From positions 1 through 43,511 of the forward strand of contig JASHQC010000017.1 in assembly GCA_030037735.1 (NCBI GenBank): a stretch of 43,511 nt of DNA, read 5' to 3'. The notes under the pieces were generated by a model, which did not search any database, had not been told where the DNA came from, and worked only from the letters and a program-made list of their open reading frames with translations. Below, in pieces: positions 1 through 43,511 of the stretch. How positions within the stretch are numbered: the stretch's first letter is position 1; each line of letters starts with the position of its first letter. Source of the stretch: Thermoplasmata archaeon. Lineage in GTDB: Archaea > Thermoplasmatota > Thermoplasmata > Lutacidiplasmatales > UBA184. The position numbers were made by a program, and so were the translations under genes.

Positions 1-261
1 GAGCAGGAACGTGCCGACATGGAGCTTCCGATGCGCCCGTCGGACGGCAATGTAATACACGTACCCGACCCCCGGTGCTAGGTCCTCGAGCATCGAGACG
101 CCGACCAGCTGATCTCCGGCCATCGCCCCCCGGACGATAGAGATCCGACGGAGGGTCCGCTTGGCATGCCACCGGTATATTCCAACGAATGAATCGATGA
201 GAATCGGGACGGCAAGTTCCCGGCGATCTCCCGAAAGATCGATGGCGAACAAGGGAGACAT
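1..261 (-). CDS. GNAT-family N-acetyltransferase, C-terminus cut by window edge
   Basis: The minus-strand reading frame opens at ATG 259-261 and is still open at base 1, so 87 residues are visible. The part around residues 53-87, with alternating hydrophobic strands (LVGVSMLEDL, VGYVYYIAV) followed by an RRAHRKLHVG segment, matches the strand-4 / acetyl-CoA pyrophosphate-loop region of GNAT acetyltransferases, where a basic RxxGxG/A-like loop follows the central strand. The substrate cannot be inferred. The gene runs off the left side, so the end of the acyl-CoA-binding loop and the C-terminal half are missing. A TTAA-containing stretch at 294-299 lies about 35 bases upstream and could be its box A. 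The family call rests on fold pattern only. Confidence 0.6.
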   Translation of the reverse strand, partial: MSPLFAIDLSGDRRELAVPILIDSFVGIYRWHAKRTLRRISIVRGAMAGDQLVGVSMLEDLAPGVGYVYYIAVRRAHRKLHVGTFLL

Positions 262-345
262 CGTCTTCCCGGGAAGCCAGTCCCGACCCGCACTTTAACG
301 AGCCGCCGGTTCCCGGACGAGCCCTCGGGCGGAATCGTATCGCAA

Positions 346-1077
346 TTACGTGGTCGGCTCGGGCGGGTCCTTCTGCCCCTGGAGCGCCGCAGCGAGGGCG
401 GGGAAGGAATCCAGCCGGATCCGTTGGTCTTGCTGGAAAGGCGCCCCATTGAGGGACCGCTCGCACCGGAGAGTTCCCTCGCGCCAACGGACGAGGTCCG
501 GTGCTTCGACCTCGATGACAAGGTCAAACGCTAACCGTCCCGGCCCCGGTGGTCCCCGGGCGACAAAAATCGGAACCACTCCGGAGTGCAACATCGCATC
601 GACGATGGGCCGAACGCCGACCCGGTCCCGCGGATAGTAATCCCGGACCCGGTCCGTGTTCGCCACGACGAAGACTGGTCGGCGGAACTCTTCGCCGTAC
701 CGGCTTAGGACATCCTGAACGACCGGCGGCAGGCGGAGGAAATCCGTGAGACCCGCGATGACGGACCGCGGCTCGTCCGATCGAACGACGGTCCACAAGG
801 CAAGGTTGCTCACCGCGTCCTGGGGCCTGGCCTCCGAGCGGGAGACGACGAACAGATGGTCATCCGGAATCCACCCGAGTTCCACCGGGCCCGGCGGATC
901 GAGGTACTCGTTCGGGTCGCGGATATCCACCCAGTAGGGCTGGGGGTCGCTAGCCCGTGCGAACGCATACGCCACCCGAAGGAGAACGGTCCGAGAGGGC
1001 CCGTAAAGGAAGGTTCCGTACGAGCTTCCCTCTCGGGCGGCGAGCTCGAGACCCTTGGGCGACCGCGCGGGAGCCAT
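346..1077 (-). CDS. Conserved archaeal protein resembling degenerate RecA/KaiC-type (DUF835-like) proteins
   Basis: A 243-residue soluble protein. Near the N-terminus a segment reading GTFLYGPSRTVLLR aligns with the P-loop position of RecA/KaiC-like ATPases but lacks the GKT/S signature, so it probably does not hydrolyse ATP. Alternating strands follow (WVDIRDP, HLFVVSR, RPVFVVANTD, VPIFVAR, LVIEVEAP), consistent with an alpha/beta core. Degenerate proteins of this type are common in high-GC Thermoplasmatota; role unknown. I chose ATG 1077 over the upstream GTG at 1116, because a TTTATG box A (1106-1111) overlaps that upstream stretch and would place transcription start next to 1077. The neighbouring GNAT gene is on the same strand 84 bases downstream, so co-transcription is possible. 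Confidence 0.65.
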   Translation of the reverse strand: MAPARSPKGLELAAREGSSYGTFLYGPSRTVLLRVAYAFARASDPQPYWVDIRDPNEYLDPPGPVELGWIPDDHLFVVSRSEARPQDAVSNLALWTVVRSDEPRSVIAGLTDFLRLPPVVQDVLSRYGEEFRRPVFVVANTDRVRDYYPRDRVGVRPIVDAMLHSGVVPIFVARGPPGPGRLAFDLVIEVEAPDLVRWREGTLRCERSLNGAPFQQDQRIRLDSFPALAAALQGQKDPPEPTT

Positions 1078-1105
1078 CCAATGCCAAGCTACGATGGCCC
1101 GGCGC

Positions 1106-1111
1106 CATAAA
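1106..1111 (-). promoter_or_regulatory. Box A (TATA-like) for the 346-1077 gene
   Basis: TTTATG on the minus strand, about 34 bases before ATG 1077. This matches the usual archaeal box A to start-codon distance for a leaderless or short-leader mRNA and argues against the upstream GTG start. Confidence 0.45.
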
Positions 1112-1182
1112 GCCACCGTAATTGGCGCGACAGGCGGACGGGGGCTACCACGGCGATTCCAATCGATCGGGTCGCTCGATGG

Positions 1183-1428
1183 CTACACGATGCGCGAGGG
1201 AAGGTGAGAACGGGCCCGACGGATGGCGCCCACTGCAAGCAGCATAATTCCAAGAATGAGGACGACGAGCGAAAGGAAAACGAAGTCGAAGCTAACCAGG
1301 GCGGCCGGAAGCGGCACGAAGCAGCCGAGAAGCAACGCGCACTCGAGGTCGAAAACGACGTACAAAAGGACAAGAACGACCAAGATGGCCCCGCCGGCGA
1401 TTTCGCCGTTTCCTGCGGTGGCCGCCAC
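1183..1428 (-). CDS. Small two-helix membrane protein
   Basis: An 81-residue protein, GTG start, with two long hydrophobic stretches (roughly residues 11-42 and 46-68) separated by a short turn, followed by a basic tail (RRARSH) that would sit in the cytoplasm. No family is recognised. It begins 25 bases after the stop of the FMN-dependent 2-hydroxy-acid dehydrogenase on the same strand, so the two are probably co-transcribed and this protein could anchor or partner that enzyme; that link is inference. The overlapping minus-strand frame (1089-1439) has poor amino-acid character and is not favoured. The reverse-strand frame is highly charged, as expected of the complement of a hydrophobic gene. 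Confidence 0.6.
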   Translation of the reverse strand: MAATAGNGEIAGGAILVVLVLLYVVFDLECALLLGCFVPLPAALVSFDFVFLSLVVLILGIMLLAVGAIRRARSHLPSRIV

Positions 1429-1453
1429 GGTGGAAACACGTGTGTGGCGCGTA

Positions 1454-2578
1454 TTAGAAGTTCCGAAGTGAGGGAACCTTGTCGGGGTCCGGGTGAGGCC
1501 AGAGCAGGCTCGAGTCGACCTCCGCGATGGACCGGCGGCCAGCGAGCATCATCGAGACAGCGAGCTCGGTGTTCAGTAGGGAAAGGAGCCGACTAACGCC
1601 GGCCTCCCCTCCGACGGCGAGCGCCCAAAGGACCGGCCTCCCAATGCCCACGCCGCGAGCGCCGAGGGCGAGGGCGATCAGCACGTCGCTCCCCCGTCGA
1701 ACTCCCCCATCCATGTACACCTCAGCGCGACCCCCGACGGCCGCCGCAACCTCCGGAAGCGCCTCCAGGCCCGTCATCGCGCCGTCGAGTTGACGCCCCC
1801 CGTGGTTGGAGACCACCACGGCACGGGCGCCACCGTCCACCGCGCGACGGGCGTCCTCCGCGGTCAGGATTCCCTTGACGACTAGAGGCAGCCGGGTCAC
1901 TTCGCGTAGTTGGGCCAGTATCTCCCACGTGAAGGACGCGTCCGCCGGGAATTCGTACAGGCCGCTCCGCAGTTCCGGGGCGCGGGCCGGGGAAAGGACC
2001 TCCGATCCGTTTCCGATCGGCACGGGGGATCGAATGGCAACGCCGTCGCGCGTTTGCCGGTCTCGCGGGCCGAGGACGGGTGCGTCCACGGTCAGCACGA
2101 GGGCCGAGTAACCGGCCTTTTCCGCCCGTTCCACCAGGCCCCGGGTCACTCGGAATTCTCGCTGAAGGTACAGCTGAAACCATCTCGGTCCCGAAGGGGT
2201 AGCCGAGGCAATCTCCTCGAGCGACCGGGTCGATAGTGTGCTGAACATCGCCAGAACCCCGGACGAACCTGCGCCCCTCGCGGTGCCGACCTCGGCGGCG
2301 GGGTGAACGAGGCCCTGGTACGCGGTGGGGGACACGAACACAGGGCTGGCGACGGAAGCACCGAGAAGGGTCGTGCGGAGATCGACGGCCCGAATCCCCG
2401 CCAGGGCCCGGGGTCGCAACCGCCACCGGTGGAAGGACGCATGGTTGTCCTGAACAGTGAACTCCTCTCCGGCCGCTCCCTCGACGTACGCCCACACTTC
2501 GGGGGAGAGCAATTTCTCTGCTCGCTCTCGAAGATCGCTAATCGTATCGAACCCGCCGGGCAGTACCGCGTCGGTCAT
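1454..2578 (-). CDS. FMN-dependent alpha-hydroxy-acid dehydrogenase/oxidase (lactate/glycolate oxidase family)
   Basis: A 374-residue protein of normal length for the family. It would oxidise a 2-hydroxy acid such as lactate or glycolate to the 2-oxo acid using FMN. Family signatures are in order: an N-terminal YVEGAAGEE segment (31-39), WFQLY (133-137), the FMN-binding lysine in VVKGIL (around 235), the active-site histidine and substrate arginine in SNHGGRQLDG (257-266, His259), and the phosphate-binding DGGVRRG (290-296) followed by GIGRP. All catalytic residues that can be judged are present. There is no signal peptide. The electron acceptor (O2, quinone or cytochrome) cannot be told. Start is ATG 2578. 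It is followed closely by a small membrane protein. Close alternatives are lactate monooxygenase and an isopentenyl-diphosphate isomerase type 2, but the SNHGGRQ signature fits the hydroxy-acid group best. Confidence 0.9.
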   Translation of the reverse strand: MTDAVLPGGFDTISDLRERAEKLLSPEVWAYVEGAAGEEFTVQDNHASFHRWRLRPRALAGIRAVDLRTTLLGASVASPVFVSPTAYQGLVHPAAEVGTARGAGSSGVLAMFSTLSTRSLEEIASATPSGPRWFQLYLQREFRVTRGLVERAEKAGYSALVLTVDAPVLGPRDRQTRDGVAIRSPVPIGNGSEVLSPARAPELRSGLYEFPADASFTWEILAQLREVTRLPLVVKGILTAEDARRAVDGGARAVVVSNHGGRQLDGAMTGLEALPEVAAAVGGRAEVYMDGGVRRGSDVLIALALGARGVGIGRPVLWALAVGGEAGVSRLLSLLNTELAVSMMLAGRRSIAEVDSSLLWPHPDPDKVPSLRNF

Positions 2579-2681
2579 CTTTTCCGAGCTCGATGGGAGC
2601 CAGGCCGTCCCACTTTAGCTCTCTGGTCCCGGCATTGGGAATGTTCTCGAGCAGAACCCGCCGAACGGACCGCCGATTCCT

Positions 2682-3368
2682 TCAGATCTTCCAGAAGTCC
2701 CCGGTCAGTTTCAGCTCCCCGAACAGGCGGATCAGCTGATCTCGAGTAGGTCGGACATATCCCCGGTCAAGTTTCCCCGCGTACAGCGGCCCGCTCAGGC
2801 GGACGACGACCTCGACCTCCAGTTCGGCCCCCCGGGCGTCGGGATGACCCTGCCGCCACTGACGCAGATGCTCGGACGATGAGAAGAACAGCATCGTGTT
2901 CGCGCAGGTCGAGATGATATCGTTCCACCACTCCGCGGCCGGCAGCCCGAGATAGACGATCGGGGCGGGGGAGACCGTCCCGTCGAGCCGTTCGTTCCGT
3001 AGCTGAAACGACAGCGGGTGCCCACAATGATGGCAATACGACTCCACACGGACCGGCTTGCGGAGCATTGCATGGAACGCGATCGCGTCCCACGCACAAT
3101 TGGCGTAGTAGCTCCGCCCGTCAGAAAGTACCACTCGATGCGGAGTGGCGATCCCCGAGAAGGGAAACGCCATCAGTATCCGGTGCGTTCCGGGCACGAG
3201 CTTCAGGTGGCGAGCCGCATCGAGCCGCTCGAGGCTCTCTTCGATCTCCTCCCGGGGCCGATGGAGCTCGTCCATCAACCGTTCCACGGGAGGCGGGGAA
3301 CCCTCCCGGAGGCAGCGCTGAAGAACCGTTAGCCGGACCGTCTCGTCCGCGGTCTCGGGGGACCCCAC
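2682..3368 (-). CDS. Alkylmercury (organomercurial) lyase-like protein, MerB family
   Basis: A 228-residue protein, GTG start. MerB cleaves the carbon-mercury bond using two cysteines and an aspartate (Cys96, Asp99, Cys159 in the E. coli plasmid enzyme). Here CAWD gives Cys91 and Asp94, and STCANTMLFF gives Cys155, reproducing that spacing almost exactly; the FFSSSEHLRQW block after the second cysteine is also typical. Residues 1-65 look like a winged-helix segment (LMDELHRPREEIEESLERLD), as the MerB N-terminal domain does. An additional CHHC motif (112-115) may bind metal. No merA, merR or merP gene lies nearby, so it may be a relative acting on another organometal, or a metal-responsive regulator. 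The catalytic triad makes lyase activity plausible but unproven. Confidence 0.75.
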   Translation of the reverse strand: MGSPETADETVRLTVLQRCLREGSPPPVERLMDELHRPREEIEESLERLDAARHLKLVPGTHRILMAFPFSGIATPHRVVLSDGRSYYANCAWDAIAFHAMLRKPVRVESYCHHCGHPLSFQLRNERLDGTVSPAPIVYLGLPAAEWWNDIISTCANTMLFFSSSEHLRQWRQGHPDARGAELEVEVVVRLSGPLYAGKLDRGYVRPTRDQLIRLFGELKLTGDFWKI

Positions 3369-3456
3369 GGGCCTGCCGAAGAGGTTCCGAGGGAGTTAAT
3401 GATTCTCGCTCTTCGAAATCTATCGCGGCGGCGGCCTGGGGCCGCACGGTCGCGGG

Positions 3457-3984
3457 TCACAGCCACAGGGCCATTATGACCCCCTCCACCGGTCGGCCGT
3501 CGATAATGTACTGGCCCGGAAGTCGGGCCTCCTCGATGAACCCCATCTTGCGATAGAGCGAGATCGCCCGGTCGTTGGTCCCGAAGACCTCGAGCGTCAG
3601 CTTACGCACCCCGACCGACCGCGCCCAGGCTATCCCTCGGGTCAGCAGGGCGGTTCCCAGTCCGATCGCCCGACAATCGGGCAGACAGGACATCCCGAAC
3701 TCGGCGAGGTGGGCATCTTTCGCCCAGCGACCTCGGGTGAGATTGATCAGTCCACTCAGTCGTCTGTCAATCTCGGCCACAAAGAATACCGCCTGCCGCC
3801 CATCCGCTGCGGCGATGGTCCTCCGCTCCTCATCGATCGTCCACGTGGCGCGTTCGCGGAGCACGAACCGTCCCTCCGCCCCGATGATGTTTACGTACTT
3901 CGTGATCGCTGCCGCATCGTCGGGCACCGCCGGCCGGAGGACCGCCGTGCGACCGTCCCGGAGCTCGGTGCGGCTAGCTTCCAT
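3457..3984 (-). CDS. GNAT-family N-acetyltransferase
   Basis: A 175-residue full-length GNAT protein that would transfer an acetyl group from acetyl-CoA to an amine. It opens with a typical first strand (TAVLRPAVPDDAAAITKYVN). The acetyl-CoA pyrophosphate loop is CRAIGLGTALL (104-114; the RxxGxG form). The C-terminal motif B, NDRAISLYRKMGF (137-149), is typical of RimI/Rim-like and phosphinothricin-acetyltransferase-like members. Start is ATG 3984. Nothing near it fixes the substrate; protein N-termini, antibiotics or polyamines are all possible. It stands alone, with short gaps on both sides. Confidence 0.85.
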   Translation of the reverse strand: MEASRTELRDGRTAVLRPAVPDDAAAITKYVNIIGAEGRFVLRERATWTIDEERRTIAAADGRQAVFFVAEIDRRLSGLINLTRGRWAKDAHLAEFGMSCLPDCRAIGLGTALLTRGIAWARSVGVRKLTLEVFGTNDRAISLYRKMGFIEEARLPGQYIIDGRPVEGVIMALWL

Positions 3985-4042
3985 CTCGGGGGGGCGACAC
4001 CAGCGGAGGGTTTGTGGATTCCGGTCGGTGGAGGAGGCGGAC

Positions 4043-4330
4043 TCACGTACTCCGGGACCGACCGGTCCTCACCGTGCGCCAGCCGAGTTCTCGTCGCTCC
4101 CGAGAACCGTCCGAGCGAACAATCTCGAGGCGGAAGTTCATGGCGCGAAGGACTTCGGCGGGCGCGGAAGGTTCCCGCTCGGGGTACGAGGCTCGCACAT
4201 GGCGCTCGATCAACCGACGCGCCGCGTCCTCCGCCTCGAAGAGCGAGAAAGCGAAATCGGTACCGAGCCCGTCCACGACGACGCGGTATCGACGCTCCTC
4301 TTGAAACACGAATGCCGTGAATTGTCCCAC
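4043..4330 (-). CDS. Small hypothetical protein
   Basis: A 95-residue frame from GTG 4330. The protein is soluble and mixed alpha/beta in character: strands (GQFTAFVFQ, YRVVVDGL), a long amphipathic helix (SLFEAEDAARRLIERHVRAS), then a further strand-rich part ending in a basic tail. The frame extends upstream to 4633 without a stop, but that part overlaps the SHOCT-protein gene and has poor composition, so the inner GTG is chosen. No family recognised. It lies on the same strand 58 bases downstream of the SHOCT gene and may share its transcript. Confidence is moderate because of its size. Confidence 0.5.
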   Translation of the reverse strand: MGQFTAFVFQEERRYRVVVDGLGTDFAFSLFEAEDAARRLIERHVRASYPEREPSAPAEVLRAMNFRLEIVRSDGSRERRELGWRTVRTGRSRST

Positions 4331-4388
4331 GGCGCCCTGGGGAGCTAGAAAAGGTCTAACGGTGCCGGGAAGGGGACGAAACGGCCGG

Positions 4389-4847
4389 CTAGGGCGGAGG
4401 CGGGTAGCCGGGCCGCCGCTGCAGGTCCTGCATGATCTGGTCGAACTGCTCCCGCGTAATCTCGCCCCGGGCATATCGTTCCCGAGCGATCGCGAAGGCG
4501 CCGTACCGTCGGCCACCGCCGCCACCACCGTACCCTGAGCGATAGTCTCCTCGGCCGCGGGAACTCCAGAGAGCGATCCGGACCACCCCGAGGACGACCA
4601 TGATGAAGAGGAAGAATAGCAAGAATCCGCCAAAGAGACCGAACGGCCCGAAACCTCCTGCGACCGGATGATAGCCGAACGAGGCGGGAAACAGAAGGAC
4701 CAGGAGCAGGACCACCGAGACCGCGGCGAACAGGACGAAGAGGCCGTTGAAAAACCACGGAACGCGACGCCGAGGAGGTCCCCGAGGATACCCGCCGGGG
4801 TACGGCCCGCCGTATGGGGCTTGATAGGGGCCCGCCGGATTCTGCAT
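4389..4847 (-). CDS. SHOCT-domain membrane protein
   Basis: A 152-residue protein: a Pro/Gly/Tyr-rich N-terminus (1-28), two membrane helices (about 31-53 and 69-94), a Gly-rich linker (104-113) and a C-terminal SHOCT motif (117-143; RERYARGEITREQFDQIMQDL). SHOCT is a short C-terminal oligomerisation-type motif of unknown detailed role that often ends small membrane proteins. Start ATG 4847 has a good ribosome-binding site (GAAGGGAGAGG) just upstream. It probably acts in the cytoplasmic membrane, with both ends in the cytoplasm. Confidence 0.85.
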   Translation of the reverse strand: MQNPAGPYQAPYGGPYPGGYPRGPPRRRVPWFFNGLFVLFAAVSVVLLLVLLFPASFGYHPVAGGFGPFGLFGGFLLFFLFIMVVLGVVRIALWSSRGRGDYRSGYGGGGGGRRYGAFAIARERYARGEITREQFDQIMQDLQRRPGYPPPP

Positions 4848-4997
4848 GCCTCTCCCTTCAGAAACTTGTTGTCAGGGTAATTAGGCTGTTCGCCCGGGCA
4901 ACGTTCCGTTCCATCCTCGGATCGATGCTCCCCTGGGCCTTGTCGGCACCACCGCGAGATTCAGCGACGCGTGGTGGAGCAAGATGCCGCACTCGAT

Positions 4998-6281
4998 CTA
5001 TCCGGGTCCCGAATCGCCCGGGGGAGTTGGCCCCCTCGAAGCGCCCGGATCGTAGGCCGCTTCACCGAACTCAGCCAAATCGAGGCCCTGGCTTTCTTCC
5101 TTCGGTCCGACTCGGAGGGGCATCACGCGGTTGAGCAGTCGAAGGATGACGTACGACCCGACGAAACAGAATGATGCGACGACGGCGATGCCGACGAGCT
5201 GTACCAGCAGCTGATGCGGGTCACCGAAGACAAGCCCGTTGTGTCCCGTCGCGGCCGCATTCACCACGCTCGACGCGAATAATCCGGTGGCGAACGTTCC
5301 CCACATCCCTCCAATCCCGTGGCATGCGAAAACGTCCAACGAGTCGTCGAGGCGGGTTCGGGCCCTCCAGTTCGCGACGAAGTAACAGAAGCTCCCTGCA
5401 CCGACTCCAATCACCAGGGAGCCGAGGGGCCCCACGTAGCCGGACGCGGGCGTCACGGCTGCGAGCCCGCACACGGCTCCCACGCACATGCCCACGGCAG
5501 TGGGGTGCCCCTTCAACCACCACTCGATGATCATCCATGTGAGGCCCGCCGTCGCCGCTGCGAGGTTGGTCACGACGAGCGCATTGACCGCGACCGCATT
5601 GGCCGCCAGCGCGCTCCCGGCGTTGAACCCGAACCAGCCGAACCAGAGGAGCGCCGTGCCCAGGATCACGTACGGGACGTTGTTGGGCCTCGCCTGCTGG
5701 ATTTCCTCGGGCGTTCTCGGGCCGATGACGAGGGCGGCAGCGAGCGCGGAAACTCCTGCCGACGTGTGCACCACTAGACCGCCGGCGAAATCCAACACGC
5801 CAAGATGGCTCACACTGAGCCATCCACCCGGATTCCAGATCCAGGACGCGACGGGAGCGTAGATCAATGTGACCCAGAGAACGACGAACACCAGGAGGGG
5901 CTTGAGCCTCGCCCGTCCGGCGAAGGCCCCGATGATCAGCGCGGGGGTTATGGCTGCGAACTTGAGCTGGAAGGCGAAATACAGCAGCTCCGGAATCACC
6001 GAGGAGTACATCGGGTTCGGTGCTGCGCCGACTCCATTGAGTCCGACCTTCGAGAGGGATCCGATGACCCCGTACGAGGAGGGTCCGAAAGTGATCGAAT
6101 AGCCCCACAGCGCCCAGATCACGCTGATGATCGAAAAAATGGCCATGCACTGTGCGAGCAGTGCGACGAGGTTCTTTCGACCGACCAAACCTCCGTAGAA
6201 GAACCCCAGCGCCGGGGTCATCAACATGACCAGCGTCGTAGCCGCGATTACCCAGGCCACGTCGCCGGAGTCAATCGGCAC
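4998..6281 (-). CDS. amt: Ammonium transporter (Amt/Mep/Rh family)
   Basis: A 427-residue integral membrane protein with about eleven hydrophobic helices, full length for archaeal Amt proteins. It conducts ammonium/ammonia across the cytoplasmic membrane. The twin pore histidines are present: His172 in DFAGGLVVHTSAG, with the conserved Asp164, and His321 in FACHGIGGMWG. The N-terminal FFYGGLVGRKN signature (27-37) is also intact. Start is GTG 6281, with GGGGAGGG about 10 bases upstream; no signal peptide is expected in archaeal Amt. No glnK/glnB regulator lies beside it, which is unusual because most archaeal amt genes are paired with one. The C-terminal tail after 390 is short and acidic. 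Confidence 0.95.
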   Translation of the reverse strand: MPIDSGDVAWVIAATTLVMLMTPALGFFYGGLVGRKNLVALLAQCMAIFSIISVIWALWGYSITFGPSSYGVIGSLSKVGLNGVGAAPNPMYSSVIPELLYFAFQLKFAAITPALIIGAFAGRARLKPLLVFVVLWVTLIYAPVASWIWNPGGWLSVSHLGVLDFAGGLVVHTSAGVSALAAALVIGPRTPEEIQQARPNNVPYVILGTALLWFGWFGFNAGSALAANAVAVNALVVTNLAAATAGLTWMIIEWWLKGHPTAVGMCVGAVCGLAAVTPASGYVGPLGSLVIGVGAGSFCYFVANWRARTRLDDSLDVFACHGIGGMWGTFATGLFASSVVNAAATGHNGLVFGDPHQLLVQLVGIAVVASFCFVGSYVILRLLNRVMPLRVGPKEESQGLDLAEFGEAAYDPGASRGPTPPGDSGPG

Positions 6282-6587
6282 GAATTCAGTCCCTCCCCAG
6301 AAGAGAGTGCGTCCACGCGGACTGCAGGAGTCCGATCATCTCCAGAGGGCCGGCCCCGGCGCAGGAACAATCCGCGTTCATGGGCCGGAGCTCTGGGCTG
6401 TAGCTCGGGGAAAGTCCTCGACCGGCGCAACGCGCCCGGCCTGGGGAGGGATGAGTCGGTTTCCAGATCGCGTGCCGGGGACAGCCCATCTCTGCCGAGG
6501 AGTGACGAAAGCTCGCTTATGAAACCGATGTGTGGAGGGGATGACCCCGGATATTCCATGACTCAGCGCACCGGGATCGGACGAAGC
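6282..6587. other. Intergenic region upstream of amt
   Basis: About 300 bases between amt and the nuclease-like gene, both on the minus strand. The short frames here have poor amino-acid character and I support no gene. CTTATGA-type sequences around 6516-6524 could form part of the amt promoter. A GGGGAAAGTCCTCG string near 6409 superficially resembles an RNase P RNA core but is not accompanied by the other conserved parts. Confidence 0.4.
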
Positions 6588-7361
6588 CTATCCCGTCCCG
6601 CTCGCAGTACCTTGAGCGACCGAATACCGAACGATGGGGCTGTCGATGTACTCGAGGACTTTTTCTCTCCCATTCCGGAGTCCGAGAGCCAGGGCTTGGC
6701 GGAGCGTATCTACTGAATCGGTCGGGGTAAGCGCCGGTATAGCCGTGACCGTGACATCCGGGGGACTCGCGTGTCGGTTAACGCAAACCAAGAAGGCGTC
6801 GAAACCGGTGAAACCCAATTGGAAGAGCCGGAGCTGCAAGGCCACGTCCGGCGGGGGTGGAATCGCTCGATAGCTTTTCATCTCGTAGAACCGGCTCTTT
6901 CGGTCCCAATAATCGGGCTGCGTGTAGACGCCCACCTGGCCGTCAATGAGGATCATCCGAGTGCGGGGCCGGGGCAGACCGAAGACCTTCGTTTTGCGGA
7001 AGGCCTGTAGCACGGCCGCGATTTGATCCGCCGTGCGCTTCCTCTCCGATGCGTCGAGTGCGAGGTCGATGTCTCGGAGCTCCTCATCTAGCGTGGTGGC
7101 GGCGAGCCGGTTCATGGCGGTGACGGTTGGATGCCGCCCGCGGTCGAACTCGTGGCTGTACCGAGAGAGCGTCGCGTCGATAGCCTTCCCCACCGCCATC
7201 CCGAGCTCTTGCCGTTCGGTCGGAGGCCGAGGGTACGCCAGCTGGACGACCTCGTACGCGGCGAGGGTCTTGATTGTCGTCACGTTTGTCCTCGCTCGTA
7301 GCCAAGCGCCTAGGTCGTACGAGATGTCGGAGTTAAGGGTCCTCCCTCCGCCGGAGGTCAC
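6588..7361 (-). CDS. PD-(D/E)XK nuclease-superfamily protein
   Basis: A 257-residue protein, GTG start. The core looks like a PD-(D/E)XK nuclease: an N-terminal helical part with GKAIDATLSRY, then GVYTQPDYWDRKSRFYEMKSY, which supplies Asp150 and the ExK pair (Glu160, Lys162), followed by Gln176 in VALQLRLFQLGF, equivalent to the motif seen in Cas4/RecB-type nucleases. Those families use this site for Mg-dependent DNA cleavage. No Fe-S cysteine cluster and no helicase are seen, so it is not a classical Cas4 or AddB. It lies divergent from gltD. Role could be DNA repair or defence; the catalytic residues suggest it is active, but the family assignment rests on motifs only. Confidence 0.65.
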   Translation of the reverse strand: MTSGGGRTLNSDISYDLGAWLRARTNVTTIKTLAAYEVVQLAYPRPPTERQELGMAVGKAIDATLSRYSHEFDRGRHPTVTAMNRLAATTLDEELRDIDLALDASERKRTADQIAAVLQAFRKTKVFGLPRPRTRMILIDGQVGVYTQPDYWDRKSRFYEMKSYRAIPPPPDVALQLRLFQLGFTGFDAFLVCVNRHASPPDVTVTAIPALTPTDSVDTLRQALALGLRNGREKVLEYIDSPIVRYSVAQGTASGTG

Positions 7362-7465
7362 CGGGGTCCTGCCACGGGGCTCTTCTGTAACGCGGTCTAG
7401 CTGCCCTCAAGAACGTCGGGCGTAGTCATTTTCAATCTCACGGTGCTCGGCTGAACCGTTACCCC

Positions 7466-8899
7466 TTGTGCGCCTTCCGATACCAGCGCGTTACCATCCC
7501 CGAGGACCCGGGCGAGGTTCGCGCCGCGGACTTCGAAGAGATTCTGCATGCTTACTCGAAGGAGGAGGCCGTTCTCGAGGCGCAGCGTTGCCTCCAGTGC
7601 GCGATGCCGTTCTGCGTGCAAGCATGTCCTATCACTCAGGATTGCCGTGGCTACATCTCGCTCATTGCGCAGCAAAAGTTCGATGAAGCCGCCCAACTCA
7701 CGGTACAGGACAACCCCCTGGCGACGGTCCTCTGCAAGACCTGTTACCACTACTGTGAGGAAGACTGCGTGATGGGGGGAAAGGGAACCCCCATCGCGAT
7801 TCGTCACCTCAAGCGCGCTGCCTTGGAATTCGGCAATGGGCAGCTCATGTACGTGCCGAGCGCTCCAAAGAACCAGCGGATCGCGGTCGTCGGGGGTGGG
7901 CCGGCCGGGATCATGGCCGCGTGGGAGCTCTGCCTCCGCGGGTACTCCGTCACGATCTACGAGGCCGAACCGTTCATGGGGGGCCAGATCGATACCATTC
8001 CGAAGTACCATCTCACCGGCGACGAGCTTGACTGGGACCTCGCTCGGCTCCGGGGCCTCGACTTGACCTTCGTGCTGGGCCAAACAGCGGGCGTGAATTT
8101 CACTCCCGAAAGCCTGCTCAAGGACGGATATTTGGCCGTCTACGTCGCAATCGGGGCCTCCGAGCCGCGCCGGCTGGGAATACCGGGCGAACACCTCCCG
8201 GGGGTCTTCGCGGCGCTGCCGTTCCTCCTTGCGATGAACAAAGGACCGGAAGGCCTGTTCGGACGCAAGGAGCGGCAGGTGGTGGTCGTCGGAGGAGGCG
8301 ACGTCGCGTTCGATGCGGCCCGGTCCAGCCTCCGCCTTGCGAAGGACGGCCAAGTTACCATCGTGTACCGGAAAGCCCGTGAAGAGATGCCGGCGGGCGC
8401 GGAGGAGGTCTCCGAAAGTACTGGCGAGGGCCTCCACTTCCTCTTCAATCGTGCCCCGGTCCGGATCCTGGGCCGCGGGCAAGTGGAGGGCATCGTGGTG
8501 CAAGCCTCGGCTGCGGGACCTCCCGATGCGAGAGGACGCCCGACTGCGGTGCTTGTTCCCGGGACGGAAGAGACCCTTCCGTGCGATACGGTGATTGTGG
8601 CCGCGGGAGAGACTGCCAATGTGGCCGAACTCCCGGCCGAGCTCGATTTCAAGCTCTCTCCACAACCGTGGCCCGAAGGAAAAGGACCGGAAGGGGTGAC
8701 CGACGTGGAGGGCGTGTTCGCCTCCGGCGGAAAGTCCGTAGTCTACGCTATGGCCGCCGGAACCCGAGCCGCCGAAGCGATTGACGTGTTCGTCGCGAAG
8801 AAGACCGGACGACGGCCTACCCCGAGGCCGGACCCCTTTGGCCGCCCGGTCCCCCCCAGGCTACCGGAGGGTTACGGCGGACCCACTTGGCACTTCTGA
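7466..8899 (+). CDS. gltD: Glutamate synthase small subunit-type NAD(P)H oxidoreductase (GltD/NfnB-like)
   Basis: A 477-residue flavoprotein. The N-terminal domain carries eight cysteines in the GltD pattern (42, 45, 50, 54 and 90, 93, 97, 101) for two [4Fe-4S] clusters. A first dinucleotide fold, VVGGGPAG (141-148), binds FAD, and a second, VVVVGGGDVAFDAAR (272-286), binds NAD(P)H. Such subunits pass electrons from NAD(P)H to a partner: GltB in glutamate synthase, NfnA in electron bifurcation, or PreA in pyrimidine reduction. No partner gene is in the window, so the physiological acceptor is open. The start is TTG 7466, the only start codon between the in-frame stop at 7388 and the conserved region; ATG is absent. 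It is divergent from the nuclease-like gene. Confidence 0.85.
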   Translation: MCAFRYQRVTIPEDPGEVRAADFEEILHAYSKEEAVLEAQRCLQCAMPFCVQACPITQDCRGYISLIAQQKFDEAAQLTVQDNPLATVLCKTCYHYCEEDCVMGGKGTPIAIRHLKRAALEFGNGQLMYVPSAPKNQRIAVVGGGPAGIMAAWELCLRGYSVTIYEAEPFMGGQIDTIPKYHLTGDELDWDLARLRGLDLTFVLGQTAGVNFTPESLLKDGYLAVYVAIGASEPRRLGIPGEHLPGVFAALPFLLAMNKGPEGLFGRKERQVVVVGGGDVAFDAARSSLRLAKDGQVTIVYRKAREEMPAGAEEVSESTGEGLHFLFNRAPVRILGRGQVEGIVVQASAAGPPDARGRPTAVLVPGTEETLPCDTVIVAAGETANVAELPAELDFKLSPQPWPEGKGPEGVTDVEGVFASGGKSVVYAMAAGTRAAEAIDVFVAKKTGRRPTPRPDPFGRPVPPRLPEGYGGPTWHF

Positions 8900-8970
8900 G
8901 ACCCGGAAGAGGGGGCCGCGTCCTGTCCGCAATAGTCTAACGGCTCCCTGAGCCTGGGCCATCGGGCATC

Positions 8971-10440
8971 ATGATCGACCATCCAGGCCCGATGCCTCAC
9001 TTGCCGGGTGAGGCACCCACCCGCGCATGGCGCGACCACGATCTGCACGTGGACATATTGCCGGCGTGCGATCTGGGCAATTCCTCGTTTCTTGTCTCGG
9101 ACCGTTCACAGCACGCGGCCGTGGTCATCGATCCTACGCGCGACGTCGCTCGGTACCTTGAAGCCCTCAAGCGGTCCAATCTGTCCTTGACGTGGGTTTT
9201 GGACACTCATCTCCACGCCGATTTCGTTTCCGGAGGCAGGGAGCTCGCAGAGCTGGCCGGGGCGCGATTTGGCCTGAGCGAGCAGATTGGAGCCACCTTC
9301 CCCCACGTCGCGCTGAGTGAGCAGGATACCATGCAGCTCGGCGAGTCACATCTTTCAATGATTCGGAGTCCGGGACACACCCCGGAGCACGTGAGCTTCC
9401 TTCTCCACGATCCGGGAGGACGGCCCCGCGTACTATTTTCCGGCGGAAGTTTGATGGCTGGCACTGCTGCGCGTCCCGATCTCCTGGGCCCCCGCTTCAC
9501 CAACACCCTTGTGCGCGAGGAGTTCACGACCCTCCGCGAGCGGTATCGCTCCCTCGCGGGGTCGGTGACCGTCCTGCCGACGCATGCGGGCGGAAGTTTC
9601 TGCGGGGTCGGGGCCCGGGCAGTGGCGACGACAAGCCTCGCCCGCGAGCGTCAGACCAACCCTTTGTTCCGTTCCCGCGACCTCGCCGCGTTCTTTGCGT
9701 CTTTCCTCAGTGACCAGCCCTACCCTAGCTACTACGGCCGCTCGCGAGCGACGAATCTGGCCGGCGGCCGGCCGCTGGGGCCGACCATTCCAGAGCTTCC
9801 CCCGCTCGACGCGGCTGAGGTCGAGCGGCTGCGGACCGGCCCGAGCGTCACGATCCTCGACATTCGACCCGGACCGAAGTTCGAACGAGCCCATGTCCCG
9901 GGTAGCCTGTCGATCTCGTCCGACGGGCCGCTGTCGGCATGGGTCGGGTGGCTGCGGCCAGAGAACGAAACGTTCGTCATCGTAGACGACGACCCCGTCG
10001 GCCGTCGGGCCGTGCAACTCGGTCTGCTCCGCATCGGGTACGACGGAGTGCGCGGATACTTGTCCGGCGGGCTTCCTGCGTACGTTGCGGCGGGGTTCTC
10101 CACGGCATCCACCCGTCGATTGTCGATGGCCGTCGTGCGAAAAGTCATGGAAAAAGGAACGCCGTTCACCCTCCTGGACGTGCGAAATCCCGACGAGGCC
10201 GCTCGAGCGCATGTTCCGGGCGCAATCAACATCCCGCTGCCTCGATTGGAAAGGGACGCGAACGCGGCCTTGTCGCGGGAGCTTCCCTTGTTCGTGCACT
10301 GCCAGAGCGGATACCGCGCCGGCATCGCGGCGAGCCTGCTCGAGCGAATGGGATTCGACGACGTCCGTCACGTTACCGATGGACCCGAGGCGTGGAGCGC
10401 GAGAAAACCCCGGATCGCGCGAGCCCACCGCCATCGTTAA
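8971..10440 (+). CDS. Metallo-beta-lactamase fold / double rhodanese fusion (persulfide dioxygenase-like)
   Basis: A 489-residue, three-domain protein. Residues about 25-240 are an ETHE1/glyoxalase II-like metallohydrolase with the metal motif THLHADF (79-85), and His136 in SPGHTPEH. Residues about 280-370 form a first rhodanese domain (TILDIRPGPKFERAHVPGS) that lacks the active-site cysteine. Residues about 380-480 form a second one with an intact active loop CQSGYRA (Cys444). ETHE1-type proteins oxidise glutathione or other persulfides to sulfite, and rhodanese domains pass sulfane sulfur, so a role in sulfide/persulfide detoxification in the cytoplasm is likely. In the metal motif the second aspartate-adjacent residue is Phe, as in many MBL-rhodanese fusions. 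Start ATG 8971. Confidence 0.85.
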   Translation: MIDHPGPMPHLPGEAPTRAWRDHDLHVDILPACDLGNSSFLVSDRSQHAAVVIDPTRDVARYLEALKRSNLSLTWVLDTHLHADFVSGGRELAELAGARFGLSEQIGATFPHVALSEQDTMQLGESHLSMIRSPGHTPEHVSFLLHDPGGRPRVLFSGGSLMAGTAARPDLLGPRFTNTLVREEFTTLRERYRSLAGSVTVLPTHAGGSFCGVGARAVATTSLARERQTNPLFRSRDLAAFFASFLSDQPYPSYYGRSRATNLAGGRPLGPTIPELPPLDAAEVERLRTGPSVTILDIRPGPKFERAHVPGSLSISSDGPLSAWVGWLRPENETFVIVDDDPVGRRAVQLGLLRIGYDGVRGYLSGGLPAYVAAGFSTASTRRLSMAVVRKVMEKGTPFTLLDVRNPDEAARAHVPGAINIPLPRLERDANAALSRELPLFVHCQSGYRAGIAASLLERMGFDDVRHVTDGPEAWSARKPRIARAHRHR

Positions 10441-10510
10441 TCGGCTCACGGGAAGGTCACGCCGATCCGTCGGACAACGTCACATCGAATGAACTAAGGC
10501 CTGGGGGAGC

Positions 10511-11047
10511 GTGGCGGCTCCCGTGCCCGCAGGTGGTTCCCCCGTCACCGTCGAAACGGCTCAGCGTCTAGCTGAGTACAATGAGTCCGCCTTCCAGCGA
10601 TACGCGCGCGCGGCGCATCGGCTGCCGTGGCGGATTGCCTCTGCCAACCGCGAAACCGGCCATCTCTCGATCTTTCGGACGCTTGTCCACATCCTGAACG
10701 TGCACGAGGTCTGGCTCCTGTACATCGTCCCGGGCCGAACGCGCGAGCTCGATCAGCTGTTCAAAGAGACCTATCGCCGACCGACCACATGGGCCGGGTT
10801 CGACGCGTACTCGAAGCCGGTTTGGAAAGGATTGGCAGAGTTCTACGCCACTCTGACCCCGGCCCGGCTCAACCGTCGTGTACAGGCCCCCTGGATGCCT
10901 GGCACCTATACGGTCGGCGACGCAGTCTTGCAGACCACTTTTGAGCAAGCCCACCATCTGGGTGAGATCATTGGGATCTACTGGCAGCGGGACACGGAGC
11001 CGCCCCAGATGATGTGGATTCCACTGACCCGCCGCGGCAGGCGATGA
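10511..11047 (+). CDS. DinB-family (DinB/YfiT-like) four-helix protein
   Basis: A 178-residue protein, GTG start. It is mostly helical and carries the spaced histidines expected for the DinB metal site: HILNVHEVW in the second helix and FEQAHHLGEIIGIYWQ in the fourth. The HxxxH-type ending followed by GEI is characteristic of the family, which includes mycothiol-dependent transferases and damage-inducible proteins, many of unknown function. It follows the metallohydrolase-rhodanese gene by 70 bases on the same strand; low-molecular-weight-thiol-linked enzymes of this fold occur with sulfur-handling genes, so a thiol-S-transferase role is a fair guess but unproven. Confidence 0.75.
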   Translation: MAAPVPAGGSPVTVETAQRLAEYNESAFQRYARAAHRLPWRIASANRETGHLSIFRTLVHILNVHEVWLLYIVPGRTRELDQLFKETYRRPTTWAGFDAYSKPVWKGLAEFYATLTPARLNRRVQAPWMPGTYTVGDAVLQTTFEQAHHLGEIIGIYWQRDTEPPQMMWIPLTRRGRR

Positions 11048-11213
11048 GCGGGGCCAAACCTCGTGCCGCAGGAGCCGCGCCCCACTATTCGGTGGCGAGA
11101 CTCGCGCGCCAATGGATTCCGCCGATTCTTCCGAGACCCCGCCGCCCGAGGGGTGTCTGCGCTGAAGAGGCGCGGCCCCTCCGACCTCATTCCGCTGAGG
11201 CGCTTTCTAACGG

Positions 11214-11234
11214 ACCCTCGAGATTATCGAGGGT
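11214..11234. repeat. Perfect 8-bp inverted repeat (hairpin) upstream of the zinc-ribbon protein gene
   Basis: ACCCTCGA (11214-11221), a 5-base loop GATTA, then TCGAGGGT (11227-11234). It lies in the 267-base gap after the DinB-like gene and about 50 bases before the box A of the next gene. It could be a DNA-binding site or an RNA hairpin at the end of the upstream transcript. No T-run follows it, so it is not a standard terminator. Confidence 0.5.
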
Positions 11235-11283
11235 ACGGTATCGAGGGGGAATGCGCATACGTGCGCTTTCGGCCAGCGCTAGG

Positions 11284-11289
11284 TTTAAG
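11284..11289 (+). promoter_or_regulatory. Box A for the 11315-11965 gene
   Basis: TTTAAG starting 31 bases before GTG 11315. The spacing fits a leaderless or near-leaderless transcript and supports that start over the much longer upstream frame. Confidence 0.5.
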
Positions 11290-11314
11290 AGAGCCGGCCT
11301 CAAGTCCTAGGAGT

Positions 11315-11965
11315 GTGAGTTCCCCGGCCGGCTCCGTTCCTAGGGCTTCGATCCCACGCGGTGCCAAGATCTGTTACTCATGTGGCACCTCGGGCGTTAG
11401 GCCCCATCAAGCGCCGCCTGTCGAGGTTGCCGGGCGGACCGGTCCGTTACGACCGGCCTCTCGGCACTGGGTCTGCCCGAAGTGCGGGACCAAAATCCCT
11501 GACGGCTGGCCAGGTCTGGGGTTCGATCGGTGCATCGCGTGCGGGATCCCGCTAGGAGAGCGGGCCCTTACCTCCGCAATCTTGGACGTCAGCCAGAGGA
11601 CAGGTCCTCTGCTGAATGCAGGGACCGGCCTAACTGCCTCTGGGTTTGCGCTCCTTCTCGGGTTGCTTGTCTACGGCTCGTCTCTTTTCACCGCGTTGCA
11701 GGGCCAAACGGTTCCGATCTGGGCTCTTGGGGAGATTCTCGGGGCGGTGGGCCTTTTCCTTGCGGGAGGACTCCTCAGCGGCATTGCGTGGCGGATGAAT
11801 CGGCGAGAGCTGCGGCATCGGGGAATCGACTCTCCGTTGACAAGATCTGCGGCGCAAGCGTTCTTTCCTCGGTACGCGATCTCGAGATTGATCCGGTCCG
11901 GCCGGCTCGATCCGCCGAGACCGGTACTGCCCCGCTGGTCGAACGAGCGACTCTCCCCTGTCTAG
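11315..11965 (+). CDS. Zinc-ribbon membrane protein with two transmembrane helices
   Basis: A 216-residue protein. The N-terminal half has three CxxC knuckles (CYSCG, CPKCG, CIACG), enough for one and a half zinc ribbons. Two hydrophobic helices follow (LTASGFALLLGLLVYGSS and LGEILGAVGLFLAGGLL segments), and the C-terminal tail is basic. The reading frame is open back to 11063, but GTG 11315 has a box A at the expected distance and a GGAG just before it, and the upstream stretch has poor protein character. The protein probably sits in the cytoplasmic membrane with its zinc domains inside. No function is known for this group. Confidence 0.7.
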   Translation: MSSPAGSVPRASIPRGAKICYSCGTSGVRPHQAPPVEVAGRTGPLRPASRHWVCPKCGTKIPDGWPGLGFDRCIACGIPLGERALTSAILDVSQRTGPLLNAGTGLTASGFALLLGLLVYGSSLFTALQGQTVPIWALGEILGAVGLFLAGGLLSGIAWRMNRRELRHRGIDSPLTRSAAQAFFPRYAISRLIRSGRLDPPRPVLPRWSNERLSPV

Positions 11966-12139
11966 GGGCCGGCTTTGCAGTCGCCCCGATGCGGTCCGCG
12001 GGTCGAACCGCGGTCTCTAGGCAACCTCTCGCCCGCCTGCCTTTAACGGGGCTTCTCGATCGCCGCGTCGCGTTGATGTAATTGCGCCCCGGGCGAATCA
12101 CATGTTTCATAGCCAAGGAGGTGGTCGGGATGGGTCCAC

Positions 12140-12511
12140 ATGGCGGGTCATTCGGGGGCCAACTCTGGCGTCCTTTATCGGGGCGTCCCGACCAAGACGT
12201 GGAGGGAAGTTCCGTTGCCAACGTCCTTCGAGATCCGGAATCTGCTTTCAAAGGTTGGCGGAGGAATCGACCGAGACCTCCGGCAGGAAACCGAGATCTG
12301 GCGAGCTCGACTGGGCAGCACCGTGTTCACGGGTTACCAGAACGGGACGATCTATTGCACCGGCGGCCTAGAGCCCGACCTGACGCACATTTACCTGAGA
12401 ATTGATGAAACGGTGAAGGCCCACAAGCGAACGACTTCCCGCACGCGCCGGGGCGCCACAGGCCATCGGTTCAGTCCTTCTACCGATTCGGGCGAAACGA
12501 CCGGCGGCTAA
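12140..12511 (+). CDS. Small hypothetical soluble protein
   Basis: A 123-residue frame from ATG 12140, with a purine-rich AAGGAGG at 12116-12122. The central part has good protein character: FEIRNLLSKVGGGIDRDL looks like an amphipathic helix, and STVFTGYQNGTIYCTG followed by THIYLRIDETV looks like strands of a small alpha/beta domain. The C-terminal 35 residues are basic and rich in Thr, Arg and Ser, and are probably disordered. No family is recognised. It ends convergently with the methyltransferase gene, overlapping it by 4 bases at the stops. Competing frames in this stretch look much worse. Confidence 0.55.
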   Translation: MAGHSGANSGVLYRGVPTKTWREVPLPTSFEIRNLLSKVGGGIDRDLRQETEIWRARLGSTVFTGYQNGTIYCTGGLEPDLTHIYLRIDETVKAHKRTTSRTRRGATGHRFSPSTDSGETTGG

Positions 12512-13398
12512 CCCCCCGGTCGGCGTCCCGCCACCACCAGCAACTCGCAGGTAACGCCGTCGGACGCTGGGGCCATGAAGCTCCGGGAAGCCTGCGCCAC
12601 CTCCCGCCAAGCCGCCTCTTGAATTTCCGGCGGCAGATCCGACACGATGTCCCCGAAAATATCTCGGTCGAATCGGATCAACTCCTCGAGAGAAGACGGC
12701 CGCAGGGGACAGGAAATCGCTCGCGCCTCTACATCGGTGAATCCGGCGCGCCGAAGCATCGACTCAAGCAAGCCTGGTGCGGCCAAACTGAACGGGCCCG
12801 GACCAGACGGCATCGAGACCGGAACTGCCCTGGGGCGGTCGCTTGTCTCCGGGTGACTCCAACGGGAAAGGATGGAGAAGGGAATGGTCACGAATCCGTT
12901 GCGGTCGGGCTCCGAGAAGACCGTAAGTCCTACCCAACCCCCCGGCCGAAGGACGCGGTATACCCGCTCTAAGGCTCCGGCAGGGTCCGCGAAGAACATG
13001 AACGCCTGACGGCAAGCCACTGCGTCCATCGAAGCCCACGCCACATCCGGTGCCTCTCCGTCCATCACGCGGACCCTCACGTTCGACAGGCCCTCGGCCC
13101 GCGCGTTGCGCGCCGCGAGCTTCACCATATTGGGGCCAGCATCGGTCGCTAGAATCCGTCCCTTCGGTCCGACAGCCCTGGCCAAATGGAGAGTCAGTCC
13201 TCCGCTCCCCGCGGCGAGCTCGAGGACCCGGGCTCCGGGCTTCAGCCGGACCATTTCAATGAGAACCGCGGTCGCCCGAGCAAGCCAGACGTCGACCAGC
13301 GGTGCCCACGAGTTCCACTTCTCGGCGATGGCGTCCCACCCCTCCGTGATTTGCTGCTTACGGACCACCGCGTCGGAGGGACCTTCCTCGTCGGACAT
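12508..13398 (-). CDS. Class I SAM-dependent methyltransferase (UbiE/Methyltransf_11 type)
   Basis: A 296-residue protein from ATG 13398. It shows the Rossmann-fold methyltransferase motifs in order: motif I ARVLELAAGSGGLTLHLA, an acidic residue after strand 2 in ILATDAGPNMV, motif II around VRVMDGEAPDVAWASMDAVAC, and the post-motif III helix LERVYRVLRPGGWVGLTVF. This arrangement is typical of UbiE/COQ5-like methyltransferases that act on small molecules such as quinones or lipids. The N-terminal part (QQITEGWDAIAEKWNSWAP) resembles the substrate lid of that group. The substrate is unknown and no quinone biosynthesis gene lies nearby. Confidence 0.85.
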   Translation of the reverse strand: MSDEEGPSDAVVRKQQITEGWDAIAEKWNSWAPLVDVWLARATAVLIEMVRLKPGARVLELAAGSGGLTLHLARAVGPKGRILATDAGPNMVKLAARNARAEGLSNVRVRVMDGEAPDVAWASMDAVACRQAFMFFADPAGALERVYRVLRPGGWVGLTVFSEPDRNGFVTIPFSILSRWSHPETSDRPRAVPVSMPSGPGPFSLAAPGLLESMLRRAGFTDVEARAISCPLRPSSLEELIRFDRDIFGDIVSDLPPEIQEAAWREVAQASRSFMAPASDGVTCELLVVAGRRPGG

Positions 13399-13534
13399 TG
13401 GGTCATGACGCCAACACGACGGGGAGTGGGCTTCCCTGATAACCTGTCGCCCGGCCCGCGGGACGAATCGGAGTGCGGAAGCCCCACACGACCGAAGGCC
13501 GAGGCGACTCGCTCTCCGCGTGGATTCTGGACCT

Positions 13535-13768
13535 TCAGGTCAACGCGATGGCCAGAATCACAACGAACGGCATCAACGCGGACAGGACGAGATAGACCTC
13601 GCCAAAGAGGGAGAGTTGCGGGAGCACGAGATTGCCAGGGACCTGGGCGAACAGAAGATGGCCTCCGCGGATTCCATCCACCAACGCGACCAGCGTCAGA
13701 GCGAACCAAAGGAGTCCGAATAACCCGAACCCGATCAACCGCCAGGATTTCCGCGAGGGGCTCGTCAC
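13535..13768 (-). CDS. Small two-helix membrane protein
   Basis: About 77 residues if translation starts at GTG 13768; the frame is open to TTG 13810, which would give 91. A box A (TTTATG, 13816-13821) only a few bases before 13810 makes the outer start unlikely. Two hydrophobic helices (LIGFGLFGLLWFALTLVALV and YLVLSALMPFVVILAIAL) are joined by a loop of about 25 residues. No family recognised. It lies between the methyltransferase and the M13 peptidase genes, all on the minus strand but with their own promoters. Confidence 0.6.
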   Translation of the reverse strand: MTSPSRKSWRLIGFGLFGLLWFALTLVALVDGIRGGHLLFAQVPGNLVLPQLSLFGEVYLVLSALMPFVVILAIALT

Positions 13769-13869
13769 CTGCAACAATCCCCCGTGGGTCTCGGCTCGAC
13801 TGACGGACAACTCCCCATAAAGTTAGCCCCTCAGGGTCTCGCTCAACCCTTCGATTGGACGGGTAGGGG

Positions 13870-15876
13870 TCACCAAATGCGTACCCGGAGCCTCGCCGGT
13901 CGGAACATCGGGTCCCCCTTTTCGATTCCGAACGCGTCAAAGAAGGGATCCGCGTTCTGCACTGCCCCGATCACGCGAAACCGACCGGGAGAGTGGCTGT
14001 CGGTGGTGAGGCGCCGTCGAATCTCCAAGGGTCGTACCGTCTCTCTCCAGACTTGCGCGTACGACACGAAGAACCGCTGTTCGGGAGTCAGCCCGTCAAT
14101 CGACCTCCGTCGCGCCGGGTTCCGCCGGAGGCGTCGCTGCAAGGCCTCGAAGGCGATGCTCACCCCTCCGAGGTCAGCGATGTTTTCCCCCAACGTCAAG
14201 GCTCCCTTCACATGCGCACCCGGCAGGGGCACGAACGAGTCGTACTGCTTGACAACCCGCTTGGCCCGACGTTGGAACTCGCGGGCGTCCTTCTTGGTCC
14301 ACCACTCGCGGAGGTCGCCTCGCTCGTCGTATCTCCGCCCCTGGTCATCGTACCCGTGAGTGATCTCGTGCCCGATGACTAGGCCGATTCCCCCGTAGTT
14401 GACCGCGTCGTCCAATTTCGGGTCGAAAAACGGGGGCTGGAGTATGCCGGCCGGGAACACGATCTCGTTCTGAGTCGCTCCAAAGTACGCGTTGACGGTT
14501 GGGGGGCTCATCCGCCATTCGTCGGGGTCGACGCGACGTCCGACGCGCGCCGCCTTTCGGCGGGATTCGAATTCCAGTGCTCGCCAGATGTTCCCGAGGT
14601 AATCGGTCGGGTCGATGTGGAGCTTGAAATCCTTGCGGAAGTGGTGCGGGTGTCCGATCTTCGCGGAGAACCGGCTGAATTTTGATAGGGCGCGTCGTCG
14701 TGTTGCCACAGTCATCCAGTCCAGATGCTGCAGACGGTCCGCGAATACGTCTTTTAAGTCGGCGATGAGCTCCTTCATCCGAACCACCGAGGCCGGGGGA
14801 AAGTACTCCGCGACGAAGAGCTGGCCCAACGCATCGCCGATGACCTGGTCCGCGGCTCGAACCGCTCGCTTCCACGGCGGTTCCGGATCTCGCTGGCCGA
14901 GCAGCGACCGGTAGAAGAACCGAAAGTGCTCCATCTCCATTTCCCGGTGGAGGTACGGGGCACTTGTTCGCAGCAGATGCCAGCGAAGGTACGTCTTCCA
15001 ATCCGAGAGCCGTCGGCGGCGCAGGAGTTTGTCGACCGCTGCGAAATACTCCGGCTGACCGACGATCACGTAGGAAAGAAGTCTCAACCCCCGGCCGGCG
15101 AAGTACAAATCCCAGTCAATCGCCGGGACCCGATCGCGGAGTTTCCGAACGGTGGTCCGGTTGTAGTTCTTGTTCTGGTCGCGAAGGTCCGTGCGGGAGC
15201 GGGCCGCCCGGGCCAGTTCCGTTTCGATTGCAATGATCGCGGAGGCTTCGCGACGCGCCGTGGGCGCGGAGTCGCCGAGGAGCGAGAGCGCCCGCCAGAT
15301 GTGCTGCCGGTAGCCCTTCCGCTGGGGCCCGAACCCTGGCGCCAGATAGTACTCTCGGTCCGGAAGGGAGAGCCCGTCCTGCTGAAGGTAAAAGGCGTAA
15401 AGTTCGCTCCGTTTCTTGTCGGGGTAGACCGTGGTAGAGAACAGGGCGGGGATCCCCTTGGCATGGAAATCCGCCAACGCCCGACTCAAATCGGCCGCCG
15501 TCCGAATCGATTCGATGCGCTTCAGGTCGGGCTCGAGTGGGGCAAACCGGAGTCGGTTCCGGCGGCCTGTGTCCAAGGCGGACGCGTAAAAGTCGGCAAC
15601 CTCTCGCGCGGCAAACCGAAGGCGCGCGTTCCCATGGCGTCTCGGGTGCTCCGCGAGACGGTGCAGACGCGCGAGATTGTACTCGAGAAGTTCCTCGAAG
15701 GCGCCCCACCTAGACTTGTCGGGCGGGACCGGATTGTCCCGGATCCAGGAGCCCACTGCGTACCGATAGAAATCGTCCTTCGGCGGCACGGAGTGGTCCA
15801 TGTACCGGATGGAAAATCCGGGCGGGCGTGGGATGGAGGTGCGCGACGCGGCGGTCGGGAAAGCGGTCCTCGCCAC
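13870..15876 (-). CDS. M13-family zinc metallopeptidase (neprilysin/PepO-like)
   Basis: A 668-residue protein covering the whole neprilysin-like peptidase. The zinc site is complete: HEITH at 503-507 and the third ligand in ENIADLGG (Glu564). NAYFGATQNEIVFPAGILQ lies before the HExxH motif, as in all M13 enzymes, and holds the substrate-binding Asn-Ala-type motif. The FxVSYAQVW block near 610-620 is also typical. There is no signal peptide or membrane anchor, so it is probably a cytoplasmic oligopeptidase like bacterial PepO, cleaving short peptides. The N-terminal YMDHSVPPKDDFYRYAVGSW is the usual beginning of the domain. Start is GTG 15876; a slightly later start is possible. This family is sporadic in archaea and was probably acquired from bacteria. 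Confidence 0.92.
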   Translation of the reverse strand: MARTAFPTAASRTSIPRPPGFSIRYMDHSVPPKDDFYRYAVGSWIRDNPVPPDKSRWGAFEELLEYNLARLHRLAEHPRRHGNARLRFAAREVADFYASALDTGRRNRLRFAPLEPDLKRIESIRTAADLSRALADFHAKGIPALFSTTVYPDKKRSELYAFYLQQDGLSLPDREYYLAPGFGPQRKGYRQHIWRALSLLGDSAPTARREASAIIAIETELARAARSRTDLRDQNKNYNRTTVRKLRDRVPAIDWDLYFAGRGLRLLSYVIVGQPEYFAAVDKLLRRRRLSDWKTYLRWHLLRTSAPYLHREMEMEHFRFFYRSLLGQRDPEPPWKRAVRAADQVIGDALGQLFVAEYFPPASVVRMKELIADLKDVFADRLQHLDWMTVATRRRALSKFSRFSAKIGHPHHFRKDFKLHIDPTDYLGNIWRALEFESRRKAARVGRRVDPDEWRMSPPTVNAYFGATQNEIVFPAGILQPPFFDPKLDDAVNYGGIGLVIGHEITHGYDDQGRRYDERGDLREWWTKKDAREFQRRAKRVVKQYDSFVPLPGAHVKGALTLGENIADLGGVSIAFEALQRRLRRNPARRRSIDGLTPEQRFFVSYAQVWRETVRPLEIRRRLTTDSHSPGRFRVIGAVQNADPFFDAFGIEKGDPMFRPARLRVRIW

Positions 15877-16076
15877 GCCTGCGCCACCCAGAGGAAGTTA
15901 TCAGTATTGCTCCCCGGAAAAACAGACCTCCATCGGACATGAGTGCCGCGGTTCCCTTGGCCGAGAGGCATCCTCTGGCCTCCTTTCCTTAGCGGACGTC
16001 AGGAACGGACTCAGGTGGGCCCCGAGACCCCGGCTTCCTCGGCGTGAAACGGGACGCCTCGGTCGCTCCGTAGAAA

Positions 16077-16475
16077 TCAGGCAGGAGGTACCACTGTCCG
16101 GATGGCGCCGGATGCCCGGCCACGCATCACCGTCGCCTGCTCGCGATTCACGCAGCTCCATTCCGCCGCGACCAGGATCCGGTCACCGGTGGGTTCCCAC
16201 TGAGTGAGGACGACGTCGCATCGAATTGGCTCGCCGGTAAAGACGGGTCGAAGGAACTCGAGCGTAATCTCGCGGGCGAGGAAATTCATCCGTCCTCCGA
16301 GGATAGTGGGGAGGGTGCCGAGCAATAAACCGTGTACCATCAGGCGTCCCTGAGAATCCGTGTCCACGTGCTGAATCCCTCGATCTCCCGATGCATCGGC
16401 GAATTTCCGTACCTCATCGAGGGTGAACGTGTGCTCGATCGTTTGCGTATCCCCAACTCGCGGCGTATGGATCAC
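16077..16475 (-). CDS. MaoC-like hydratase / hot-dog fold dehydratase
   Basis: A 132-residue single hot-dog domain. VGDTQTIEHTFTLDEVRKFADASGD is the usual opening strand and helix of MaoC/R-specific enoyl-CoA hydratases, followed by IQHVD and the GRLMVHGLLLGTLP helix, with the catalytic-type Asp and His positions kept. ITLEFLRPVFTGEPI is the next conserved strand. Such enzymes hydrate enoyl-CoA or dehydrate 3-hydroxyacyl-CoA; the substrate is unknown here. GTG 16475 was chosen because the TTTAGG box A lies 31 bases upstream, although the frame is open to 16577. It is divergent from the thioredoxin-like gene. Confidence 0.8.
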   Translation of the reverse strand: MIHTPRVGDTQTIEHTFTLDEVRKFADASGDRGIQHVDTDSQGRLMVHGLLLGTLPTILGGRMNFLAREITLEFLRPVFTGEPIRCDVVLTQWEPTGDRILVAAEWSCVNREQATVMRGRASGAIRTVVPPA

Positions 16476-16500
16476 CCTGGAATCGCTAGACGCGCCCCGG

Positions 16501-16506
16501 CCTAAA
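16501..16506 (-). promoter_or_regulatory. Box A for the MaoC-like gene
   Basis: TTTAGG on the minus strand, 31 bases before GTG 16475, consistent with a leaderless mRNA. Confidence 0.45.
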
Positions 16507-16677
16507 GGGCCTTCCCGGAACTTGCCCGCCCCTTCTCTCAAGAAATGGCCTAAAATGTTGGATCGTGCCTCCCGCACTGCCTGCCCTTACGACGGCGTGG
16601 GAACCTCGGGAAGCGAGGTCCTTGCTCGTCACAGTCTCGAGTCCGATGTACCCCGCCAAGTCATACAGCCTTCCGCC

Positions 16678-17097
16678 ATGCCCTACTGGATTGGCAAGGT
16701 CGTGGCGAGTGGAAAGGCGTCGTCGCAGCCGCCGTGGGCGACTACGGGGCTGGAGATCCTAGGAACATCGGATTTCAAGGACGGGAGATTGAACCGGCCG
16801 GGACTCTACGCAGTGTGCTACGGGGCCGAGTGGTGCCCCGTAACCCGGCGATTCATGCCTCGGTTCACGGCGTTGAGCGGCCAGCTGCCCGCCACACTCG
16901 CAATCGCGGACATCACCGATCTCAACAGCCCGCTATGGGATGTCTTTCGGATCCGCATCACGCCGTCCATCATCGTGTTCCGCGACGGCGAGGTCATTCG
17001 GCGAGTGGATGGCAAGCGGTTCCTCGGGATCACCCGGGCCCGTTTGTCGGTATTGAAGCAAACTTTTTCCCCCGCCCTGACGGGCTCCCAGTCGTAA
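16678..17097 (+). CDS. Thioredoxin-like protein with CPVT active site
   Basis: A 139-residue thioredoxin-fold protein from ATG 16678. The active-site region is AEWCPVTRRFMPRF, so Cys53 is kept but the second, resolving cysteine is Thr56. The cis-proline loop is intact (ITPSIIVFRDGEV, Pro96). With a single active cysteine it cannot act as a normal disulfide reductase; it may bind a mixed disulfide or persulfide, or act through a partner's cysteine. The first 25 residues are an extra N-terminal segment. No signal peptide is seen, so it is cytoplasmic. It is divergent from the MaoC-like gene. Confidence 0.8.
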   Translation: MPYWIGKVVASGKASSQPPWATTGLEILGTSDFKDGRLNRPGLYAVCYGAEWCPVTRRFMPRFTALSGQLPATLAIADITDLNSPLWDVFRIRITPSIIVFRDGEVIRRVDGKRFLGITRARLSVLKQTFSPALTGSQS

Positions 17098-17141
17098 CGC
17101 GCCGACGGCGATAAGTAGCGTCGACCGATTTGGTCGGCGCC

Positions 17142-17825
17142 TTGGCAGCGCGATATTGTCCACAATGCGGCGCGCCGAATTCTCCGACGGCGGCCTATTG
17201 CCAATACTGTGGCACTGCGCTCCCCGCCGCTCCTTCGGCTCCGCTCCCCTCCAGTGGGGCTACCGGCGTTCCCCCGCCTCCCGCTCCCTGGGGGGCGCCA
17301 CCCGGTGGCCCATCGTACGGAGCGCCTCCGTACAGTGCCCCTCCGTACGGGGCACCTGCCTACGGGGCCCCGCCTTACGGAGGGCCTCCGTACGGCCCCC
17401 CTCCGACCGCGCCCCCCAAAAGGAGATTGTGGCTCTGGATCCTCGTCGGATTCGTCGTACTCATTCTCGTCGCATCGTTCGTCCTACTCTTGCTGGTCCC
17501 TCCCACGCCAGGTATCAATGTCACCGGGATTACCATCACCTCCTCGGACAACGTCTGTGGGCTCAACGGCGCGACCTCGAGCGGATTCACAGCGAATCCG
17601 GGCAGCGTGGTTGACCTCGCTTTCAGCGTTTCGGGCAACACGACGTCCAGCGGAGGCACGGCCAATTGCACGATCACCGCCGTTACATCGGCCACAAGCG
17701 GGTTCCTTGTGAGCGGGACCAACACGCCGTTGCACATTCCCACGAACGCCAACGAAACCCTCGAGTTCAATGTCACCTGTCCAAACGCTGATTACAGCGG
17801 TACGCTGACTCTGTCCTTCACCTGA
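17142..17825 (+). CDS. Zinc-ribbon, proline-rich, single-pass membrane protein with exported domain
   Basis: About 227 residues if started at TTG 17142 (TTG 17130 is an alternative). Order: an N-terminal zinc ribbon (YCPQCG and YCQYCG), a Pro/Gly/Ala/Tyr-rich stretch of six near-identical five-residue repeats (about residues 58-90), a basic stop, one transmembrane helix (LWILVGFVVLILVASFVLLLL), and an outside domain of about 110 residues rich in Thr, Ser, Gly and Asn with two cysteines and several NxT/S glycosylation sites. This layout (cytoplasmic zinc ribbon, one helix, surface beta domain) recurs in many archaea and is of unknown function. Confidence 0.7.
   Translation: MAARYCPQCGAPNSPTAAYCQYCGTALPAAPSAPLPSSGATGVPPPPAPWGAPPGGPSYGAPPYSAPPYGAPAYGAPPYGGPPYGPPPTAPPKRRLWLWILVGFVVLILVASFVLLLLVPPTPGINVTGITITSSDNVCGLNGATSSGFTANPGSVVDLAFSVSGNTTSSGGTANCTITAVTSATSGFLVSGTNTPLHIPTNANETLEFNVTCPNADYSGTLTLSFT
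17314..17403 (+). repeat. Short 15-base tandem repeats coding a Pro-Pro-Tyr-Gly-Ala motif
   Basis: Six imperfect copies of a 15-base unit around CCTCCGTACGGGGCA inside the zinc-ribbon membrane protein gene. They encode a flexible linker between zinc ribbon and membrane helix. Copy number is likely to vary between strains. Confidence 0.7.
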
Positions 17826-17915
17826 ACCTCAGGGCCGGCACGCGGCCTGCGCGCGGTCGCCCACTTTTTCTATCCACCGGGTTCGAACGGCCCGCCGGTG
17901 AGCCTCGCCCTCCGG

Positions 17916-17921
17916 TTTAAA
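17916..17921 (+). promoter_or_regulatory. Box A for the Rieske protein gene
   Basis: TTTAAA, 40 bases before ATG 17956. An AAGGA sequence follows at 17946-17950, so this mRNA may carry a short leader with a ribosome-binding site. Confidence 0.5.
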
Positions 17922-17955
17922 GCGGGAAGAGGCTTGCCCTGCGACAAGGATCTTG

Positions 17956-18264
17956 ATGGAATCCGTCTCGTTTCCGCGGGTAAAGCCTCCCGGCCCCGGT
18001 GAAGCTGTACGAATCGACGTGAAAGGAACGCCGGTCGCCGTGTTCAACATCGGCGGGAAACTGTCCGCCATAGGGGCGAGGTGCACGCACGTCGGAGGAC
18101 CGCTGGAGAAGGGCCCGGTCAGCGGCCACGTGGTCACGTGTCCCTGGCACGGCTCTCAGTTCGATCTTGACACGGGCCAAGTGGTCCGCGGACCAGCCAC
18201 AGTCCCTGAGCCGGCCTTCAAGGTGCGGCTGGAAGGCAACGTTCTCGTCGTGGACGTCCCTTGA
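17956..18264 (+). CDS. Stand-alone Rieske [2Fe-2S] protein
   Basis: A 102-residue single-domain Rieske protein. The cluster ligands are CTH (Cys43, His45) and CPWH (Cys62, His65), in the CxH-x16-CxxH pattern. GGPLEKGPV and GSQFDLDTGQVVRGPA are typical of the soluble dioxygenase-type ferredoxins (NirD/BphF-like) rather than the membrane-bound cytochrome b-c Rieske, which has extra cysteines. It probably transfers electrons to an oxygenase or other partner in the cytoplasm; no oxygenase gene is next to it. ATG 17956 is chosen over the overlapping TTG 17953. The AhpD-like gene follows 124 bases later on the same strand. Confidence 0.9.
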   Translation: MESVSFPRVKPPGPGEAVRIDVKGTPVAVFNIGGKLSAIGARCTHVGGPLEKGPVSGHVVTCPWHGSQFDLDTGQVVRGPATVPEPAFKVRLEGNVLVVDVP

Positions 18265-18387
18265 TTCGAACCCGAGTGAGATTTCGCGGGCCATTCGAGA
18301 CAGTTTGCGAGCCGAAGGACCACTTCGCGACGCGTCGTCCCGTATCGTAATCCTAAAGGTACGCCGGAGCGCTCCGCGAACCGTTCC

Positions 18388-18906
18388 ATGACCGCGCGCA
18401 TCGAGTACGAGAAGGTGGCGCCTGATGCGACGAGAGGCCTGACCGAACTCCAGCGCTTTGTCCGGGCCGGAACTCTCCCCCCGGCCCTCGTCGAGCTGGT
18501 TATGCTGCGCGCCTCTCAGATCAACGGATGCGCGTATTGTCTCGACATCCACGCGCGGCGTGCCCGGAGGGTTGGCGTCCCCCAAGGGCAGCTGGACACC
18601 CTGCCGTCCTGGAGTTATTCTCCGGCGTTTTCCGAGCGGGAGCGGGCCGCCCTTGCCTGGACCGAGAGCTTGACCCGAGTGTCCGTGGACCAGGTTCCGG
18701 ATTCGGTCTGGGACCGCGTCAAATTGCAGTTTTCAGAGCGGGAAATCATCGACCTATCAATCGCGATCGTGGAGATCAATTCATGGAACCGATTACTGAT
18801 CGCCTTCCGGACCCCCCCAACCTTCGGCACTCCGCAGAACGCCGCTTCAGAAACTCCGGCAGCGCCGGCCCGATCCGCCCCGCCGGCTGTTCCCACTGGC
18901 CAATAG
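18388..18906 (+). CDS. AhpD-like / carboxymuconolactone decarboxylase-family protein
   Basis: A 172-residue protein from ATG 18388. LVELVMLRASQINGCAYCLDIHARRARRVG (given here in parts: Cys48, Cys51, His55) is the AhpD signature with the CxxC redox pair followed by His. Family members are peroxidase-type disulfide enzymes that reduce peroxides or feed electrons to AhpC. The second half (FSERERAALAWTESLTRVS and FSEREIIDLSIAIVEINSWNRL) is the usual AhpD helical bundle. The last 30 residues are Pro/Ala-rich and probably disordered. Together with the Rieske and MsrB genes it suggests protection against oxygen. Confidence 0.9.
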   Translation: MTARIEYEKVAPDATRGLTELQRFVRAGTLPPALVELVMLRASQINGCAYCLDIHARRARRVGVPQGQLDTLPSWSYSPAFSERERAALAWTESLTRVSVDQVPDSVWDRVKLQFSEREIIDLSIAIVEINSWNRLLIAFRTPPTFGTPQNAASETPAAPARSAPPAVPTGQ

Positions 18907-18984
18907 GAATACAGGGGGACGTCGCTACTCCTTCAGAACATGAACTGAACGGCGACTGGTTACCAATCGATTGGGCAGGGAGAA

Positions 18985-20358
18985 ATGGCAATCTCAGTCG
19001 GACGGGTTCCCGCCGCTGTCCGCACGCGTCGGCAACGGTACGCCGACGGCAAGGCCGCGCGCAAAACGGTTTCTCGGTCCAGCCACGCCACATGGAGTGC
19101 GCCCCCGGGGAGACCGGACCCGGTCGAGACCCTAAACGCGGACAGCCGGAAGAGAGTACCGTCCCTGGTCCCGATCTGGTATGGCCGAATGTCGCTCTCT
19201 CCCTTCGCGTTCTTTCGGGGGTCCGCTGGGATCATGGCCCGCGACCTGTCGGGAACTCCCGTCACTGGCTCTCGGGCCCAGCTGTGTGGAGACGCCCACC
19301 TGAGTAATTTCGGCGTGTTCGCGACTCCCGAACGGGACCGGGTGTTCGACATCAATGATTTCGACGAGACCCTCCCCGGCCCGTGGGAATGGGACGTGAA
19401 GCGGCTCGCGACCAGCCTCGTTCTCGTGAGCCGGCATAACCGGTTCGCTCGTCCGGTCGGTCAACAGGCGTCCGAGACCGCCCTTCGGGCGTACCGCCGC
19501 AGCATGGAAGTGTTTGGAATGGCGCGGTACCTCGATACGTGGTACTCGCACATCGACCAGCGAACCGTGTGGAAACGGTCTACACCGGAGGGCCGAACCG
19601 TCATCGCCGCCGCCGTACGACGGGCTCGTCGTCGTACTGTTTTCCATGCGTTTCCGAAAATGGTCCAGGCCGTTCATGGCCGATACAAGATCCGAGACAA
19701 CCCCCCACTGATCGTCCATTACAAGGACCCGGCCGATGACGAGGAGTCCCGGCGCTTCTACGAGCGCTACTTAGCGACGCTCCCAGACGAGCGACGAGCG
19801 TTACTTGAGCGCTACCAGATCGTCGACGTGGCCCAGAAGGTGGTCGGCGTGGGCAGCGTGGGCACCGTCTGTTCGATCATTCTGCTCATGGGGGACCCGG
19901 ATGTCGAAGACCCCCTGTTCCTGCAACTCAAGCAGGCCAATGCCTCCGTCCTCGAGCCGTTCGCCGGCGCCAGCGAGTACAACAATCACGCGCAACGAGT
20001 GGTGATCGGGCAGCACCTGATTCAGGAAGCGAGCGACATCTTCCTAGGATGGAGCCGGCTCACCTCCCGTGATTTCTACTTTCGTCAGCTCCGGGACATG
20101 AAATTCTCCCCCGACGTCGCAACCCTCCGCCCGAAGGAGTTGTTGGGCCAAGCCGAGCTCTGCGGACTGGCCCTGGCGCGAGCTCATGCCCGGACCGGCG
20201 ACCCGGCCTTCATCAGCGGGTACCTGGGCGCCCGGGACCGTTTCGACGTCGCCGTCACCCGCTTCGCGGAGGGGTATGCGGACCAGGTCGAGCAGGACTA
20301 CACTGCCCTTCGCCGAGCGGTGCGACGTGGGCGCGTCGTGGCGACCGTCGACGTCTAG
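18985..20358 (+). CDS. DUF2252-family protein
   Basis: A 457-residue protein of usual length for the DUF2252 family, which has a protein-kinase-like fold but no assigned function. Conserved blocks are present: an early RMSLSPFAFFRGSA, then LCGDAHLSNFGVFATPERDRVFDINDFDETLPGPWEWDVKRLA (here noted by its GDAHLSNFG and NDFDE parts), and the later QRVVIGQHLIQEASD. GDAHLSNFG is the analogue of the kinase catalytic HxN motif and DFDE of the metal-binding DFG. Enzyme activity, perhaps phosphotransfer to a small molecule, is plausible. The family is mainly bacterial, so acquisition by transfer is likely. ATG 18985 follows a GGGAG site. Confidence 0.92.
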   Translation: MAISVGRVPAAVRTRRQRYADGKAARKTVSRSSHATWSAPPGRPDPVETLNADSRKRVPSLVPIWYGRMSLSPFAFFRGSAGIMARDLSGTPVTGSRAQLCGDAHLSNFGVFATPERDRVFDINDFDETLPGPWEWDVKRLATSLVLVSRHNRFARPVGQQASETALRAYRRSMEVFGMARYLDTWYSHIDQRTVWKRSTPEGRTVIAAAVRRARRRTVFHAFPKMVQAVHGRYKIRDNPPLIVHYKDPADDEESRRFYERYLATLPDERRALLERYQIVDVAQKVVGVGSVGTVCSIILLMGDPDVEDPLFLQLKQANASVLEPFAGASEYNNHAQRVVIGQHLIQEASDIFLGWSRLTSRDFYFRQLRDMKFSPDVATLRPKELLGQAELCGLALARAHARTGDPAFISGYLGARDRFDVAVTRFAEGYADQVEQDYTALRRAVRRGRVVATVDV

Positions 20359-20374
20359 CCCTCTTCAACAGGGG

Positions 20375-20956
20375 CTAGCGAACGAGCAGGTACCAACTCC
20401 ACACGATGACCAAGGCCGCCGACCAGACGACGAGGAAGGTGACCGGCAGGATCTCGGTGAGCCGTTCGGGATTGACCCGGTCCATCCAGGATATCGCTTG
20501 GGACGCTGAGAAACGGGCCGCATGGACCTCGTATGGACGCAGGAGATTCACGGAAAGGGTCGACCCCGATCGCAGGGTGACTAGAACAGGAACGGTCCCT
20601 TCGATTGGCGGCGACAGCTCCTCCAGTCGAAGATTCGATTCCCTCCATAGGCTCTGCGCGTCATTGGTCCGATGGAGCAGAACGGCCCAGACGAACGTGA
20701 TGAGCACTCCGAGTGCTGAAAGGAAACTGACAAAGAGGGTGAGCTCGAGGTGGTTCCCGGATAGGTCCGCTACGGCCACGACGATCGCGGTGATCAGAAC
20801 AGTCCCGATGGCGGCGAAGTACGATGTGCGGCCGGCGGCCAGCTGGCCCTCTTCCGCGGCCAGCCGTTCGAACTTATCGTGCAGCCAACGACGGTCTTCG
20901 GTCGACAAAACGTTCGGTGACAGAGGGGCGCCGGGGTGGGGTGCGTCCGGATTCAC
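20375..20956 (-). CDS. Membrane protein with three helices
   Basis: A 193-residue protein, GTG start. A short charged N-terminal helix (21-40) is followed by two membrane helices (about 45-65 and 70-94), a soluble loop of about 75 residues and a C-terminal third helix (170-191). The middle loop includes LVTLRSGSTLSVNLL. No family recognised. It converges with the DUF2252 gene with a gap of only 16 bases. Confidence 0.65.
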   Translation of the reverse strand: MNPDAPHPGAPLSPNVLSTEDRRWLHDKFERLAAEEGQLAAGRTSYFAAIGTVLITAIVVAVADLSGNHLELTLFVSFLSALGVLITFVWAVLLHRTNDAQSLWRESNLRLEELSPPIEGTVPVLVTLRSGSTLSVNLLRPYEVHAARFSASQAISWMDRVNPERLTEILPVTFLVVWSAALVIVWSWYLLVR

Positions 20957-21044
20957 ACGAGGGCCAGCCCCTATTGACCCCTAAATCTGTCGCCGGGGTC
21001 GCCCCGAGGGGCTGGGTACCATCCGCCTCGGGCCGACCCCTCGT

Positions 21045-21770
21045 TCAGGTCGCGCCCAACGCAAGACCGATCAGGAAGCCCGCGAATCCGGCCGCCAAAC
21101 CGATGATAATCATCTGACCCGCGTGTTGGAAGGCCTTTCCGCCAGTGGTGCGGGCTTCGTACACTCCGACGAGCGCCAGTGTAACGGCTGCCAGAATGAC
21201 CGAGACGAGGATGGCCGCTTCGATCGTGATGTGCGGCACCAAGAATGGGAGGATCGGGATGAAGGATCCCGCGACCGTGGCGAGGAAAACCGTGACGAAA
21301 CTGTCGCGGGCCTGGGTCTCCTTCACGGGCGCGAGCTTCAGCTCGAATGCCATCATGAACTCCATCCAAGCCCGGGGGTTTCTCGTAATCCGGTCGAGCA
21401 GGTCCTCCAGCTCCGCCCCGGTGTACCCCCAGTCCTTGAGCACCACTCGAACCTCGTCTCGCTCGATCTCCGGAACCTCCCGCATCTCGTCCTGCTCTCG
21501 ACGGACCTCGCTCAAGTAGAGACGGCGCCGGGCGAGCGTCGACGTGTACGCCACCGCACCCATGGAGATCGATTCGGCGCCGAGGGCTGCGAAGGCCGCG
21601 ACCAGGATAAGCCGATGAACCGACGGGGCCGTGCCGAGACTGATCGTCGCGGCGCTCAGACCCAGCAGGATGCCCAGCACGTTGACGAGACCGTCCTGGC
21701 TCCCGAGGATGAAATCCGAAAGAAAGGTGGGGTGCGGATGCGCCTCGTACCCTTTCGCACTGTGGATCAT
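21045..21770 (-). CDS. VIT1/CCC1-family Fe/Mn transporter
   Basis: A 241-residue protein. FLSDFILGSQDGLVNVLGILLG near residues 16-37 is the first-helix signature of the VIT1/CCC1 family, and the AAFAALGAESISMGAVAY segment with its conserved Glu and Met is the second. A cytoplasmic acidic insert (80-140; EVRREQDEMREVPEIERDEV) matches the metal-binding domain of vacuolar iron transporters. Five membrane helices are expected. These proteins move ferrous iron or manganese out of the cytoplasm or into a store. Start ATG 21770. Confidence 0.92.
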   Translation of the reverse strand: MIHSAKGYEAHPHPTFLSDFILGSQDGLVNVLGILLGLSAATISLGTAPSVHRLILVAAFAALGAESISMGAVAYTSTLARRRLYLSEVRREQDEMREVPEIERDEVRVVLKDWGYTGAELEDLLDRITRNPRAWMEFMMAFELKLAPVKETQARDSFVTVFLATVAGSFIPILPFLVPHITIEAAILVSVILAAVTLALVGVYEARTTGGKAFQHAGQMIIIGLAAGFAGFLIGLALGAT

Positions 21771-21818
21771 GGAATCGCACTGGGCACGGCCTGACCCGGC
21801 GGCGTGTACATTAGGTTG

Positions 21819-22211
21819 TCAACCCGGAGCGCTTTCCGTTGGCCGAAATATCATCGAAATCGAGTTGACGCAGTGGCGAGTGTTGCGGGGGGTGAAGTGC
21901 TCGCCCTCGAATACGTGGCCCAGGTGGGCCCCGCATCGGGCGCACTCGATCTCCACTCGCATCCCGTCGGGGTCCGGGAGCCGCCGGACGCTCCCGCGTA
22001 TCTCTTCGTCGAAGCTAGGCCAGCCGCACCCGGAGTCGAACTTGCGCTCCGAGCGATAGAGGGCCGCGCCGCACCGCTTGCACTCGTAGGTCCCTGGCGC
22101 GGTGAGATGCTCGTATTCGCCGGAGAACGGAGGCTCGGTGCCCTTCCGGACGATGACGCGGTCCTCTTCGCGGCTGAGCTTCCTCCAACGGCTCGGGTCA
22201 GAGTCCGACAC
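21819..22211 (-). CDS. msrB: Peptide-methionine (R)-S-oxide reductase
   Basis: A 130-residue MsrB that repairs oxidised methionine-R-sulfoxide in proteins. The zinc site is formed by two CxxC pairs (44/47 and 90/93). The catalytic cysteine is in RHCVNSISM (Cys114), and the other active-site block FDSGCGWPSF (58-67) is complete. GTG 22211 was chosen because the frame, although open to 22295, would otherwise overlap the dodecin gene, and because ATAATG lies about 30 bases upstream. It follows dodecin on the same strand. Confidence 0.95.
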   Translation of the reverse strand: MSDSDPSRWRKLSREEDRVIVRKGTEPPFSGEYEHLTAPGTYECKRCGAALYRSERKFDSGCGWPSFDEEIRGSVRRLPDPDGMRVEIECARCGAHLGHVFEGEHFTPRNTRHCVNSISMIFRPTESAPG

Positions 22212-22272
22212 GGACAACGAAGGACCAGCGGGCTCATTATCTCCGTGCGCCGCCCGACGAAGCCTCCGACCC

Positions 22273-22488
22273 TTACTTCGCGTCCTCGAGCTCAAAGTAC
22301 AGCCTGACCGTCGCGTGATATTCGACCGACTTCTGGTCCTTGATGCTCCCTTCGAGCTCCGTCACCCGGAACCACCGGAGGTTCCGGACGGTCTTCGCGG
22401 CGGTGAGCACCGCGTTCTCGGCGGCCTTGGCGAACCCCTGGGTCGATTTCCCGACCACTTCGGTCACTTTCTGAACCATGCTGGGCAC
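22273..22488 (-). CDS. Dodecin-family flavin-binding protein
   Basis: A 71-residue protein (68 if ATG 22479 is used). It has the dodecin pattern: VQKVTEVVGKSTQGFAKAAENAV, then KTVRNLRWFRVTELEGSI, with the flavin-stacking tryptophan (Trp39) and a closing strand VRLYFELE. Dodecins form hollow twelve-subunit shells that bind riboflavin or FMN and buffer free flavins. The gene starts 147 bases from the divergent unknown gene at 22636 and precedes msrB. Confidence 0.9.
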   Translation of the reverse strand: MPSMVQKVTEVVGKSTQGFAKAAENAVLTAAKTVRNLRWFRVTELEGSIKDQKSVEYHATVRLYFELEDAK

Positions 22489-22635
22489 CCCGTGGGCGGG
22501 AGCACCTCCTCCGGCATAGACCTTTGCCCAAGAATCACTTTCAAGAGCTAGGGTATGGCCTCGGGACGCCGCCCGACGAAACGATTAATGCCTTTGGTCG
22601 CCACAATTTTGGATGGGTCGGGCGACCCCCGCCGT

Positions 22636-24252
22636 ATGGTGAACGAGACGGACGCCGACCGGATCCAACGCGAAAAGGATCGTCGGCGCGCAGAAGAGCG
22701 CCTCCGCATCGACCGAGAGCACCATCGACGCTTGCACGACGTCGAGATTCTCCGTCGAACAGCCCCGCACACCGGCCCGGAGGGACCCGAGCGGGGGCCG
22801 GTCGAGGCCCAAATGAAGCCGACGGCTGAGCCTCGCCAATCGGACCAGGCTCCAGCGGTTGTACCGAACCCGACAACGGTTTCGGAGAAAGAGACCCCCC
22901 CGGTCCAACCCGACGCAAAGCCAACTCCGGGCCCGCCGTCTCGCCCCATAGGGCGACCGGTACAATCCGAGGCAGTACGAAAATTCCTCTCCCTTGATCC
23001 GGCCGAGAAATTCGATATCCAGGCATTGAATCAGCTCCCGCTCGCTCCGCTACTCCACGAGGGGACCGAGTCGCCGGAATTGCTCGCGCTCCTCGCGGTA
23101 CGGGCAGAAGCACTCATGGAACGCGTGAAACGCGAAGTGGATGACCCGCTCACAGCGGGAGCTCTGTTGAGAGAGTTCGCACTGACCTGGTACCGCCACA
23201 GTCCAGACGACCCGGTCTGGGCAGAGATCTCGCAGGCCCGGTGGGGCGGGATCTTTGCCGAATCGAAGGTGACCGGTGGAAGGCTCCAGCCATGGCTTAA
23301 CACGCGGCTCTGGGCGGTGCACAAGCGATCGCTCCGCAAAGGGGGCGTACGCCACCGGGTTCGACGCGGGCTGTCCCGATCCCGCGTCGCTGAAAGTGCG
23401 GTCAGTCGGACCGCGACCCAACAGATTCAGGCTGAGGTGGCCCAGGCCTTTGCCGATGACCTCGCGTCGAATTCCCGAAAGGCCGAGGCCGGGTTGCCGC
23501 TGGTCCACCTGAGCGAGTTGGCCGTTCGTCGCCAGGTCGCGACTGTCAACGAGGCGCTCGCGACGCTGTTCAACTCCTCGGAGACCGGGCCCTTCGTCGT
23601 GTTGCACCCGAACCGGTATCCGGATTGCGAGGAGCTCCAGATCCGGCCCCCGTCCGGGGGCGCCAGCGGCGCCGCACTGGCTTTCACCCTGGTGACGCCC
23701 AAAGGCTCACGACGGGCGGGAGGTCGCTCGGGGGTTCCGAGCCACGCGGAGGCGGTGGACGTCAGTGGCACCCCGGCCACGGGACCCGAAGAAGAGGCGG
23801 ACGTCGACGGCACCACCATCTGGGAGGCACGGGCGGTCACCGCTGCCACCTGGCACTCCGTCCTCGACGAAAGCCAGCGGGAGAAGCGGCGGCTGGACCC
23901 GCCGCCGAAGGACTATCGGAATCGACCGTCTTACGCAAGCCTTCGCGATCTGCTCCTTCGCAACGGGGAGGCCCGAAAATCGTTCTTGGCCGTCAAGTGG
24001 CGGGGGCGGCCCGCCGGATTGCCGCTCCTGACCGCTCTCCTGCAGAAAGGAACGATCGCTCCTGAGGTCGCCACCGACCACGAATATCTCGAGGCGGAAC
24101 TGGGTGAACTAAGTCACGGGGACCCGCAATTTGTGCCGGAGGGTGGAACGTGGAAGTTCCCGGGGTGGACCGTCATCCGCGAGGGTACGCATCGGGAAGG
24201 CTTCCGGTACCGGTCCCTCCCCGTGACCGCCGGACCGGGGGATAAGGCCTAA
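22636..24252 (+). CDS. Large unknown protein next to the GTPase operon
   Basis: 538 residues from ATG 22636 (565 if started at the earlier ATG 22555). No known family is recognised. The first 50 residues are strongly charged and helical (DRIQREKDRRRAEERLRI), probably a coiled coil; residues 55-115 are Pro-rich and disordered; the rest is mixed alpha/beta, with a basic patch KGGVRHRVRRGLSRSRV near 255-270 and a DKA C-terminus. No membrane helix or catalytic motif can be seen. Its stop overlaps by 4 bases the stop of the convergent pseudo-GTPase gene. The neighbourhood suggests a role in the GTPase system, perhaps as an effector or cargo, but the link is positional only. Confidence 0.6.
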   Translation: MVNETDADRIQREKDRRRAEERLRIDREHHRRLHDVEILRRTAPHTGPEGPERGPVEAQMKPTAEPRQSDQAPAVVPNPTTVSEKETPPVQPDAKPTPGPPSRPIGRPVQSEAVRKFLSLDPAEKFDIQALNQLPLAPLLHEGTESPELLALLAVRAEALMERVKREVDDPLTAGALLREFALTWYRHSPDDPVWAEISQARWGGIFAESKVTGGRLQPWLNTRLWAVHKRSLRKGGVRHRVRRGLSRSRVAESAVSRTATQQIQAEVAQAFADDLASNSRKAEAGLPLVHLSELAVRRQVATVNEALATLFNSSETGPFVVLHPNRYPDCEELQIRPPSGGASGAALAFTLVTPKGSRRAGGRSGVPSHAEAVDVSGTPATGPEEEADVDGTTIWEARAVTAATWHSVLDESQREKRRLDPPPKDYRNRPSYASLRDLLLRNGEARKSFLAVKWRGRPAGLPLLTALLQKGTIAPEVATDHEYLEAELGELSHGDPQFVPEGGTWKFPGWTVIREGTHREGFRYRSLPVTAGPGDKA

Positions 24253-25181
24253 TCGTCCGGCTCAACCGGCAACCGTCCCGCTAACTCTCCGATTCGAGCG
24301 AGGAGATCGCGGTACTCTTCGAACGGATATTCCGGCTCCCATCCGCTGAAAGGGGAGATCCTCCGCCGAAGGATCCGGATCTCCTCGCCCTTCTCTTCCG
24401 TCTGAAGTCCGCTGAAGTACCAGCCGGGTTCCGCCAGCTTCACCCCGTCCTTTGAGGCCCGAGACAGGAACTCCGCCGTGGCGGGCAAATACCCTCGTAG
24501 GATCTGTCGGCCGACCTCCGAGCGCGCCTCGGGAGTCCAATCCCCCGGCGCTCTGGACGGAGCCCCGATAGACTTGAGGGTCTCGAGCCGAACCTGGTCA
24601 AATTTCGTCACGACAAAGAGAGGAAACATCTGTCGAGCGCGGCGGTCCCGCTCCGACGCGAGGAACTTCCGGAGCAGGTCGAGGGTCACGGCCAAGTGCT
24701 GGTCGTACCGCGCCAGAGGCAGCGCGGCAATGCTCGAATGGTCAGGCACTAACCAAGCCCCATCCACGATGGGAATCTGGATCGGGCTTCGAAGGAGGTT
24801 CTGCGTAACGCGATCGAGGATCGCGTCATGGTCGCGGAGCTCGGAAGCGATTTCCGCGGGCATGCCCCCGACCTGGAATCGGACGGTGGAGAACCCCTGT
24901 TCTCCCGAGCCGCCTCCACCCGCGAACCAAGCAATATGTCCCCGTCGGAAGCCGAAGACAAAGGACAACGGATGCTGCTCCCAGTCGACGTCGGCGGCCG
25001 GAAACCGTCCCGCACCGAGCTCGCCATAGACCGCCTCCATCTGTCGGATTGATTCGCGCTCCGCATGGAAGCGGAACTCGTCCGCGTTCTCGGTGCCAAG
25101 CCGAACTTGGGCCGTGTAGAGGAGCCCTACGAACGTGGTGAGCCCGCAGCCCCGCTCACCGAGCACGAGCGCGGAGGCCAC
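24249..25181 (-). CDS. GTPase paralogue with broken P-loop (pseudo-GTPase)
   Basis: A 310-residue paralogue of the neighbouring 347-residue GTPase-like protein. The Walker A position reads GERGCGLTT (8-16), so the catalytic lysine is replaced by Leu14 (codon CTC). The DxxG switch II motif is also missing: the aligned stretch reads FQVGGMPAE (102-110). The base-recognition motif is kept as TKFD (192-195), and the shared block FVFGFRRG aligns with FVFGYRKP of the paralogue. It probably binds nucleotide weakly or not at all and acts as a regulatory partner. It is the last gene of the flotillin-GTPase operon, with a 70-base gap before it. Start GTG 25181. Confidence 0.8.
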   Translation of the reverse strand: MASALVLGERGCGLTTFVGLLYTAQVRLGTENADEFRFHAERESIRQMEAVYGELGAGRFPAADVDWEQHPLSFVFGFRRGHIAWFAGGGGSGEQGFSTVRFQVGGMPAEIASELRDHDAILDRVTQNLLRSPIQIPIVDGAWLVPDHSSIAALPLARYDQHLAVTLDLLRKFLASERDRRARQMFPLFVVTKFDQVRLETLKSIGAPSRAPGDWTPEARSEVGRQILRGYLPATAEFLSRASKDGVKLAEPGWYFSGLQTEEKGEEIRILRRRISPFSGWEPEYPFEEYRDLLARIGELAGRLPVEPDD

Positions 25182-25251
25182 AGACGTCCTCCTCCGCGAT
25201 CACGCTGCGGGCTGGAACCCTGGGAGTTCTGTGGCCCTTCGCTGCACCAGA

Positions 25252-26112
25252 TCAGGTCCCAAATGCCTCGGCTATCCTCGAGTACACGGGAGCGCGACCG
25301 CGGATCGGCTGCAGCGTCGGTCGATCGATGCTGGCATCGAGCAGGGTCCAGGTTCCATCCGCGCGGACCCCGCGAGACGAAATCGCGAGCCGGAAGTGAT
25401 TCATCGCGCTCAACGTGGGCGCATCGCTAATCGCGGTGAACACCGGGATCTCTCCGCCGGCGCACAGCAGCTCCACTAGCTTGTAGAGTAGCTCGTTCCG
25501 ATATTGGTGGGTGCTTCCCCGGCAGAGGAGAAGGGTCCTCCCTTGCGCATCGGAGAGGAACCGGCTTACCAGCGTGTCGACCGCGGCTTTTGTGATGAAA
25601 CGTCGGATGCCGGTTCCCGAATTCTCCTGAGATACCGCTGCCTCAGGAAGGCGGATGAACAGCGGCTCGACGCGGCCGGTCGCCTTCGGGACCCGCCGGT
25701 CGAACTCCACCAGCCCGGCTTCCGCCATCGCGAATGTTACGCGACCTGAGCGAAGGAGGGCCCCGGGCAGCACGACCGTGTGGTTTTGGATTGTCGGCCG
25801 GTTGTACTCGTCCGGGATCCCACGCCCGAGGATCGACAGCAGGACCTCATTGTTAGCCGGCGCCGGATGGATCATCCGGGCGTCGATAACCGTCGAACCG
25901 CTAGCGGTCTTCTCCACCCGGACCGGGGTGAAGTGGTTCTCGAGGTAGCGCTGGTACAGCGGCCCGTTGAGGCCGGTCGATTCGGCTTTTGTGCAGTACC
26001 CTTTCTCCGGGGTCGCCCCGTAGATCCAATGCTCGAGTTGGAGGACCTCGCTGACGGTCTCCATCGGTGGGCCCTCCAGCTGTGCGTCGGTCATCGGGTG
26101 GCCGTCCTTCAC
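25252..26112 (-). CDS. Protein resembling GTPase-associated protein 1 N-terminal domain (GAP1-like)
   Basis: A 286-residue soluble protein. Its start GTG overlaps the stop of the GTPase gene (GTGA, 4 bases), showing translational coupling. The N-terminal HWIYGATPEKGYCTKAES (about 28-45) recalls the YG...GH/GY...S motif that opens GTPase-associated protein 1 (GAP1-N) domains, which in bacteria are encoded beside double-GTPases. The second half alternates strands and helices (GRTLLLCRGST, GGEIPVFTAIS). No catalytic site is recognised. The family call is my inference from a short motif plus context. It could be a regulator or the sensor of the system. Confidence 0.5.
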   Translation of the reverse strand: MKDGHPMTDAQLEGPPMETVSEVLQLEHWIYGATPEKGYCTKAESTGLNGPLYQRYLENHFTPVRVEKTASGSTVIDARMIHPAPANNEVLLSILGRGIPDEYNRPTIQNHTVVLPGALLRSGRVTFAMAEAGLVEFDRRVPKATGRVEPLFIRLPEAAVSQENSGTGIRRFITKAAVDTLVSRFLSDAQGRTLLLCRGSTHQYRNELLYKLVELLCAGGEIPVFTAISDAPTLSAMNHFRLAISSRGVRADGTWTLLDASIDRPTLQPIRGRAPVYSRIAEAFGT

Positions 26113-27152
26113 GTCGGCGCGGGCGCGGGCGCGGGTTGCAGGGCGGCCTGCTCCACGATTTCGTCCGGCACCTTGTTTGCCACGTCGCGGAAGTGCTCGA
26201 TGAACGCGACGTAGTCATCGTACGAGAAGTCCGGCTCCGCGCCGCCGTCCGCCGAGAATCCCTTGCGCACAATCCGGGGCGCCCCGACCGGCTGCATGCC
26301 GGCCTCGGCCGTCTCCGTCCGGACCCAACTGAAGAAATAGGCGGCCTGGTCGAAGTTGACCCCCGCGACCTTTCCTCCGCGGATCTGAGACAGACTCTGC
26401 GGCATGAAGACCCGGAGCAGCGCTTCGGCGTACTCCTTCCTCTTCCGCTTCTGCTCGCCCGCCGGCACTCCGCGGTGGAGTCCGAGCTTCACGAGGACCT
26501 CGTCGCGGACCGAGTCGAATTTCGACAGCACCATCGCGGGGTAGATGACCGGGTTCCCCACGTTGAGCCCCTGTGCCTTCATGCGCGAGAACTCCTGGCG
26601 CTTGTAGGTCTGAAGCGAAACGAGGAGGGAGGCGACCTCGCTGTCGTACTTCAACATCTGGCGGAACAACGGGGAGTCGATCTCCGTCGTCATCTTGCTG
26701 CAGTCCACGATCACGACGACGATGTGGCTCTTCAACAGCTGTTGGATGATCGGGCTCGCCGCGACGCCGGTTTCGATAAACTCCTGAACATCCTCGCCCG
26801 AGACATCGTAGGCCGCGAACTGGAGCTTGGCGAACGGGTTGACCCAGTTCTTCTCCTTCAAGGCCGCCGGGAGACGACCGGAGAGCGGCTTACGATAGCC
26901 GAAGACGAAACCGATCTCGGTCATTTCGTCCTTCAGCGTCGCCCCCGGGAAGCGGGCGTCCTTCATTCCCTCGTAGACTTGGCTCATCAAGCGAAGCGAC
27001 TGCAGCGGGGCGTGGAACCGGAACGAGTCCACCACCCGCGTACCGTACTTGACCTGCGCAGCATAGAGCAGGCCTAGGAACGTCGTCTTTCCGCAAGCTC
27101 GGTCTCCCAATATCGCTGCTGGGCACATGGTTTTCCTCTTACTCTTCTGCAT
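26109..27152 (-). CDS. P-loop GTPase-like protein of the flotillin operon
   Basis: A 347-residue protein. Walker A is GDRACGKTT (16-24), switch II is DVSG (116-119), and base recognition is SKFD (210-213), a TKxD/NKxD variant. These three motifs in order support a functional GTPase. The spacing, the leading LGDRACGKTTFLGLLYAAQ, and the FVFGYRKP block place it with the double-GTPase-type proteins found in bacterial conflict islands, and with its truncated-motif paralogue at 24249-25181. It lies in an operon: its start overlaps the end of the flotillin-like gene by 14 bases and its stop overlaps the next gene by 4. ATG 27128, nearer the P-loop, is an alternative start. Confidence 0.8.
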   Translation of the reverse strand: MQKSKRKTMCPAAILGDRACGKTTFLGLLYAAQVKYGTRVVDSFRFHAPLQSLRLMSQVYEGMKDARFPGATLKDEMTEIGFVFGYRKPLSGRLPAALKEKNWVNPFAKLQFAAYDVSGEDVQEFIETGVAASPIIQQLLKSHIVVVIVDCSKMTTEIDSPLFRQMLKYDSEVASLLVSLQTYKRQEFSRMKAQGLNVGNPVIYPAMVLSKFDSVRDEVLVKLGLHRGVPAGEQKRKRKEYAEALLRVFMPQSLSQIRGGKVAGVNFDQAAYFFSWVRTETAEAGMQPVGAPRIVRKGFSADGGAEPDFSYDDYVAFIEHFRDVANKVPDEIVEQAALQPAPAPAPT

Positions 27153-28065
27153 CCAACAGAGGCTGAGTGACGCCGTTGGCGCCGTCTCCCGATGCTCGTT
27201 GCGAGCGGCGGGCGGAGGGCCGGGACGAACGCTCGTCCTCTGTGGAATTGAATGGTTGCAGGGCCGGAAGTTCCGGAAACTTGGAGCTGTCCTCTCCCAG
27301 CCGCATTACCTCGGCACCAAGAAGCCCGAGGCTCCGCTCGGTCCGCTCCAAACGGACTTCCGTGCCTCGGAGCCGAACCCCGAGGTCTCCCGACGCCCAG
27401 AGAAGTTCCCGTGACATCTGGGGAGCGGCCTGGGCCGCTCCCTCGGTCCGTTCCTGCGTCGAAAGCCTTCGCAGGCCGGTGACAGAAAGGGTCCGGACCT
27501 CGAGGCCCAGGGGGACAAGCTCCGGCGCGACCGCGGCCTGAATCTCCGCGGCCAATCGGTCCCAGCTGCAGCTGGGATCATGGGAGAGCTCCCGAAGGAC
27601 GACGGCCGGGGCAATCGCCTCGGCGGTTCGAATGACGAGAACCCGGATCTCCGTCTCGGTGCGGCCCAGCAGATTTTCGGCCGCGGCGGCGAGCATTTTG
27701 GGCTCGGAGGGGATCTTGACCTGGACGGCCATGCGAACCTCCCAGGGTGCGTCCGCAACGTCCGCTTGGGCACCGCCGACGATCACCCGGGCCTCCGCGT
27801 CCACCGGGCTGAGCGAGAGTGTGTCCGATCCGCGGCGCCACGGCGGGACGAACACGCCCCCTCCGACGATGATCCGAGGGGTCCTCACGTCAACCGACTG
27901 GTTCCCTGAGGTGGAATTGTGCGACCGGGGCCCGCCATACAAGACTAGGGCGCGGTTGGGAGGGACGGCCTGGTAGTACTGACGGTAGAATCTCCAGCTC
28001 GCGTAAAGTCCGACGGCGAGAACACCGCCCGCGCTAATGGCAGGAACTAGGCTGAGGAACTCCAT
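27139..28065 (-). CDS. Flotillin/SPFH-like membrane protein
   Basis: A 308-residue protein with an N-terminal membrane helix (about 5-27) and then a flotillin/stomatin-type SPFH domain: YQAVPPNRALVLYGG, RIIVGGGVFVPPWRRGSDTLSLSPVDAEARV (quoted in parts), and a following helix-rich stretch. The C-terminal 100 residues are coiled-coil-like (TEVRLERTERSLGLLGAEV) and end in a low-complexity tail. Flotillins build membrane platforms by oligomerising. It is the first well-supported gene of the GTPase operon, which suggests a scaffold that recruits the GTPases to the membrane. Start ATG 28065. Confidence 0.8.
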   Translation of the reverse strand: MEFLSLVPAISAGGVLAVGLYASWRFYRQYYQAVPPNRALVLYGGPRSHNSTSGNQSVDVRTPRIIVGGGVFVPPWRRGSDTLSLSPVDAEARVIVGGAQADVADAPWEVRMAVQVKIPSEPKMLAAAAENLLGRTETEIRVLVIRTAEAIAPAVVLRELSHDPSCSWDRLAAEIQAAVAPELVPLGLEVRTLSVTGLRRLSTQERTEGAAQAAPQMSRELLWASGDLGVRLRGTEVRLERTERSLGLLGAEVMRLGEDSSKFPELPALQPFNSTEDERSSRPSARRSQRASGDGANGVTQPLLDAEE

Positions 28066-28283
28066 GCTGTGCCTTGCCGAATCTCGGGATGCCCACCGGG
28101 TGCGGCAACACCACGGCAGACCTGACGCCAGCCGATTTCCCGGGTACGGCCGACAAACACGCGATCCGTCTTCCCAACGGGCTCGGCCCGCCAGAAGCGA
28201 CTAAAAGTGCGGGGAGCGACAGGGACCCGCCCCCAGCGAGGGAAGGTGAGCTCGAAAGTCCCCATCCTTCTCTCTTCCCCCAT
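28047..28283 (-). CDS. Possible small leader gene of the flotillin operon
   Basis: A 78-residue frame from ATG 28283, overlapping the flotillin start by 19 bases. Its character (TFELTFPRWGRVPVAPRTFSRFWRAEPV) is that of a small beta-rich basic protein with several Trp and Arg. If it is not a gene, the flotillin mRNA would carry an unusually long leader of about 240 bases from the box A at 28337-28342, so either a coding leader or an RNA element is likely. No family recognised. Confidence 0.35.
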   Translation of the reverse strand: MGEERRMGTFELTFPRWGRVPVAPRTFSRFWRAEPVGKTDRVFVGRTREIGWRQVCRGVAAPGGHPEIRQGTAWSSSA

Positions 28284-28336
28284 AGAGGTTGGCCACGATT
28301 CGGCGGCCCCTACGCGCGTCAATACACACGTATAGG

Positions 28337-28342
28337 GATAAA
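28337..28342 (-). promoter_or_regulatory. Probable box A of the flotillin-GTPase operon
   Basis: TTTATC on the minus strand in an A/T-rich island (28321-28350) that stands out from the surrounding GC-rich DNA. A transcription start near 28312 would lie about 29 bases before the small leader ORF and far upstream of the flotillin start. Confidence 0.45.
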
Positions 28343-28420
28343 TACCTAAGTGCCGGGACAGCTCAGCGTGCGCGCCCGTGCGCATTCGGGCCGGAAGTCG
28401 AGGTTTTCCCCGAAGGTTGA

Positions 28421-28439
28421 TATGGGATAAGGAACCATA
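28421..28439. repeat. Inverted repeat just upstream of a box A
   Basis: TATGG (28421-28425) and CCATA (28435-28439) flank a 9-base purine-rich centre, ending 4 bases before the TTTATC box A (28444-28449) of the next plus-strand gene. A short palindrome in that position can be a regulator-binding site; the arms are only 5 bases long, so chance is possible. Confidence 0.3.
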
Positions 28440-28443
28440 CGCA

Positions 28444-28449
28444 TTTATC
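28444..28449 (+). promoter_or_regulatory. Box A for the 28497-28997 gene
   Basis: TTTATC, with a predicted transcription start about 26 bases before ATG 28497. Confidence 0.45.
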
Positions 28450-28496
28450 TGCCCTCCCGTCCCGTGCCTGTTCACGGGATTTCTTGCTCCCTTACG

Positions 28497-28997
28497 ATGC
28501 CGCAGCTCACGCGGGCGCGTGGGGGAACCCTTGGACCGTCGACGGCCGTGATCCTGGCGATGCTCTTGGTGGCACTTTCTCAGGGAGAATCCGTGTATCC
28601 GGGCGTATTCGCCGAGAGCGGCCGGCCAGCGGGAAGCGGCTGGAGCTCGGTGGTAAGCGGCATCTCCCCTACCGCCCGAAATTCGGAACTATCGTTCTCC
28701 GATGCGGATGGAGGATACGACCACGCGGTCGCCGTGGTCGCAAAATACACAGTGTCTCCGGAGCAAGGGATCGCGACAGCGAAAGGCGGGCTGGTCGCGG
28801 TCCATGTGACCTTCGTTCCCCTTTCCAAATCGTCCTCTGGAACCCGAATTCTGGGTCTCCCGCCTCTCGAGGGGTGGGCTCTGATTGGGGGGATAGCCGT
28901 CGTCGTAGTATTGATCCTGATTTGGATGTTCCTGCGAATGCGCCGCCGATCTCCTACCGAAGACATGTTCGACTCGTCCGGGCGCCCGGTCCGGTGA
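28497..28997 (+). CDS. Exported protein with C-terminal membrane anchor
   Basis: A 166-residue protein from ATG 28497. A basic N-terminus and hydrophobic stretch (about 14-31; TAVILAMLLVALSQG) look like a signal peptide; the middle 85 residues are Ser/Gly-rich and probably outside the cell; a single membrane helix (about 124-146; ALIGGIAVVVVLILIWMFL) is followed by a basic RMRRR stop-transfer and a short cytoplasmic tail. No family recognised. It is divergent from the flotillin operon and shares the A/T-rich promoter region with it. Confidence 0.65.
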   Translation: MPQLTRARGGTLGPSTAVILAMLLVALSQGESVYPGVFAESGRPAGSGWSSVVSGISPTARNSELSFSDADGGYDHAVAVVAKYTVSPEQGIATAKGGLVAVHVTFVPLSKSSSGTRILGLPPLEGWALIGGIAVVVVLILIWMFLRMRRRSPTEDMFDSSGRPVR

Positions 28998-29413
28998 CCC
29001 GCTCTCGGTCGTTGTTGGAACGTGCGAGGCCACTCGGTGAGCCGTGCCCTCCGCAAGGAGATGTCTCACCGAGCGCTTTGCCCCGGCCCAGAGAGCCGGA
29101 GTCGACGGGTACCACGCTTGGCTCTTGACCAACAGCGCCGTGGGGTGCCACGCTCGTACCGAAGAGTGGCAGTACGGGCACTTGCGCGCCTCGACCGTTC
29201 ACTCGGACCCCGCCGGATGTTTGGGGGCCATGAAAGCTGGCTGCGGGGGCTCCACGAGAGGGCGGCGAGCGGCCCGCCGCCGACCCTGCGACTCAGTTGC
29301 CCGGTAGGATCGGAGGAGCCCCTAGGTTCCCGTTCCAGACCGTTCCGTTGAGCCCGGGCGAGTTCCAGGGGAGGCGTAAGTAGCTTAACCACGGCCGGAC
29401 TGGCCTCCGCGCC
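28998..29413. other. Intergenic region without a supported gene
   Basis: About 415 bases between the exported protein gene and the OB-fold gene. The longest frame (29044-29307, plus) has poor amino-acid character and no ribosome-binding site. I see no tRNA, repeat or clear promoter apart from the one expected just before 29414. Confidence 0.5.
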
Positions 29414-29701
29414 ATGGCAGGTATCTCTTCCTTGCGGGCCAACGCCAACGCGACGATCGAAGGCACGATCACGGCCATCTCCGAGCCCCGTGACGTGACC
29501 ACTTCTCGGGGCCCGTCTCGGGTGGCGGACGCCACCTTGAAGGACGACACCGGGACGATTACGTTGACGCTGTGGGGAGACGACATCAAGAAATATTCCA
29601 TTGGTCAGAAGATCAAGATCACGGACGGTTGGGTCAAAGACTTCCGTGGCAAGCTCCAGGTCTCGATGGGGCGATCCGGGACGATCACCGTTCAGCCCTA
29701 G
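29414..29701 (+). CDS. Single OB-fold ssDNA-binding protein (archaeal SSB type)
   Basis: A 95-residue single OB fold. It has strands with typical ends: ATIEGTITAISEPRDV, RVADATLKDDTGTITLTLWGDDI, and a last part KIKITDGWVKDFRGKLQVS. This pattern, with VADATLKDDTGTITLTLW, is that of the Sulfolobus-type ssDNA-binding protein and related archaeal OB proteins, with aromatic residues (Trp, Phe) placed to stack on bases. It lacks the acidic C-terminal tail of Sulfolobus SSB. It may bind ssDNA or RNA. Start ATG 29414 in a good context. Confidence 0.85.
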   Translation: MAGISSLRANANATIEGTITAISEPRDVTTSRGPSRVADATLKDDTGTITLTLWGDDIKKYSIGQKIKITDGWVKDFRGKLQVSMGRSGTITVQP

Positions 29702-29738
29702 GCGGCTGTCCCGAGCGGGCCGGCCAGGCCCGGATCTG

Positions 29739-31079
29739 TTACGAGGGTTGTTCGGCCTCGGGGATATGGCGAAGCCGCGATCCGACGTACAGCTGCCGCG
29801 GTCGCGTAATCCTTTGCTCCGGGTCGAGCAACATCTCCTGCCACTGGGCGAGCCAGCCGGACATCCGGGGGATCGCAAACAGTACCGGGAACATGTCAAC
29901 AGGAAATCCCATCGACTGGTAGATGATCCCGGAGTAGAAGTCGACGTTGGGGTAGAGATGCCGCTTGATGAAGTAATCGTCTGAAATGGCGACCTTCTCG
30001 AGCTCGAGCGCGATATCAAGGAGCGGGTTCCGCCCGGTGACCGCAAACACGTCGCTCGCGACCTTCTTAATGATCTCCGCTCGCGGATCGCGATTCTTGT
30101 AGATTCGATGGCCGAACCCCATGAGCAGTCGTCGCCCCGCCTTGACCTGCCGGATGAGTTTCGGGATGTTCTCCTTCGTCCGAACCTCTTTCAGCATCCG
30201 GATGACCTGCTCGTTGGCTCCTCCGTGCAGCGGCCCGTACAGCGCCGCGGCGGCCGCCGCAGCACAGGTGTACGGGTCCGCGTGGGCGCTGCCTACGGTC
30301 CGCATAGCCTCGGTGCTGCAGTTCTGCTCGTGGTCGGCGTGCAGCACGAACAGGAGGTCGAGGGCCTTGGATAGAACCGGATCGGGCGTGTAGTCGGTCG
30401 TCCACGAGGGCCGGTGCATCATGGCGAGCAGGTTCTCGGCGTAGCCGAGGTCGTTGCTCGGGTAGATGTACGCCATGCCGATGGAGTGACGGTACGCAAA
30501 CGCCGCGATCGTCGGCATCTTCGCGATGAGGCGGTGGATCTGGCGCTGACGCAGATCCGTGTCGAAGATCGCTTTGGCCTCCGGATAGAAAGTGGAAAGG
30601 CCTGCAAGGGTGCAGACGAGCATCCCCATCGGATGGGCATCGTGGTGGAAGTCGTCCATGAACTTCTTAATGTTCTCATGGAGCATCGTGTGGTACGTGA
30701 TGTTGTGGAGCCACTCGGCCAACTGGTTCTTCCCCGGCAATCGGCCGTTGATCAGTAGGTACGCGACCTCGAGGTAGTTCCGGTTTCCCGCCAGCTCCTC
30801 AATAGGGTAGCCCCGATAGCGGAGGATCCCGGCATTCCCATCGATGAACGTGATGCCGCTTTTGCACGACGCGGTGTTTTGGAACGATGGGTCGTAGCTC
30901 AACAGCCCGAAGTCGGTCTCCGAAGCGCGGATCTGTCGAAGGTCTGGTGCATGGATCGATCCGTGCTGGATCGGTACGGTGTACTCTTTCAAGGTTCGTC
31001 CATCGACGATGTGGAGCGCGTGATCCTTCTTGAGGAGGGGAGCCGTCTTTTTCTTGGGGGCCTGCATTCGCTTAGGCAT
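29739..31079 (-). CDS. gltA: Citrate synthase (type II-like)
   Basis: A 446-residue citrate synthase that condenses acetyl-CoA and oxaloacetate at the entry to the citric acid cycle. Catalytic segments are in order: VLHADHEQNCSTEAMR (first histidine), LHGGANEQVIRML (second histidine), GFGHRIYKNRDPRAE (substrate arginine) and VDFYSGIIYQSMGFP (aspartate). KSGITFIDGNAGILRYRGYPIEEL is the conserved N-terminal signature. Its length and features match the longer bacterial-type group rather than the short archaeal-type enzyme. ATG 31079 was chosen because GGAAGGAAT lies just before it, and the 59 residues encoded further upstream to 31256 are atypical and lie in the promoter region of the divergent operon. 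Confidence 0.95.
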   Translation of the reverse strand: MPKRMQAPKKKTAPLLKKDHALHIVDGRTLKEYTVPIQHGSIHAPDLRQIRASETDFGLLSYDPSFQNTASCKSGITFIDGNAGILRYRGYPIEELAGNRNYLEVAYLLINGRLPGKNQLAEWLHNITYHTMLHENIKKFMDDFHHDAHPMGMLVCTLAGLSTFYPEAKAIFDTDLRQRQIHRLIAKMPTIAAFAYRHSIGMAYIYPSNDLGYAENLLAMMHRPSWTTDYTPDPVLSKALDLLFVLHADHEQNCSTEAMRTVGSAHADPYTCAAAAAAALYGPLHGGANEQVIRMLKEVRTKENIPKLIRQVKAGRRLLMGFGHRIYKNRDPRAEIIKKVASDVFAVTGRNPLLDIALELEKVAISDDYFIKRHLYPNVDFYSGIIYQSMGFPVDMFPVLFAIPRMSGWLAQWQEMLLDPEQRITRPRQLYVGSRLRHIPEAEQPS

Positions 31080-31192
31080 CGCGGATTCCTTCCGGCGCCC
31101 GAGAGACGCCGGGGGTACTGAACGGTTGCGCCTCGGGTCGCCCGACATGGGCGAGATGAGGGGGGATGGTCCGAGTCGCCCCCATAGCATCG

Positions 31193-31198
31193 TTTTAC
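31193..31198 (+). promoter_or_regulatory. Box A of the 31222-32649 operon
   Basis: TTTTAC, 29 bases before GTG 31222, consistent with leaderless translation of the first gene of the three-gene operon. The divergent citrate synthase gene starts 114 bases away. Confidence 0.45.
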
Positions 31199-31221
31199 GG
31201 GCGGGAAGGATTCGCTGACCC

Positions 31222-31437
31222 GTGAATCCGCGGGAGCGGGAGCTGCTCACCGGCATGGGGAATTGCTACGAGGCGTGTCATGCCGACTTCGAGGGGACGA
31301 TTGAGATGGTTGCGGAGAACCGGCACCGGACCCCGGAGGACGTGATCGATTCCTTGCGCAGTATGCACAAGCAGTACTCGGACGACCCCGAGTACCAGCG
31401 CCTTCGAGCGCGCCTTCCGCGCGATTTTCCGTGCTGA
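31222..31437 (+). CDS. Small CxxxC protein, first gene of a three-gene operon
   Basis: A 71-residue helical protein, GTG start. The first part contains CYEAC (residues 15-19), and the last residue is also Cys. The sequence is rich in charged residues (EMVAENRHRTPEDVIDSLRSMHKQY). No family recognised. It is followed 20 bases later by the haem-oxygenase-fold enzyme gene, so it probably works with it; the cysteines could bind metal or handle redox. Confidence 0.55.
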   Translation: MNPRERELLTGMGNCYEACHADFEGTIEMVAENRHRTPEDVIDSLRSMHKQYSDDPEYQRLRARLPRDFPC

Positions 31438-31457
31438 GCTCAGAATAGAGGGAGCAC

Positions 31458-32354
31458 ATGACCAAGTGTCCTGCGTGTCTTGCGCGGTTCGGGCCGGGGG
31501 ATTATGGCGCCCTGAGCCACCACTTGGCGGAGGGCGCCGACGCGAGTGACTCGCCGCACGTCCGCTGGCTCAATCAAAACATCACTCGAAAGAAGACGGC
31601 CCCCGCCGACCTCGACGGACCGCTTCGAACGTTCTTCGGCCTGGGCTCCTCTCCTCTGTCCCGTTGGATCAAGAAGCGCTTCATCGCGAAGTTCTACGGA
31701 AATCCCCCTCACCCGTTCCCCATGGCCCTCCAACATCCGTCGCGCGCTACCCTTCTGGGGTACGTCTTCGAGCACCAGCACTTCCTCCGCCAATGGGTGC
31801 GTTCCTGTGCGTACATCATGGCGCGCACCGACGAGCCTGAGGTGGCCCGGTATGAGCTCGACAACCTCAATACCGAGTTCGGGGGGTTCGGAACGCCGTC
31901 GCCCTCCCACTACGAACTGCTGCTGCAGATGGGCGAGAGTCTAGGAATACCCCGGGCCGAAGTGCTCCGGACCCCTCCCCTCCCTTCCACGGCATTCGCG
32001 GTCCGGGAATGGAACCGTATCGCCACCGAGGAGCACTGGGTCGAGGCGATGGCCGCCATGCACAGTCTCGAGCTGATCGCGAACCGCGACCTGGTTAAGG
32101 AGGGCGCGTCGATCCGGTACTTTGAGCCCGATATTCTTTCCGGCTCGGAGGTCACGAAGGCGACTCAGGCGTTCCTTAGGGAGGGTTACGAGGCCGACGT
32201 CGGACATTCCGACGAGGCTCTCGCCCTCGTCGATCAGTTCGCCACCTCCGTGGGCCGCGTGGAGGACGTACAATCCACCTTTCTCCGCTCGGCGGACTTA
32301 TTCGACGATTACCTGATCGCCCGGCTCGAGCGGGGAGCACAGTTTGAACGTTAA
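31458..32354 (+). CDS. C2H2 zinc finger fused to haem-oxygenase-fold (PqqC/CADD-like) metalloenzyme
   Basis: A 298-residue protein. It starts with a likely zinc finger: Cys4-x2-Cys7 and His21/His22/His34. Residues about 80-290 form a helical TenA/PqqC-like domain with candidate metal ligands: Glu105/His106/His108 in FEHQHF, Glu140, His151/Glu153 in HYELL, His202/Glu205 in MHSLE, and His250 in ADVGHSDEALALVD. This pattern is that of haem-oxygenase-like diiron oxygenases (CADD, UndA, SznF) and iron-containing redox enzymes. Those use O2 to make or modify small molecules or cofactors. The zinc finger fusion is unusual and may bring nucleic acid or a partner protein. The stop overlaps the next gene start by 11 bases. 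Confidence 0.75.
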   Translation: MTKCPACLARFGPGDYGALSHHLAEGADASDSPHVRWLNQNITRKKTAPADLDGPLRTFFGLGSSPLSRWIKKRFIAKFYGNPPHPFPMALQHPSRATLLGYVFEHQHFLRQWVRSCAYIMARTDEPEVARYELDNLNTEFGGFGTPSPSHYELLLQMGESLGIPRAEVLRTPPLPSTAFAVREWNRIATEEHWVEAMAAMHSLELIANRDLVKEGASIRYFEPDILSGSEVTKATQAFLREGYEADVGHSDEALALVDQFATSVGRVEDVQSTFLRSADLFDDYLIARLERGAQFER

Positions 32355-32649
32355 CTACACGGCCTGCGCGATCTGCGACTCGAGCTGGGGGAATCTCTGG
32401 GAAGAAGTGGAAGGGACCCGACTGTTCTTCTGCTGCGATATTTGCCGGATCCAGTTTCGAAACCTGGTGGGCCGCATCAAGTCCGAGACAGGGTGGCCGA
32501 CGATCGACTCCCTGGTTATCTCTGGGGACCGTCGGGGGAGGATCTGCCACGCCACGCAAGGGACGGCGTCGTACCGGTGCTTCGTGGCGTTCAACGCTGA
32601 GGGGGTCATCCGCACCTTCCGCACGGAGGCCTCGGCCATCCCGTCGTGA
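32344..32649 (+). CDS. Ta0938-like zinc-binding protein
   Basis: A 101-residue protein, TTG start inside the upstream gene's last codons, so the two are translationally coupled. It resembles the Thermoplasma acidophilum protein Ta0938, a small zinc-binding protein of unknown function whose structure was solved by structural genomics: CAICDSSWGNLWEEVEG (Cys8, Cys11) followed by LFFCCDICRIQFRN (Cys30, Cys31, Cys34) and then GWPTIDSL. FxCCxxC also looks like a TRASH/YHS metal-binding knuckle. Coupling to a diiron-type oxygenase gene suggests metal supply or subunit function. The Ta0938 match is from memory of the family, not from a search. Confidence 0.75.
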   Translation: MNVNYTACAICDSSWGNLWEEVEGTRLFFCCDICRIQFRNLVGRIKSETGWPTIDSLVISGDRRGRICHATQGTASYRCFVAFNAEGVIRTFRTEASAIPS

Positions 32650-32670
32650 ACCGCCGGAGCCGGGAGCGTC

Positions 32671-33456
32671 TCAGGCCGACGTGGGGTGGCCTAACCGCGC
32701 GCGACGGGCACCTCCCAGGACCAGCCCCGGACCGAGGACGATGAACACTGGGACAGCCAGCAGAAGGTAGTCGATGCCCGGGAGGGACGTAAGCAACCCT
32801 AGAAACGGGCCAATCAGCACGAGGAGGAGGAAGGCGTAGAGGGCGGCGCCTCCCTGGACGGCGCCGTTGCGGTAGCGGCGACCCGCGAGCGCCAGCCCCA
32901 CCACGATGCCGAAGCCGCCGAGCCAACCCAGCCAGAAGCCTACGAGGCCGGTGTCGGCCCCGAGTGGCTGACCGGATCGGATGCACGAGAGGGCGCCCGT
33001 CGGGGATTGGTGAAGGCATTGGATCAACGAGCTGCTCGACCCCACCAGTATAGCTGCCGAGACGAGGATGAGCAGGAACCCGATGGAACCGACGATGCAT
33101 AGTACCGACGCGATAGCAAACCGGCCATCGACCTTCCGGAGGGCCGAGAACCCATGTCGATAAAGGAACAATGAGAGGAACAGCAACACCGCCCCTGCCA
33201 GAACGAGATAGCCGGTCGTATCGATCAGCGTGGCATTGTACGTGAAGAACCCGCCCGGATTGTGCGTGGTCAACCAGAGGAATAGGATCGGGAGGACGAC
33301 GCCGACGATTCCACCCGCGAGCCCCACACCCGCGCCCGTACCGAGACTGCCCAGTCCTTTGACCTCCCCTTCCCGAGACGGGGCGGACACGGGGGCCATC
33401 GTACTCGTCGCGGCCGGAGCCGAGGCGTCGGGGCCCGTCGCAGCAGGGCCGGACAT
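32671..33456 (-). CDS. Polytopic membrane protein (possibly DUF973-like)
   Basis: A 261-residue protein. An Ala/Pro/Ser-rich N-terminus (1-35) precedes six hydrophobic helices separated by short loops. The sequence is Gly/Leu/Val-rich throughout with no catalytic motif. Archaeal DUF973 membrane proteins have this size and layout, so that is a possible family, but no diagnostic motif was seen. It lies convergent with the Ta0938-like gene, 21 bases apart. Confidence 0.6.
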   Translation of the reverse strand: MSGPAATGPDASAPAATSTMAPVSAPSREGEVKGLGSLGTGAGVGLAGGIVGVVLPILFLWLTTHNPGGFFTYNATLIDTTGYLVLAGAVLLFLSLFLYRHGFSALRKVDGRFAIASVLCIVGSIGFLLILVSAAILVGSSSSLIQCLHQSPTGALSCIRSGQPLGADTGLVGFWLGWLGGFGIVVGLALAGRRYRNGAVQGGAALYAFLLLVLIGPFLGLLTSLPGIDYLLLAVPVFIVLGPGLVLGGARRARLGHPTSA

Positions 33457-33543
33457 GCTCCTCAGCCACCCGATTCGGCTACTTAGAAACGGCGACGAGG
33501 GACCTTCGGCCTGTCCTGGAATGCCACCCCTTGAGCGACGAGC

Positions 33544-34950
33544 CTAGTCGATGAGCTCGCGAGCGCATTCCGAGAAAACGTTCGTGTGTAGGTCCACATC
33601 CGCCACCTCCGTCTGGGGAGACATTAGGGCCATGTTATGGAACGGAGTCAGAAGGATTCCGCGGTTCAGTGCGTAGAGATGGACGAATCGGTCCAGCTCT
33701 AGGTCCTTCGACGCGATCGCCTCCCCGCCATTGCGGGGAGGGGTCGACCGGAATCGGTACTCCGCCCGGGCGCCGAGCCGCGTGACGTGCCATGGGAGCG
33801 AACACTCTCGAATGGCTCGCTCGACCCCAGCCGTCCACCGTTTCGCGAGTGGAATCATTCGGCGGTAGGACGCGGGGGTAATCACGTGCTCCAGAGTCGC
33901 TCGCATCGCGGCAGCGGCCACCGGATTTCCTGAGAGGGTGCCGCCGATGCCGCTTTCGTCACCCGTATCCGCCCGAGCCTTGGGAAGACTGGGCTCTGCG
34001 ATGCCTTCGGCCATGCCGAAGGCGGCCGCCGGAATTCCGCTGGCCACCGGCTTGCCCAAAGTGATCATGTCGGGGGCCAAGTGGTGCGCACCCGTGTACC
34101 CTGCGGGCCCCTCGCACAGGGTGTGCGTCTCATCGATAATCAGAATCGTTCCAGTTCTACGAGCGATCTCTCGTAACTGGTCGTGGTAACCGGGGTCGGG
34201 CAGGATAATCCCCTGGTTGGTCATCGCTGGCTCGGCGAGGACCGCGGCTACGTCCCGCGGAGCCAGAGCCCGTTCCAGCGCGGGGACGTCGTTGAATTCG
34301 ATCACCTTGGTCGTGATCGAGGGATCCACCGGTGGGCCGATGCTGCCCGGATTGGGAGCGATGCGTCCGTCCTCCAGTTCCACCAAGGCCTCATCCACGC
34401 TGCCGTGGTAACACCCGTTGAAGACTAGGACTTTCGGACGCTGCGTCACTTCACGAGCGATCCGGATGGCGAATCGATTGGCATCCGTGGCGGTCATGGC
34501 CAGCTGCCAATACGGTAGCCCGAAGCGGCGCGCGAGCTCCTGGCCCACCCAGACGGAGTCCTCCGTCGGAAGCATCGTAGTGATTCCCCGTCGAAGCTGG
34601 CGGGTGATGGCGCGCACGACAACGGGAGGCGAGTGGCCAAACATCGAGCCGGTGTCCCCGAGGCAAAAATCGACGTACCGGTGCCCATCGACGTCCCAGA
34701 TCCGTGCTCCCTCGGCCCGGTCCACGAACACGGGATACGGTCCGGCCCAGCGGGCCATCCAGTTCATCGGTACTCCGGCGAGCAGAGAACGGCGTGCCCG
34801 TTCGAAGAGCTCCCCGGACCGGGGGTTCTGATCCTCGAACCGTGCGAGCTCACGGGCGAGCAGTCGTGCGAGCCGGAGGCGGTCGATTGTGCGTCCTCCG
34901 CTTGCCATGGAGGAACCCGACTGATTGACGGCCCCGGTCCGGCGCGCCAT
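33544..34950 (-). CDS. Class III PLP-dependent aminotransferase (glutamate-1-semialdehyde aminomutase-like)
   Basis: A 468-residue class III aminotransferase. It has the family segments in order: DVDGHRYVDFCLGDTGSMFGH (86-106), the phosphate-binding YHGS (181-184), IIDETH (271-276; Asp273 contacts the PLP ring), and the Schiff-base lysine in ITLGKPVASG (Lys300). GGTLSGNPVAAAAM is also conserved. This set is shared by glutamate-1-semialdehyde aminomutase and the related aspartate/omega-aminotransferases; no haem biosynthesis gene is nearby, so the substrate is open. The ATG immediately follows the stop of the mscS gene (TAAATG), showing translational coupling. ATG 34908 is an alternative start. 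Confidence 0.9.
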   Translation of the reverse strand: MARRTGAVNQSGSSMASGGRTIDRLRLARLLARELARFEDQNPRSGELFERARRSLLAGVPMNWMARWAGPYPVFVDRAEGARIWDVDGHRYVDFCLGDTGSMFGHSPPVVVRAITRQLRRGITTMLPTEDSVWVGQELARRFGLPYWQLAMTATDANRFAIRIAREVTQRPKVLVFNGCYHGSVDEALVELEDGRIAPNPGSIGPPVDPSITTKVIEFNDVPALERALAPRDVAAVLAEPAMTNQGIILPDPGYHDQLREIARRTGTILIIDETHTLCEGPAGYTGAHHLAPDMITLGKPVASGIPAAAFGMAEGIAEPSLPKARADTGDESGIGGTLSGNPVAAAAMRATLEHVITPASYRRMIPLAKRWTAGVERAIRECSLPWHVTRLGARAEYRFRSTPPRNGGEAIASKDLELDRFVHLYALNRGILLTPFHNMALMSPQTEVADVDLHTNVFSECARELID

Positions 34951-35769
34951 TTACGGTCCGCTCCGGTTCGGTTCCTTGGAGGCACCCTTCCGAGCTCTCC
35001 TCTCGGGGATCTTCGCTGCATCTCTCTCGTGAGCCCTCTCGGCCGTCGGCTCTGGGCGCGGCTCAGTAACTTTCTCCGCCGGCACCTCCCGGGCCGTTAG
35101 CGGCGGCACCACTCCCTCCAGATGGTATCGTGACACCACGCGGGGAGTCCCCGAATGAATGGTCAGCGGGCCCGCCATCAAATTCGAGTTCGAGACCACG
35201 GTAATGGATCCCTTCTCGTTCAGGATCCAGCTGGTCCGTAGGGTCATCCGAATCACCTTACCCTTGATGCCGGAATACGTGACCTCATCGCCAACACGAA
35301 GGGTCCCATCCTCGATCATGAAGAGACCTGCGATGACGTTCGAAAGGGTCGCCTGAAGCGCCAAGGACAGGATCAGCCCGCCCACCGTGGACACGACGAG
35401 AACTGTGAGGTAGGAAGTGAGGTCGGTGTAGTATGCGACCCCAACCACCGCCAAGACGATCCAGAGGGCTCGAATCACGTCTCGGATGCTCACCAGGGTA
35501 GTGTCCTTCAGTCCCGCGCGTTTCCCGAGCCGCCGGACAACCCGCGAGAGCCCCTCGCCCAGCGCGGCGAGAAGAACCACAATGACCACGGACCCTAGGA
35601 TCAACTCCCACAGAGGAAGAGTCAAGAAGTTCAGCGACCGAGCGACAGCGAACCGGAGGGTAGCAAAAGCCCTAGTGGTGGGGCCTGATCCCGGAAATGC
35701 TTCAGAAGCCCGGGAGAAGTCGATGGGAGCCGGGGTCACAAAAACTAAATTGAACGGATTCCGAGTCAT
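34951..35769 (-). CDS. mscS: Small-conductance mechanosensitive channel (MscS family)
   Basis: A 272-residue MscS-family channel: three hydrophobic helices (about 50-75, 93-113, 116-140), the last being the Gly/Ala-rich pore helix (LVVSTVGGLILSLALQATLSNVIAGLFM), followed by the beta domain (LRVGDEVTYSGIKGKVIRM, SITVVSNSNLM). It opens under membrane tension to release solutes in osmotic downshift. After about 210 the tail is long, charged and probably disordered. The gene is directly followed by the aminotransferase start (TAAATG); such coupling of an ion channel with an enzyme is unusual. Confidence 0.9.
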   Translation of the reverse strand: MTRNPFNLVFVTPAPIDFSRASEAFPGSGPTTRAFATLRFAVARSLNFLTLPLWELILGSVVIVVLLAALGEGLSRVVRRLGKRAGLKDTTLVSIRDVIRALWIVLAVVGVAYYTDLTSYLTVLVVSTVGGLILSLALQATLSNVIAGLFMIEDGTLRVGDEVTYSGIKGKVIRMTLRTSWILNEKGSITVVSNSNLMAGPLTIHSGTPRVVSRYHLEGVVPPLTAREVPAEKVTEPRPEPTAERAHERDAAKIPERRARKGASKEPNRSGP

Positions 35770-35884
35770 TTCGTCAGGCTGACGGCCCTAACTCGCCAGC
35801 ACATCATTCCCGTGGGAGGTGGGCGACGGCCCCATCTGACCTGCCGGAGCCGGTGCGGGCGAAGGGAGGCGAGGTCACGGCATA

Positions 35885-38341
35885 ATGAATCGGTCAATGA
35901 GCGACCACTGGCGCGCGCGGCGATGGACTGTTGCCGGCTCGGCACTCGCCGTGGCACTGATCCTCGTGGGCCCCGGATTCTCCGCTGTGAGTCAAGGGGG
36001 GTCGGCCTTGCCTGTAGAAAAGGGGAGCGACGGTTCCCCTTCACTTGACAGGAATTCCGTTGGTCGTGAGCCTTCCGCTCCCGCCCATTCGGTAGCCGTG
36101 GACGGTACCATCTACTACGTGGATTTCACGGCCGGCGCCGATACGAATTCGGGAACCAGCGCTGCGGCTTCCTGGAAGCACGCACCGGGGGACCCCGACG
36201 CGACCGGCCTTGCGGCAAGCACCACGCTCCAACCGGGGGACACGGTGGTGTTCAAGGGCGGGGTCGTCTACAATGGCACCGTCGATCTGCCGTGGAGCGG
36301 GCTCCCCGGGCGGCCCATCACGTATGACGGGAACTCCGCTGGAACCTTCGGCACGGGTCGGGCTATCATCGACGGAATGGGACAGGCCCGGGGCCCGCTC
36401 GCGAACCAGTTTGGGTTCGTCGGCGGGGAAACCTGGAACGGAGTGGAGGATGTGGGGGTCTCCGACGTCGTCATCGAGAACTTCGAGATCCGGGACCTCC
36501 GCTATATCTGGAACGATACCGGGGGCGGGTGGAACAACGGCCCCCAAGGCATCGAGATCGCGGGAGTCGGCTCCAACATCACAATCGAAAACTGCTGGAT
36601 ACACGACATTCAGCCCATCGCGCTCGCGGTCAACAACAACAGTGAGGTCATGGGATCGTTGAACGCGTGGGCCTCGGTCCACGTGACGGCCACCACGTTC
36701 AATGACTCGAACGTGAGCCTCGCCCAGTACGCGGGCACCGCGGGGTCCCTCGCCCACTACAAGATCTATGTGGGATGGGGTAGCGACGACTACACCATCG
36801 CTTCTGCGTACCTGGGACCGTATTGGACGAACAACAACACCCTACAGGTCTATCAAGACCTCAATCTGACCATGCCCGGCTGGAACACGGCGTACAGCGA
36901 TCCGGTGGGCGCGGCCCCCGCGTACGGCTACTCGATCTTCAATATGACACAGGGCCCGATGTACGGGAAGGAGAGTTCCGACATCTCGGTCTCCTCTCAC
37001 GCGCACGCCTCTATCCTCGATAACACCCTCTCGGACGCCGGGACGGGCATTGGACTGAGCCAGGACAACGACTCCCTCGTGGAAGGGAACGACCTCTCCA
37101 GTGTCTCGTGGGGAATCGCGGGCGGAAGTGGGGAGGTACCGGCCGCGGCAATGGTGAACGTCACGATCGCATTCAACCACATCCACGACTTCTATCCCTA
37201 TGTCAAGTACGGATACTGGTCGGGTTGGCACGGCGACGGCGTGTACCTGTTCGCGGGGTCGAACAGCTACGCGACGATCCGGAATTATCTGCTGGAAGGC
37301 AACGAGTTTTCGGGCTACATTCCCGAGGCGACGGCGGACATCTACTGCGAGGACGCCGACTACGTCAACGTGACAGTCTACGACAACATCTTCGCGGCTT
37401 CGGGCGCGTGGATGATCCGAATCTCGGCGGATCCCGGGTCGATCCTCAACGAGGTCCGGGTGTACAATAACGACTTCGTGATGGCTCCACTGGACGAGAG
37501 CCCCGCCATTCTCTTCCAGGGAGGGGTTACCAACGTCAGCCTCCGTAACAACATCGTGTGGATCCCCTCCGGGTGGGGGGCCGTTTTCTCCTTCGATCCC
37601 GCCGGGCTCTCTCCCCTAGGCAGCGATTACAATTTGCTGGGGAGCGACTATGCCTACGCGGGCGACATCGGGTACAACGGCTCCGAGCCCACTCTGGCGC
37701 AATGGGTGGGCGGGAACTACAGTTTCCCGCACGACCAGCACAGCCTGATTGACGAGAGCCCGGAGTTCGTGAACTTTCCCGTCTTTGAGGCCTACCTCAA
37801 CGGGGGAACGGCGAGCAATGTCACGCTACAGATCGAAGACCCAGCGGTCAATCCCCATGTGAACGCCACATTCCGGGTGGGGGACCATGTCGAGTACGAC
37901 TATGACGGGATACTGAGAACCGTGACCGCGGTAGGCGCGGGAATTCCGCAACCCTGGGTCGAGTTCTCTCCCGCACTGTCGGGCCCCCCGACCACCGGTG
38001 ATTTCCTGACCGACTGGGGAAACGGCACGAACCTCACGCTGAACCTCCATGTCCGGGCCACGTCCCCCGTGGTTGGAGCTGGGATCAATCTTGCTGGCCA
38101 GGTACCGGCGATCGACGCGGACGGGAACGCCCGTCCACTTTCAGGCCCATGGGACATCGGAGCCTACGTCTTCGCCCCGGGGTCGGCGCTGCCCGCGAAG
38201 CCAGTCTCCGGACCGTATTGGACTCTTTGGGCCGAAATACTGGCCGGGTCCACGGTCATAGCCGCCGCCGTTGTCACAGGGCTTCATCTCCAACGACGCG
38301 GGACCAAACGGGATTCCCCGACCCCGCCGCCCAAAGTTTGA
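35885..38341 (+). CDS. Right-handed beta-helix surface protein with C-terminal anchor
   Basis: An 818-residue exported protein. The first 40 residues form a signal peptide (RARRWTVAGSALAVALILVG). From about 70 to 560 the sequence is beta-helical: repeats with VxIxNxxIxxxxx character such as DVVIENFEIRDL, ITIENCWIHDI, and the later VYDNIFAASGAW and VSLRNNIVWIP, typical of pectate-lyase-like/NosD-type PbH1 repeats. There are many Asn-x-Thr/Ser sites for archaeal N-glycosylation. A C-terminal membrane helix (WAEILAGSTVIAAAVVTGLHL) and basic tail (QRRGTKRD) anchor it in the membrane. It could bind or cleave polysaccharide, or form part of the cell surface. Confidence 0.85.
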   Translation: MNRSMSDHWRARRWTVAGSALAVALILVGPGFSAVSQGGSALPVEKGSDGSPSLDRNSVGREPSAPAHSVAVDGTIYYVDFTAGADTNSGTSAAASWKHAPGDPDATGLAASTTLQPGDTVVFKGGVVYNGTVDLPWSGLPGRPITYDGNSAGTFGTGRAIIDGMGQARGPLANQFGFVGGETWNGVEDVGVSDVVIENFEIRDLRYIWNDTGGGWNNGPQGIEIAGVGSNITIENCWIHDIQPIALAVNNNSEVMGSLNAWASVHVTATTFNDSNVSLAQYAGTAGSLAHYKIYVGWGSDDYTIASAYLGPYWTNNNTLQVYQDLNLTMPGWNTAYSDPVGAAPAYGYSIFNMTQGPMYGKESSDISVSSHAHASILDNTLSDAGTGIGLSQDNDSLVEGNDLSSVSWGIAGGSGEVPAAAMVNVTIAFNHIHDFYPYVKYGYWSGWHGDGVYLFAGSNSYATIRNYLLEGNEFSGYIPEATADIYCEDADYVNVTVYDNIFAASGAWMIRISADPGSILNEVRVYNNDFVMAPLDESPAILFQGGVTNVSLRNNIVWIPSGWGAVFSFDPAGLSPLGSDYNLLGSDYAYAGDIGYNGSEPTLAQWVGGNYSFPHDQHSLIDESPEFVNFPVFEAYLNGGTASNVTLQIEDPAVNPHVNATFRVGDHVEYDYDGILRTVTAVGAGIPQPWVEFSPALSGPPTTGDFLTDWGNGTNLTLNLHVRATSPVVGAGINLAGQVPAIDADGNARPLSGPWDIGAYVFAPGSALPAKPVSGPYWTLWAEILAGSTVIAAAVVTGLHLQRRGTKRDSPTPPPKV

Positions 38342-38464
38342 TCCACGTCGTCGAGTGCCTTGTTGCGATTACCCCTCTTCCGACGTAACCAATTGGTTTA
38401 GGGGTCAGTATCGAATCCCGGTCCTCAGCCGCCGCAGCAGGGCGACTAGGCCGGTCCCTGAACG

Positions 38465-39439
38465 TTACCGGGACTGCCGGATTAGAGACGCCGGGCCGTT
38501 GACTTCCTGCGCCGGTATCTCCGGGAGGTCGGAGAGACCCTCTTGAGTACGGCTCTCGAAGGTCGGAAGGCCTCGCAGCGTGTTCCATATCCAGGGACGA
38601 GAGAACACCACCACCATGGGAACGATGGCGAGTACGACGAGAATCAGGTCGACCCAGAGGCCCGGGACCCATGCGGCGCTAGGCATGCCTAGAATTGTGG
38701 CCCCCGTATTGGGAATCAGCACTACGACGCTCACGAGGGCAAGCACTAGGGCGATGTAGGCCACACCGAGCATACGCAGGTTGGATGTGTTTGCGAGCGC
38801 CGCGATTCGGTTCGACACTGTTCCCAGCCGATTCGCCGCCGCGGCGAGATCGTTCGCCTCAACTGCGTTCCGGAGCGCCACCAAGTCACGGGCTCCTTGA
38901 GCCAAGCCGGCCGAGAGCTCATCGAGATGCGACACTTCGGTCCGGATGGGGGGAAGATCCTCTTCCAACCCCGGAAAATTTGCGCCGAGCGCGCCATCGA
39001 GTTGCGCCACGAGGACCGCCAATCGGACGATCTGCTTCCGCGCAGTGGCGAGTGCGTGTAGCAGAGCACCTAGCTCAGGAAGAGGCGCCGGGTCTGGCTT
39101 CCCCTCAAGAGTATCGAGCCGCCCCCCAAGGGCCTCCAACCGCTCGACGTAGGACCGGTACGCCGCTTGCAGCAAGTTTACGAGAGCCTTCGTCGTCGCG
39201 GGGGTTTTGGAACTCTTCACGGTCAGGCTCTCGGAAACGTCCGGCCCCAGTGAGCGGACTTCGCCGGCGCCAACCCAGAGGCCGTGCCACACGGGCGCGC
39301 CGGCCGGATTGAGGGTCGCCAGCGTGATCAGAGTAGCCCCAGAAGTCCGGAGCACAGGGCGTCGCGATGTATTCAGGTCCGGTTCGCCGATAGCGGCGAG
39401 CGCCTCGGCGAGGGTCGAGGGTTCTCCCACGGTGGTCAA
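38465..39439 (-). CDS. Coiled-coil protein with two C-terminal membrane helices
   Basis: A 324-residue protein, TTG start (GTG 39430 is an alternative). Residues about 80-215 are helical with heptad-like patterns (SYVERLEALGGRLDTLEG, ALRNAVEANDLAAAANRLG). Two membrane helices follow (about 223-243 and 258-280), and a polar C-terminal tail. The overall layout recalls the CorA-type long-helix plus two-helix scheme, but the GMN motif is missing. No family is assigned. It is convergent with the beta-helix gene, 123 bases away. Confidence 0.6.
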   Translation of the reverse strand: MTTVGEPSTLAEALAAIGEPDLNTSRRPVLRTSGATLITLATLNPAGAPVWHGLWVGAGEVRSLGPDVSESLTVKSSKTPATTKALVNLLQAAYRSYVERLEALGGRLDTLEGKPDPAPLPELGALLHALATARKQIVRLAVLVAQLDGALGANFPGLEEDLPPIRTEVSHLDELSAGLAQGARDLVALRNAVEANDLAAAANRLGTVSNRIAALANTSNLRMLGVAYIALVLALVSVVVLIPNTGATILGMPSAAWVPGLWVDLILVVLAIVPMVVVFSRPWIWNTLRGLPTFESRTQEGLSDLPEIPAQEVNGPASLIRQSR

Positions 39440-39628
39440 CGGGGCTCCTGATGCTCGACGTTCTTTGGCTCAGGTTCGGATAATAATCGTATGCGCCCAG
39501 GGGAAGTCTCCGGTTCCAGTCGTCCCGGGACGGACTCGCGTAAGATCGTCTCCTCCGCCGGATTCGATTGCAAGGGCCCGGGCTTACGCCCGCACCCGGG
39601 GGGCTAGTGTAACTAGCGAGCCGACAGG

Positions 39629-39952
39629 CTACGCCGGGATCGGGTCGATGGGTGCCCGCGTGACCCTTGAAAACGGCTCGATTATCCCGAATGTCTTTGC
39701 GCTGATGTTGCTAAGCTTGGGGTGCTGTTTTACCGCGGAGATAATCTCTCCTTCCAAGTATCGTTGCGCAGACGCCGGATCCTCAAAGAGGTAGATCCCG
39801 CCCGACTCTTTCCTAGCCTCATCCATGAGCCAGACCTTCCACAGAAGGCCCGGAACTCGCGCGATAGGCTCCGCAAATGGCGCGAATTCCTTCCCGAGGT
39901 CGTTGGCCGATCCGCTGAAGTTGAAGTTTATCTGGAGAATCTGCTTCGCCAC
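39629..39952 (-). CDS. YdhR-like monooxygenase-family protein
   Basis: A 107-residue alpha/beta-barrel protein from GTG 39952. The conserved YdhR signature is clear: ILQINFNFSG, PFAEPIARVPGLLWKVWLMDEARKESGGIYLFEDPASAQRYL (quoted in parts), and AKTFGIIEPFSRVT near the end. YdhR is a small dimeric putative monooxygenase. ATG/GTG choice: the frame reaches 39991, but GTG 39952 directly precedes the AKQILQ beginning of the family and lies about 40 bases from an ATTATG box A (39989-39994). Confidence 0.88.
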   Translation of the reverse strand: MAKQILQINFNFSGSANDLGKEFAPFAEPIARVPGLLWKVWLMDEARKESGGIYLFEDPASAQRYLEGEIISAVKQHPKLSNISAKTFGIIEPFSRVTRAPIDPIPA

Positions 39953-39988
39953 AGTCCCCACCTCGTGCCCCGGGATGGTTTGGTCCCT

Positions 39989-40013
39989 CATAATGGTACG
40001 CTAAGACTTAGCG
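39989..40013 (-). promoter_or_regulatory. Promoter with perfect palindrome upstream of the YdhR-like gene
   Basis: An ATTATG box A (39989-39994, minus strand) is preceded, 4 bases further upstream, by a palindrome CGCTAAG-A-CTTAGCG (39999-40013), 7-base arms around one base. This is where an archaeal repressor or activator would block or recruit TFB. It is the strongest operator candidate in the window. Confidence 0.5.
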
Positions 40014-40419
40014 CTCCTCGAGAGCGCGAATGAGACCCGGAGGACCGGAGTAGAAGAGATCTAACCCCGAGCGGATTCGCTGGTTGTTTCCGAAGAAACG
40101 GGGTACGATCTCTGCCGATTGCCCGGGGGACTCGAGGCATCGACTCCGAACCCCAGTTTTAAGGCACCCCGGCCCCCCCGTCCGTCGAGGGAGCCCTTCG
40201 TGAAAAACCCCCTGCGTGCGAAAGGGTCCTTCTGCTCAGGGCGGCGGCCATACGCCGGAAGAGCGCGGCTTCCGCCCGATCCGAGGGTCGAGCGAGTACT
40301 ACCTGCGCTTCCTCGGCCCCCGGCCTAGACCTCCCTTGGCGGGGATCCACCGCGTTGGCTACCGAGCCCTCACCCGACCGCCGGCTATCTATACATTGAA
40401 GTGCGGCTAGGGGGAGAGC
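40014..40419. other. Intergenic region with possible small ORF (40216-40410, plus)
   Basis: About 400 bases without a confident gene. A TTTTAA (40157-40162) could be a promoter. A 64-residue frame (GTG 40216 to 40410) has a segment EERGFRPIRGSSEYYLRFLG that looks protein-like, but the rest is low-complexity, so I leave it unassigned. Confidence 0.35.
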
Positions 40420-40692
40420 ATGGCCCTTCCGACGGTCCCGTCCTGCGCTCGCTGCGGGAAGGCGATGCAGGCCGGAACGGTAATGGCCGGCAGCCGGGTC
40501 GAGTGGCATGCGCCTCTCGGACAGCCCGATACTCTGTGGGGGGAAGCGCTCGGAAACCGGGTCAACTGGTTCCAGAGATTCGAGGCCTGGCGGTGTGAGG
40601 CCTGCCAACTCGTGCTCATGGACTACAGCCACTACTACGGGCGAAACGGCATAGCCCGAGGAATCCGGTCTGACAGCCCTCCCGGGGTCTGA
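40420..40692 (+). CDS. Small zinc-ribbon protein (DUF6487-like)
   Basis: A 90-residue protein with two CxxC pairs (Cys9/Cys12 and Cys59/Cys62) around a Trp-rich core (VEWHAPLG, VNWFQRFEAWRC), the pattern of small zinc-ribbon proteins of the DUF6487 type: a CxxC, a strand-rich middle with conserved Trp, then CxxCxLVLxDY. Function unknown. Start ATG 40420, after GGGGGAGAG. It is followed by a 72-base gap before the alpha/beta-barrel protein. Confidence 0.75.
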   Translation: MALPTVPSCARCGKAMQAGTVMAGSRVEWHAPLGQPDTLWGEALGNRVNWFQRFEAWRCEACQLVLMDYSHYYGRNGIARGIRSDSPPGV

Positions 40693-40774
40693 GCACGCAT
40701 CGTTCTCGCATCGCCCGACATCGTCGTAGCCTCCTAGACGCAGCCCTTAACGATCGAACACCCTCGTGTTGTGC

Positions 40775-41059
40775 ATGCCGTTCGTACTCGTCCGGGTTTC
40801 GGTCGAAGACTATCGAAAATGGAAGGCTGTCATGCAGGAGCACGTTGGAAAGCGGGCCGAGCTAGGTTCCCGGGGAACGCGAATATTCCGGGACACTGAG
40901 CATCCGGAGTCCGTGTTCTGCCTCACGGAGTGGGGGGACTTTGCTCGAGCGAAGGAGTTTATGGGATGGGGAGACGCCGCACAGATCCGCCGCAGTTCGA
41001 CCGTCAAAGGCTCCCCTGACGTCTCGTTCCTGGAACTAGCGGACGAGCTCTCCGCCTGA
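40775..41059 (+). CDS. Small dimeric alpha/beta-barrel protein (antibiotic biosynthesis monooxygenase-like)
   Basis: A 94-residue protein from ATG 40775. MPFVLVRVSVEDYRKWKAVMQEH and SVFCLTEWGDFARAKEFMGW form the two strand-helix units typical of the ABM/dimeric ferredoxin-like fold. No catalytic residue is invariant in this group, so enzyme activity is uncertain. Many such proteins bind small aromatic or haem-like ligands. It could be transcribed with the zinc-ribbon gene. Confidence 0.7.
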   Translation: MPFVLVRVSVEDYRKWKAVMQEHVGKRAELGSRGTRIFRDTEHPESVFCLTEWGDFARAKEFMGWGDAAQIRRSSTVKGSPDVSFLELADELSA

Positions 41060-41250
41060 CCTCCCGTTTCGCCGCGCGCGCGTTGTTGGCATCGCCAAGT
41101 CTCGCGGGGCAGATGTGGTTGTAGGCGGGGAATCCCCACGCACGGGAGGCCGATAGCTCGGCCGAGAACAAACTGCCCGTTTACCCGACCCTACACTACT
41201 TCCGCCTCCACCCATCCTGATTATCGGCTACCCCGTGCATTTCACGTTTG

Positions 41251-42021
41251 ATGCACGGACCACGACAGCCGTCGGTCTTCTACGCAGTCATCACGACCGT
41301 TGTAGGGTCGGCCCTGTTAGTCTCCACGGTCATCCTCGGATGGTACTCCACGAGCCTCGGCGGTGGTTCCAACCTGACCAGCGAGACGTACTACCCCACG
41401 ATGGTCCAGCTTTGGGGATCCCAGGCAAGCGGCCCCTACTCTGTGGCGGTTGCCTATTCCACCATCGAGCTTGGGAGCCTCGCGATCTTGTATCTCGCTG
41501 TGATCGGTCTGGTTGTGGCTGGGGGATTGCTGGGTCTGATAACCGCCTGCCAAATGTGGCGGGGCACAGTTCGAACCCGGCGTCGTTTCGTCTCAACGTT
41601 ACTCGTTACCACCATTCTGCTCGCTCTGGCGGGACCAGTGGTGGTGGCGTTCGCCCAACCCAGCATCATCTGCTCTGACTCGGTCGTCGTGACAACTCCA
41701 TTCGTGCTCGCATTCCCGAACAACACGAGTTCAGCCAAACTGCCATGCGGATGGGACATGGCAATGCCGAATGGGGGTACCAACTACTCCTTCGAATGGG
41801 GGATCTCTCCCGGGCCGCAAACGTCCTTCTTCGGAACTAACAACGAGACCGGACAAGCGCATAGTTGGGGGCCCGGGATCGGGTGGTACCTTGCGATAGC
41901 AGCGTCCGCGCTGCTCGTGGTTGGGGCCGTGGAATACGGTCGAGCTTCGAGGGCATCCAGAACATCGCAGGAGGTGCAAGACGCTGATGCAAGCGCGTCG
42001 GGCCCTCCGCGGGTTGGCTGA
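41251..42021 (+). CDS. Four-helix membrane protein with exported loop
   Basis: A 256-residue protein. Membrane helices are at about 10-31, 74-99, 113-136 and 210-232. The loop between helices 3 and 4 (about 137-207) is probably outside the cell and carries two Cys and several Asn-x-Ser/Thr sites; helix 4 is followed by a polar cytoplasmic tail. No family recognised. Start ATG 41251, the second codon of an overlapping TTG-ATG pair. Confidence 0.65.
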   Translation: MHGPRQPSVFYAVITTVVGSALLVSTVILGWYSTSLGGGSNLTSETYYPTMVQLWGSQASGPYSVAVAYSTIELGSLAILYLAVIGLVVAGGLLGLITACQMWRGTVRTRRRFVSTLLVTTILLALAGPVVVAFAQPSIICSDSVVVTTPFVLAFPNNTSSAKLPCGWDMAMPNGGTNYSFEWGISPGPQTSFFGTNNETGQAHSWGPGIGWYLAIAASALLVVGAVEYGRASRASRTSQEVQDADASASGPPRVG

Positions 42022-42121
42022 GATGAGTATCCTAGGTCAAAAACGGACCCGTTTCGATCCTACCTACCAGCCATTACCAAAATGCTCGGGACGTCGCACC
42101 GCCAACTAGGATGTCCAAGTC

Positions 42122-42244
42122 TTGGTCGCGAAACGGGCGGCGCAGCTCGTCGACGCGGCGCTTCGGCTACTTGGAAATCTCTACGAGTGCGAAAAGGAGA
42201 TAGATTGTCGACACGCGAATGACAGCCTTGCGAGGACCTTTTAG
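42122..42244 (+). CDS. Possible small ORF or gene remnant
   Basis: A 40-residue frame starting at TTG 42122, just after an in-frame TAG. The visible sequence (KRAAQLVDAALRLLGNLYEC) is an amphipathic helix of good character. It may be a genuine micro-protein or the tail of a decayed gene. No ribosome-binding site is clear. Low confidence. Confidence 0.25.
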   Translation: MVAKRAAQLVDAALRLLGNLYECEKEIDCRHANDSLARTF

Positions 42245-42759
42245 GTAATGGATTCAGCAACCCCGAGGGCCGCCCGAACGGCCGGTTTCAGCTCCCACTT
42301 CGGACAGCTAGGATGGCTCAGCATTGCCCGGGCCTGAGGGAGCGTGATACGATACCCGCGCTGGCGGCTCGGTTTCCCTTCACGCCGTCGACTAACCACC
42401 CACCATCCCGAGTGCTCAGGACTCTCCGTGCCCGGCTGGAGGTCTCCCCACTGGCGCACTTCCGTGTGAATCAGGAATCGGAAACGGACTCCTTCCGAGT
42501 CCATGGTGATACGGCGGACCGAGGTGATCTCTTCTAATGCAAAGTCAACGACCGCAAGAACTACCACGACTTCAGCAAGTTGCAGAGGAACGTTCACCGG
42601 GGGCCTGGGACCCGAGAGATAAATCACGAACAGAACGCCGACGGGAAACGCGCAGATTATCAAAATCTGGTACAACTTGTCAAGCCAGGTTAATCCTGTG
42701 GTCTTGATAGTTATCGAATTGCGATTAGGGGAGGCGGATGTTGAGCTTTCCCGAATCAT
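42241..42759 (-). CDS. Membrane protein with two helices and a soluble C-terminal domain
   Basis: A 172-residue protein from ATG 42759. Two hydrophobic helices (about 28-48 and 58-76) are followed by a soluble part with strand-like segments (RITMDSEGVRFRFLIHTEVRQWGDLQPG) that resembles small PH-like domains of bacterial and archaeal membrane proteins. The end is basic. No family assigned. It converges with the possible small ORF. Confidence 0.6.
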   Translation of the reverse strand: MIRESSTSASPNRNSITIKTTGLTWLDKLYQILIICAFPVGVLFVIYLSGPRPPVNVPLQLAEVVVVLAVVDFALEEITSVRRITMDSEGVRFRFLIHTEVRQWGDLQPGTESPEHSGWWVVSRRREGKPSRQRGYRITLPQARAMLSHPSCPKWELKPAVRAALGVAESIT

Positions 42760-43096
42760 GGTGCCTTGCTCCGTGAAATCTCTTCGTCAGGGTCTGAACG
42801 GCTCTTAGGTAAAAGATTGGTACGGGAGCCGGTTTGCCGCCGGACACCTCTCTCTCGGTTAGAGAGGGGGAGAGATGCCATCGGTCGTCACTGGTGGCGT
42901 GGTCATGCCGCGAGGGGGACCTGCGAACGATGCGAGCGGGGAGGACCAGCATCGGAAAAGGACTGATTCTCCGCCCTGACGATTCGAGGGTCCTCCCCCG
43001 CTCGAAACGCCATGCAATCTGAACGCGACCCACCTAACGGGGTCACCAAGTCTCAGCCCCTGCGGTCTCAAGAGCCTTGCCATCCTACCGAGCTGC
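42760..43096. other. Intergenic region with no supported gene
   Basis: About 340 bases. Short frames have poor character. A stretch near 43030-43096 on the minus strand resembles parts of a tRNA (AGCTCGGTAGGATGGC) but lacks a matching T-arm and acceptor stem. Confidence 0.4.
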
Positions 43097-43511
43097 GTGA
43101 CGCAGAATCGTACCCATCGGAACTTAACCCGCTGGCCACAGAGCCCGGCCGAGTACGCGGAGGATATCTCGCGTCGTTATGCCACTGAAACCCCTCCGTG
43201 GGATTCGGGCCGGCCCAGCTCGGAGCTGATTCGAGTCATAGAGGCCGGCAGGTTCCCAGGAGCCACAGTTTTGGAGATGGGATGCGGGACGGGAACCAAT
43301 GCCGTGGAGCTCGCGCGACGCGGATATCGCGTGACGGCGGTGGACCTTGTCGCGTCAGCGATCGAGAAGGGCCGAGCTAAAGCGATCAGGGCAGGAGTTC
43401 CGGTGGACTTTCGGGTTGGCAACCTCACGCAGGTCGAACTCGGAGGACCGTATGACTGCCTGTTCGACCTAGGACTCTATCACGGGATACGGGACCGGGA
43501 TCTCGCCGGGT
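43097..43511 (+). CDS. SAM-dependent methyltransferase, C-terminus cut by window edge
   Basis: The frame opens at GTG 43097 and stays open to the end of the window (138 residues). It has the class I motifs: TVLEMGCGTGTNAVELARRG (motif I), VTAVDLVASAIEKGRAKA (acidic residue of motif II), VDFRVGNLTQVELGG and YDCLFDLGLYHGI (motif IV region). The N-terminal RYATETPPWDSGRPSSEL is typical of small thiol- or tellurite-resistance-type methyltransferases (TehB/TPMT-like). The start is uncertain because of the lack of a clear box A at standard spacing. Confidence 0.8.
   Translation, partial: MTQNRTHRNLTRWPQSPAEYAEDISRRYATETPPWDSGRPSSELIRVIEAGRFPGATVLEMGCGTGTNAVELARRGYRVTAVDLVASAIEKGRAKAIRAGVPVDFRVGNLTQVELGGPYDCLFDLGLYHGIRDRDLAG

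Follow-up and report, generated by a model that had tools for sequence, protein, structure and literature searches.

Several groups of proteins share the haem-oxygenase-like helical fold, e.g., PqqC, TenA and the haem-oxygenase-like dimetal oxidases or HDOs (CADD, UndA, BesC, HrmI, and AetD). A 3H/3C ligand rule is described for the HDOs in a 2026 review, which covers bacteria only and mentions neither archaea nor zinc (PMC13108848). The closest known counterparts of the enzyme treated here are SSO2700 of Sulfolobus solfataricus, known as crystal structure 4lqx, and Ta0939 of Thermoplasma, which belong to the same family with its N-terminal zinc finger included. No function was found for these proteins in the literature searched, where SSO2700 is unmentioned and Ta0938 and Ta0939 (PQQC) are listed only in one paper of 2007, whose table of proteins specific to archaeal groups gives them neighbouring locus tags (PMC1852104). 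Neither the pairing nor a function of either family was found there, and Ta0938 is not discussed alongside the enzyme as its partner. Ta0938 (2fqh, PF11494) has been known as an orphan, and the pairing is already latent in public data, in which both families have solved structures.

In Sulfolobus, TRASH proteins act as metallochaperones; one of them, MerH of S. solfataricus, belongs to the operon for mercuric reductase (PMC4187130, PMC3600143). Ta0938 resembles the TRASH metallochaperones MerH and CopM in being small, in carrying a CxxC...FCCxxC motif and in being encoded beside a gene for metal or redox handling. It differs from them in falling below the TRASH cut-offs of Pfam, in having an additional C-terminal beta domain and in lacking a conserved adjacent metal-resistance gene. 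This study analysed an archaeal locus in which a Ta0938 protein is encoded together with a finger-bearing enzyme of this fold.

Gene layout and family assignment

The window, i.e., the whole stretch of DNA analysed (43,511 nucleotides), is contig C37 of an archaeal assembly (1.77 Mb, 85% complete). Three genes lie in a row on the + strand at 31222-32649, with the following features:

31222..31437, + strand, small CxxxC protein, 71 aa, GTG start, no family match
31458..32354, + strand, zinc-finger + TENA/PqqC/CADD-fold enzyme, 298 aa, ATG start, PF16293 + PF03070 + PF14518
31467..31559, + strand, finger ligands C4, C7, H22, and H34 of the enzyme, invariant in 70/70 finger-bearing distinct relatives
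31770..32207, + strand, candidate metal-site residues of the enzyme (E140, H151, E205, D247, and H250 from the CADD alignment, plus E105, H106, E133, N136, and H202), invariant in 74/74, with G243 (71/74) at CADD H174
32344..32649, + strand, Ta0938 protein, 101 aa, TTG start, PF11494, 2fqh
32365..32445, + strand, TRASH-like CxxC...FCCxxC module of Ta0938 (C8, C11, C30, C31, and C34)

The first gene and the enzyme gene are separated by 20 bases, and the end of the enzyme gene, stop included, overlaps the Ta0938 gene by 11 bases, in exact agreement with the coordinates of the first-pass annotation. The element GGGAGCACA is present ahead of the enzyme start and again ahead of the TTG start of Ta0938, which fits coupled translation. 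The operon is flanked by a divergent citrate synthase gene upstream and a convergent membrane protein gene downstream.

The enzyme matches zf-C2H2_9 (PF16293; 5.4e-11, 42.7 bits, curated cut-off 29), TENA_THI-4 (PF03070; 3.2e-32), and Haem_oxygenas_2 (PF14518; 3.8e-13). Its nearest solved structure is 4lqx (1e-91), which spans both the finger and the enzyme domain; SSO2700 is 49% identical to the enzyme and superimposes on its AlphaFold model (pLDDT 93.5) with a TM of 0.9. A Foldseek search with this model returned the haem-oxygenase-like helical fold, with 4lqx followed by CADD (8va9, 4e-6) and PqqC, and then by BesC (6e-5), HrmI (2e-4) and UndA (5e-4). The Pfam and Foldseek matches agree with the earlier description of a C2H2-like motif fused to a PqqC/CADD-like helical enzyme. 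Besides the 70 finger-bearing relatives, four further distinct relatives lack the finger.

The third protein matches PF11494 at 1.8e-28 (99.2 bits, curated cut-off 27), and the nearest solved structure is that of Ta0938 itself (2fqh, 7e-13). The five cysteines noted in the first reading (C8, C11, C30, C31, and C34) are, like W15, G16, and F29, invariant in 74 of 74 distinct relatives, and two more (C68 and C79) are less conserved. The AlphaFold model of Ta0938 has a pLDDT of 92.2; when it was searched with Foldseek (m24554d90886f), no significant PDB match was obtained and 2fqh was absent among the 50 matches listed, so the deposited NMR structure may differ from the model. In a profile comparison, Ta0938 aligned with small archaeal TRASH proteins at 97.2% (hhalign), a comparison that is not fully independent because these proteins were sub-threshold matches of the Ta0938 model; one of them exceeds Pfam's TRASH and FCS cut-offs. 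The Ta0938 protein of Metallosphaera matches TRASH PF24273 at 7.5e-5 (23.2 bits), below the cut-off of 27. By profile similarity, Ta0938 is related to TRASH domains without being a filed member, and the likeness lies in its N-terminal half. This similarity suggests that Ta0938 may bind zinc or donate metal. Many genomes in the class to which G294 and a Thaumarchaeota MAG belong (L179-L196 except L184 and L194) encode a tiny protein with the motif FFCCxGCRKIF, which is YHS/TRASH-like by eye and sub-threshold to the Ta0938 model.

The 71-aa protein encoded by the first gene carries the CxxxC motif reported for it (C15 and C19), of which C19 is invariant in four aligned relatives, and gave no match in Pfam or other family models. 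Six loci, spread over at least two phyla, have its gene directly upstream of the enzyme gene, namely, the window, G219, G414, G367 (the latter two from the order of Metallosphaera), G688, and G294, where the copy is frameshifted. A clear copy was found in only 2 of 293 Thermoplasmatota genomes. From this distribution, the small protein is a real and probably ancestral operon component that most lineages have lost. In G219, which belongs to the family of the window, a decayed operon lies behind an intact small gene (L138:3080-3958); a single open frame fuses two enzyme segments (residues 2-126 and 147-196) with residues 58-95 of Ta0938, its C-terminal part, the ligands and cysteines are gone, and the fusion is possibly an assembly artefact.

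Linkage of the enzyme and Ta0938

The first-pass annotation suggested that the operon may reveal a function for the orphan Ta0938 family, such as metal donor or subunit, a proposal that would fall if homologues elsewhere were not linked to the enzyme. Among 293 Thermoplasmatota genomes, 21 have a Ta0938 gene over the cut-off, and the enzyme gene is directly upstream on the same strand in all 21. The same holds for the order of Metallosphaera (Sulfolobales; 17/17 genomes over the cut-off, among 147), for a third archaeal class, that of G294 (3/3 genomes in which Ta0938 is intact), and for a scan of named genomes with one peptide pattern (84,980 species), in which Ta0938 was enzyme-linked in 51/51 loci, including those of Thermoplasma, Ferroplasma, Metallosphaera, and one Thaumarchaeota MAG. 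Weak matches of the Ta0938 model in other genomes are TRASH/YHS-type proteins and not Ta0938. The sole unlinked Ta0938 is a duplicate (L128), carried by a genome of the order of Metallosphaera that also has a linked one. Since the arrangement recurs at every genuine Ta0938 locus bar this duplicate, it is far beyond chance, and this near-absolute linkage supports Ta0938 as a partner of the enzyme. In G349, two near-identical Ta0938 copies were seen 7.7 kb apart (L143:5239-5499 and 12917-13195); only one follows the enzyme gene, and from the other the first Cys region is missing.

Most pairs have overlapping or almost abutting genes. Over the 74 distinct pairs that are intact, enzyme distances correlate with Ta0938 distances (r=0.73; permutation maximum 0.19), a correlation to which shared species history contributes. 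The enzyme and Ta0938 genes are inherited together, and the archaea that carry them, from at least two phyla, are mostly aerobic.

Two kinds of variants bear on which part of the enzyme Ta0938 goes with. A paralogue in G142, G151, G171, and G210, probably the product of a single evolutionary event, has kept the finger and the fold and has lost the ligand set; no Ta0938 accompanies it, the place being taken by a small protein that is unrelated and has no Cys motif, and G171 and G210 have no Ta0938 anywhere in the genome. The enzymes of G040, G260, L073, and L074 have no finger and have kept both the ligands and Ta0938. Ta0938 therefore goes with the metal site and not with the finger. The small partner of the paralogue is a conserved protein of about 90 aa with the motif YRLNFxxxKxCG and no family, whose gene overlaps or lies near that of the paralogue (L139-L142), so that the two form a second orphan pair. 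A common origin of this protein and Ta0938 is not supported (hhalign 0.4%).

Candidate metal site and genomic context

Alignment with CADD places E140, H151, E205, D247, and H250 of the enzyme at CADD E81, H88, E142, D178, and H181, and these five are invariant in all 74 distinct relatives, counted over the intact enzyme/Ta0938 pairs. Together with H174, these CADD residues are the metal ligands of that enzyme. The H174 position is occupied by G243 (Gly in 71/74), and because of this replacement the family fails the canonical 3H/3C test: five of the six ligands are present and the sixth is Gly. With this position taken by Gly, a canonical diiron site, and with it a canonical diiron oxygenase, is less than certain; another invariant histidine (H202 or H106) may stand in for CADD H174. 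These two belong to a second invariant set (E105, H106, E133, N136, and H202; 74/74), which brings the invariant polar residues to ten in all. The enzyme accordingly shares the fold and five of six ligands with the HDOs, and differs from them in the Gly, the extra invariant His and Glu residues, the N-terminal zinc finger, and the obligate Ta0938 partner.

In the order of Metallosphaera, a haem-copper oxidase gene is present in 17/17 carriers of the pair vs 31/130 non-carriers; the Thermoplasmatota figures are 18/21 vs 116/272. The three Thermoplasmatota carriers that lack it all belong to one genus (g13), and G349 and G376 have a single divergent oxidase match each. This association fits an O2-using enzyme, with the lineages not being independent and the comparison confounded by phylogeny.

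Beyond the pair, and the small gene in six loci, no neighbour conserved across lineages was found. Clade-specific neighbours, as judged by eye, are SHMT/GcvT/PdxT-like genes, a polyprenyl synthase with a UbiX-like gene, thiolase-like and glucoamylase-like genes, and, in the window, citrate synthase. In one Thermoplasmata clade (L025-L027, L031, L032, L069, and L070) the polyprenyl synthase-like gene, joined in five loci by the UbiX-like gene, lies about 1 kb downstream of the pair, both by eye. In G367, a Rieske gene (L147:8268-8618) directly precedes the small gene, enzyme and Ta0938 on the same strand; at L157, a related gene is located downstream and runs the other way.

Two candidate functions were weighed and are not favoured. 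CADD acts as a self-sacrificing pABA synthase, with Tyr27 and Lys152 as the sacrificial residues; the enzyme scores 27.6 bits against TIGR04305 (cut-off 200), the region of CADD Tyr27 falls outside the aligned part, and such a function is unsupported as the family has no invariant Lys. A core role in caldariellaquinone synthesis is disfavoured because several oxidase-rich genomes of the Sulfolobales order lack the pair, the enzyme being absent from G317, G361, G379, G385, G403, and G321.

Possible roles of Ta0938

The explanation preferred here, to which we give about an even chance, is that the enzyme is a variant HDO-fold metalloenzyme, which probably uses O2, and that Ta0938 is a TRASH-type protein dedicated to delivering its metal or assembling its cofactor. 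The cysteine site of Ta0938 would hold a metal ion (Fe, Zn, Mn, or Cu), and Ta0938 would dock on the enzyme and load or assemble a labile metal centre, or remain bound as an accessory subunit. Metal loading is proposed by analogy with MerH, the TRASH metallochaperone of the mercury operon. Docking or folding would probably be aided by the N-terminal finger and by the CxxxC protein, and the loaded enzyme would then oxidise a small molecule. Counting against this explanation, no metallochaperone requirement is known to us for characterised HDOs.

A more specific form of it is tentative and, in our estimate, rather doubtful: in a hitherto unrecognised metalloenzyme system, an oxidase of the HDO fold, whose ligand site is rearranged to five plus one and has to be loaded by Ta0938 as its own TRASH-type metallochaperone, may carry out an O2-dependent step specific to thermoacidophilic archaea. 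One speculative example of such a step is the tailoring of sulfur-bearing respiratory quinones, such as the caldariellaquinone of Sulfolobus or the MTK-7 of Thermoplasma. Methylthioquinones are made by the same taxa, and MTK-7 is a minor quinone of Thermoplasma under anaerobic conditions (PMC10821996).

Alternatively, Ta0938 may be an electron donor with a rubredoxin-like Fe(Cys)4 centre, which would return the dimetal site to its reduced state so that the enzyme can turn over repeatedly. The cysteines of CxxC...CxxC type, the obligate partnership, the reducing equivalents that HDO chemistry needs, and the Rieske gene just upstream in G367 are all consistent with such a role; however, the sequence affinity of Ta0938 is with metal-handling domains of the TRASH/YHS type rather than with rubredoxins, and no Rieske gene is conserved in this upstream position at the other loci, so that we regard a donor role as unlikely. 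It is similarly improbable that Ta0938 is a structural subunit, with a structural zinc only, that shapes the active site or binds substrate within an obligate hetero-oligomer. Co-inheritance, gene overlap and correlated divergence are typical of stable complexes, and the C-terminal beta part of Ta0938 is kept in nearly all members, yet SSO2700 was crystallised alone with a complete fold (4lqx), and the ligand-less paralogue without Ta0938 suggests a tie to the metal site. Least of all do we expect a hydrolase like TenA, or a PqqC-like enzyme that needs no metal, in an operon serving thiamine salvage or a comparable pathway: among the Pfam matches of enzymatic type, that to TENA_THI-4/PQQC is the strongest, and the overall fold is common to PqqC and TenA, but TenA uses a catalytic Cys where this catalytic domain has no invariant one, and the enzyme has five invariant CADD-type ligands and a far better sequence match to CADD (1e-8) than to PqqC (0.075).

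Through the linkage, two orphans, the structural-genomics protein Ta0938 (2fqh) and the crystal structure of SSO2700 (4lqx), become parts of a single system that can be tested, here also tied to TRASH-like domains, for which the ligand-less and finger-less variants are ready natural controls. If the preferred explanation of a metalloenzyme with a dedicated metal-handling partner is true, this archaeal HDO branch would show how notoriously labile metal sites are assembled.
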